Of a stretch of 43,446 nucleotides of DNA, positions 1 through 43,446 are shown one piece after another. The translations under genes and the position numbers were made by a program. Source of the stretch: Polyangia bacterium (GTDB lineage: Bacteria; Myxococcota_A; Polyangia; Fen-1088); NCBI GenBank assembly GCA_036268875.1, contig DATATI010000045.1, forward strand, positions 1 to 43,446. Direction: 5' to 3'. Positions within the stretch are counted from its first letter, which is position 1, and each line of letters starts with the position of its first letter. The notes beneath the pieces are model-generated. The model was not told the DNA's origin. It did no database searches and was given only the letters and a program-made list of their open reading frames with translations.

Positions 1-1
1 C

Positions 2-133
2 AGAACGATTACCCGCCGCGCCTACGGCTTTCACAACGCCGGCAACCTCATCGCCTTCATCTTCCTCTGTTGCACCGGGCTCATCCTCCGTCCCGTCTTC
101 AAGACGCCCGTTTCACACCCACTCGAATGTTAG
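2..133 (+). CDS. ISL3-type transposase, C-terminal fragment (partial at left edge)
   Basis: An open frame enters from the left edge and ends at TAG 131-133, giving 43 residues. It reads RTITRRAYGFHNAG followed by a hydrophobic LIAFIFLCC stretch. This basic 'RRAYGF' plus short hydrophobic end is the pattern I associate with the C-terminus of ISL3-family (IS204/IS1001/IS1165) transposases. The catalytic DDE part would lie to the left of the window, so activity cannot be judged. The last 35 bases overlap, on the opposite strand, the 3' end of the lipoprotein gene that follows. Transposase ends rarely overlap host genes unless insertion changed the host gene's tail. The family call rests only on the short terminal motif. 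Confidence 0.6.
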   Translation, partial: RTITRRAYGFHNAGNLIAFIFLCCTGLILRPVFKTPVSHPLEC

Positions 134-2627
134 GAGAGCCGGAATTGGCCGCACCCCTGGTTGGCGCCACTGTGTCGACGAAGTTTCCAGTGCCATCGGG
201 ACAGCGGCCATAGGTCTGGAGGGCGTGGGTGGCCCACATATAAGAATCGAACTGTGTCGTGCCGGTCGGATCATACAAATGCGCTTCGTCTTTGCTGCCC
301 AGCCCGAAATTGCCGGTGCCGCTGTTGAAGCCGTCAAAGGCGAAGTAGCCATGCGGCGCGATGGCGGCCGGGCCGACGATGGAATAATTGTGCGATGGGG
401 TGTCGTCTTTGAAGATCCATCCAGTGACATCGATGGTCTTGTCCGCTGACAGGTTGTAAAGCTCGACCCAATCGGGTCCATTGCTGGCGTCATTGGATTC
501 GACTTCATTGATCACAATCAACGACGGTCCACAAGCGCCCGACCCGTCGCACATCACGCCACTGTTCAGACTGCAGACCTTCCCCGCCGCCGCGTTCACG
601 TGCGAGACCGTCCCGCTGCTGCACGAATCGTCGGTGCAGGGATTGCCGTCATCATTGTCGGTGTCGTCGATGGCCACGCGCGTGGCGCCCGAGCCGTTGC
701 ACACCACCTTCTTGCAGTCATCCGCGGTCTGCGTCGCCACCGCGGTGCCGTCGACGGGATCAGCGCGCCCGCAGACGTGGCTCACGCAGGTCCAGATCGT
801 GCACTCGGTGTTGGTGCCGCAGTCGCCGGCGACGGTGCAACCCATGCAATGCCCGCTGCCGTCGCATTGCCCCCCGGCACAGGTGGTTCCTTGGGCCAGG
901 GCCGGGTTCGAAGGCGTGCCGTTGGTGCAGACGTCGCCGGTGCAATCGTTGCTGTCGTTCGGGTGGTCAGTGTCATCGTTTTGTGACGTCACGCCGCCGT
1001 TGCCGTCGCAGATAGCGGTCTTGCAGTCGCCCGCGTTCTGACTGGCCAGCAGCGTTCCGCTGATGGGATCGTTGTGCCCACAGACGCCTTGCACGCTGCA
1101 GGTGAATTTCTGGCACTCGGTGTCCGTGCCGCAATCGGCGGCCACGTTGCACGCCACGCAGACGCCGGCCCCGTTACAGTGGGTGCCGCCGTTTTCACTG
1201 CAGTTCGCGGTGGCGGCCAGCGGCGGGTTCGACGCCACGCCGTTGGCGCAGAGATCGGCGGTGCAACCGAGGCCGTCAACCGGCAGGTCCGTGTCATCGG
1301 GCTGGGCCAGGATGGCGCCAAGGCCGTCGCAAACCGCCTTCTTGCAATCCTTCGGCGTCGGGTCGGTGACGACGGTCCCCGACGCGACATACGACGGCAC
1401 GCAACGGTCGTCGGTGCAGCCAAAGCTGACGCAGGCGGTGTTGGTTCCGCAGTCAGCGCCGGTGGTGCAGCCGGCGCAATTGCCGGCCCCATCGCATTTC
1501 AGGCTGCCGCCGCAACTGGTGTTCACCGGCTTGGGCGTGCTGGACGCCGTGCCGCCCGAGCAGGCGTGGCTGACGCACATGTTGTTGTCGCTGGCCACGT
1601 CGGTGTCGTCGGCGACGGACGTCGTCATGCCCTGACCGTCGCAGACCATCTTCTGACAATCGCCGACGGTCTGCACGGTGACCGCCTTGCCCGACGGTGA
1701 AAAAGCAAACCCGCAGGCGCCGCCACTGCACGTGCGCGCCTGACAGTCGGTGTCAGTGCCGGGACAGGTGGCGGCGGTCAGGCAGGCGGCGCAGTGCGAT
1801 TGTCCGTCGCAAACCTGGTTGTCGCCACAGGCGGTGCCTCGCGCCGCCGGACCGAAAGTGGGCGTGCCGCCGTTGCACTGATCCAGAGTGCACGGGTTGG
1901 TGTCAGAAGGCAGGTCGCTGGGCAGATCGACGATCTGCGCGACGCCCAAACCGTCGCACTGCAATCCCTTGCAATCGCCGGTGGTCGGATCGGCGACCGC
2001 CGTGCCGGCGGCCTTGTAATTGAACCCGCAGGTGCCTTGGGTGCAGGTGCGCGTGCGGCAGTCGCCGTCGGTGCCGGGACAGTCGCCGGCGGTCGCGCAA
2101 CCCATGCACTGGCCGCCGACGTTGCACACCATGGCGCCGCCGCAGGCGGTGTTCGCGGGCTGGGGCGCATGCGAGGCCACGCCGTTCAAACAAGCGTCGA
2201 CGGTGCACGGATTTTGATCGTCAGGGACGTCGCTGTCGTCAGCGGACACCACGGCCAGGCCGTTGCCGTCGCACTTGCGCACCAGACAGTCGCCGGTGGT
2301 TTGCGTGGCCAGCACCTTGCCGCCGACCTGATTGCTGATCCCGCAGACGCCATCGATGCACGTACGTTGCGCGCACTCGGAATCCTGGCCCGGACATTCG
2401 ATGGGATCAACGCACGGCCCAGGCCCGCCACCGTCGTCGCCGACGCCGCCATCGGTGCTGGCGCTGTCATCCGGCGCGACGACGTCGCTTGCGCTTTGAT
2501 CGCTCGCGCTGTCGACCGGCCGATCGTTGCCGCTGTCTTTGGGTGCGTCTGGGTTGGACGCTCCTCCTCCGCAACCAAAAAACGCCAGCACACAGAATCC
2601 GAAGCAAGTCCGAAGATGCGCGCGCAT
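99..2627 (-). CDS. Cys-rich repeat lipoprotein with C-terminal lamin-tail domain
   Basis: This is an 842-residue secreted protein. The N-terminus has a short basic segment, a hydrophobic stretch and a lipobox-like FFGC (Cys19), followed by a Gly/Asp/Ser-rich linker, so it is probably a lipoprotein. Residues about 75-690 hold six repeats of roughly 85 residues. Each has a GDC..CDG core, a D-D-x-D acidic stretch, N-x-CT, and paired CxxC / DCxGTDxxC motifs, which implies many disulfides. From about residue 700 comes a lamin-tail domain (INEVESND, GPDWVELYN). I chose the ATG at 2627 rather than the TTG one codon upstream, because GAGAGGA lies at ideal spacing before the ATG. The last residues (after ANSG) overlap the transposase end and may not be native. 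A surface or extracellular structural role is likely, and the ligand is unknown. Confidence 0.8.
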   Translation of the reverse strand: MRAHLRTCFGFCVLAFFGCGGGASNPDAPKDSGNDRPVDSASDQSASDVVAPDDSASTDGGVGDDGGGPGPCVDPIECPGQDSECAQRTCIDGVCGISNQVGGKVLATQTTGDCLVRKCDGNGLAVVSADDSDVPDDQNPCTVDACLNGVASHAPQPANTACGGAMVCNVGGQCMGCATAGDCPGTDGDCRTRTCTQGTCGFNYKAAGTAVADPTTGDCKGLQCDGLGVAQIVDLPSDLPSDTNPCTLDQCNGGTPTFGPAARGTACGDNQVCDGQSHCAACLTAATCPGTDTDCQARTCSGGACGFAFSPSGKAVTVQTVGDCQKMVCDGQGMTTSVADDTDVASDNNMCVSHACSGGTASSTPKPVNTSCGGSLKCDGAGNCAGCTTGADCGTNTACVSFGCTDDRCVPSYVASGTVVTDPTPKDCKKAVCDGLGAILAQPDDTDLPVDGLGCTADLCANGVASNPPLAATANCSENGGTHCNGAGVCVACNVAADCGTDTECQKFTCSVQGVCGHNDPISGTLLASQNAGDCKTAICDGNGGVTSQNDDTDHPNDSNDCTGDVCTNGTPSNPALAQGTTCAGGQCDGSGHCMGCTVAGDCGTNTECTIWTCVSHVCGRADPVDGTAVATQTADDCKKVVCNGSGATRVAIDDTDNDDGNPCTDDSCSSGTVSHVNAAAGKVCSLNSGVMCDGSGACGPSLIVINEVESNDASNGPDWVELYNLSADKTIDVTGWIFKDDTPSHNYSIVGPAAIAPHGYFAFDGFNSGTGNFGLGSKDEAHLYDPTGTTQFDSYMWATHALQTYGRCPDGTGNFVDTVAPTRGAANSGSPNIRVGVKRAS

Positions 2628-2633
2628 CAAGTG

Positions 2634-2640
2634 TCCTCTC
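2634..2640 (-). promoter_or_regulatory. Ribosome binding site deciding the start of the Cys-rich lipoprotein gene
   Basis: On the minus strand GAGAGGA lies 6 nt before the ATG at 2627 and only 3 nt before the in-frame TTG at 2630. This favours the ATG as the start. Confidence 0.6.
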
Positions 2641-2953
2641 GAGGGGGAAAGGTCATAGGCTTAAGCGCCGGCATCGTAACATGGGACGGCCCAGGGGGAG
2701 AGGTTGATCTCGCGTCGTGCGTGCCGACTGGCAAAAGGCGGCGTCCAAACCGTTCTTGGCTGGGCCCTTTTTGCGCACGAAAACCCACACGCAGCGCACC
2801 ATTTGTGACAAACGGGCTACGGAAATGGTCTGTTCGCCGCCCGCGCGAAGCAGTGGTGGATCTGATTGCCAGTAATCTGCAACACTTGGCTGCCCGGTTG
2901 AAAATGTCGCCTAGCCTTGCAGCTGACAGACAGGTGCGCTTCAATAACCTCGC
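2641..2953. other. Intergenic region between divergent lipoprotein and kinase genes
   Basis: This stretch of about 310 bp has no convincing gene. It must carry the promoters of two divergent genes. On the minus strand TATGAC at 2657-2652 could be the -10 of the lipoprotein gene, with a weak -35. On the plus strand TTGCAG (2917-2922), a 17-bp spacer and TTCAAT (2940-2945) end 8 nt before the GTG at 2954. A near-palindromic TTTGTGACAAA lies around 2805-2815 and could be a regulator site. All of these are weak single-site readings. Confidence 0.35.
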
Positions 2954-4372
2954 GTGGAATCCTCCAGGTCACGGGGCAGCGGGACGATGGTCGTGATCGG
3001 CCCCGGCCAACCTGGACTCATCGCCGGCAAGTATCAGATTGAAAGGCTGATCGGCAAAGGCGGCATGGCCGAGGTCTTTGCGGCGGTCAACGTCCGCACC
3101 GGCAAGCGGGTGGCGCTCAAGCGCATCAACCCGGCGCTGGCCGCGACCGACGAAGCCCGCGCGCGCTTCCGGCGCGAGGCGCTGGCTGCGGGACGCATCA
3201 ACCACCCCAACGTGGTCACGGTGTTCGACGTGGTCGAGCACCAGGGCGCCACCTGCCTGGTGATGGAGCTGCTGGAAGGCGAGACTTTGTCGCAGCTTTT
3301 GCTGCGCACCAAGGTACTGACGCCAGAGGTGGCGATCGCCGTGCTAATCCCGGCGCTGCGCGGTGTTGCCGCCGCGCACGCGCATGGCGTGATCCACCGC
3401 GATCTCAAGCCGGACAATATCTTTCTGTGCAAGGTCAGCGACAACCAGCGCGGCGAAGCCAAGGTCCTGGATTTTGGCGTCTCCAAGCTGGCCGCCGACG
3501 GCATTGACGACGTGAACATCACCGCCACCGGCGGCTTGGTGGGAACGCCGATCTACATGGCGCCTGAACAGGTGCGCGGCGGCCGCGAGATCGACCAGCG
3601 CACGGACGTCTACACGCTGGGCTGCGTGCTGTTCCAAATGCTCACCGGCCGACCGCCTTATCAAGGCGAGATTTACTCAGCGCTGATGGTCACCATCGCC
3701 ACCCAGGATCCGCCGCGCCTGCGTTCCTTGCGCCCGGACGTCCCCGTCGAGCTGGAACGGATCGTTCACAAGGCAATGGCCCGCGACGTCGACGTCCGTT
3801 TTCAAGACGTGTCCAGCTTCATCGTCGCGCTCGAGGCGTTCCTGCGCGCCGAGCATCCGTCCAGCGGACCGGTCCCGATGACCGCGCAGCCCACCACCGA
3901 TCGCACGATCAAGCTGATGCCGCCGCGCCCGAACTGGAACCGGCGGCTCCTCATAGCCGCGGCCGTGGTGGTCGTCGTGCTGGCCACGAAGATGATCATC
4001 GACGCGCGCTTTCCGCGGCGCGACCGAAACAGGACACCGACCACGGCCAGCACGGCAGCACCACCGGCGTCGAGCGCGCCTTCGCCCCCCCCTGCCCCGC
4101 CGACGCTGCCCACGAATACCACCGCCGCCGAAGCGCCCGCACCGACGGTGCCGCCGAACAATGTCGGCAGGCGCACGGCCCTCGACCGGCCTGCGGCCAA
4201 TCACCTTGGTAACAAAACGCGCGAACGCGCCTCAATCCGATCCACTCGTCAGCCGAAGACGGTAGAATCTGCGCCCGCACCGGTCAGCGCCTCTCCCTCA
4301 AAGCCGCCTATACCGCAGCAGCCGCAGTCTCCCCCTTCGCGCGCCGGGCGCATCACCATCGATGATTTCTAA
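2954..4372 (+). CDS. Membrane-anchored Ser/Thr protein kinase (Hanks type)
   Basis: A 472-residue kinase. The catalytic domain (about 27-300) has all the key motifs: the glycine loop GKGGMAEVF (34-42), the ATP-binding Lys56 in VALKRI, HRDLKPDN with catalytic Asp150, DFG (173-175) and the GTPIYMAPE activation end. A Pro/Ser linker leads to one membrane segment near 330-350 (LLIAAAVVVVVLA). A low-complexity Pro/Ala/Thr tail follows. The kinase would therefore sit in the cytoplasm with the tail outside. The start is GTG at 2954, with an ATG 11 codons on as an alternative; neither has a strong ribosome site. The stop overlaps the start of the next gene by 11 nt, so the two are probably translated together. 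The substrate is unknown. The TPR protein downstream is the first candidate partner. Confidence 0.9.
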   Translation: MESSRSRGSGTMVVIGPGQPGLIAGKYQIERLIGKGGMAEVFAAVNVRTGKRVALKRINPALAATDEARARFRREALAAGRINHPNVVTVFDVVEHQGATCLVMELLEGETLSQLLLRTKVLTPEVAIAVLIPALRGVAAAHAHGVIHRDLKPDNIFLCKVSDNQRGEAKVLDFGVSKLAADGIDDVNITATGGLVGTPIYMAPEQVRGGREIDQRTDVYTLGCVLFQMLTGRPPYQGEIYSALMVTIATQDPPRLRSLRPDVPVELERIVHKAMARDVDVRFQDVSSFIVALEAFLRAEHPSSGPVPMTAQPTTDRTIKLMPPRPNWNRRLLIAAAVVVVVLATKMIIDARFPRRDRNRTPTTASTAAPPASSAPSPPPAPPTLPTNTTAAEAPAPTVPPNNVGRRTALDRPAANHLGNKTRERASIRSTRQPKTVESAPAPVSASPSKPPIPQQPQSPPSRAGRITIDDF

Positions 4373-5321
4373 AAACGTTCGAATTGCTCTTTTCATCGCT
4401 CCTGCAGTTCTGATCGCTTCTGTCCCGGCGCGGGCCGCTGATCAACCCGAGTCAGCGCAGTACCGCAACCTTCTGGCCGACGCCGTCACGGAGTACGACG
4501 CCCGCCGCTTCGACGAAGCGCGCGCCCTGTTTCGACGCGCCAACGATCTTGCGCCCAGCGCGCGCACTCTGCGCGGCATCGGCATGGCGTCGTTCGAGCT
4601 GCGCGACTACGTCGAAGCCTACCGCGCCTTGCAAGGCGCTCTGGCCGAGAAGCGCAAGGCCCTGACCCCGGACCAGCGCCGCCAGGTCGAATCGCTGCTG
4701 GACAAGACCAAGGCGTTCACCGCGCACTTCGGGATCCGGACTCTCCCACCTGATTCGACGGTGCGCATCGACGGCGACGTGCCATTCGTCGAACCGGACG
4801 GGCGGGTCACCCTGGGCCTCGGCCGTCACGCCATCAGCGTCGACGCCGCCGGCCGCATCGGCGAGGTGCGCGACGTCCACGTCTTCGGCGGCGAGAACCG
4901 CGATCTGGAGTTTCGCCTGCGCCTGGTCGAAGAACCGTTGCCCGCCACGCCGCCCGAGGCGCTTAACACGCCTGCGCCCCCGCCCGCCGACAGCGGGCCG
5001 CCCGTCAGCCACCCGGCCTGGTGGTTCGCCGGCAGCGGCGCGCTGGCCGTGGGCGCGGTGATCGCCGGCGTGCTCTGGCACTCGCAGGCGAACGAGCTGG
5101 AAAAGTGCAAGCAAGGGGGGATGAGCTGCTTAAATGAAAGCACCCTCGACAGCGAAAGCGGCTGGGCTCGCGACGCCACCATCGGCCTGGCGGCCGGGGC
5201 AGTGGGCCTGGGAATCGCCGGCGCGGTGCTGTGGACCCGGACCGACAAGGCGGACGCGCCGCCCGCCACGGCCTCTTGCGTCCCTTCAATAAACTTCGTC
5301 TCCTGCCGATTGCTCTTTTAG
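4362..5321 (+). CDS. Exported TPR-type protein with C-terminal membrane segments
   Basis: A 319-residue protein starting with a signal peptide (hydrophobic stretch ending VPARA). Residues about 30-120 look like TPR helices (AVTEYDARRFDEARALFRRA and LRDYVEAYRALQGAL). A beta-rich PEGA-like segment follows (VRIDGDVPF ... LGLGRHAISVDAAGR). After a Pro-rich linker there are two hydrophobic segments (WWFAGSGALAVGAVIAGVLW and IGLAAGAVGLGIAGAVLW). It overlaps the kinase stop by 11 nt in another frame. Proteins with this arrangement commonly sit next to Ser/Thr kinases in Myxococcota, and I infer a sensor or scaffold role for the kinase. The exact function is unknown. Confidence 0.8.
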   Translation: MISKNVRIALFIAPAVLIASVPARAADQPESAQYRNLLADAVTEYDARRFDEARALFRRANDLAPSARTLRGIGMASFELRDYVEAYRALQGALAEKRKALTPDQRRQVESLLDKTKAFTAHFGIRTLPPDSTVRIDGDVPFVEPDGRVTLGLGRHAISVDAAGRIGEVRDVHVFGGENRDLEFRLRLVEEPLPATPPEALNTPAPPPADSGPPVSHPAWWFAGSGALAVGAVIAGVLWHSQANELEKCKQGGMSCLNESTLDSESGWARDATIGLAAGAVGLGIAGAVLWTRTDKADAPPATASCVPSINFVSCRLLF

Positions 5322-5342
5322 AATCGTATTTTCCCTCGTGCC

Positions 5343-6254
5343 ATGACCGCCTTCAGGACGGAGGCTCCTTCCTTGAATAAAATGCAGTCGCGTGTCGCGG
5401 ATTGGAGCCTGGTTGCGCTGGTTCCATTGGCGCTGCTGGCCGGTTGCGCGAAGGCGCAGTTCGTGACCGACGCTGGGACCGGCGGCAGCGGCGGCGATGG
5501 CGTCGGCGGTGACAGCAGCGGCACCGGTGGCACCGTCGCCTCAGACGGTGGGACCGGCGGCGAAGAGATCGACGCTCCGATCAACGATGACGGACTTAGC
5601 GATGCGGGCATGGAGGATACCGCCCCCGACGGCGAGACCGATACGCCCATGGTCGTCGACGGAAGCGCAGACCTCGACGACGGCGACGCGGCGACCGACG
5701 GCCTGCCTTCGGGGATGATGCCCAACGCGCTGGGCCAAATTCTGATCTCAGAGCTCATGTACGATTCGGCGGCGGTCGCCGATGACTTCGGCGAATGGTT
5801 TGAGATTTTCAATCCCAGTCAGGACGTCACGTTTAATCTTCTCGGCTGCGGCATCTCCGATCACAGCCCCGGGCACACGCAAATCATCGGCAAGCCAGTC
5901 CTGGTCCCGCCGCAAAGCTATCGGACCTTCGCCTTGTCCGCCCCCGGAGGCCCGGCCGGCACCGATCCTGGGTTCACCCCCGACTACGTTTATGCCGGGA
6001 TCAAGTTCGACAACGATTTACAGGACAGCGTGACCTTCACTTGCGGCGTGGTGGTCATCGACGTCTTCCAATACGTTCCGGCTAATCCGCCGGCACCTGG
6101 GCACACACTCAGCGTCGATCCGACGCACCTCAATTACGCCGAGCACGACCTCCCGGCGAACTACTGCCGCGCCCAAATGACTTTTCACACGACCGGGTCC
6201 GGAACAGACTACGGTACACCAGGCATGCCGAATCCGTCCTGTCCAACTCAGTAG
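5343..6254 (+). CDS. Lamin-tail-domain lipoprotein
   Basis: A 303-residue protein. An internal Met at 5382 gives a textbook lipoprotein signal (VALVPLALLAGC, Cys22 from that Met), so 5382 may be the true start. From the upstream ATG at 5343 the lipobox would be at Cys35. After the Cys comes a low-complexity Gly/Asp/Thr linker of about 90 residues. The remainder (about 128-303) is a lamin-tail domain, opening ILISELMYDS and containing EWFEIFNPS. It lies 21 nt after the TPR protein and probably shares the kinase transcript. TAGAAT at 5318-5323 could be a -10 for a separate promoter. With the Cys-rich gene it makes two lamin-tail lipoproteins flanking one kinase/TPR pair. The role is probably in the cell envelope, with unknown ligand. 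Confidence 0.8.
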   Translation: MTAFRTEAPSLNKMQSRVADWSLVALVPLALLAGCAKAQFVTDAGTGGSGGDGVGGDSSGTGGTVASDGGTGGEEIDAPINDDGLSDAGMEDTAPDGETDTPMVVDGSADLDDGDAATDGLPSGMMPNALGQILISELMYDSAAVADDFGEWFEIFNPSQDVTFNLLGCGISDHSPGHTQIIGKPVLVPPQSYRTFALSAPGGPAGTDPGFTPDYVYAGIKFDNDLQDSVTFTCGVVVIDVFQYVPANPPAPGHTLSVDPTHLNYAEHDLPANYCRAQMTFHTTGSGTDYGTPGMPNPSCPTQ

Positions 6255-6317
6255 GTGTAAGGCCGGCCATTTCTGACCGCCTGCGGCGCACAGCACGTCG
6301 GCCTCGCCACCGTCCTC

Positions 6318-6347
6318 TTGGCATCATCCCAAGCGCGCTGGTACGGT
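6318..6347 (+). promoter_or_regulatory. Candidate sigma70-type promoter of the ECF sigma gene
   Basis: TTGGCA (6318-6323), an 18-bp spacer and TACGGT (6342-6347) preceded by TGG, which reads as an extended -10. The predicted transcript start falls at about 6354, on the ATG itself, so the mRNA may be leaderless. No experiment supports this. Confidence 0.35.
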
Positions 6348-6353
6348 GATCCG

Positions 6354-6953
6354 ATGCAGGAGGACGGCCTGACCCCAACCGCGATGCCCACATTGGGTGC
6401 GGCCGACGACGCGGTTCTGGTGGCGGCGGTGGTGCGCGGCGATCGGGACGCGCTGGCGGATCTCTATGATCGGCATTCGCCGGTATTACTGGCGGTCGGC
6501 CTGCGCATCGTCGGTGATCGCGCCCAGGCCGAGGATCTCTTGCACGATGTCTTCCTGGAGGCGTGGCATCAGGCGGCTTCGTTCGATCCCGCGCGCGGCA
6601 CTGTGCGCGCCTGGCTGGTCACGCGCATGCGCTCGCGCGCGCTGGATCGCCGCAACGCCGGCACCCGCGGCGCCCGCATCTTGAAGACCGCCGCCGACCA
6701 GGGGCCCGCGCCCGCTGTCGCGCCCGAAACCGCCCGCACCGATCACGAGCGCGTGCGGCGGCTGGTAGGCGCGCTGCCCGAAGAATTGAACACTGTCATC
6801 GGCCTGGCCTACTTCGAAGGGCTGACCAGCGCCGAGATCGCCGCGCGGTTGCAAGTTCCCATCGGCACGGTGAAATCCCGCACCGCCCGCGCCGTGGCCT
6901 GGCTGAAGGATCGCATCGCCCCCGCGGTGCAAACGAAGGGAGGGCTGTCATGA
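6354..6953 (+). CDS. ECF RNA polymerase sigma factor
   Basis: A sigma factor of 199 residues from ATG 6354 (the frame opens upstream at a TTG, 6318). Region 2 is LADLYDRHSPVLLAVGLRI through AEDLLHDVFLEAW, with the TVRAWLVTRMRSRALD core-binding end. Region 4 is LPEELNTVIGLAYFEGLTS then the helix-turn-helix AEIAARLQVPIGTVKSRTAR. There is no region 1 or 3, as expected for an ECF factor. Its stop overlaps the next gene's ATG by 4 nt (ATGA), and that gene encodes a ChrR-like cupin protein. This pairing is typical of ECF11/RpoE-ChrR modules, which often respond to oxidative stress or singlet oxygen. The target promoters are unknown. Confidence 0.93.
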   Translation: MQEDGLTPTAMPTLGAADDAVLVAAVVRGDRDALADLYDRHSPVLLAVGLRIVGDRAQAEDLLHDVFLEAWHQAASFDPARGTVRAWLVTRMRSRALDRRNAGTRGARILKTAADQGPAPAVAPETARTDHERVRRLVGALPEELNTVIGLAYFEGLTSAEIAARLQVPIGTVKSRTARAVAWLKDRIAPAVQTKGGLS

Positions 6954-7573
6954 ATCCGAACGTTCTGGATCTGCTGCCCGGGTTCGCGCTCGGAACGCTG
7001 GCCGAAGACGAGATGGACCGGGTGGCGCGTGCGATCAACGAATCGCCCGTGCTGCAAGCAGCGGTCGACGCCATCAACGAAGGCCTGGTGGCCAACGCCG
7101 CGACGCTGGCGCCGGTGGTGCCGTCGCGTGACGTGCGGGCGCGCCTTCTGCGCAGCGTGGGCGGCGCCGATCGCTTCGCCACCTTCTTCGACGTCATGGC
7201 CCAGGCCCTGGACATGACCGTCGACGCTGTCCGCGCGCTGTGCAGCCGGATCGATCGCCCGAACCAATGGCAGGCCGGTCCCCGCCGCGGCATTCAGTTG
7301 ATCCATTTTCAGCCGGGCCCGCGGCTGGCGGCCGCCGTCGACGCGGGCCTGGTGCGCATGACGCCCGGGACGGTGTTCCCGCGCCACCGGCATCTTGGCT
7401 TCGAATGGAACATGGTCCTGGAAGGCACGTTGCACGACGGCGAGCGTCTGTACCGTCCCGGCGACGTCTTCTGCTACGAGAATCAATCGGCGCACGAATA
7501 CAGCGCCGGCCCCGAGCGCGAGCTGATCATGATCGCCATGCACCACGGCATCGAAGACGCCAGCGCGTCGTAG
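6950..7573 (+). CDS. ChrR-like cupin anti-sigma factor
   Basis: A 207-residue protein coupled to the sigma gene by an ATGA overlap. The open frame extends further upstream inside the sigma gene, but the ATG at 6950 fits. Residues 1-60 form a short helical anti-sigma-like segment. Residues about 112-197 are a cupin barrel with metal ligands H146, H148, E152 and H182 (FPRHRHLGFEW ... QSAHEYS). In classical ChrR the N-terminal domain binds zinc through His and Cys residues including a CxxC pair. Here residues 1-60 have no Cys or His at all. It probably still binds the sigma factor, with the cupin as sensor, but a zinc-free N-domain is unusual. It lies convergent with the helicase gene, 21 nt away. 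Confidence 0.85.
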   Translation: MNPNVLDLLPGFALGTLAEDEMDRVARAINESPVLQAAVDAINEGLVANAATLAPVVPSRDVRARLLRSVGGADRFATFFDVMAQALDMTVDAVRALCSRIDRPNQWQAGPRRGIQLIHFQPGPRLAAAVDAGLVRMTPGTVFPRHRHLGFEWNMVLEGTLHDGERLYRPGDVFCYENQSAHEYSAGPERELIMIAMHHGIEDASAS

Positions 7574-7577
7574 GCTC

Positions 7578-7606
7578 GCAGCGCGGACGCGCCGCTATTT
7601 TTGTTT
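7578..7606 (+). terminator. Possible intrinsic terminator after the sigma/anti-sigma pair
   Basis: A short GC-rich hairpin (GCGG, loop, CCGC; 7583-7595) is followed by TATTTTTGTTT. The T-rich stretch doubles as the Lys-rich last codons of the convergent helicase gene. The stem is short, so confidence is low. Confidence 0.3.
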
Positions 7607-9466
7607 CGGCTTGGGCTTGTGGTGCGGCGCCGGTTTGTGGTGCGGCGCCGGCTTGTGGTGCGGCGCCGGCTTGTGGTGACCGGCCGCCTTGTGGGGCGCT
7701 GGCTTGAAAGAACGGAGGGCGGGCCGCGTGGGCGACGGCGACGGCCGCGGACCGTCGGCGGGCGTGAACGCCGCGGCGGGCCCGTCGGCGCGATCGATGC
7801 GGACGTGCGGCGCCCGCGGATCCATTTGCGCCGACGCGACGGAGAAGTCGTGCGCGGCGTCCCCGGCGATCTCGAAGGTGGTGTCGCGCGGGCCGATGCG
7901 GATGGCGCCCACCTCGCGGTTGGTGACACCGCCGCGACGACAGATAAGCGGCAGCATCCAGCGCGGATCGGCCTTGTCCTTGGCGCCGAGGTTGATGCGA
8001 AAGAGAACGCCCTTGCTGGAAAAATCAGAGCGGCTGTGGCGCGGTCCGGGCCGGGCGTCGCGCGCGCCGTTCGACGACGCGGCGACCACGGTCAGCGGCT
8101 CGCCAGCGGGCAAGCGGGCAAGCTCGCGGGCCAGCAGGCGGGCCAGCACCTCGCGCGCCGGGCGCTGGGCTTCCAGTTTTTGAATCACCGCCTCGACGGC
8201 GGCGGCGGACGGCGCCCCTTCCTCCGGCGCGTCTTCGTCCTTCAGCAACGCCGCGATCATGCGGCTGCGCGCCGCCGCGGCGATGGACTCGGCCGACGGC
8301 GCGGCCGACCAGGTGGTGCGGGCGTTGATGGCGGCCAGCAGGCGCTCGGCCTTGCGCCGCTCGTGGGCGCCGACGATCAAGACCGCCGTACCCTTGCGGC
8401 CGGCGCGACCCGTGCGGCCGCTGCGATGGGCCAGTGATTCGGCGTTCAGCGGCAGATCGGCGTGCACGATCAGATCGACGTCGGGCAAGTGCAGGCCGCG
8501 GGCGGCGACGTTGGTGGCCACCAGCACGCGCGTGAGCCCCTGGCGCATCTGTTCGAGGGCGCGATCGCGTTCGGCCTGGGCGCGATCACCCGAGATCACC
8601 GTGGCGGCGAATCCGCGCGCCACCAGCGCCGCGTGCAGCTGGGCCACGCCGTCGCGGGTGGTGCCAAAGACGATGGCCCGGGCCTCGTCGGGCGCCTGCA
8701 GATCGAAGGCGCGCAAGACGTTGACCACCGCGGCCAGGCGTTCATTGTGGGCCACCACGTGCGCCACGTACGCGATGTCAGCGTGCGCGCTGGCGGCCGA
8801 CGCCGCCGCGCCACCTTCGGCGGTGCGCGGATCCACCGGCAGAGCCTCCCGCTGGAACTTCCGGGCCAGGGCGCGGATTTCCGACGGCAGGGTGGCCGAC
8901 AGCAAGATCGTACGCCGCTCGGCGGGCGCCGCTTGCAGCAGCGTCTCCAGATCTTCCCGAAAGCCGAGATCCAGCATCTCGTCGGCTTCGTCGAGAACGA
9001 CGGTGGTGACGGCACTCAGATCCAGCCGCTCGCGCCGCGACAGATCGACCAGGCGCCCGGGCGTGCCGATCACCAGGTCCACGCCGTGAGCCAGCGCGCG
9101 CAGATCGCCGCCGACACTGGTGCCGCCGGTGAACGACGCCAGCCGCAACCCGGTCTGGCTCAGCAGCCAACCCAGCTCCTCGCGCACCTGCGCTGCCAGC
9201 TCGCGCGTGGGGACGATGACCAGGGCCACCGGGCGCGGGCCGCGGACGAACGGCGTCCCTTCGGCAAGCAGCGTCTGCGCCAGCAACGTCCCGAAGGCAA
9301 TGGTCTTGCCGGACCCGGTCTGCGACGAAATGATGAGGTCGCGCCCCACATAGCGCGGCTCCAGCACGGCCGATTGCACGGGCGTGGCGGTCTCGTACCC
9401 ACGCGCGGCCAGCGCGCGGGCCAAAGCAGAGTGCAACGGTAAGGAGGCAAACGTGGTCGTCGACAA
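7595..9466 (-). CDS. DEAD-box ATP-dependent RNA helicase, DbpA-like
   Basis: A 623-residue helicase. The N-terminal domain has a Q-motif region (ATPVQSAVL), Walker A SQTGSGKT (48-55), DEAD in VVLDEADEMLDLGF (about 155) and SAT in LLSATLP (about 187). The C-terminal RecA domain has TRDGVAQLHAAL, VATNVAARGLHLPDVDLIVHAD and HRSGRTGRAG. Residues about 490-560 fit a DbpA-type RNA-binding domain (LFRINLGAKDKADPRWMLPLICRRGGV), which in the family recognises 23S rRNA hairpin 92, so a role in large-subunit assembly is likely. The tail is a Lys/Pro/His run with repeated HHKPAP. The first usable codon is TTG at 9466 without a clear ribosome site, so the exact start is uncertain. Confidence 0.9.
   Translation of the reverse strand: MSTTTFASLPLHSALARALAARGYETATPVQSAVLEPRYVGRDLIISSQTGSGKTIAFGTLLAQTLLAEGTPFVRGPRPVALVIVPTRELAAQVREELGWLLSQTGLRLASFTGGTSVGGDLRALAHGVDLVIGTPGRLVDLSRRERLDLSAVTTVVLDEADEMLDLGFREDLETLLQAAPAERRTILLSATLPSEIRALARKFQREALPVDPRTAEGGAAASAASAHADIAYVAHVVAHNERLAAVVNVLRAFDLQAPDEARAIVFGTTRDGVAQLHAALVARGFAATVISGDRAQAERDRALEQMRQGLTRVLVATNVAARGLHLPDVDLIVHADLPLNAESLAHRSGRTGRAGRKGTAVLIVGAHERRKAERLLAAINARTTWSAAPSAESIAAAARSRMIAALLKDEDAPEEGAPSAAAVEAVIQKLEAQRPAREVLARLLARELARLPAGEPLTVVAASSNGARDARPGPRHSRSDFSSKGVLFRINLGAKDKADPRWMLPLICRRGGVTNREVGAIRIGPRDTTFEIAGDAAHDFSVASAQMDPRAPHVRIDRADGPAAAFTPADGPRPSPSPTRPALRSFKPAPHKAAGHHKPAPHHKPAPHHKPAPHHKPKPKQK
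7617..7680. repeat. 18-bp tandem repeat encoding HHKPAP in the helicase tail
   Basis: Three units of 18 bp (7617-7634, 7635-7652, 7653-7670), differing at one base, plus a partial fourth. The length is a multiple of 3, so unit gain or loss keeps the frame and changes only the number of Lys/His/Pro hexapeptides. Confidence 0.85.
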
Positions 9467-9580
9467 GGGACGCGATGTCTACAACGAGGAAGGCCTCAGC
9501 ACAAAGGCCGACGAAGAAACGCTGCGCGGCGCGTCCAACAGCTTGGCCGCGGTGGCCGCCGGGCGGTAGGCTGGACGACG

Positions 9581-9976
9581 ATGGCCAAGGCTTCGTCACG
9601 GGACGGTCACCGGCAGCGCTTGCTGGCCGTGAAGGCGGAAATCTTGGAAGGCGGCGACTTCGAGATCGAGCCCGGCCGCAAGGATCCGACCAAAGTCGGC
9701 ACTGACGACGACGAGGCGCCGCTGACCGAGATGGCCCAGGTGATCGCCTCGAAGCGCAACCGGTCGCGCGGTGAGGCGCTGGCCAAGGTGATGGCGGCGC
9801 TCAAACGCCTGGACACCGATCCCGAGATGTTCGGCCTGTGCGCCGAGTGCGAGGAGCCCATCTCGCCGCGCCGCCTGGAGCTGATGCCCTACGTCGAGCT
9901 GTGCGTCGACTGTCAGAGCGGCGAGGACGGCCCCAAGGGCCCGCAGACGCGGCGCCACCTGCGCGACTTTCGTTAG
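9581..9976 (+). CDS. DksA/TraR-family zinc-finger protein
   Basis: A 131-residue protein. The C-terminal half holds a four-cysteine zinc finger C87-AE-C90 ... C108-VD-C111 with the family spacing (FGLCAECEEPISPRRLELMP then YVELCVDC). The helical N-terminal part (ALAKVMAALKRLDTDPEMFG) matches the DksA coiled-coil end. The acidic tip residues of true DksA are not clearly identifiable, so it may not bind the RNA polymerase secondary channel with ppGpp as DksA does. It could be a general transcription modulator. It is divergent from the helicase (114 bp) and convergent with the phosphatase gene. Confidence 0.85.
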   Translation: MAKASSRDGHRQRLLAVKAEILEGGDFEIEPGRKDPTKVGTDDDEAPLTEMAQVIASKRNRSRGEALAKVMAALKRLDTDPEMFGLCAECEEPISPRRLELMPYVELCVDCQSGEDGPKGPQTRRHLRDFR

Positions 9977-10034
9977 AGTGGCTTTCCCGTTTCGCCGCCG
10001 CCGCCTGATAAACGGTGGCAGTGCCAGGCGCGCG

Positions 10035-10718
10035 TCACGCCGATGGCTCTTTCGGCGCGTCCCACCACTTGGACAGGTTCGCCTGCGAACGGCGCGGCTG
10101 ATCCGAATAGTGCGACACATCATTGAACAGCATCAGCCGCGCGCGGACCGGGTCCTTGAAGTCGACCACGTTCAGGCAGGCGGGCGATTGATCCAGTCGA
10201 TCGCGGTAACCGCGCGCATCGAACCCCAGCAGACTGGACAGCAGCAAGCGCAGCGTCGCCTTGTGCGACACCACCAGCACGTTCTGCCCGGCGTGGGCCA
10301 CGACGATCTCGCGGATCACCGGCAGCGCGCGCGCCAGCACCGCCACGCCCGATTCGCCGTCCTCCGGCGCGAAGGTGAACGGATCGGAATCCCAGGCCTG
10401 ATATTCGTCGGCAAAGCGCGTCTCCACTTCTTGCCGGGTGAGGCCCTCCCAGCGGCCGTGGCTGATCTCGCGCAGACCGTCGCGGTGAATCAACTTCAGG
10501 CGGTGGGGCTCGGCCAGGATCGACGCCGTCTCGACGGTGCGGCCGAGCGGGCTGCAGTAAACCGCCGACAGCGATTCGTTGGCCAGCCGGCGCCCGAGCA
10601 AGCGCACCTGCTGGCGGCCTTCCTCGGACAGATCGACGCCGACCGCGCCCGAAAAGCGATCCTCGGCGGTCAGCTGCGTGGCGCCGTGGCGAACCAGGAA
10701 TAGCCGCGTGGCTTTCAT
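10035..10718 (-). CDS. Histidine phosphatase, phosphoglycerate-mutase family
   Basis: A 227-residue protein from the ATG at 10718. A longer frame opens at 10841, but it would lie inside zwf and reads as non-native sequence. The catalytic LVRHGAT motif is at residues 8-14 with the phospho-accepting His11. The family motifs [20 protein letters not shown] (acid Glu) and the second His in [12 protein letters not shown] are all present. The size fits a broad-specificity phosphatase or cobalamin-type phosphatase rather than a dedicated glycolytic mutase. The start overlaps the zwf stop by 4 nt, so the two are co-transcribed and coupled. It probably acts on a sugar phosphate linked to this pathway, but the substrate cannot be read from sequence. 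Confidence 0.85.
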
Positions 10719-12112
10719 TGCGGCGTATTCCATCCCCCGACATCGGCCACCAGCGCGTCGGCTTCTTTCGGTCCCCAGCTTCCCGGTTCGTACTGGTGCA
10801 GCGGGCTTGGCCCGTGAATGATCGGATCGACGATCGACCACGCCGCCTCGACCACGTCCTGTCGCGCGAACAACGTGGCGTCGCCGGCCATGGCGTCGCC
10901 CAGCAGCCGTTCATAGGCGTCCATCTGCCCTTCGGATCCTTGCCCCGGCTGCTCGGTCACGCGCAGCTCGACCGGCTCGCCCACCATCGCCTCGCCCGGG
11001 CGCTTGGCGCGCGCGTCGAGGGCGATCACCACCTGCGGCGACAAGCGCAGGCGCACGCAGTTTCCCAGCGACGGCGCCGGCTCTTTGAACACCACCTGGG
11101 GCGGGTTCTTGAACTCCACCGTCACCTCGGTGACCGTCTTGGCCAGGGATTTTCCGGCGCGCACAAAGAACGGCACGCCCTCCCAGCGCCACGAATCGAC
11201 GTGCAAGCGCAGCGCCGCGTACGTGGCCATGTACGACTCCTTGCTGACGCCCGGCTCGTCGCAATAGCCGCGAAATTGTCCGCGGGTCATGTCGCCGACG
11301 GCCAGCGGCCGCACCGTGCGCAGCACCTTGGCCTGTTCATCGCGGATGCCTTCGCCGTAGGCGCTGGACGGCGCTTCCATCGCCAGGTAGCTGACGATCT
11401 GCAAAAGGTGATTCTGGATGACGTCACGGATGACGCCGGTTTCTTCGTAGAACTTGCCACGTCCTTTGACGCCGAAACTCTCCGCCATGGTGATCTGTAC
11501 GTTCTCGACGTAGCGGCGGTTCCAGATCGGTTCAAGAAAAGCGTTGGCGAAGCGAAAATAAAGGATGTTCTGGACCGCTTCTTTGCCGAGGTAGTGGTCG
11601 ATGCGAAAGATGCACTCCTCGGCGAAGGCGGCGTGCAGGACCAGGTTCAAACCGCGCGCCGATTCCAGGTCGCGCCCGAACGGTTTTTCCACGATCACCC
11701 GGGCGTTCTTGGCCAGGCCCGCGTCTTCCAGTTGCTTGACCACCGTCGGGAACATGCTGGGAGGGATGGCCAGATAGTGCGCCGGCCGCTGCGCGCTTTT
11801 TAGCTGGCCGCGTAGATCCTTGAACGTCGCCGGATCGTTATAGTCGCCGTCGACGTAGAACAAGCTGTCGGCCAGCGCGGTGAAGGCGGCCTGGTCGATG
11901 CCGCCGCCGTGCTCGGTGACGCTGGCCCGCGCGCGTTCGATCAGCTGCTCGCGCGTCCAGTCCGACTTGGCCACCCCCACCACGGGAAAGCCGAGGCCCT
12001 TCCGCCGCCGCGCCATGCTGTGCAGGGCGGGGAAAATTTTCTTGTACGCGAGATCGCCGGTGGCCCCGAAGAACACCAGCGCGTCCGATCGTGCCCGTTC
12101 GTCTTTACCCAT
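10715..12112 (-). CDS. zwf: Glucose-6-phosphate 1-dehydrogenase
   Basis: A 465-residue enzyme oxidising glucose 6-phosphate to 6-phosphogluconolactone, the entry to the oxidative pentose phosphate pathway. The nucleotide-binding motif is [17 protein letters not shown] (GxTGDLA at 16-22). The active-site signature [14 protein letters not shown] is near residues 169-182 and includes the substrate-binding [17 protein letters not shown] and [15 protein letters not shown] are further family blocks. The length is slightly below the usual 480-510, with no break. It begins 56 nt after the TolC-like gene on the same strand and may be read from the efflux transcript or from its own promoter. It is coupled to the phosphatase gene downstream. 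Confidence 0.95.
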
Positions 12113-12122
12113 CGCGCGCGAG

Positions 12123-12131
12123 AGTATCGCA
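12123..12131 (-). promoter_or_regulatory. Possible extended -10 element of zwf
   Basis: On the minus strand TGC-GATACT ends 10 nt before the zwf ATG. No good -35 is seen, which is compatible with an extended -10 promoter. Low confidence. Confidence 0.3.
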
Positions 12132-12168
12132 GATTGGCTGGCGCGCGGGAGCGCCGCCGCCGCGCGCG

Positions 12169-13500
12169 CTACGGACCGGGGAACGTGCCGGCCGCGTGCC
12201 GCAACGTCAGATCGGCCGCCGCCACGTCATAGTGGGCCTGGGCCAGGGATTCTTGCGACGCCACCAGCGCGTCCTGCGCCTGCAGCAGGTCCACCTGCGT
12301 CACCGTACCGGCCTGGTACTGCACGCGCACCAACTCCAGCGCCTCTTTGGCCAGCTCGACCGAGCGCTCGGCGACTGACAGACCTTGCTGCTTGGTTTCA
12401 AGGTTGCGCCTTCCGTCGGCGAGATCGTCACGGATGCTGTCGCGCAGGAGATCGGCGCGGGCGGCGGTCTCGTCCGCTTGGGCGTCCGCCAGGTGGCGAG
12501 CGGCATCGCGGTTGCCGCCGTCGAAGAGGACCCAGTCCAGTTGCAGGCCCAGCGCCCAAGCATAGCGCTTCTGCGTGAAGCTGTCGTAGTTGAACTTCCT
12601 AGCCAGGCCGAAACCGGACAGCCCTGGGGCCCATCGCCAGCCATTGGCGCGAGCGGTCTCGATCGATGATTTCAGGCCCTCCTCCAGAGCGCGGAACTCC
12701 GGACGCAGTTGCAGCGCGCGATCCAGATCGCGCTCGTCGTGCATCTCCGCCGGCAAATTCGGCGTGACGACCTGGTAGGGCAGCGGTTGTTGAATCAGCG
12801 TCCCCAGCGCCCGATAGGTTTTTTCGCGCCCATAAAGCGCGTCCCGCTCGGCCTGTTGCGCGCGAACCAGCGCCAGCTCGGCGCGATCGACATCGACCTT
12901 GGTGACCGAGCCGGCCGACAAACGCACTTGCGCGTTCTTCAGCGTCGCCTGGGCGACCTGCACGTTCGACCGACGGGCCACCTGCACTTCGTCGGACACG
13001 GCGGCGGCGTAGTAAAGCTGCGCCACGCTCAACAAGACCTGCGCCTCGGAGACCTGAAAATTGGCGTCGGCGGCACGCGCGCCCGCCTTGACCGCTTCCA
13101 GTGCCGGGTACGCAGCCGGAACGATCAGCGGCGCCGTGGCGTTGATGGAACCATCGAGCTGATCTTTCGGCTGGATCAAGAAGGACGACGCCGGCATCGC
13201 GGGCGCTGTTGCGGTGGCGGGCGTCGGCGGAAATCCAAATTCGGCGCTCGCATTGTTGTGCGTGTACTTCCCTTGCGCCGACACCGTCGGGAACAGCGCC
13301 GCCCAGCCTTGCTCAACCGACGCCTGGGCCTGCGCCAGCTTGGCCCGCTCGGCGATCACGCTGCGGTTGCGTTTGCGGGCCATTTGCAGCGTCTGCTCCA
13401 GCGTCAACGTCGGTCCACTCTCCTGAGCCACCGCTCGCGCCGCCGGCCCAGCGGCGACCAGCGCGGTCACCGCCCATGCCATCATCGTTCTTTTTTTCAT
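12169..13500 (-). CDS. TolC-like outer-membrane efflux channel
   Basis: A 443-residue protein with a Sec signal peptide ([21 protein letters not shown]). It consists of two repeats of long helical hairpins, each typical of the outer-membrane efflux protein domain: [30 protein letters not shown] opens the first and [18 protein letters not shown] the second. The end is [34 protein letters not shown], a conserved OEP motif region. It is the third gene of the RND operon, and its ATG overlaps the pump gene's stop by 4 nt. It forms the outer-membrane exit duct for the pump. Confidence 0.92.
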
Positions 13501-16500
13501 GAAGCTGCTTTCACCTGCTGCGGCTGGACGGCGTGTCCGTCAACGTGGGCGGCGATCTCCGGGATGCCGTCGATCTCGTCGGCGCCAGTTTCAGAAGCGG
13601 GGCGGGTTTTGATACGAAGGATCCGACGTGTCCACGCCGACAGATCGTCGAGCAACGAATACACGATCGGCGTCGCCAGCAGGGTCAGCAGCAGCGACAG
13701 GATCTGCCCGCCCACCACCGGACCGGCGGTGGCGCGGTTGAACTCGGCGCCGATGCCTTTCGACGTCACCAGCGGCAGCATACCGGCGACGAAGGCCAGC
13801 GTGGTCATCAAGATGGGCCGCAACCGATCGCGGTTGCCGTGCAGGATGGCGTCGCGCCGGCTGTGCCCCGCTCGGCGCAGCTGGTTGATGTGATCGATCT
13901 GCAGAATCGCGTTCTTCTTTACCACGCCGAACAGAACCAAGATTCCCAGCATGGTGAAGATGTCCAGCGACTGCCCGAACATCAACAGCGACATCAGCGC
14001 GAACGGCACGGTCAGCGGCAAGCCCAGCAAGATGGTGATGGGGTGCAGCCACGACTCGAACTGCGCCGCCAAGATCAAATACATGAAGATAAAGGCCATC
14101 CCGAAGGCCATGACGAACGCTCCGCCGGTGCGCTTGATCTCCTTCGATTGACCGAAGGGGGCGAACCGATACTGCGACGGCAGGTTCAGGCTCTTGACGA
14201 TGCTCTCCATCGCGACGCCGACCTCGTTGGCGCCCACGCCGGGGATGGTGTTGGCGAAGAACGTCACCTGACGCTGGCGGGCCAACCGATCGATCTTCGA
14301 CGGGCCCTCGGCCGCCTTCAGGTCGACGACGTCCAGCAGCGGAACGGCGCCCAGGCGATTGGACGGCACGGTCAGCAAGGCCAGCACGTCGGTGCTGGAC
14401 CGGTACTTCTGGTCGGCGCGCACCAGGATGTCGTATTCGCGCCCGTTTTCTTCATAGCGCGACACCTTCACCCCGCCGATCAACAACTGGCCAGCCGCTG
14501 CCACATCCTGAACGTTGACGCCCAGGTCGGCCGCCTTGCGCCGGTTCACCGCCGCCACCACCTCCGGATTGCCGCTGACGAACGACGTGTCGACGTCCAC
14601 CGCGCCGTGGATCTGCTTCGACTGTTTGACGATCTCTTTCGAATATTGATCCAGCCGATCCAGATCAGGGCCCGTCAGCGTGTACTGCACGGTCGCCGTG
14701 CTGAAGGCGCCGCCGCCGAACGCCGCCACCTGCGACACGCTGGTGCGGTAGGTGGGCGGCAGCTTCTTGATGATGTCGTTGCGGACCTTGTCTTGAAGTT
14801 GATCCTGGGTTGCCTTCCGTTTGTCCGGTGGCACCAGGCGCACGAAGACCGACGCCAGGTTGGCGGTCTTGGTGTTGTTGTCGCCGATGGTCAACATGGT
14901 GGCGGAGACCTCCGGCCATTCGCGCACCTCGCGCGCGATGCGCTCGGCGGCCAGGTTGGTCGACGTCAGGCTGGTGCCTTCTGGCGTGCGCACGCTGATC
15001 TCGAACTGCGCTTCATCGTTCTTGGGCAGAAAGCCCTTGGGCACTGCCTTGCCCAGCGGGGCGATGGAGACCAGCGTCGCGATCGCCGCCAATCCCACGA
15101 TCCAGCGCCGATCGAGAAAGAAGGCCAGCACGCGCGGCAACATGCCTGAGCTGAGCCGAAGCCTCCGACGAAGACTTCCTTCGGTGAACAGAAAGCCCAG
15201 GATGCCCATGTACGCTCTTTCGATGGGTCGATAGAAAATTTCGACCAACCGTTCAAGCGGGTTTTTGCGTCGCTCGGCCGCCGGACGCGGGTCCAGGCGC
15301 AGCCAGCGCGAGGCCAGCATCGGCGTCAGGGTGAAGCTGACGAACAGCGAGATGGCGATCGCCGCGCCCATGGTCAACCCAAAGCTGCGCAAAAATCGCC
15401 CGGGAATGCTGTTCATGAAGGCCACCGGCAAGAACACCGCCAGCAGCGACAGCGTGGTCGCCAGCACTGCCAGGCCGATCTCCTTGGTGGCGTAGATGGC
15501 CGCCGGCATCGGGCGAACCTTCTTCTCCTCGACGTACCGGAAGATGTTCTCCAGCACCACGATGGCGTCGTCGATGACGATGCCGACCGCCAGCGCCAGG
15601 GCCAGCAGCGTGATGGTGTTCAGCGTGAAGTTCATCAGCCACATGGCCATGAAGGTGCCGATGATCGACGTCGGGATGGCCAGCGCGGCGATGATGGTGC
15701 TGCGGAAGTTGCCCAGGAACAGCAGCACCACCAGCGACGCCAGGATGGCGCCCAGCACCAGGTGCTCGCGAACGGCGTCGACGCTGGTGCGCGTGGTCTC
15801 GGTGTTGTCGCGGATGACCGTCAGCTTGGTGCCGCCGGGCAAGGTGGGCTCAAGCTCTTTCATGCGCGTCCGCAGGGCGTCGACGACGGCGACGCTGTTT
15901 TCGCCGGACTGCTTGCGGATCGACAGCACCACCGCTTCTTTGCCGTTGATGTTGGCGGCGGTGTCCGCCTCTTCTTCGCCGTCAACCACGGTGGCCACGT
16001 CGCGCACCATGATCGGGTGGCCGTCGACGTTGCGGATGATGACGTCGCCCAAGGCGTCGACGCTGCCCAGGCGCCCGCGCACGCGGAACGTCAGCCGCTG
16101 GGGGCCGGTCTCGATGGCGCCGCCCGGGGTGCTGACGTTCTGGGCGACGATGGCCCGCTGCACGTCAGTCACCGACAATCCGGTGGCGCGCAACTTGATC
16201 GGATCGACGAACGCCTGGACCTGCCGTTTACGGCCGCCGACGATGGTCACCTGACCAACGCCCGAGATGTTCTCCAGCGCCTGCCGGACCTCGTGGTCGG
16301 CGATCTCCGTGACCTCGCGAACCGGACGCGACGACTCCATGGCCACGAACAGCACCGGCGCGGCGTCCGGATCCAGCTTGCTGATCACCGGCGCCTTGGT
16401 GCCCTCTGGCAAATCCGGCAGGACCGTGCCGACGTGGTCGCGTACCTCTTGCGCGGCAACGTCGACGTTCTTGTCCAGGGTGAACGTGACGAACACCTGC

Positions 16501-16769
16501 GAGACGCCTTCGGTCGACGTGGACCGCAGCTCTTCGATGCCGCCCAGAGTGTTGATCGCCTCTTCAATCTTGTCGGACAGCTCGGTCTCCACCTCTTCCG
16601 GCGCGGCGCCGGGCAGCTGGGTGATGACCGAGATGATCGGGAAGTCGACGTTGGGGAAGCGATCGACGTTCAGGTTTTTGTAACCGACCACGCCGATGAC
16701 GACGATGGTCAGGATCATCACCGTGGCGAAGACGGGACGCCGGACGCAGATACTAGCCAGCCATTGCAT
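13497..16769 (-). CDS. RND-family multidrug efflux pump, HAE1/AcrB type
   Basis: A 1090-residue inner-membrane transporter with the RND layout: one TM helix (FATVMILTIVVIGVVGY), a large periplasmic loop, a TM bundle, then the repeat. The proton-relay DD is in ALAVGIVIDDAIVVLENIF and the matching Lys in LFGVVKKNAILQIDHINQLR. Loop blocks such as LPGAAPEEVETELSDKIEEA and FVSGNPEVVAAVNRRKAADLG fit the HAE1 type. It is slightly longer than the usual 1040, partly through a linker near 490-550. It sits between the adaptor and channel genes. It probably exports hydrophobic drugs or toxic metabolites by proton antiport. Confidence 0.95.
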   Translation of the reverse strand: MQWLASICVRRPVFATVMILTIVVIGVVGYKNLNVDRFPNVDFPIISVITQLPGAAPEEVETELSDKIEEAINTLGGIEELRSTSTEGVSQVFVTFTLDKNVDVAAQEVRDHVGTVLPDLPEGTKAPVISKLDPDAAPVLFVAMESSRPVREVTEIADHEVRQALENISGVGQVTIVGGRKRQVQAFVDPIKLRATGLSVTDVQRAIVAQNVSTPGGAIETGPQRLTFRVRGRLGSVDALGDVIIRNVDGHPIMVRDVATVVDGEEEADTAANINGKEAVVLSIRKQSGENSVAVVDALRTRMKELEPTLPGGTKLTVIRDNTETTRTSVDAVREHLVLGAILASLVVLLFLGNFRSTIIAALAIPTSIIGTFMAMWLMNFTLNTITLLALALAVGIVIDDAIVVLENIFRYVEEKKVRPMPAAIYATKEIGLAVLATTLSLLAVFLPVAFMNSIPGRFLRSFGLTMGAAIAISLFVSFTLTPMLASRWLRLDPRPAAERRKNPLERLVEIFYRPIERAYMGILGFLFTEGSLRRRLRLSSGMLPRVLAFFLDRRWIVGLAAIATLVSIAPLGKAVPKGFLPKNDEAQFEISVRTPEGTSLTSTNLAAERIAREVREWPEVSATMLTIGDNNTKTANLASVFVRLVPPDKRKATQDQLQDKVRNDIIKKLPPTYRTSVSQVAAFGGGAFSTATVQYTLTGPDLDRLDQYSKEIVKQSKQIHGAVDVDTSFVSGNPEVVAAVNRRKAADLGVNVQDVAAAGQLLIGGVKVSRYEENGREYDILVRADQKYRSSTDVLALLTVPSNRLGAVPLLDVVDLKAAEGPSKIDRLARQRQVTFFANTIPGVGANEVGVAMESIVKSLNLPSQYRFAPFGQSKEIKRTGGAFVMAFGMAFIFMYLILAAQFESWLHPITILLGLPLTVPFALMSLLMFGQSLDIFTMLGILVLFGVVKKNAILQIDHINQLRRAGHSRRDAILHGNRDRLRPILMTTLAFVAGMLPLVTSKGIGAEFNRATAGPVVGGQILSLLLTLLATPIVYSLLDDLSAWTRRILRIKTRPASETGADEIDGIPEIAAHVDGHAVQPQQVKAAS

Positions 16770-16784
16770 GAAAAGCCGCCTTTC

Positions 16785-17894
16785 TTACTCGAAACGCGCG
16801 CCGTCGTGGACGGCCGGGCTCAGGCTGGCCACCACGCGCTCGCCTTTGTTGACGCCCGAAAGGACGGTGACGAATCCTCCCTTGGCTTCTCCCACCTGCA
16901 CCAGGCGTTCTTCCAGGCGCTTGTCGGTGGCGATGTAGATCCGTTTGGTTGCCCCTTCGTCGCGGATGGCGGCGGCGGGAACAACCAGAGCCGGACGCTC
17001 GCCGAGATCCAACCGGGCGACCACGAACAGACCCGGCCGCAGCTTGCGGTCGGGATTGTCCACCACCGCTTCGATGATCAGATCGCGGCTGGCTCGGCGC
17101 ACGGCCGGTCCGACATAACGAACGATGGCCCGCAGCGGCGGCCCCGACTCGTCGTTGGCGGTGCGAAATTCCACCGCCATGTTCTTGCCGATCAATTGCA
17201 CGTACGTCTCTGGCACTGTCAGCTCCAGCCGCAGCGGATTCACCTCCAGCAGGGTGGCGATCTTGGTTCCCGGCTGCACGAACTCGCCGGCGGTCACGGT
17301 TCGCTCGGCGACCAGACCGGAGAAGGGCGCGCGGATGTCGGTGTCGGCCAGCGCGGTGGCCGTCGAAGCCTTGCGGGCAGCGGCGGCCGCCGACGTCCAA
17401 TTGGCGGTCGCGCAACCGGCGTGGGCCTTGTCGTAGTCCACGCGCGAGATGGCCCCTTTTTCGAACAAGTTTTGCGTGCGATCGCAATCCGTCTTGGCCA
17501 GCGCCTGCTGGGTGCGGCTGGATTCCAGCTGGGCCGACGCTTCGGCCGCCGCCGACTCCAGCGTGCGGCGATCCAGCTTGGCCAGCAAGGCGCCCTTCTT
17601 CACATAACTGCCGCGCTCAACGAACGTCGCCAGCACCTTGCCCGACGCGCCGGCGGCGACATCCGACTCTTCGTTGGGCGTCAGCGTCCCCGAAAGGGTC
17701 ACAAAGCGCGGCATCGGCCGCTCGCCCACCGCAGCAAAGGCGACCTTGATGGGCGCCTCGGCGTCGGGACCGGCGTTCTTTTCGGCCGTCCCCTGCTCCA
17801 GCGCGGCGCCATTGGCTCCCTTCCCGCAACCAACCGCCGCCAGCGCGGCCACCAACACCAAATAGCGAACCAACGGTCCCAGCAGTTTATCCAT
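16785..17894 (-). CDS. RND efflux periplasmic adaptor (membrane fusion protein), lipoprotein
   Basis: A 369-residue adaptor from ATG 17894. A GTG just before it is the alternative, but AGAAGGA sits 4 nt before the ATG and only 1 nt before the GTG. The signal ends AALAAVGC with Cys23 acylated. The lipoyl/biotinyl half-motifs are GASGKVLATFVERGSYVKKGALLAKLD and DIRAPFSGLVAERTVTAGEFVQPG, flanking a helical hairpin (AEASAQLESSRTQQALAKTD). Beta-barrel and membrane-proximal domains follow. It links the pump to the TolC-like channel. It is the first gene of the operon, 15 nt before the pump, and is controlled from the intergenic region shared with the MarR gene. Confidence 0.92.
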   Translation of the reverse strand: MDKLLGPLVRYLVLVAALAAVGCGKGANGAALEQGTAEKNAGPDAEAPIKVAFAAVGERPMPRFVTLSGTLTPNEESDVAAGASGKVLATFVERGSYVKKGALLAKLDRRTLESAAAEASAQLESSRTQQALAKTDCDRTQNLFEKGAISRVDYDKAHAGCATANWTSAAAAARKASTATALADTDIRAPFSGLVAERTVTAGEFVQPGTKIATLLEVNPLRLELTVPETYVQLIGKNMAVEFRTANDESGPPLRAIVRYVGPAVRRASRDLIIEAVVDNPDRKLRPGLFVVARLDLGERPALVVPAAAIRDEGATKRIYIATDKRLEERLVQVGEAKGGFVTVLSGVNKGERVVASLSPAVHDGARFE

Positions 17895-17898
17895 CACG

Positions 17899-17905
17899 TC
17901 CTTCT
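17899..17905 (-). promoter_or_regulatory. Ribosome binding site of the efflux adaptor gene
   Basis: AGAAGGA on the minus strand, 4 nt before the ATG at 17894. It decides between the adjacent GTG and ATG starts. Confidence 0.6.
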
Positions 17906-17986
17906 TTCAAGTGCCTGCGGCCACGTGCGTCCTCACGCGGCTGTGGGGCGGTACCGACCCGGCAACTTTGCTTTTTCGCGATTGCG

Positions 17987-18016
17987 TTCATAACGCGAGA
18001 AACTTTAGGTTGTCAA
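17987..18016 (-). promoter_or_regulatory. Promoter of the RND efflux operon
   Basis: On the minus strand a perfect TTGACA -35 (18016-18011), an 18-bp spacer and TATGAA (17992-17987). It gives a leader of roughly 85 nt before the adaptor ATG. The -35 lies inside the palindrome shared with the divergent MarR promoter. Confidence 0.55.
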
Positions 18017-18021
18017 CAATC
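18008..18021. promoter_or_regulatory. Candidate MarR operator (14-bp imperfect palindrome)
   Basis: GGTTGT-CA-ACAATC: arms match at five of six pairs around a CA centre. It covers the -35 boxes of both divergent promoters, so a MarR dimer bound here would block both. MarR sites of this kind (TTG-rich arms) are well known, but binding by this protein is inferred. Confidence 0.5.
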
Positions 18022-18038
18022 GGTTTGTTAAATAGTAT
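18010..18038 (+). promoter_or_regulatory. Promoter of the marR-type gene
   Basis: TTGTCA (18010-18015), a 17-bp spacer and TAGTAT (18033-18038). The predicted transcript start is at about 18045, the GTG start codon itself, suggesting a leaderless message. Confidence 0.5.
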
Positions 18039-18044
18039 GAAGGA

Positions 18045-18524
18045 GTGATTAAAACAGCCGCCGCCAGTGCGGGCTCCGATGCCCCGTCGCGCGCCAAGGT
18101 TACAGCCGAGGAAGCGGCCCGTCGGGCCTGGCACCTTCTTGGCGAGGTGGCGCTGACGTTGCGTGCGGCGTGGGTGGACATCGCCGCCGAGTTCGATCTG
18201 ACGCCGGCGCAAGCGCTGGCGCTCAGACGACTGGAGCCGAACACGCCGCTGCCCATGAACACGCTGGCCGAGGCGATGCTGTGCGATGCCTCGAACGTCA
18301 CCGGGATCGTCGACAAGCTGGAGGCGCGCGGCCTCATCGAACGCCGGGCCATCGAGCACGATCGGCGGGTGAAGATGCTGGTGGTCACCAAGCGCGGCGA
18401 GGATCTGCGCCGGAAATTCCTGCAGCGCAGCTCGCAACCGCCGCCGCTGGTCGCCACCTTGACCAGCGAGGATCACCGCCAGCTGAGCGAGATCCTCGAG
18501 CGGTTGCTGGCGGCGCGGGCTTAG
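18045..18524 (+). CDS. MarR-family transcriptional regulator
   Basis: A 159-residue regulator. The winged helix-turn-helix spans about 65-125: PMNTLAEAMLCDASNVTGIVDKLEARGLIERR is the recognition-helix block and HDRRVKMLVVTKRGEDL the wing. N- and C-terminal helices would form the dimer interface. The start is GTG at 18045. A GGAG directly abuts it, too close for a normal ribosome site, and the promoter predicts a leaderless mRNA, so GTG as first codon is plausible. It is divergent from the RND operon across 150 bp with a palindrome over both -35 boxes. I infer that it represses itself and the pump, with release by a pumped ligand. Confidence 0.9.
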   Translation: MIKTAAASAGSDAPSRAKVTAEEAARRAWHLLGEVALTLRAAWVDIAAEFDLTPAQALALRRLEPNTPLPMNTLAEAMLCDASNVTGIVDKLEARGLIERRAIEHDRRVKMLVVTKRGEDLRRKFLQRSSQPPPLVATLTSEDHRQLSEILERLLAARA

Positions 18525-18603
18525 GTCGAAGATTTAGAACAACGAGTGATTGGGCCGCTCCGGGCGATTTGCGCCTGCCTGGAGTGCCTTGGTCGGGCCA
18601 GAA

Positions 18604-19077
18604 CTATGAAGCGGCGGCGGGAGCGGCGGCGGCAGCGGCGGGAGCGGCGGGAGCGGCGGCGGCCTTCTTGCGGCGGACGATCTTCTTGCGGGCCTTGGCG
18701 GCCACGCGGCGCTGCTTCTTCGGAGCGGTGGTGCCATCCATCTTCTTCGCGCGGCGCGCCTCGCGGAATCTCCTGATCTTCAATTTGGGAAGATCTTTGT
18801 GCTTCGCGCAGACCATTCCAAAGACAGGCGCCGCGGGATTCGTGCAACCAGGCACCGGGCACAGTTGCTTGGGGGCTTTCTTTCGTGGCTTCTTCTTCGG
18901 CGTCCAGGCGGCGGACAACGCCGCCGACTTTGGCGGGCGACCACGGCGTGCCGGAATCTGGCCATTACCTCCCAGGGCGGCAGCGACAGCGTGGCGGGCG
19001 CGTTCCATGATTTGCGCCTCAATGACCTGCGCCAACTGATTGGTGAAATTCTCGACAACAGTGCGGAGTTCAGACAT
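18604..19077 (-). CDS. AT-hook and zinc-finger protein with Lys/Ala-rich tail
   Basis: 157 residues from ATG 19077 (an ATG three codons upstream is possible; the frame opens further up, inside the neighbouring upstream region). Residues 1-35 are helical (VVENFTNQLAQVIEAQIMERAR). An AT-hook core RRGRPPK is at 44-50, then a basic linker. A zinc-binding C73-X4-C78-X11-C90-X2-H93 motif follows (CPVPGCTN ... GMVCAKH), then a Lys/Arg-rich segment and an Ala/Pro tail. Together this indicates a DNA-binding, probably nucleoid-associated protein. I recall similar CPVPGC/MVC.KHKD proteins in Myxococcota but no established function. It is divergent from the SRPBCC gene across 109 bp. Confidence 0.8.
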   Translation of the reverse strand: MSELRTVVENFTNQLAQVIEAQIMERARHAVAAALGGNGQIPARRGRPPKSAALSAAWTPKKKPRKKAPKQLCPVPGCTNPAAPVFGMVCAKHKDLPKLKIRRFREARRAKKMDGTTAPKKQRRVAAKARKKIVRRKKAAAAPAAPAAAAAAPAAAS

Positions 19078-19084
19078 GCGCGGC

Positions 19085-19090
19085 ATTGTA
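19085..19090 (-). promoter_or_regulatory. Possible -10 of the AT-hook/zinc-finger gene
   Basis: TACAAT on the minus strand, 7 nt before the ATG at 19077, one base from consensus. No clear -35 is seen. If real, the transcript would start at or next to the ATG. Confidence 0.4.
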
Positions 19091-19172
19091 AACGAGGCCT
19101 TCTGCAATTGCAGCCACAACCTCGAACATTTTTTTGTGTTAGCTTCGCGCCCGGCCCGACCAGGCACAAATT

Positions 19173-19180
19173 GGGGGAGG
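19173..19180 (+). promoter_or_regulatory. Ribosome binding site fixing the SRPBCC gene start
   Basis: GGGGGAGG, 6 nt before ATG 19187. It selects this start over the ATG at 19040, which would lie inside the divergent gene. Confidence 0.7.
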
Positions 19181-19186
19181 TGTCGC

Positions 19187-19975
19187 ATGGCATACGAAAG
19201 TCTGTCTCTGTCCGAATTGATCCCGGCAACCGAAGAAGAGATCTATTCCGCTTGGCTGAGCAGCGACCAGCACTCCGCTTTCACCGGCGACGAAGCGTCG
19301 ATCGATCCAGTGATCGGGGGAAAACACATTGCTTATGGCGGCTATGCCCAAGGGGCGATCGTCGATTTACAGCCCAGCCGCCGCATCGTACAGACCTGGC
19401 GAACCAGCGACTTTCCGGAAGGCAGCCCGGATTCCCGTCTGGAAGTAACCCTAGAGCCGACAGTGGGCGGCACCATGGTGACGGTGCTGCACACAGAGAT
19501 CCCCGAGGGCCAAAGCGACAGTTACCGAGAAGGCTGGGTTAAATACTATTTTGACCCTCTCAAGAAATATTTCGCCGAAAAGAGCGGGGACGACGCCGAG
19601 GACGTGCTCGACGACCTGTTGGCGACGGCGCCCGCCAATGGTATTTCGTCCCACAACGGTGGCCCGGCCAAGTTGACGGGCCGCGCAAAGAAGGCGCCCA
19701 CCCCCCAACCAAAATCCGCCAAAGAGACGGCAAAGGTCCAGCCGAAAGCAAAACCGAAAGCCAAATCAAACGTCAAGGCCAAGGTCAAGGCCAAGGCCAA
19801 GCCAAAGCCCAAAGCGAAGCCGAAGACAAAAACGAAAACCAAGGCCAAATTGACGGCAAAATCCGCCAAAAAGCCGACGCCCAAACGCAGACCGGCGGCC
19901 CGGATGGCGGCGAAGAAAGCAACCCGCGGCCGAGAGAGCAAATCACCGGCGCGGTCCAAGAAAAAGAAACGGTAG
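19187..19975 (+). CDS. SRPBCC (AHSA1-type) domain protein with histone-H1-like tail
   Basis: 262 residues from ATG 19187. Residues 1-135 match an AHSA1-like SRPBCC fold: the start helix/strand (IPATEEEIYSAWLSSDQHSAFTG), the glycine-rich turn VIGGKHIAYGGYAQGAIVDLQP, RRIVQTWRTSDFPEG, then LEVTLEP, GGTMVTVLHTEIPEG and the C-terminal helix REGWVKYYFDPLKKYFAE. From about 166 to the end the protein is Lys/Pro/Ala-rich (KAKPKPKAKPKTKTKTK, AKKPTPKRRPAARMAAKK), like histone H1 tails. The tail would bind nucleic acid. The fusion suggests a ligand-responsive or co-chaperone domain tethered to DNA, which is an inference. It is divergent from the AT-hook/zinc-finger gene. Confidence 0.8.
   Translation: MAYESLSLSELIPATEEEIYSAWLSSDQHSAFTGDEASIDPVIGGKHIAYGGYAQGAIVDLQPSRRIVQTWRTSDFPEGSPDSRLEVTLEPTVGGTMVTVLHTEIPEGQSDSYREGWVKYYFDPLKKYFAEKSGDDAEDVLDDLLATAPANGISSHNGGPAKLTGRAKKAPTPQPKSAKETAKVQPKAKPKAKSNVKAKVKAKAKPKPKAKPKTKTKTKAKLTAKSAKKPTPKRRPAARMAAKKATRGRESKSPARSKKKKR
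19745..19975. repeat. Low-complexity Lys/Pro/Ala-coding tract
   Basis: Short imperfect repeats of AAGGCCAAG / AAGCCAAAG type encode the H1-like tail. The A-rich codon use stands out against the GC-rich surroundings and is prone to slippage. Confidence 0.6.
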
Positions 19976-20006
19976 CAGGACAGTCCGGCGCATGGTTTCC
20001 GTTTGG

Positions 20007-21093
20007 TCAACCAGTGACCAAACGGACGCTTTCGTCGTAAAGAGCACCGCCTTCACCAATGTCGGTGACGCGGGCCTGCAACAAAGTATTGGCGCAGCGG
20101 CCGCTGCGCCAGTGTCCGCCTTTGGGCACGATGGCCACATCCCGGCGTTGGCGTTGATCGCAACGAACACGGACGGTGAGTGACCCGATCGCTGATTGCA
20201 ACTGTGCCTTCGCCCCGCCGGCCAAGGCCTGCAGGATCACCGGGTCCCCGGCCAGGTCGTCGGCCGCCGTCACCGGCACGTCCGCGTCGCGGCACCACTC
20301 GCCGGAGCTCCGGCGTGCCGCCAAGGCGCGAAAACGATCCAGATTGTCGCAATAACCATCCGCCGCTGGATCGATCAATCCCCGATCAAACAAGCGCCGA
20401 GCCACCGCCATGGCCAGCGCGAAATCTCCTCCCGGTCCTGGTTGCCCAGTAGTGTTCGCAAAGCCTGGCGGTGCGGTGGTGAACCGGATCAATCAACGTC
20501 AACCGCGCCCCGCCCGCCTGGGCGTCCCGCAGGACCGGGATGGTGTGCGGGCTGGAAACGAAGACGTTCTTGCCCGACAGCAGAATTTGCCGGGCGTTCA
20601 CCAGATCGTCCAGGCCGTGGCTCTCTGACTCTCCAAAGTCTGCTGTCTGGGCGGCTTCGCCGGCGCCTGAACAAATGTCGCCGCGTTTGGTGGCACCCTG
20701 GACCAAACAGCCGAAAAAATCGATCAATGAGCTGGCCAAAAATCCCCAACGAGCCACCACTGTGATAGTGACAGTTGACGCTGGCCCAGATTGGTCGCGG
20801 AACGTGGTTAGCCGCTCGGCAATCAAATCCAAAGCAGCGTCCCACGAGACAGGTTGAAATTCGCCGCCCGCTCCCCGCACCAGGGGCGTGACGATGCGAT
20901 CGGTCGCGTACTGCAGATTGAGAAAATGATTGGTGCGCCAGCAAAGAAACCCGCGCGTCACCGGGTGGTCGCGATCGCCGGCCAGCTTGATCACCCGCCC
21001 GTCCTGCACCGTGGCGACGATCGAGCAGGCGTCGGGACAGTCGCGGTTGCAGACCGTGTTGCGCGTCTCGGTGACCGCTTCGCCTTGGGCCAT
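20007..21093 (-). pseudogene. Molybdopterin oxidoreductase, frameshifted and internally deleted
   Basis: The 5' part (21093 to about 20447) encodes the family N-terminus: VCNRDCPDAC plus the fourth Cys in RGFLCWRTNHF give the 4Fe-4S site, followed by ATDRIVTPLVR, VSWDAALDLIAERL and TLIDPVHHRTARLCEHYW. The frame then breaks and continues one frame over as QPGPGGDFALAMAVARRLF. Removing one C from the CCC run at 20445-20447 (plus strand) restores the reading. After about 60 more residues it jumps to the family's C-terminal end (TVRVRCDQRQRRDVAIVPKGG ... LTDIGEGG-like). Several hundred residues of the central Mo-cofactor domains are missing. A normal member has about 690 residues; this retains about 360. 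It cannot make an active enzyme. Confidence 0.85.
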
Positions 21094-21146
21094 ACGCCGA
21101 CGCTAACAAAGACGGCGCGGTGGCCGCGGCGCCACCGTCGTGGAAA

Positions 21147-21923
21147 TCAGCGCTTGATGAAGCTGCGATAGGCCAGCAAGCCCGACAGGCTGAAGCCAAT
21201 CACGATGACCAACGCGCGGATCACGCGCGCCGGCGCCCGCCGCGCCACCCGCGCCCCGATGAAGCCGCCGGCGATCGCCCCGCCCGTCATCAGCAGCGCC
21301 GCCCAGCCGTCGACCAGGCCCGAGGCGATGAAGTAGATCGACGCCACGCCGTTCACCAGCGCGGCCAGCAGGTTCTTTATGCCGTTCATCCCGTGAATGT
21401 CCGTCGAGGCAATCAGCGACAGGAAGGCCAGCGTGATGATTCCCATCGCCGCGCCGAAATAGCCGCCGTAAATGCCGACCAGCAGCTGACAGAGCACCAC
21501 CGTCGCCAAACGAGCAGGCGATGTCGGCGCGCCCGGTTGCGGCTTGGGGGCGTGCCGCAGGATCACCCCTTGCAGCAGAATGATCAGCGTGGCGCCCAGC
21601 ACCAGCCAGGGAATCAAAGCGTCGAACAGCCGCTGCGAGGTGTGGTGCAGGATATAGGCGCCCGCCAGCGCGCCCACCGTGGCCGGCGGTGCCAGCAGTG
21701 CGACCAGGCGGCGATCGGCCTTCAGCTCGCGGCGGTAGCCCCAGGCCGACGCCAGCGAACCCGGCGTCAGCGCCACCGCGTTGGTGACGTTGGCGGCGAT
21801 CGACGGCAGGCCCCAGGCCATGGCGGCTGGAAACGAGATCAGCGTGCCGCCGCCGGCGACGGCGTTGATCGCCCCCGCGACCGCCGCCGAACCCACCAGC
21901 AAACCGTGGCGAACGATGTCCAT
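21147..21923 (-). CDS. TSUP-family (TauE/SafE) membrane transporter
   Basis: A 258-residue membrane protein with about eight hydrophobic segments. Family blocks include VAGAINAVAGGGTLISFPAAMAWGLP near the N-terminus and GIYGGYFGAAMGIITLAFLSLI in the middle, each half ending in a G-rich re-entrant turn. The C-terminal half has AGGFIGARVARRAPARVIRALVIVIG. Members export sulfite, sulfoacetate or other organosulfur anions; the substrate here is not determined. It starts 12 nt after the metallo-beta-lactamase-fold gene on the same strand, so the two probably share a transcript. A sulfite/nitrite reductase lies 1.5 kb further along, which supports a link with sulfur compounds. Confidence 0.9.
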   Translation of the reverse strand: MDIVRHGLLVGSAAVAGAINAVAGGGTLISFPAAMAWGLPSIAANVTNAVALTPGSLASAWGYRRELKADRRLVALLAPPATVGALAGAYILHHTSQRLFDALIPWLVLGATLIILLQGVILRHAPKPQPGAPTSPARLATVVLCQLLVGIYGGYFGAAMGIITLAFLSLIASTDIHGMNGIKNLLAALVNGVASIYFIASGLVDGWAALLMTGGAIAGGFIGARVARRAPARVIRALVIVIGFSLSGLLAYRSFIKR

Positions 21924-21935
21924 GCCGGTTTTCTA

Positions 21936-22823
21936 TCAGCGTTCCCAGTCAAGCTGGCGGCGAAACCGCTTCTCCGCGTCGGCGATGGCGTGGCGATAGC
22001 CGTCGGGATCAATGAACGGATTCTTCGCCGGCGGCGGTTGCGACTGCAGGCGTTCGACTTTGTCCGACAGGTGAAAGAAATGGCTGTGCGCGCCCAGGAA
22101 AACGTCGCAGGGCAACGCCTTCCACACGGCAAAGCTGCGTTCAAAGTCCGGGACGATCTCCGGATAGCGCTGATTGCCGATCAGGTGAACGCCGTCGTTG
22201 ACGTTGGCGCTGGGAAAAAACACCACGTTCAGGTCCCGTCCGCCGTCGTGAACCACCATGGTCCAGGTGGTGGCGCCGCGGGTGTGGCCCGGCGTCAGGT
22301 GCGCGGTCATGGTGACGCCTCCCAGCGAAACCTTCGCGCCGTCGTCGATGATGCGGTCGACGGGACACGGGGTCCACGAATAGACGCCGTCGTAGACCGG
22401 CTCGCCGCGGCCGCCGCCTTCCACCACCGGCGCGTCGGGCCGCGCCACCACCACCCGGGCGCCGGTCAGCTGGCGGACCAGGGCGTGCGCCTGCACGTGA
22501 TCGATGTGGGCGTGGCTGGCCAGCAGGATCTTGATGTCTTCCATTCGGAAGCCCAGCTTGGCGATGTTGTCGCGCAGGCGCGGCACGCTGGCTTCGAACC
22601 CTGAATCCAGCAGGATGTGGCCGGCCGGCGTGGTGATGAGAAAGATGGCGATGTCGCTGCTGCCGACATAGTGAATGTTGTCGATGACGGTGAAGGGCGG
22701 GAATTCCTGGTTCCACGGCTGCATGTGGCGCGGTACGCCCGCCTGACCGACGGCGCAACCGGCCGGCAAGGCCAGCAGCGCCGCCAGCCAAAGATGGCGA
22801 GCGCGATTGCGAAGCTGACCCAT
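21936..22823 (-). CDS. Subclass B3-type metallo-beta-lactamase-fold lipoprotein
   Basis: 295 residues from ATG 22823 (a longer frame starts at 22883 but adds a non-signal N-terminus). The signal ends ALLALPAGC with Cys23 as lipidation site. The B3 zinc ligands are all present: H104, H106, D108, H109 (SHAHIDH), H180 (TPGHTRG) and H246 (LGAHSHFF). Other B3 blocks are ITTPAGHILLDSGFEASVP and YPEIVPDFERSF with LPCDVFLG. It fits a periplasmic or membrane-tethered hydrolase. B3 enzymes hydrolyse penicillins and carbapenems, but environmental members may act on other lactones or have no beta-lactam activity. Resistance is not claimed. It heads a likely two-gene unit with the TSUP gene. Confidence 0.88.
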   Translation of the reverse strand: MGQLRNRARHLWLAALLALPAGCAVGQAGVPRHMQPWNQEFPPFTVIDNIHYVGSSDIAIFLITTPAGHILLDSGFEASVPRLRDNIAKLGFRMEDIKILLASHAHIDHVQAHALVRQLTGARVVVARPDAPVVEGGGRGEPVYDGVYSWTPCPVDRIIDDGAKVSLGGVTMTAHLTPGHTRGATTWTMVVHDGGRDLNVVFFPSANVNDGVHLIGNQRYPEIVPDFERSFAVWKALPCDVFLGAHSHFFHLSDKVERLQSQPPPAKNPFIDPDGYRHAIADAEKRFRRQLDWER

Positions 22824-22832
22824 CAGCGCCGA

Positions 22833-22838
22833 AGTATA
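22833..22838 (-). promoter_or_regulatory. Possible -10 of the B3-type gene
   Basis: TATACT on the minus strand, 9 nt before ATG 22823. No good -35 is seen. A transcript starting here would have almost no leader. Confidence 0.35.
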
Positions 22839-22855
22839 AGCGGTCGCGTCGCCGA

Positions 22856-23392
22856 TCATTCGGGCGGCGCGCGTTCGAACCACAGATCGCGCCGCGCGGT
22901 CGGGTTGGGTCCGCCACCGGCGGCGTGGCCAACGAACAGCTTTCCGTCGATGACAGCGATCTCGACGGCGGGCGGGCCGACGCGGCCGCGGCGTTCAAAG
23001 CGCAGATGCTGGCCGTCGGCGTGCAAGCGCGAAAAAGAAAAGCCGGCCGCGCCCTCTTCCCATCGCAACGTCCAGGAGGCGCCGGCGCGTTTCAGTTGAT
23101 AGACGGAGACCAGCCGGCGGCTCTCCCCGCGCTGGACATCGAAGACCACGCCACGCAGCTCGCCGCCGACGGCGGTCCAGGTCAGCTCGAGGCGACCGTT
23201 TTGATGCGGGCGCAACCAGCGGCCCACCAGCCACGAAGGATCGCTGGCGGGCGCCGCCGCCGTCGCCGCTGCTGCGCCACCACTGGCCAGCCCCGTCAGC
23301 AGCAACGACGCCGCCCACGCGACGCCCCACCCGGCCCGCGGGGAGGCTCGCGGGCACCGGCCGGCGCGGGGCCGATGCTTGCAGCCAGACAA
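22856..23392 (-). CDS. Small exported protein of unknown function
   Basis: 178 residues from a TTG at 23392. The frame stays open to an ATG at 23479, but that would overlap the divergent reductase gene start, so I prefer the TTG. TATACT ends 6 nt before it. The N-terminus then has a basic stretch and a hydrophobic signal segment (AWAASLLLTGLASGGAAAA). The mature part is beta-rich: WLVGRWLRPHQNGRLELTWTAVGGELRGVVFDV, then SWTLRWEEGAAGF and IAVIDGKLFVGHA. This resembles lipocalin-like DUF6265-type domains (WL.G.W ... E..W...GG.+.G), but the match is from memory and weak. It is 32 nt upstream of the B3-type gene on the same strand. Its function is unknown. Confidence 0.6.
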   Translation of the reverse strand: MSGCKHRPRAGRCPRASPRAGWGVAWAASLLLTGLASGGAAAATAAAPASDPSWLVGRWLRPHQNGRLELTWTAVGGELRGVVFDVQRGESRRLVSVYQLKRAGASWTLRWEEGAAGFSFSRLHADGQHLRFERRGRVGPPAVEIAVIDGKLFVGHAAGGGPNPTARRDLWFERAPPE

Positions 23393-23398
23393 CTTTCC

Positions 23399-23404
23399 AG
23401 TATA
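23399..23404 (-). promoter_or_regulatory. Possible -10 for the small exported protein gene
   Basis: TATACT on the minus strand, one base from consensus, ending 6 nt before the TTG at 23392. No convincing -35 is seen. Confidence 0.35.
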
Positions 23405-23446
23405 AAAGACCGGCGCCCTTTGAAAGCCCGACGCATATCGCACGGG

Positions 23447-23452
23447 TATAGT
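23447..23452 (+). promoter_or_regulatory. Possible -10 for the sulfite/nitrite reductase gene
   Basis: TATAGT, 17 nt before ATG 23470, leaves room for the GGTGGGAAG ribosome site. No good -35 is seen at standard spacing. Confidence 0.35.
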
Positions 23453-23469
23453 GGGCGCCAGGTGGGAAG

Positions 23470-25752
23470 ATGAGCGCAAGCAGAACGTGGAAAGAAACCT
23501 TGGGGAAGGCCATCCCCGAGGATCTCGGCCGAGAGATCGACATTTTCGAAACGCAGATCGAGCTGCGCAAGAAGCTGAAGATCGAAGAGAAGCTGTTCGC
23601 CGAGACCCGCCTGCGCCGCGGCGCCTATGGTCAACGTTACGACAACGGCCAGCGCCACGACGGCGAGAAGACCCAGGCCCTGCTGTTCCCTTCGCGCGAG
23701 ATCACCAAGGGCCCGACCACGATGTGGGACGCGCCTGGAATGCAGCGGATCAAGATCCCGATGGGCCGCCTCGCCGCCGATCAACTGGACACGCTGGCCG
23801 ACGTGGCCGAGGAATATTCCGACCGCATCCTGCACGTCACCACCCGCCAGGATTTCCAGCTGCACTTCGTGCACATCGAAGACACGCCCGACCTGCACCG
23901 TCGGCTGTCCACCGTCGGCATCACCACGCGTGAGGCGTGCGGCAACACGGTCCGCAACGTCACCGCCTGCCCGTACGCCGGCGTTTGCCGCGAAGAGAAG
24001 TTCGACGTCACGCCGTATGCCCACGCCATCACCTATTTCTTGCTGGGCCACGACGACACCCAGGACTTTGGCCGCAAGGTGAAGGTGGCGTTCTCGGGCT
24101 GCAAAGAGAACGCCTGCGGCCTGACCAACTTTCACGACATGGGAGCCATCGCCCGCACGCGCGTCGAGGGCGGAAAAGTGAAACGCGGGTTCGAATATTA
24201 TGTCGGCGGGGGCCTGGGCGCGGTGCCGCAGGCGGCGTTGCTGTTCGATGAATTTCTGCCCGAGGAGGAATTGCTGCCCATCTCGCAAGCGGTCAGCCGC
24301 GTCTTCGCCCGCCTGGGCGAGCGCGCCAACCGCGCCCGCGCCCGCCTGAAGTTCCTGGTCAAGAAGCTGGGTATCGATGATTTCAAGCGCCTGGTGCTGG
24401 AAGAGCGCGCCAAGCTGCGCGTCGATCCGCGCTGGACGGCGTTCCTGGCCGATCTGCACGCCACCGACGAAAAACCGCTGCGTCCGCCGGGGCCGCTGCC
24501 GACCACCAACCTACCCGACGGCTTTGCCCGCTGGCGCGAGAGCAACGTGGTGCCGCAACGACAGGACGGCTACGTGATGGCCGTGATCACCTTGCCGCTC
24601 GGCGATCTGACCTCAGAGCAAGCGCGCGCGTTGGCCGATGTGGCGCGCCAGTACACCGGCAACACCATGCGCACCACCGTCGATCAGAACCTGCTGCTTC
24701 GCTGGGTCAGTGAGGCGGATCTGCCGGCGGTGTATCAGGCGCTGGTGACGATCGATCTCGCCAAACCGGGCGCCGGTTCCATCGCCGACATCACGGCGTG
24801 CCCGGGCACGGACACCTGCAAGCTGGGCATCTCGTCATCGCGTTCGCTGGCGGCCCAGCTGACGAAAGAGCTGGCGGCCTCGGGATTGGATCGCGATCCC
24901 AATGCCAAGCACCTGCACATCAAGACCAGCGGCTGCTTCAATTCGTGCGGCCAGCACCACGTCGCCGATATGGGGTTTCTCGGCGTCAGCCGCAACGTGG
25001 GCGGGCGCCGGGTGCCGCATTTTCAGCTGGTCGTCGGCGGTCAATGGACCAACAACGGCGGCAGCTATGGCCTGGCCATCGGCGCGGTTCCGTCAAAGCG
25101 CGTGCCCGAGATGGTCAAGCGCTTGACCACCCGTTACGCCAAGGAACGACAAGGCGAGGAGACCTTCGCCGCCTTCACCACCCGCATCGGCAAGAAGACC
25201 ATCCGCGCCATGGTGGAAGAGCTGCAGGCGCTGCCGACCTACGATCAAGATCCCAGCTACTACAGCGACTGGGGCGATCCGCGCGAGTACACCATCTCTG
25301 ACATGGGCGAAGGCGAGTGCGCCGGCGAGGTGGTGCCCATCGTCGAGGTCGGCCTGGCGGCGGCCGAGCGCGAGATCTTCGAATCGCAGATCTTGCTCGA
25401 CGAAAGCAAGCTGCAGGGCGCCGCCGACCGCGCCTTCAGCGCCATGCTGCAGGCGGCCCGCGCCCTGACGCGAGAAAAGGCGCCCAACCTGGGCACCGAC
25501 GCGGCGGAGATCGTGGCCGAGTTCCGCAGGCATTTTTACGACACGCGCCTATTCTTCGATCCGTTCGCCGGCGGCAAGTTCGCGCATTATTTTTTCCGCG
25601 CCAACGACGACCGCGAAAAGACCGCCACCAAGGACACCGTCCACCAGCTGATCGAAGAGGCGACGCTGTTCGTCGACGCCGCCCACCAGTGCTACCTGCG
25701 CCTCGGCGCCGCGCTGGGCGGTCCGGCCGCGGCGGTCACAGTCCGCTCTTAA
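23470..25752 (+). CDS. Siroheme/4Fe-4S sulfite or nitrite reductase (two-repeat)
   Basis: A 760-residue assimilatory reductase with two ferredoxin-like plus siroheme-binding repeats. In the C-terminal repeat, ligands for the coupled 4Fe-4S cluster and siroheme are C444-X5-C450 (ACPGTDTC) and C489-X3-C493 (SGCFNSCGQHHVADMG). The N-terminal repeat also keeps cysteines: C167-X5-C173 (ACPYAGVC) and C211-X4-C216 (SGCKENACG). In plant or E. coli type enzymes the N-terminal repeat has lost such cysteines. The reaction is six-electron reduction of sulfite to sulfide or nitrite to ammonia; the sequence alone does not settle which. The C-terminal 180 residues extend beyond the core (VEVGLAAAEREIFESQILLDE). 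Start at ATG 23470 with GGTGGGAAG just before. The short gene downstream follows by 28 nt. Confidence 0.9.
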   Translation: MSASRTWKETLGKAIPEDLGREIDIFETQIELRKKLKIEEKLFAETRLRRGAYGQRYDNGQRHDGEKTQALLFPSREITKGPTTMWDAPGMQRIKIPMGRLAADQLDTLADVAEEYSDRILHVTTRQDFQLHFVHIEDTPDLHRRLSTVGITTREACGNTVRNVTACPYAGVCREEKFDVTPYAHAITYFLLGHDDTQDFGRKVKVAFSGCKENACGLTNFHDMGAIARTRVEGGKVKRGFEYYVGGGLGAVPQAALLFDEFLPEEELLPISQAVSRVFARLGERANRARARLKFLVKKLGIDDFKRLVLEERAKLRVDPRWTAFLADLHATDEKPLRPPGPLPTTNLPDGFARWRESNVVPQRQDGYVMAVITLPLGDLTSEQARALADVARQYTGNTMRTTVDQNLLLRWVSEADLPAVYQALVTIDLAKPGAGSIADITACPGTDTCKLGISSSRSLAAQLTKELAASGLDRDPNAKHLHIKTSGCFNSCGQHHVADMGFLGVSRNVGGRRVPHFQLVVGGQWTNNGGSYGLAIGAVPSKRVPEMVKRLTTRYAKERQGEETFAAFTTRIGKKTIRAMVEELQALPTYDQDPSYYSDWGDPREYTISDMGEGECAGEVVPIVEVGLAAAEREIFESQILLDESKLQGAADRAFSAMLQAARALTREKAPNLGTDAAEIVAEFRRHFYDTRLFFDPFAGGKFAHYFFRANDDREKTATKDTVHQLIEEATLFVDAAHQCYLRLGAALGGPAAAVTVRS

Positions 25753-25780
25753 TCGCCCGCTACAAAGACGAGAACGAAAA

Positions 25781-26389
25781 ATGGACGCGCACAAGCTGCA
25801 ACTGAAGATCTTCGTTTCGCCCGACAGCGCCCGTGGCGTCGAGCTGGAGTCGTTCATCCCGGTGTTTCACCGCTGGATCAAGGACCACACGCTGCCCGAG
25901 CTGACCATCGACGTGGCGAACTATGCCCACGTGCCGAAGGGGCCGGGCGTGGTGCTGATCGGCCACGGTTCGGACTATTTCGTGGATGAAGCGGATGGTC
26001 GCCTGGGACTTCTGCACAACCGCAAGCGGGCGGGTCTACCGCCGACGGAGCGGCTGTCGGATCTGGCGCGGCGGACGCTGCACGTGGCGGCGCTGCTGGA
26101 ACGCGACCCGGCGTTGGGCGGCAAGTTGCGGTTCTCGACCGGCGAGCTGCTGTTCCGGATCAACGATCGCCTGGCGGCGCCAAACATGCCGGCCACTTTC
26201 GCGGCGCTCAAGGGCGAGCTGGACACACTGGCGGCCGGTCTTTTCGCCGGTCCGTTTCAGCTGGCGCCGGTGGGCGGACCGAAGGACCTTTTCACCGTGC
26301 GCATCACCAGCGCCACCGCGCCGGCGCTGGGCACATTATTGGAACGCGCCGGCGGACCGCCGGACGCCGACGCTTCGCTGGTGCCGTAA
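25781..26389 (+). CDS. Conserved protein of unknown function linked to the reductase
   Basis: A 202-residue soluble protein, with no signal peptide or membrane segment. The N-terminal part reads LKIFVSPDSARGVELESFIPVFHRWIKDHTLPELTIDVANYAHVPKGPGVVLIGHGSDYFVDE, and the rest is mostly helical (LSDLARRTLHVAALLERDPALGG). I recall proteins beginning this way beside reductases of the same type in related bacteria, but their function is not established. It follows the reductase by 28 nt on the same strand and is probably co-transcribed. A role in assembly, electron supply or regulation of the reductase is inferred from position only. Confidence 0.75.
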   Translation: MDAHKLQLKIFVSPDSARGVELESFIPVFHRWIKDHTLPELTIDVANYAHVPKGPGVVLIGHGSDYFVDEADGRLGLLHNRKRAGLPPTERLSDLARRTLHVAALLERDPALGGKLRFSTGELLFRINDRLAAPNMPATFAALKGELDTLAAGLFAGPFQLAPVGGPKDLFTVRITSATAPALGTLLERAGGPPDADASLVP

Positions 26390-26423
26390 AAGCCAATCCC
26401 ACCGCGAAGGCGCCGGCGTCACG

Positions 26424-26438
26424 ATGGACGCCGTCCAT
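26424..26438. repeat. 15-bp perfect inverted repeat upstream of transaldolase
   Basis: ATGGAC-GCC-GTCCAT in the 153-bp gap before tal. There is no T-tract after it, so it looks more like a protein site than a terminator, but it could also help end the reductase transcript. Confidence 0.4.
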
Positions 26439-26450
26439 ACCTGGATCCCG

Positions 26451-26473
26451 TAACGCCGTTCCAGTAACGCCGT
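26451..26473. repeat. Direct repeat TAACGCCGT x2, 14-bp period
   Basis: Two identical 9-mers at 26451-26459 and 26465-26473, upstream of the tal ribosome site. A possible regulator half-site pair. Confidence 0.35.
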
Positions 26474-26542
26474 ATCGATTGGTGTCCCCGCCGTCGCCGC
26501 AGGCGATGATTCGGGGTAAAAACACTCTCAGGAGACCATCAC

Positions 26543-27511
26543 ATGACACACCTCGAGTCGCTGAAGAAATACACGGTGATCGTGGCCGACACCGGTGATC
26601 TGGAAGCCATCGCCAAGCACAAACCGCAGGACGCCACCACCAATCCATCTCTTCTGCTGAAGGCGTCGCAACAGCCGGCCTACCGCCACCTGGTCGACGA
26701 GGCGCTCGCTTACGGGGCGAAACAGCCGGGCGACGATGCGCACCGCACGGCTGCCTTCATGGACAAGATGGCCGTGAACTTCGGGTGCGAGGTCCTGAAG
26801 CTGGTCGCCGGCCGCGTCTCGACCGAGGTCGACGCTACCTACTCTTTCGACACCGAAGGGTCGATCAAAAAGGCGCGCGAGTTCATCGAGCTTTACCGCC
26901 AAGCGGGCGTCGATCGAAACCGCATCCTGATCAAGCTCGGCACCACCTGGGAAGGCATCAAGGCCGCCGAGCAGCTGGAGAAGGAAGGCATCCACTGCAA
27001 CATGACGCTGCTGTTTTCGTTCGCTCAGGCGGTGGCCTGTGCGGAAGCCAAGGTCACCTTGATCTCGCCATTCGTCGGACGAATCTACGATTTCTATCTC
27101 AAAGACCGCGGCGTGAAGGACATCCCGCCCGGGGAAGATCCCGGCGTGGCTTCGGTGGTGCGCATCTACAACCACTACAAGAAGTTCGATTACAAGACCC
27201 AGGTGATGGGCGCCAGCTTTCGCAAGGCCGATCAGATCGAGCTTTTGGCCGGCTGCGATCTGCTGACCATCAGCCCAGAACTTCTGACCGAGCTCGGCAA
27301 TCGCCAAGGCGAGATCGAGCGCCGCCTGTCGCCCGAGATCGCCAAGGCCAGCGACGCCCAGCCCGTTCACCTGGACGAAAAAACCTTCCGCTTCCAGCAC
27401 AACGAAGACCCGATGGCCGTCGACAAGCTGGCCGACGGCATCCGCAAGTTCAACGCCGACGCCCGCAAGCTGGAAAAGTGGGCCAGCGGACTGATGGCGA
27501 AAGCCGCCTGA
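26543..27511 (+). CDS. tal: Transaldolase
   Basis: A 322-residue TalB-type transaldolase. It moves a dihydroxyacetone unit from sedoheptulose 7-phosphate to glyceraldehyde 3-phosphate in the non-oxidative pentose phosphate pathway. The Schiff-base Lys131 lies in [12 protein letters not shown], and [12 protein letters not shown] (30-41) and [12 protein letters not shown] are the other active-site blocks. [32 protein letters not shown] completes the barrel. Full length. An AGGAGA site precedes the ATG. It converges on the pgi gene with only 18 nt between stops, and no terminator is visible there. Confidence 0.96.
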
Positions 27512-27529
27512 GGGGTTCTAAAGCACGGG

Positions 27530-29516
<1,987 letters not shown>

Positions 29517-31277
29517 ATGGACCCTCTCGCGGCCGCCGCCGGCCTGGACGCCCTGCCCCCCGGCACCAAGCTGGGCCGATATGAAATCCGCCGCCTGATC
29601 GGGCGCGGCGGCATGGGCAGCGTGTACGAGGCGCTCCACCGCGATCTCAAGAAGCGGGTCGCCATCAAGACGCTTTTGCCCACGCTGGCTGCCAACCCGG
29701 ACGCCAAGACGCGTTTCCTCCGCGAAGGCGAGGCGGCCTCGCGCATCCGCCACCCCCACGTCGTCGACGTCACCGACGTCAGCTCGGACGGCCCGATCAT
29801 CTATCTCGTGATGGAGTACCTGGAAGGCGAGGACCTGGGCAAGCTGATCGGCCGCCGCGGTCCGCTGGGCGTCAGCGAGACCGCCGACATCATGCTGCCG
29901 GTCGCCGCCGCCATCGCCACCGCGCACGAGCAAGGGGTGATTCACCGCGATCTCAAGCCGGAGAACATCTTTCTGGCCCAGGGATCAATGGGCGGCGTGG
30001 TGCCCAAGGTGCTGGACTTCGGCATCTCCAAGGTTTCATCATCGGGCGATCTGCGCACCATGGCCCTGACCGGCACCGGTGCGACGTTCGGAACCACGTT
30101 TTATCTGCCGCCCGAACAGCTGCGCGGAGCCAAGCAAGCCGACGCCCGCAGCGATCAGTATGCGCTGGGTACGATCCTGTATGAATGCCTGACCGGCCAG
30201 CGCGCGTTCGAGGGCGAGAACCTGTACGCCGTCCTGAAAGACATCGCCGAGAGCCGCTATCGTCCGGCCGCCACCTTGCGCCCGGACATCCCACCGGCGC
30301 TGGACGCGGTCGTCAACCAGGCCATGAACCTCGAGCCGACCACCCGTTATCCGTCGGTGCGCGAGCTCGGCTCGGCGCTGCTGGCGTACGCCGGGCCGAG
30401 CGCGCAGATGATGTGGACGCCGTTCTTCGGCGTGCCCGTGCCCGAGATGAATTTCGCCGGCAGCGGTCCCATCGAAGGCGCGCCGCCCACCCATCGCAGG
30501 GGCGATCTTCTTTCAGACCCGGCTTTCGGAGCCACGCCGCCGCCTACCGCCGATCCGCCCGGCCGCCGCAGCACCGCCGGCGGGACGCGCGTCTTGCCGT
30601 CGACGCCGTCGCCCGACGTTCGCCCCGGCGGCTCGCCGCACCGGCTGGAGAGCAGCACCACTTTCCGGCACGCCACCGGCGAATCCACGCTGTCGTCACT
30701 GCAACCGCGGCGCTCGCGCTTGCCGCTGGTGGTGGGCCTGGGTGTGGTGGCGGCGGTGGGCGCGGTCTTCGTCATCATGCGTCCGGATATCGTCGCGCCG
30801 GCGCGCCAGACGACGACGCCGGTGGTCCCACCCGAGCCGAAGATGTTCCGGGTCGAGGTGGTCACCGAACCAAGCACGGCGGTGATCGAGCTCGACGGCC
30901 AGCCGGTCGGCACCGGCGCCTTCGCCCGCCGCCTTCCCATCGATGGCAGCGAGCACGAAGTGGTCGCGCACGCGCGCGGGTATCGCAACGCCTCGGTGCG
31001 CTTCACCGACACGCCGCCGCCGCGGGAGCTGGCGCTGGAAGCGATCGCCGCCCCGGCGCCGCCGCTGGCAGAACAGCCGCGCCCGCACGATCCGATCGGG
31101 GAACCCACCGCCGCGAGACCCGACAAGGCGGGCCACGGCCACCACCACCACGGCGCGGGAAAACCGGGCGCGTCCGAACACGCCGACGACAGCCGGCCGC
31201 CGCCCGCCCGGCCGACCGGCCAAGGCAAGAGCGGCGATGGCGCCCAGCTTCCCAACAACGCGCCCATCGTCGAATAA
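29517..31277 (+). CDS. Membrane Ser/Thr kinase with C-terminal PEGA domain
   Basis: A 586-residue protein. The kinase domain (about 20-290) is complete: glycine loop GRGGMGSVY (29-37), Lys51 in VAIKTL, HRDLKPEN with catalytic Asp145, DFG (167-169) and a FGTTFYLPPEQLRGA activation region. A Pro/Ser linker leads to one membrane segment near 403-424 (LVVGLGVVAAVGAVFVI). Outside it a PEGA domain (about 443-510) reads VTEPSTAVIELDGQPVG and HEVVAHARGY. A Pro/His-rich tail with HGHHHHG ends the protein. It lies 130 bp upstream of tssJ on the same strand. In known T6SS, PpkA-type kinases start a threonine-phosphorylation cascade that releases TagF inhibition. I infer this role from position and the TagF gene nearby. 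Its substrate is not shown. Confidence 0.9.
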   Translation: MDPLAAAAGLDALPPGTKLGRYEIRRLIGRGGMGSVYEALHRDLKKRVAIKTLLPTLAANPDAKTRFLREGEAASRIRHPHVVDVTDVSSDGPIIYLVMEYLEGEDLGKLIGRRGPLGVSETADIMLPVAAAIATAHEQGVIHRDLKPENIFLAQGSMGGVVPKVLDFGISKVSSSGDLRTMALTGTGATFGTTFYLPPEQLRGAKQADARSDQYALGTILYECLTGQRAFEGENLYAVLKDIAESRYRPAATLRPDIPPALDAVVNQAMNLEPTTRYPSVRELGSALLAYAGPSAQMMWTPFFGVPVPEMNFAGSGPIEGAPPTHRRGDLLSDPAFGATPPPTADPPGRRSTAGGTRVLPSTPSPDVRPGGSPHRLESSTTFRHATGESTLSSLQPRRSRLPLVVGLGVVAAVGAVFVIMRPDIVAPARQTTTPVVPPEPKMFRVEVVTEPSTAVIELDGQPVGTGAFARRLPIDGSEHEVVAHARGYRNASVRFTDTPPPRELALEAIAAPAPPLAEQPRPHDPIGEPTAARPDKAGHGHHHHGAGKPGASEHADDSRPPPARPTGQGKSGDGAQLPNNAPIVE

Positions 31278-31343
31278 CAGCCGCCGCCAGCGCCGAATAA
31301 CAGCCGCCGCCGGCGCCGAGTAAAAGCCGCCGCCGGCACCGAG
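31275..31343. repeat. 23-bp tandem repeat (3 units) spanning the kinase stop codon
   Basis: Three near-identical 23-bp units (31275-31297, 31298-31320, 31321-31343), each starting with TAA; unit 1 supplies the kinase stop. Because 23 is not a multiple of 3, the three TAAs fall in three different frames. Confidence 0.85.
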
Positions 31344-31407
31344 TGATCGGCGCCGGTTTCGCTATTGCGCACCTTGGCTGTTTGCTGGCAAGCTCCGGCG
31401 CGCGGGA

Positions 31408-31959
31408 ATGGGTGCAAATCGCTTAGGATTCGCGGGATTGGGATTGGCGTCGGCGTTGGCGACGGGATTTTTCACGTGGTCCGCCGGTTGCTCGCACACG
31501 CCACCGCCGCCGCCCACGCCGTGCACCGCGCCCGAACCGTTTCGCATCAACGTGCGCGCCTCGGCGCGCCTTAATCCTGGCGAAAAAGGCGAGGCGCTGG
31601 CCACCGTGGTTCGGCTCTATCAGTTGAAGGGCATCGCCAAGCTCAGCGGCGCGTCGTTCGACGATCTGCTGGATCACGACAAGGACACCTTCGGCGACGA
31701 CCTCCTGGCCCAGCAGGAGATCACCATCAACCCCGGCGATCAGGCCACGCCGCCGGCGGTGCGCAACCCCGACGCCAATTACCTGGTTGTGGTGGCTCTG
31801 TTCCGGCAGCCGGTGGGAACGAACTGGCGCGCGGTGAAGAAACTGCCGCCGCCCGATCCCGATTACTGTCACGCCGCCACCCGTGACAACAAAGGCCAGC
31901 TGCCCCCCGACAATACCGCGCGCTTCTTCCTCGATGAAAATCGCATCGAGCTGCGCTGA
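31408..31959 (+). CDS. tssJ: T6SS outer-membrane lipoprotein TssJ
   Basis: A 183-residue lipoprotein. The signal segment ends TWSAGC with Cys28 lipidated, followed by a proline run. The mature part is a transthyretin-like beta-sandwich typical of TssJ: FRINVRASARLNPGEKGEALATVVRLYQLKG, then SGASFDDLLDHDKDTFGDDLLAQQEITINPGD and YLVVVALFRQPVGTNWRAV. TssJ anchors the TssL/TssM membrane complex to the outer membrane by binding the TssM C-terminus. It is the first gene of the tssJKLM run. Start ATG 31408, with only a short purine stretch before it. Confidence 0.9.
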   Translation: MGANRLGFAGLGLASALATGFFTWSAGCSHTPPPPPTPCTAPEPFRINVRASARLNPGEKGEALATVVRLYQLKGIAKLSGASFDDLLDHDKDTFGDDLLAQQEITINPGDQATPPAVRNPDANYLVVVALFRQPVGTNWRAVKKLPPPDPDYCHAATRDNKGQLPPDNTARFFLDENRIELR

Positions 31960-31986
31960 TCACGACCAGGACCAGACGAGGACGTC

Positions 31987-33372
31987 ATGAAACCGCCCCA
32001 GAGAGTCGTGTGGTCCGAAGGCATGCTGGTCTCGCCCCAGCACTTGCAACAGCAGGACCTGTACCACGAACGACTGCTGGACGAACGCATCGCCGCGCTG
32101 GCGCCCTATCGGTGGGGCGTGGTGGCGGCGGAGATCGACGCTGGCGCGCTGGGCACCGATCAGCTGCACGTCACCAAGTTCGTCGGCATCCTGCCGGACG
32201 GCCTGTTCGTCGGCGTCGAGGGCGGCGATCCCGAGTGCCCGCCGGCGCGTCCCATCGGCGCACATTTTCCCCCCACCCAGCCGTCCTGTGACGTCTACCT
32301 GGCGGTGGCCAAAGAGCGGGAAGGGGTGCCCAGCGTCTCGGCCGAGCAGCTCGGCACCGGCGGGCCGGCGACGACCAAGGCGGCGCGCGCCCGGTTTCGC
32401 GCCGTCAGCCGGGGCGTCGCCGATCTGACCGGCAACGCCGCCGATCTGGCCATGGCCTTCGCCTTGCGCAACGTGGTGGTCCTGTTCGGAGACGAAGCGC
32501 GCGAGGACTTTGACGCCATAAAGATCGCCGAGGTGGTGCGCGACGGGCGCGGCGCCTTGATTGTAAACGAAACGTATATTCCGCCCACCCCGCGCATCGA
32601 CACCTCGCCGTTCCTGATGGGCCGGGTGCGCCACGTGCTGTCCATGCTGGTGACCAAGCAGCGGCAACTGGCCGGCGATCGCCGCCAGCGCGATGGCGCC
32701 AGCATCGAATTTTCCGCTGGCGACGTCACCCGTTTCCTGCAGCTTTCCACGGTCAACACCGCCATCCCGCTTTTGACGTACGCGGCGTCGAACGGGGAGA
32801 TCACCCCCAACCAGCTTTACCTGTTGCTGGTACAGGTGGCCGGCCAGCTGGCCACCTTCGGGGACGTCGATCCCTCCAAGCTGCCGCTTTATCAGTACAC
32901 CGATCTGCGCGCCACCTTCGAAGAGCTGTTCGCCCGGGTGGTAAACCTGCTGCGCACCACCGTCCGCGAAGCGTTCATGCGCGTGACCATGGAGGTCGTC
33001 GACGGCATTCACCTGGGCAAGCTGGACGACGATCGCCTGCTGGCCGCGCCCCAGTACGTGCTGGCGGTGCGCTCGGAGATCCCCGAGGCGCAGCTGGCCC
33101 AGCGCCTGCCGGGTCTGTGCAAGATCGCCGCGCGCACCCAGCTGCCGCAGGTCATCCGGGCCGCCGCCACCCCCGGCGTGCCGATTCAGGTGACCCACCG
33201 CCCGCCCGCGGAAATTCCCGTCCAAAGCGGCGTTACCTATTTCACCCTGACCTTGCAGAACGAATTCTGGCGCCAGATCGTCGAGGAACGCCTGGTGGCT
33301 ATTTACTTGCCTCCGCCCTTTGGTCCGCAGCACGTGAAGTTGGAACTGCTGGCGGTGCCCAAAGGCGGATAA
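31987..33372 (+). CDS. tssK: T6SS baseplate protein TssK
   Basis: A 461-residue protein opening with the TssK signature VVWSEGMLVSPQHLQQQDLYHERLLDERIAAL. TssK is the baseplate adaptor linking the wedge to the TssJLM membrane complex and probably also holds Fha/regulators. Length and blocks (LPLYQYTDLRATFEELFARVVNLLR; VTYFTLTLQNEFWRQI) match family members. GAGGAC lies just before the ATG. It follows tssJ by 27 nt and precedes tssL by 15 nt, so these form one transcript. Confidence 0.95.
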   Translation: MKPPQRVVWSEGMLVSPQHLQQQDLYHERLLDERIAALAPYRWGVVAAEIDAGALGTDQLHVTKFVGILPDGLFVGVEGGDPECPPARPIGAHFPPTQPSCDVYLAVAKEREGVPSVSAEQLGTGGPATTKAARARFRAVSRGVADLTGNAADLAMAFALRNVVVLFGDEAREDFDAIKIAEVVRDGRGALIVNETYIPPTPRIDTSPFLMGRVRHVLSMLVTKQRQLAGDRRQRDGASIEFSAGDVTRFLQLSTVNTAIPLLTYAASNGEITPNQLYLLLVQVAGQLATFGDVDPSKLPLYQYTDLRATFEELFARVVNLLRTTVREAFMRVTMEVVDGIHLGKLDDDRLLAAPQYVLAVRSEIPEAQLAQRLPGLCKIAARTQLPQVIRAAATPGVPIQVTHRPPAEIPVQSGVTYFTLTLQNEFWRQIVEERLVAIYLPPPFGPQHVKLELLAVPKGG

Positions 33373-33387
33373 GGACCCGAGGCAGCC

Positions 33388-34053
33388 ATGGACACGCTGA
33401 ACCAGATCACCGCCGAGTGCTTCAACGCCGTCAGCCAGTTCCGCGAGCTGGACGGCCCCATCGCCTCACCGGAGATGATCCACGACCGGCTGCGCGGCTA
33501 TGTCGAGGCGATGCGCGAAAAAGCCCGCGACCAAAGCCTGTCGCAAAAAGACGCCGACGACATCGCCTACGCCATCGTCGCCCTGATCGACGAGATCGCC
33601 ATGGGCAAACCCGAGCCGATGCGCGGCTTTTGGATGACCCGTCCGCTGCAGCTGACGTTCTTCAACGAGACCCTGGCCGGCGAAGGCTTCTTTCAGCGCC
33701 TGACCGAGGTGCGGCGCGACCAGCGCCGGGTCGACGTCCTGCGCGTCTACTACCAGTGCCTGCTGTTCGGTTTTCAGGGCAAGTACAGCATGCGGGGCGG
33801 CGAGATCGAGCTTATCCGCATGACCGATTCGCTGCGGCCCGAGATCGAACGCAACATCGACGTCCCCGATCGCCTGTCGCCGGCCGGCGAGCCGCCCGAC
33901 GAACCGATGATCCGCTCGGGCCGGCGCAACCCGATTTTGTGGATCGCGCTCGGCGTGTTCGCGGTGGCCATCGCCGTCTTCATCTCGCTGCGCATCTCGC
34001 TGGATCGCGAAGTGTTCGGACTGGCCGACCGGGTCGACCAGCTGAATCGATGA
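33388..34053 (+). CDS. tssL: T6SS inner-membrane protein TssL (DotU/IcmH type)
   Basis: A 221-residue DotU-type protein: a helical cytoplasmic domain (ITAECFNAVSQFRELDG; DADDIAYAIVALIDEIAMGKPE; LTFFNETLAGEGFFQRLTEVR; YYQCLLFGFQGKYS), then one C-terminal membrane segment (NPILWIALGVFAVAIAVFISLRI) and a short tail. It lacks the OmpA-like peptidoglycan-binding extension found in some TssL. It binds TssM, TssJ and the baseplate. GAGG before the ATG. 15 nt after tssK and 10 nt before tssM. Confidence 0.94.
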   Translation: MDTLNQITAECFNAVSQFRELDGPIASPEMIHDRLRGYVEAMREKARDQSLSQKDADDIAYAIVALIDEIAMGKPEPMRGFWMTRPLQLTFFNETLAGEGFFQRLTEVRRDQRRVDVLRVYYQCLLFGFQGKYSMRGGEIELIRMTDSLRPEIERNIDVPDRLSPAGEPPDEPMIRSGRRNPILWIALGVFAVAIAVFISLRISLDREVFGLADRVDQLNR

Positions 34054-34063
34054 GGACCGGCCC

Positions 34064-37000
34064 ATGTTGAAATATATCTTCTCGGCGATCTTCGTGGCCC
34101 TGGCCTGGGCCCTGGTCCTGGTTTTCCACGACGTGATGCCGATGTGGCCGGCCGTCGTCGCCACCGCGGTGATCGCCGCGGTCCTGGTCGGCCTGCTGGC
34201 CTGGCGCATTCTAGCCGCGCGCAGGGCCGCCGCCGCCATCGAGGACGGCCTGCGCGATCAAGCCTCGCGCCAGAACGACGGCATGCGCCCCGATCTGCAA
34301 GCCGAGATCGCCGCCATGGAGTCGGAGTTCAACAAGGCGGTCGGCGCCCTCAAGGGATCGAAGCTCGGCCGCAACGGGCGCGACGCCCTCGGTCTTCTGC
34401 CCTGGTACGTGATGATCGGACCGTCGGCCTCGGGCAAGACCACCGCCATTCGCAGCTCGGGCTTGAAGCTGCCGTACGGCAAGGGCGGCAAGGTGCGCGG
34501 GGTGGGCGGCACGCGCAACTGCGACTGGTGGATGACCAACGAAGCCATCCTGCTCGACACCGCCGGCCGCTGGAGCACCGACGACGACGACCGCGACGAA
34601 TGGCTGGCCTTTCTGGATCTCCTGAAGAGGACGCGGCCCAAAAAACCCATCAACGGCATCCTGCTGGCGGTCAGCGCGACGGATCTGCAGAAATCGGCCG
34701 AGGAAATTCAGGAGCTGTCCGTCCGGCTGCGCGAGCGCATCGACGAGGTAATCACGCGTCTTGAAGTGATCGTCCCGGTGTACCTGATGGTGACCAAGTG
34801 CGATCTGATCGCCGGGTTCGTCGAGGCCTTCGGCGACCTGAAGGATCGCGAGCGCGGCCAGATCTGGGGTTTCAGTCTGCCGTTGGTCAGCGAGGCCACC
34901 GATCACGTCGACGAGTTCGCCGCCCAGTTCGACGTCCTCACCGAGGTGCTGGAACGGCAGGCCCTGGTGCGCATGGGCGAAGAGCGCCGCATCGATGCCC
35001 GCGAGCGCATCTATTCTTTCCCGCAGCAGTTCGATTCTTTGCGCCAGGGGCTGGTCGATCTGGTGGCCAGCCTCTTCGACCAGAGCGTGTACCAGGACGC
35101 GCCCATCATGCGCGGCGTGTACTTCACCAGCGGCACGCAGGAAGGCCGCCCCGTCGACCGCATCATGGCCAGCATGGCCGAGGCGTTCGGCGTCCGCCCG
35201 CGCCTGGCCGCCGCCGCGCCGACGAAACCGAAGAGCTACTTCGTCAAGGATGTCTTCCAGCGCGTGGTGTTCCCCGACCGGGACGTCGCCGTGCGCAGCG
35301 CCCGCGTGCTGAAGCGCGAGCGGCTCTTGCGCTGGGTGACGGCGATCGGCGCGCTGTCGGTCTCGGCGGCGGTGCTGGTGCTGCCAATTTCCTCATACCT
35401 GGCGAACAAGCAATTCATCGTCGACACGCGCGGCTTCGTGGAAAAGCTTGTGCGGGCGCGCGAGGATCGCCCGGTCCGCGGACCGCTCGATCCCACCGCG
35501 CTGGAAGCGGCGTTGCCGATGGCCACCCGCCTGGCCAAGTTCGCCGCCAAGGGCCCGGAGGTCGGCCTGCAGTTCGTCGGCCTTTACCCGGGCGATCGCT
35601 TGATGGATCCGGTGCACGCCGCCGTCGAGAAGCTGGTGGTACGCCCGCTGCTGGACAGCGACGACGCCCAGTTGCAGGCCTTCGCCAAAGGGCACGGCGA
35701 CTTTGACGGGTCGGGCGCGATGAGCGGCCTTCTGCTGCACCTCTTGCTGACCCAGCCCAAGGCCTCCGACGAGCCATCGCCCGAAAGTGACGGCTGGCGT
35801 GACCACTGGGTGAGCGTGCTGGCCGAGACCGCCAGCGATCGCTTCGCCGCCATCACCGGATCGGCGGCGACCACCAAATCGCGCCAGAGCCTCGAAGGCG
35901 CGCTGCGCTTTTACGCTCTGAACATCGAGGAGGCCAGCGATCTCATCGACCGCAAGCCGGCGGTGGTGTCGCGCACGCGGGCGGCCCTGCTGGGCGCCAA
36001 CGAAGGCGATCCGCTGGCTGATTTGCTGCGCGATCCGAACATGCCGCGCGACATTCGCCTGATCGACATCGTGGGCGGCGCGGTGACCGTGTTCCAGGGC
36101 GGCGAGCAGCACCAGGGCGGCCCGATGGTGCCGGGCGCGTTCACGCCGGAGGGCTGGAAGATCACCAAGGCGCGCATCGAACGCCTGACCGCCGACCGCG
36201 AACACGACGAGAACGCCTGGGTGCTGGGCGCCGCGCGCAAGCGCGAAGTCATCGACGCCGGCGCGCTGCAGATGGCGTACTTCCGTCGTTATGTCGATTC
36301 GTGGAAGGCGTTCCTGTTGTCGCTGTCGATCAAGGAGCCGACCAACATCGAAGACGTCCGGCGCCTGCTGAAGGCGTTCATGATGGACAAGCCGCTGGAT
36401 TCGATCTGGCGCAACGCCAGCAAGAACCTGGTGTTCAAGGACGATTCGCTGATCGGGAAGGTGACCGAGAAGGCGTCTGGTTCGATCGATCGCCTGAAGA
36501 AAAAAATTCTGGGCTCGAGCGACGCGGACGCGGCGGCGAGTGGCGGCAAGACGCGCAACGAAGAGCCGACGTCGCCCGAGGACGTCGGCCGCGAGTTCGC
36601 CACCTTCCTGAGCTTCGGCCTCACCAAACCAACCGGCCTCGACACCTACGGGCAAATCCTGGCCGAGCTGAACGGCGCCGTCGGCGATCAAGGCGCCCCC
36701 GATCCGCGGGCGTTTCAAACCACCATCAAGGCCCAGCGGGTGAAGCTGCAAACGCTGATCAACAGCTTCAACGAAAACGGCTGGGAAGCGGCGTTACTGG
36801 AGAAGATCCTGATGCCGCCGCTTTTGGGATCAGAGGTGGCGGTCAGCGGCGCCACCGGCGATTCGGCCAACCGAAAGTGGTGCGACAGCATCGTCGTCGT
36901 CTACGACCAGCTCCTGGCCGGGAAGTATCCCTTCTCGAATGGCAAGGGCGCGCGCGACGCCCGGGTGGCCGACGTGGAGAAGTTCTTCCAACCGAAGACC

Positions 37001-37573
37001 GGCACGCTGTGGCAGTACTTCAGCGAGACGTTACAAGCCGACGTCGACCACCCGGCCGGCACCACCGTCTTTCACGTCAAGGATCAGCCAAGCGTGAAGT
37101 ACAAGCCGGCGCTGGTGGCGTTCCTCAAACACGCCCAGGAGCTGACCGATCTTCTGTACGCGAAGGATCCCGGCAAGCTGGGCCTGACGGTTTCCATCCG
37201 CATCCGCCCGTCGGCGCCGTACACCAAGATCGTCTTCGACAGCGGCGGCCGCAAGGTCACCTACTTCAACACCAAGGAACGCTGGGACGAAGTGGTGTGG
37301 CCGGCGCGCGGGGCGCTGTTTCACTTCTTCCAGAAGTCGGGCGACGGCGAGATCGGCTACACCGACGGCGAATGGGCGCTGTTCCATCTGCTGGAGGCCG
37401 GCAAGCTGTCCACCAGTTCGGACGGCGAGGAGTACCTGGCCGGCACCTGGGCACCGCCGGTCGGTGACGGCCTCATCCGCGCCGACATCAAACCGGCCGT
37501 TTTGTTGCGCGCCTTCCGCGGCTTCGACATTCCGCATTCCATTGTCCAGGGAGCGGGCGGCTGCGGCCGCTGA
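34064..37573 (+). CDS. tssM: T6SS inner-membrane protein TssM (IcmF)
   Basis: A 1169-residue protein. Two N-terminal TM segments (YIFSAIFVALAWALVLVF and VVATAVIAAVLVGLLAW) and a third near residue 425 (VTAIGALSVSAAVLVLP) frame a cytoplasmic NTPase-like domain with Walker A GPSASGKTT (119-127) and DTAGRWST. The large periplasmic part (about 450-1169) is helical and ends in the beta domain that binds TssJ. The Walker A motif being intact suggests nucleotide use, as in some TssM. GAGGA before the ATG. It is the scaffold of the membrane complex. Confidence 0.95.
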   Translation: MLKYIFSAIFVALAWALVLVFHDVMPMWPAVVATAVIAAVLVGLLAWRILAARRAAAAIEDGLRDQASRQNDGMRPDLQAEIAAMESEFNKAVGALKGSKLGRNGRDALGLLPWYVMIGPSASGKTTAIRSSGLKLPYGKGGKVRGVGGTRNCDWWMTNEAILLDTAGRWSTDDDDRDEWLAFLDLLKRTRPKKPINGILLAVSATDLQKSAEEIQELSVRLRERIDEVITRLEVIVPVYLMVTKCDLIAGFVEAFGDLKDRERGQIWGFSLPLVSEATDHVDEFAAQFDVLTEVLERQALVRMGEERRIDARERIYSFPQQFDSLRQGLVDLVASLFDQSVYQDAPIMRGVYFTSGTQEGRPVDRIMASMAEAFGVRPRLAAAAPTKPKSYFVKDVFQRVVFPDRDVAVRSARVLKRERLLRWVTAIGALSVSAAVLVLPISSYLANKQFIVDTRGFVEKLVRAREDRPVRGPLDPTALEAALPMATRLAKFAAKGPEVGLQFVGLYPGDRLMDPVHAAVEKLVVRPLLDSDDAQLQAFAKGHGDFDGSGAMSGLLLHLLLTQPKASDEPSPESDGWRDHWVSVLAETASDRFAAITGSAATTKSRQSLEGALRFYALNIEEASDLIDRKPAVVSRTRAALLGANEGDPLADLLRDPNMPRDIRLIDIVGGAVTVFQGGEQHQGGPMVPGAFTPEGWKITKARIERLTADREHDENAWVLGAARKREVIDAGALQMAYFRRYVDSWKAFLLSLSIKEPTNIEDVRRLLKAFMMDKPLDSIWRNASKNLVFKDDSLIGKVTEKASGSIDRLKKKILGSSDADAAASGGKTRNEEPTSPEDVGREFATFLSFGLTKPTGLDTYGQILAELNGAVGDQGAPDPRAFQTTIKAQRVKLQTLINSFNENGWEAALLEKILMPPLLGSEVAVSGATGDSANRKWCDSIVVVYDQLLAGKYPFSNGKGARDARVADVEKFFQPKTGTLWQYFSETLQADVDHPAGTTVFHVKDQPSVKYKPALVAFLKHAQELTDLLYAKDPGKLGLTVSIRIRPSAPYTKIVFDSGGRKVTYFNTKERWDEVVWPARGALFHFFQKSGDGEIGYTDGEWALFHLLEAGKLSTSSDGEEYLAGTWAPPVGDGLIRADIKPAVLLRAFRGFDIPHSIVQGAGGCGR

Positions 37574-37583
37574 GGGGAATCAC

Positions 37584-38510
37584 ATGAGTGGCGGCGGACA
37601 GAACAGCATCGGCATCTACGGCAAGGTCAGCAGCCAGCCTGATTTCTTGCGCGGCAACGCCGGCGATTTCTCCCAGGCCGGTTTCGACCGCTGGTTTCAA
37701 GACGCCGTCGAGACCCTGCGCGCCGAGGGCACGTCGCTGCCAGAAGCCCCGACCGGGTTTCTGATGGCGCCGGAAGGATCGCCCTTCGCTTTTGTCGGCG
37801 CCTTCGCGCCCAGCACGGACGCCGCTGGGCGCGCCTTCCCGCTGGTGGTGTTCGCCCAGATCGACGCGCGAGCGCTGGCCGAATCGTTTCCGCAGGTGGC
37901 CTTGCACCACGGCGCCTTCGTCGCCGCGGCCGGCAACCTCATCGCCGCCGCCGGCGCCGTGCCCGGACCCATGCTGGTCGGCGAAGCGCAGGAACTGGCG
38001 CCGACGCTGCCCGATTCTCCCGATGGTGGCGGCCTGGCGATCTCGCTGGGCAATGAATCCGCGCAGCCGCTTTTGGCCGCGGTGGGCGGCACGCCCGCCG
38101 GGTTGGGATATGCCTTGCGCACGTTCGCCCTGGCTTGTGACCAGGCCGTCAAGACGGGCCCCGGCGGCCGCAGCGGCGTCATCACCGTCGACGCGCCGGC
38201 GCCCAACGCCGCCGTCCGCGCGCTTTGGCTGGAGATCGCCCGGCGCCGCCTGCGCTGGCGCGACGCCGGCCCGTCGCTGCTGTGGACCGAAGCGCCCGTC
38301 GGTCGCTTGCTCCTCACGCTGGGCCAGCCGACGCCCGCCGCCGTCAGTTATCTGGCCAACCCGCGCCACCGCGCCCCGCGCTTCTGGCCGCTGCGCACCG
38401 ACGTGGTCAGCGCCCTCGACCAAGCGATGAAGGCGTTGCTGCCCGAACAACGCCGCCTGGTGGAAAACCCGCGCGTGTCGCTGGGCGAGCTGGCCTCGTC
38501 GTTCGGTTAA
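37584..38510 (+). CDS. tagF: T6SS-associated TagF-type protein
   Basis: 308 residues from ATG 37584, with GAGGGG before it. The frame opens further up, inside tssM. It matches the TagF domain (DUF2094, BMA_A0400 type): IGIYGKVSSQPDFLRGNAGDF, GFDRWFQDAVETLRAEG and a long helical C-terminus. In Pseudomonas-like systems TagF blocks T6SS assembly by holding the Fha protein until relieved by PpkA-dependent phosphorylation. No PppA phosphatase domain is fused here. It lies 10 nt after tssM. A PEGA kinase upstream of tssJ makes TagF-based control likely. Confidence 0.85.
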   Translation: MSGGGQNSIGIYGKVSSQPDFLRGNAGDFSQAGFDRWFQDAVETLRAEGTSLPEAPTGFLMAPEGSPFAFVGAFAPSTDAAGRAFPLVVFAQIDARALAESFPQVALHHGAFVAAAGNLIAAAGAVPGPMLVGEAQELAPTLPDSPDGGGLAISLGNESAQPLLAAVGGTPAGLGYALRTFALACDQAVKTGPGGRSGVITVDAPAPNAAVRALWLEIARRRLRWRDAGPSLLWTEAPVGRLLLTLGQPTPAAVSYLANPRHRAPRFWPLRTDVVSALDQAMKALLPEQRRLVENPRVSLGELASSFG

Positions 38511-38522
38511 AGGAGGCGCTGC

Positions 38523-38987
38523 ATGAACGACGTGCGTTGCCTGCTCTACGGCCTGCTGCTGAGCGTGAGCGGCTGCATGGCCACCGGACAACCTTTTTCA
38601 GCCGTCCAATCAGGTTTTCCCTCACTGCGCGAGGAGGCGGGCCGAATCTATTTTTATCGTTCGACAGGCTCCGTCTACGGCGTCGCCCAACACAGCAAGA
38701 TCCTGATCGACGGCGCGATGGTGGGTCGTTCGATTCCGGGCGGCGTTTTCTACGTCGACGTTCCGGAAGGCAAGCACACCATCTCGCTTCCCACCTTGGG
38801 CGTAGCGAAAGAGAACACGCTATCCGTCCGCATCATGGGAGGCGAGACCGTCTTCATCAAGACGTGGGTCGGAGCCTCCGGCTTGGCCGGGCGAACCAAC
38901 ATTGAGGTGGCGGAGCCCGAAGACGCGCGCCCGGTAATCAAAACCCTGACGTTCACCGGCGGCGCCAAGGAAGAACCGACCGAGTAG
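38523..38987 (+). CDS. DUF2846 lipoprotein in the T6SS operon
   Basis: A 154-residue lipoprotein: signal ending LLLSVSGC with Cys18 lipidated. The mature domain fits DUF2846: GRIYFYRSTGSVYGVAQHSKILIDGAMVGRSIPGGVFYVDVPEGKHTI, a compact beta-sandwich. Strong AGGAGG before the ATG, 12 nt after tagF, so it belongs to the T6SS transcript. It is not a core T6SS part in known systems. Position suggests an outer-membrane accessory, possibly near TssJ. Function unknown. Stop 9 nt from the convergent TPR-methyltransferase stop. Confidence 0.78.
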   Translation: MNDVRCLLYGLLLSVSGCMATGQPFSAVQSGFPSLREEAGRIYFYRSTGSVYGVAQHSKILIDGAMVGRSIPGGVFYVDVPEGKHTISLPTLGVAKENTLSVRIMGGETVFIKTWVGASGLAGRTNIEVAEPEDARPVIKTLTFTGGAKEEPTE

Positions 38988-38996
38988 ACGATAGGC

Positions 38997-40340
38997 TCAG
39001 CGGCGCGCGGTGACCAGCAAGCCCTCGACGGGCAGCATGTTCTCGATGCGGAGGTGGGCTCTCTGGATCGACAGCGCGCCCAGACCGGCGGCGGTCAGGG
39101 TGCGACGGACATAGTCCTCGCCGTGGGAGTAGCGGCCGTGCGGGTTGATCTGGAAACCGACGGCCGACTCTGGGGCGAGGTGCTCGACGGTGAAGACCAG
39201 GTGGCCGCCCGGCCGTAACGCGGCGGCGGCGGACGAAGCCGCTTCCGAGAGATCGCCGAAGTAGCAGAGCGTGTCGGCCGAAACCACCAGGTCGAAAGCC
39301 GCGGGGTGCGCCCGCATGTACGCGGTCAGCTCCGCGGTTTCCAGCGCATCATAGCCGCCGCGGGTCTTGGCTCGAAAAAGCATCTCCTTGGACAGATCGA
39401 TGCCGACCAGTCGACGGGCATACGGTCGCAGGAACGGCGCGCACAGGCCCGTGCCCGCACCGGCGTCCAGCACGTCCAGCGTCGCCGACGCCGTCGCCAG
39501 CGCCGCGGCCACGGCGTCGCCGACCAGGGCGGGCGCGCGATATTGCAACCGCCCCAGCACGTGGTCAAAACTGGCGGCGAAGCTGTCGAACGTGGTGCGC
39601 ACGAAATCGTCCGACGCGCGCGCCGGAACTTCGTCGCCCGAGCACGAGGCCAGCATGTGCTTGGCCACGGCGTTGTCCGGTTCCAGGTTCAGCCAACTTT
39701 TGTAGACGCCGACCGCCTCGTCGACCCGGCCCACCGCGTACAGCGTCGCGCCCACCCGGCGATAGGATTCGCCGTCGTACGGGCGCAGGGTCAGGGCACG
39801 TTGATACGCGGTCAGCGCCTCGTGGCTGCGGCCGGTGTCGCGCAGGATCGATCCGAGGTTGTGGTACGCCTCCGCGTGCTCGTCGTCGAGCTCGATGGCG
39901 CGGCGAAAGGACACCTCGGCGCCGGCCTTGTCGTCCTTGCGCCGCAACACCGAGCCGAGGTTGGTGTGCGCCCCCGGGTGCTCCGGCCGCAGCGCCAGCA
40001 CGCGGCGGTACTGCGCCTCGGCCTCGTCGACGCGCCCCTGCTCAAGGTACATATTGCCCAGGTTGTTGTGAGCGTCGGCGTGCTCGGGCGCCGCCGCCAC
40101 CGCACGCTGGACCAGCGCGATCGCTTCCTCGTGCAGGCCGCGTTCATGACGAGAAAGCCCCAAAAAATGCAGCGAATCGGCGTGGTCCGGCACGCCGGCC
40201 AGGATGCGGCGGTAGATCTCCTCCGCCGCGTCCAAAAGGCCACCCTTTTGCAGCCCCACCGCCAGCTCGACGGCGTCGGGGATGGTCATCTCGGCGGGCA
40301 CGGTCCGGCGCACCGGCGCTTCTTTGCTGGGCGTGGTCAT
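38997..40340 (-). CDS. TPR protein with SAM-dependent methyltransferase domain
   Basis: A 447-residue protein. Residues about 15-235 are six TPR-type repeats (AEEIYRRILAGVPDHADSLHFLG; AIALVQRAVAAAPEHADAHNNLG; and so on). Residues about 260-447 are a class I methyltransferase: motif I LDVLDAGAGTGL, acidic residue in LVGIDLSKEML, motif III-IV region DLVVSADTLCYF. TPR-methyltransferase fusions of this kind are seen in Myxococcota and other bacteria, but their substrates are mostly unknown. It sits between the two halves of the T6SS locus, 15 nt downstream of tssH on the same strand, and shares its transcript. It could methylate a T6SS component, which is inferred from position only. Confidence 0.85.
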   Translation of the reverse strand: MTTPSKEAPVRRTVPAEMTIPDAVELAVGLQKGGLLDAAEEIYRRILAGVPDHADSLHFLGLSRHERGLHEEAIALVQRAVAAAPEHADAHNNLGNMYLEQGRVDEAEAQYRRVLALRPEHPGAHTNLGSVLRRKDDKAGAEVSFRRAIELDDEHAEAYHNLGSILRDTGRSHEALTAYQRALTLRPYDGESYRRVGATLYAVGRVDEAVGVYKSWLNLEPDNAVAKHMLASCSGDEVPARASDDFVRTTFDSFAASFDHVLGRLQYRAPALVGDAVAAALATASATLDVLDAGAGTGLCAPFLRPYARRLVGIDLSKEMLFRAKTRGGYDALETAELTAYMRAHPAAFDLVVSADTLCYFGDLSEAASSAAAALRPGGHLVFTVEHLAPESAVGFQINPHGRYSHGEDYVRRTLTAAGLGALSIQRAHLRIENMLPVEGLLVTARR

Positions 40341-40355
40341 GGCGAGCGCTCCGAC

Positions 40356-43124
40356 TTATTCGAAGGCGTATTCGAATTCGGCGGCCGGCGCCGTCACCGC
40401 CACCTTCTTGACCGGGTCGCCCTTCATCAGGCGGGTCAAGATCTCCAGGCTGATCCGCGGCAGCAGCGTGTTGGTGAGGATGGCGTCGATCATGCGACCA
40501 CCGCTTTCGATCTCGGTGCAGCGGCTGACGATCAGCTTGACCACGGCGTCGTCGAAGGTGAACGGCACCTTGTGGTTCTCGGCGATGCGCTTGGTGACAC
40601 GGCCCAGTTGCAGGCGCGCGATGTTGCCGATCATCTCGTCCGACAGCGGGTAGTACGGGATGGTCACCATACGGCCGAGGAGCGCCGCCGGGAACGATTT
40701 CAGCAGCGGCTCGCGCAGGGCCTTGGCGATGCCGTCTGGATCCGGCAACAACTCGGGGTCCTTGCACATGTTGATGATGAGCTCGCTGCCCACGTTCGAC
40801 GTCAGGATGATGAGCGTGTTCTTGAAATCGATCAGGCGCCCTTCGCCGTCCTCCATGAAGCCTTTGTCGAAGACCTGAAAGAACAGCTCGTGCACGTCGC
40901 TGTGCGCCTTCTCCACCTCGTCCAGTAACACCACGCTGTAGGGCCGGCGGCGCACGGCTTCGGTCAACACGCCGCCCTCGCCGTAGCCGACGTACCCGGG
41001 AGGGGCGCCCTTCAGTGTCGAGACGGTGTGCGCTTCTTGAAACTCGCTCATGTTGATGGTGATCAGATTCTGTTCGCCGCCGTAAAGAGATTCCGCCAGC
41101 GTCAGCGCCGTCTCGGTTTTGCCGACACCCGACGGGCCGGCCAACATGAACACGCCGATCGGTTTGCTGGGGTTTTCCAGGCCGGCGCGCGAGGTTTGAA
41201 TGCGTCGGGCGATCATCTCCAGCGCGTGGCCCTGGCCGATCACCCGCTGGCCCAGAGTGTCCGCGAGCTTCAGCACGGTCTCGATCTCGTTCTTCACCAT
41301 GCGGCCGACGGGAATGCCAGTCCAGTCGCCGACCACGGCGGCCACGGCCTGGTTGTCCACCGTCGGCAGAATCAGCGGCGTGTGCCCTTGCAGCGTGCTG
41401 AGCTCGCCTTGCAGCCGCTTGAGCTTCTCCAGCAGCGGCGCCCGCTCGGCTTCGCTGAGCGCCGGCGTCTTGGCCGCCACCGGCGGCGGCGCGACCTTTT
41501 CGACCTTGCCGGCTTGGCCCTCTTTGTCAGGTTTCGCGGCCACCGCCTCCAGCTTGCTGGCGGTGCCTTCCACCTTCTCCGTCGATCCGCGCAGCGTCTT
41601 GCGGATGGCCAGGATCTCGTCGACCAGGCCCTTTTCGGCTTTCCAGCGCGCTTCCAGCTCGGCGAGGCGCTTGTGCTCGGCTTCCAGCTTGCCGTTGGCG
41701 GTCACCTCGCGTTCGGCGGTCTCCCAGCCGGCCGCTCTCTCGCGCCCCAGGATCCCAAGCTCGATGTCCAGCGCGACGATGCGGCTGCGGCTGTCCTCCA
41801 CCTCGGCCGGCACGGCATGCTGGCTGATGGCCACCCGCGCGCAGGCGGTGTCCAGCAGACTGACCGACTTATCGGGCAACTGGCGGGCCGGGATGTACCG
41901 GTGTGACAGCTTCACCGACGCCTCCAGCGCCTCGTCCAGGATCTGCACGCGGTGATGCGCCTCCAGCGTCGACGCCACCCCGCGCATCATCAGCAGCGCC
42001 TTCTCTTCGGTCGGCTCGGGCACCTGCACGACCTGGAACCGCCGGGTCAGGGCCGGATCTTTCTCGATGTGCTTCTTGTACTCGGCCCAGGTGGTGGCAG
42101 CGATCGTCCGCAGCTTGCCGCGGGCCAGGGCCGGCTTCAGCAAGTTGGCCGCGTCGCCGGTGCCGGCGGCGCCTCCCGCCCCCACCAGCGTGTGGGCCTC
42201 GTCGATGAACAGGATGATCGGCGTCGGCGACGACTGCACCTCGTCGATGACCGACCGGAGCCGCTGCTCGAACTCGCCTTTCATCGACGCGCCCGCCTGC
42301 ATGAGGCCGACATCGAGAACACAAAGCTTGACCCCTTTGAGCGGAGGAGGAACGTCCCCCGACGCGACGCGCTGGGCGAAGCCTTCGACGACAGCCGTTT
42401 TGCCCACGCCCGCTTCCCCAGTCAGGATCGGATTGTTCTGTCGCCGGCGCATGAGGACGTCGATAACCTGCCGGACTTCGTCGTCACGGCCAAGGACGGG
42501 GTCCATCTGTCCCCCCTTCGCCTTGGCTGTGAGATCCTGGCTGAACCGGTCAAGCGCGGTGGTGCCTTTGGCGCCGGGCGCAGCGGCCGCACCTTCGGCG
42601 CCCGCTGCAGCGACGCCCGAACCGTCCATCGGGCGAAGGTTGCCTTCGTCGGATCCGGTCCAGATCGCGCCCTGGCCGGCGGCCACCTCATCGACCGGAA
42701 GCTTGGCGAACTCCTGCGAGACGCCGATCAGCGCGCGTCTCAACTCGACGGATTTCAGGATTCCGACCAGGAGGTGTCCGGTGCGGATTTGCGTCTCGCC
42801 AAACAGGAGCGTCGCATAGTGCCAGCCGCGGTCGAGCGCGTCCGCGACCTGGTTCGAGATGCCGGGCATCTCGGTTTCGTTCTTGCGGAATCCGTTCACC
42901 ATTGCGGTCGCATCCGCCAGCATTTTGGCGCGGTCCAGTTTGAAATGATCGGCGGTGAGCGCGAGGTCCGTTCGGTCCTTCTGCAGGATATGCATGAGCC
43001 AATGGGCAAGCTCGAGGTTACGATTTCCGGCGCTCTTCGCCTGCCGCAATCCTTGCAGGAACGACTCGTAGCCGACGCGGTTCAGCTTGCCGGCGACCGC
43101 TTCGACGCTGATGTCCGCGCCCAT
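40356..43124 (-). CDS. tssH: T6SS AAA+ ATPase TssH (ClpV)
   Basis: A 922-residue ClpV. The N-terminal domain (about 1-150) is followed by AAA-1 with Walker A TGEAGVGKT (near 235) and Walker B IILFIDEAHTLVGAGG, a Leu/Glu-rich middle coiled-coil, and AAA-2 with GPSGVGKTE (near 660) and VVLLDEVEKAH. ClpV strips contracted TssB/TssC sheath for reuse. The long linker (about 495-570: Ala/Lys/Glu-rich, AVAAKPDKEGQAGKVEKVA) is somewhat expanded. GGGAGA precedes the ATG. 12 nt after the tssG end, with the TPR-methyltransferase downstream. Confidence 0.95.
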   Translation of the reverse strand: MGADISVEAVAGKLNRVGYESFLQGLRQAKSAGNRNLELAHWLMHILQKDRTDLALTADHFKLDRAKMLADATAMVNGFRKNETEMPGISNQVADALDRGWHYATLLFGETQIRTGHLLVGILKSVELRRALIGVSQEFAKLPVDEVAAGQGAIWTGSDEGNLRPMDGSGVAAAGAEGAAAAPGAKGTTALDRFSQDLTAKAKGGQMDPVLGRDDEVRQVIDVLMRRRQNNPILTGEAGVGKTAVVEGFAQRVASGDVPPPLKGVKLCVLDVGLMQAGASMKGEFEQRLRSVIDEVQSSPTPIILFIDEAHTLVGAGGAAGTGDAANLLKPALARGKLRTIAATTWAEYKKHIEKDPALTRRFQVVQVPEPTEEKALLMMRGVASTLEAHHRVQILDEALEASVKLSHRYIPARQLPDKSVSLLDTACARVAISQHAVPAEVEDSRSRIVALDIELGILGRERAAGWETAEREVTANGKLEAEHKRLAELEARWKAEKGLVDEILAIRKTLRGSTEKVEGTASKLEAVAAKPDKEGQAGKVEKVAPPPVAAKTPALSEAERAPLLEKLKRLQGELSTLQGHTPLILPTVDNQAVAAVVGDWTGIPVGRMVKNEIETVLKLADTLGQRVIGQGHALEMIARRIQTSRAGLENPSKPIGVFMLAGPSGVGKTETALTLAESLYGGEQNLITINMSEFQEAHTVSTLKGAPPGYVGYGEGGVLTEAVRRRPYSVVLLDEVEKAHSDVHELFFQVFDKGFMEDGEGRLIDFKNTLIILTSNVGSELIINMCKDPELLPDPDGIAKALREPLLKSFPAALLGRMVTIPYYPLSDEMIGNIARLQLGRVTKRIAENHKVPFTFDDAVVKLIVSRCTEIESGGRMIDAILTNTLLPRISLEILTRLMKGDPVKKVAVTAPAAEFEYAFE

Positions 43125-43136
43125 TGGCGAATCTCC

Positions 43137-43446
43137 CTATTTCGCGCTCTCGAGGCGGCTGACCACGTGGAACCGTGCGTCCCGACGGTACGTCTCGTCG
43201 GTCTTCGCCCAGTTCGGCGACATCCAGCTCGTCCATCCGATCTCGGCGTCGCGGCCGAGTCTCACGGGCGTGATCTCGCCGGCCGGAATCGCGACCTCCA
43301 TGTCCCAGTCGTATTCAAGGCCGAGGTAAAGATAGACGGCGTCGGCGATTTGCCGCGCGAGCGGCGAGCCGGGCAGAAACTCTCGGAAATGCTTGATGTC
43401 GCGCACGAAGACACGGATGCGGAACTTGTCGCTGACGGTGTACATG
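43137..43446 (-). CDS. tssG: T6SS baseplate protein TssG, C-terminal part (partial at right edge)
   Basis: The last about 102 residues of TssG, ending at 43137; the 5' part lies outside the window. A Met happens to fall at the edge (43445), but full TssG is about 330 residues, so it is internal. Family blocks: DKFRIRVFVRDIKHFREFLPGSPLARQIADAVYLYLGLEYDWDMEVAIPAGEI, RLGRDAEIGWTSWM. TssG forms the baseplate wedge with TssE, TssF and TssK. It is followed by tssH 12 nt on. Confidence 0.88.
   Translation of the reverse strand, partial: MYTVSDKFRIRVFVRDIKHFREFLPGSPLARQIADAVYLYLGLEYDWDMEVAIPAGEITPVRLGRDAEIGWTSWMSPNWAKTDETYRRDARFHVVSRLESAK

Follow-up and report, generated by a model that had tools for sequence, protein, structure and literature searches.

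A putative nucleoid tether on a family of Lys-tailed Aha1-type SRPBCC proteins in Myxococcota

The C-terminal domain of Aha1/AHSA1 (Pfam PF08327) is represented by solved structures from human (8z3h, 1x53 and 7dme) and from bacterial Aha1-type proteins (2m89 and 8es5), and its fold is known mainly as that of an Hsp90 helper. The closest described architectures with long Lys-rich tails are the KPAA-tail proteins AlgP and PhaF of Pseudomonas; the folded part of PhaF is a phasin, unlike the SRPBCC domain of the protein presented here. As described in PMC9239181, AlgP and PhaF consist of a compact N-terminal part and a long, disordered Lys/Ala/Pro tail that resembles the tail of histone H1. Such KPAA tails are thought to keep the two proteins at the nucleoid or at a different polyanion. 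The protein presented here has the same layout, with an SRPBCC domain where the folded part of AlgP is helical.

We analysed a 43,446-nucleotide stretch of DNA (the window) from a soil myxobacterium, which is contig C45 of the draft genome G000 (6.15 Mb, 97% complete). It holds two divergent genes with the following features:

18604..19077, minus strand: AT-hook gene, 157-aa product; member of a separate, dispersed family, neighbour only
Within the AT-hook protein: N-terminal 34-residue helix, RGRPPK, C-X4-C-X11-C-X2-H, basic helix, then a K/R and A/P tail
19078..19186, no strand: 109-bp intergenic gap between the divergent start codons (from the coordinates)
19187..19975, plus strand: SRPBCC gene, 262-aa product (translation, Pfam, structure match, predicted model)
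19187..19585, plus strand: Aha1 C-terminal-type SRPBCC domain, residues 1-133 (family profile match, AF2 pLDDT 97.2)
Within the SRPBCC gene, plus strand: short acidic linker, residues 134-155, net charge -6
19652..19972, plus strand: Lys-rich, H1-like tail, codons 156-262 (composition; tail conserved as a feature)

Everything that the initial annotation had recorded at this site, namely the coordinates, the strands, the 109-bp gap, the AT-hook, the C-X4-C-X11-C-X2-H motif and the Lys tail, was found to be present. Both genes are real, since the PF08327 match lies well over its cut-off and the Cys/His positions of the AT-hook protein are invariant in 16/16 aligned relatives.

Anatomy and predicted fold of the SRPBCC protein

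The SRPBCC assignment is secure: residues 14-129 of the protein matched Pfam AHSA1 (PF08327) at 69.7 bits, where the cut-off is 22.1. The tail (107 residues, 156-262) contains 34 K, 8 R, 20 A and 13 P and carries a net charge of +40; judged by this composition, it is long and probably disordered.

Nearest among solved structures in sequence-profile searches was the human AHSA1 C-terminal domain (8z3h, E 3.3e-22; 1x53, E 3.8e-22; 7dme, E 3e-21). The AF2 model of the domain (36 sequences) reached a pLDDT of 97.2 and a pTM of 0.90. Foldseek aligned this model with 8z3h at TM 0.92, and VIA gave a Z of 22.1 with an rmsd of 2.0 over 132 residues, while the plant PR-10/Bet v 1 ligand-binding proteins ranked behind, with a Z of about 14. 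The predicted fold, shared with AHSA1 along the domain's full length, belongs to the Aha1 C-terminal type, a narrower description than "ligand-binding". The initial annotation had inferred that the pair could tie a small-molecule signal to nucleoid state; with the SRPBCC domain refined to the Aha1 C-terminal type, such a signal is only one option among others.

In the profile alignment, W71, R72, W117 and Y121 are common to human AHSA1 and the SRPBCC protein of the window, and W71, W117 and Y121 are kept in 70/72, 72/72 and 72/72 tailed rows, respectively. Two further positions of the bacterial family, H29 and H102, correspond to V and G in the human protein. H29 occurs in 71/72 tailed rows and H102 in 62/72, a count perhaps lowered by alignment shifts. 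Among untailed homologues, H29 was found in 21/27 class rows and in 37/37 out-of-class rows. Being present in untailed proteins too, H29 and H102 mark the wider bacterial group and not the tailed one.

Because the nearest fold and sequence are those of Aha1 C-terminal domains, several of them solved bound to Hsp90, the protein could be a co-chaperone of the bacterial Hsp90 (HtpG), its domain acting on HtpG and its tail replacing the Aha1 N-domain. However, the genome of the window, a 97% complete draft, yielded 0 candidates for HSP90 (PF00183), and the family was undetected in 35/72 genomes with a tailed SRPBCC gene, the window's included, although in drafts an absence may be a gap. Across the class (317 genomes), Hsp90 and the SRPBCC family are found together less often, not more often, than expected, with Hsp90 in 56/104 genomes that have the SRPBCC family versus 153/213 that do not (odds ratio 0.46, uncorrected for relatedness). 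An Aha1_N domain is also absent: PF08327 was the sole Pfam match in the SRPBCC protein at E <= 1, and the domain begins at residue 1-5. Thus, where human AHSA1 has an N-domain and an Hsp90 partner, the protein of the window has a Lys-rich tail and no detected Hsp90 in its genome. We consider the co-chaperone role very improbable for the family and reject it for the window's genome, where PF00183 finds nothing. As half of the tailed genomes are without detectable Hsp90, these sequence data indicate that the tailed protein is not simply an Hsp90 helper.

Distribution of the Lys-rich tail

A family profile (E <= 1e-10) detected the SRPBCC family in 104/317 genomes of the class. For scoring of tails, 114 class loci were entered, three weak ones were left out (G079:C237, G309:C278 and G219:C61), and a threshold of E <= 1e-20 kept 109 rows, of which 7 are partial and not scorable. 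The 87 rows with at least 125 bits comprise 63 with a long C-terminal tail, 4 with a short one, 5 with an N-terminal tail, 12 with none, 2 running off the contig and 1 partial. Tails are thus found in 72/86 full-length class loci at this score, and the fusion of an SRPBCC domain to an H1-like tail, first remarked on in the window, is genuine and repeated. Below 125 bits (22 rows: 15 untailed, 6 partial, 1 off the contig) none of the 15 scorable rows is tailed, a contrast that is partly circular since the threshold of 125 bits and the definition of a tail were chosen after the data had been seen and 8 of the 10 sequences in the profile are tailed. Two further contrasts are less circular. A phylum search (E <= 1e-30) matched 79/377 genomes, 37 of them outside the class, and the tail was present in 0/37 of these out-of-class homologues. 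Of nine genomes with two copies, seven combine a tailed copy with an untailed one, and in the remaining two a contig end hides one tail.

Among the 12/86 high-scoring class loci that are untailed, two terminate in 10-11 basic residues and a third in a basic stretch of 26 residues; because such loci exist, the tail is not indispensable. Tailed SRPBCC genes span 12 family-level groups. On a poorly resolved FastTree tree of 139 rows, the C-tail label requires 12 changes versus 46 in shuffles, and N-terminal tails at least 2. When predicted ORFs from comparable sequence were taken as background, 7/270 ended in such a tail, six of them from the SRPBCC family and the seventh of VOC type (11/239 under a looser tail criterion). 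As six of the seven tailed ORFs belong to one family, the tail is, on these counts, more than chance.

The tails could nevertheless be a near-neutral low-complexity expansion of GC-rich myxobacterial genomes with no specific role. Their C-terminal forms range from 74 to 334 residues and vary widely in sequence, and low-complexity regions are frequent in myxobacteria generally, as stated in PMC6821194, so that part of the tail pattern may be a lineage habit. Set against this, tails are rare in neighbouring ORFs, second copies in the same genomes are untailed (7/9 two-copy genomes), the tails occur in the 12 family-level groups mentioned above, and N-terminal tails appear on at least two branches. 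We therefore regard an expansion without a role as highly unlikely.

Several observations accompany these counts. The same SRPBCC domain carries an N-terminal Lys-rich tail at loci L119, L191, L208, L209 and L212. In many members (L094, L098, L164, L178 and others) a short acidic run, EEDEDEEE-like, lies between the domain and the Lys tail, giving an acidic-then-basic charge pattern. Used as a query against its own genome, the tail returned only itself and one chance match, composition bias hiding such tails; DNA patterns outperformed the tail-sequence query. A search for a conserved neighbourhood of the SRPBCC gene gave neighbours common to three loci only (L059, L060 and L064), unlike the context in the window; the downstream genes there, named by eye, are presumably riboflavin-synthesis genes.

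The SRPBCC gene is thus a member of a large family across the window's class of Myxococcota. The family is apparently undescribed, as a search of titles and abstract starts in the open-licence literature returned no description of a Lys-tailed AHSA1/SRPBCC protein. The fold and the type of tail were already known; the fusion, its class-wide spread and its independence from Hsp90 were absent from what that search returned.

The divergent neighbour

The second gene encodes a small basic protein with an RGRPPK AT-hook core at residues 45-50, in a basic context, and with C73, C78, C90 and H93 as potential metal ligands. Its relatives keep the N-terminal helix, the AT-hook region and the four Cys/His positions (16/16). 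No Pfam or NCBIfam family scored above cut-off, Pfam AT_hook matched 1/16 family members (E 0.036), and CarD/CdnL or H-NS gave no Pfam match. The predicted model was poor (pTM 0.34), and a fold search with it found no PDB match at E <= 0.001, the matches to S20 and HNH being weak. The protein resembles CarD of Myxococcus (AT-hook, HMGA-like) and the silencers H-NS, Lsr2 and MvaT in being small and basic with an AT-hook core, and also in an N-terminal helix that could oligomerise. Unlike them, it has the C-X4-C-X11-C-X2-H motif and belongs to a multi-copy, dispersed family. From its parts we infer a small, minor-groove-binding nucleoid protein that would act independently.

At E <= 1e-3 the AT-hook family was found in 42/317 class genomes, many of the matches outside the window's bacterial family being weak and confined to the N-terminal part. 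Within that bacterial family it is present in 17/18 genomes, in 1-8 copies. The AT-hook family is dispersed and largely confined to one bacterial family. Its public relatives (36 loci) all lie in MAGs titled Myxococcales, Myxococcota, Deltaproteobacteria or Proteobacteria. No neighbourhood of the AT-hook gene is widely shared among the loci compared; the largest non-self cluster (7 loci) consists of two kinds of ABC-transporter ORFs at differing distances. Elsewhere its neighbours are ORFs that we take, from their sequences, to be ABC transporter, FlhA-like and metallophosphatase-like.

Variation within the family was also seen. A second AT-hook-family gene of the same genome (L086, 4497-4865, minus strand) encodes an N-terminal helix and two AT-hook-like motifs, RGPGRPPG/KRGRPPG, lacks the Cys/His motif and has a different C-terminal segment (LHGQYIGRLRSL...). 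Paralogues with the AT-hook and zinc motif (L080, L081, L083 and others) have an extra conserved C-terminal segment (ARKLQGQYLGAL...), which is missing from the window copy and resembles the end of the L086 protein.

The initial annotation had read the two genes as a linked pair that could tie a small-molecule signal to the state of the nucleoid, with conserved adjacency in relatives as its test. Their divergent arrangement 109 bp apart and the basic regions of nucleic-acid-binding type in both products speak for such a link. However, when both family profiles were run over the same 317 class genomes and the lists compared, 13 genomes held both families, and the genes are adjacent in only one of them, the window's own. 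Both lie on one contig in 3/13: in the window's genome they are neighbours, and in G314 and G315 they are separated by 1.8 and 1.9 Mb. Four further genomes (G001, G003, G006 and G043) have them on separate contigs, and the better SRPBCC match there is flanked on both sides by at least 3.9 kb of contig. Unrelated genes adjoin the AT-hook gene elsewhere, and the two families (SRPBCC in 104/317, AT-hook in 42/317) occupy largely different genomes. A scan of the gap (19078-19186) for sigma-70-type promoters found no site. As the genes are non-adjacent in relatives, the sequence comparison largely refutes the linked pair, which we now find barely credible.

Beside the two genes the window shows a usual efflux arrangement: ORFs read by eye as an RND-type pump and a membrane-fusion-type protein (13497-18524, the MarR gene included) and, divergent from them, a gene of the MarR family (18045-18524; Pfam MarR, E 4e-14).

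Putative role of the tail

Taken together, we give a probability of roughly 60% to an explanation in which the two genes are chance neighbours, the AT-hook protein is independent, and the SRPBCC family has acquired a Lys/Ala/Pro tail that tethers its domain to the nucleoid or another polyanion. From the anatomy of the SRPBCC protein onwards, the steps of this explanation are inferred. A stand-alone domain of the Aha1 C-terminal type would have acquired the long tail in the window's Myxococcota class. By analogy with AlgP and PhaF, the tail would be an unstructured polycation that keeps the domain at the nucleoid or at a different polyanion, for instance polyphosphate or RNA. So placed, the domain may bind something exposed and hydrophobic, either a polypeptide client or a small ligand. 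The tether is suggested because the Hsp90 role fails for the window's genome and PHA synthase is undetected there (no PhaC_N match). A client is a reasonable option since human Aha1 has a chaperone-like activity of its own, as reported in PMC8037086.

Alternatively, the target of the tail could be polyphosphate, RNA or the ribosome instead of DNA, which would make the protein one of stress or of granules. In favour of this alternative, any polyanion can be bound by a Lys-rich tail; such tails can also have ribosomal, membrane or RNA functions. According to PMC9239181, AlgP, with its Lys/Pro/Ala tail, localises to polyphosphate granules, and the tail is needed for their spacing. PHA granules, the cargo of PhaF, are unlikely in the window's genome for lack of a PhaC_N match, and so is a PHA-granule tether. 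Overall, we judge this alternative to be unlikely.

The tail is also found on another kind of domain. The seventh tailed ORF of the background set encodes a protein of the window's own genome (G000:C91:212188-212715, minus strand; L086, 7188-7715) with a 55-residue Lys/Ala tail, which we take from its sequence to be of VOC type. The domain of this protein matched in 130/309 class genomes. Among 30 of these matches, a Lys tail is present in 6, the five best matches included (L291-L295 and L309 among the loci), and the other 24 end <=4 residues past the domain. A tailed SRPBCC gene also occurs in 4/6 of the tailed-VOC genomes (G000, G001, G043 and G203). Tentatively, and with more doubt than confidence, the class may add one interchangeable H1-like polycation tail, N- or C-terminally, to small binding domains that are unrelated to each other (Aha1-type SRPBCC, VOC) and in this way bring them to the nucleoid or to a different polyanion; for the Aha1-type members this would mean binding proteins that are independent of Hsp90 and tethered to the nucleoid, chaperone-like or ligand-sensing.

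The same kind of tail on a pair of unrelated domains would point to a targeting device of general use in myxobacteria. A class-wide family that combines the Aha1-type fold with a histone-like tail, with half of its genomes lacking detectable Hsp90, offers a natural setting for asking what the Aha1-type domain does on its own.
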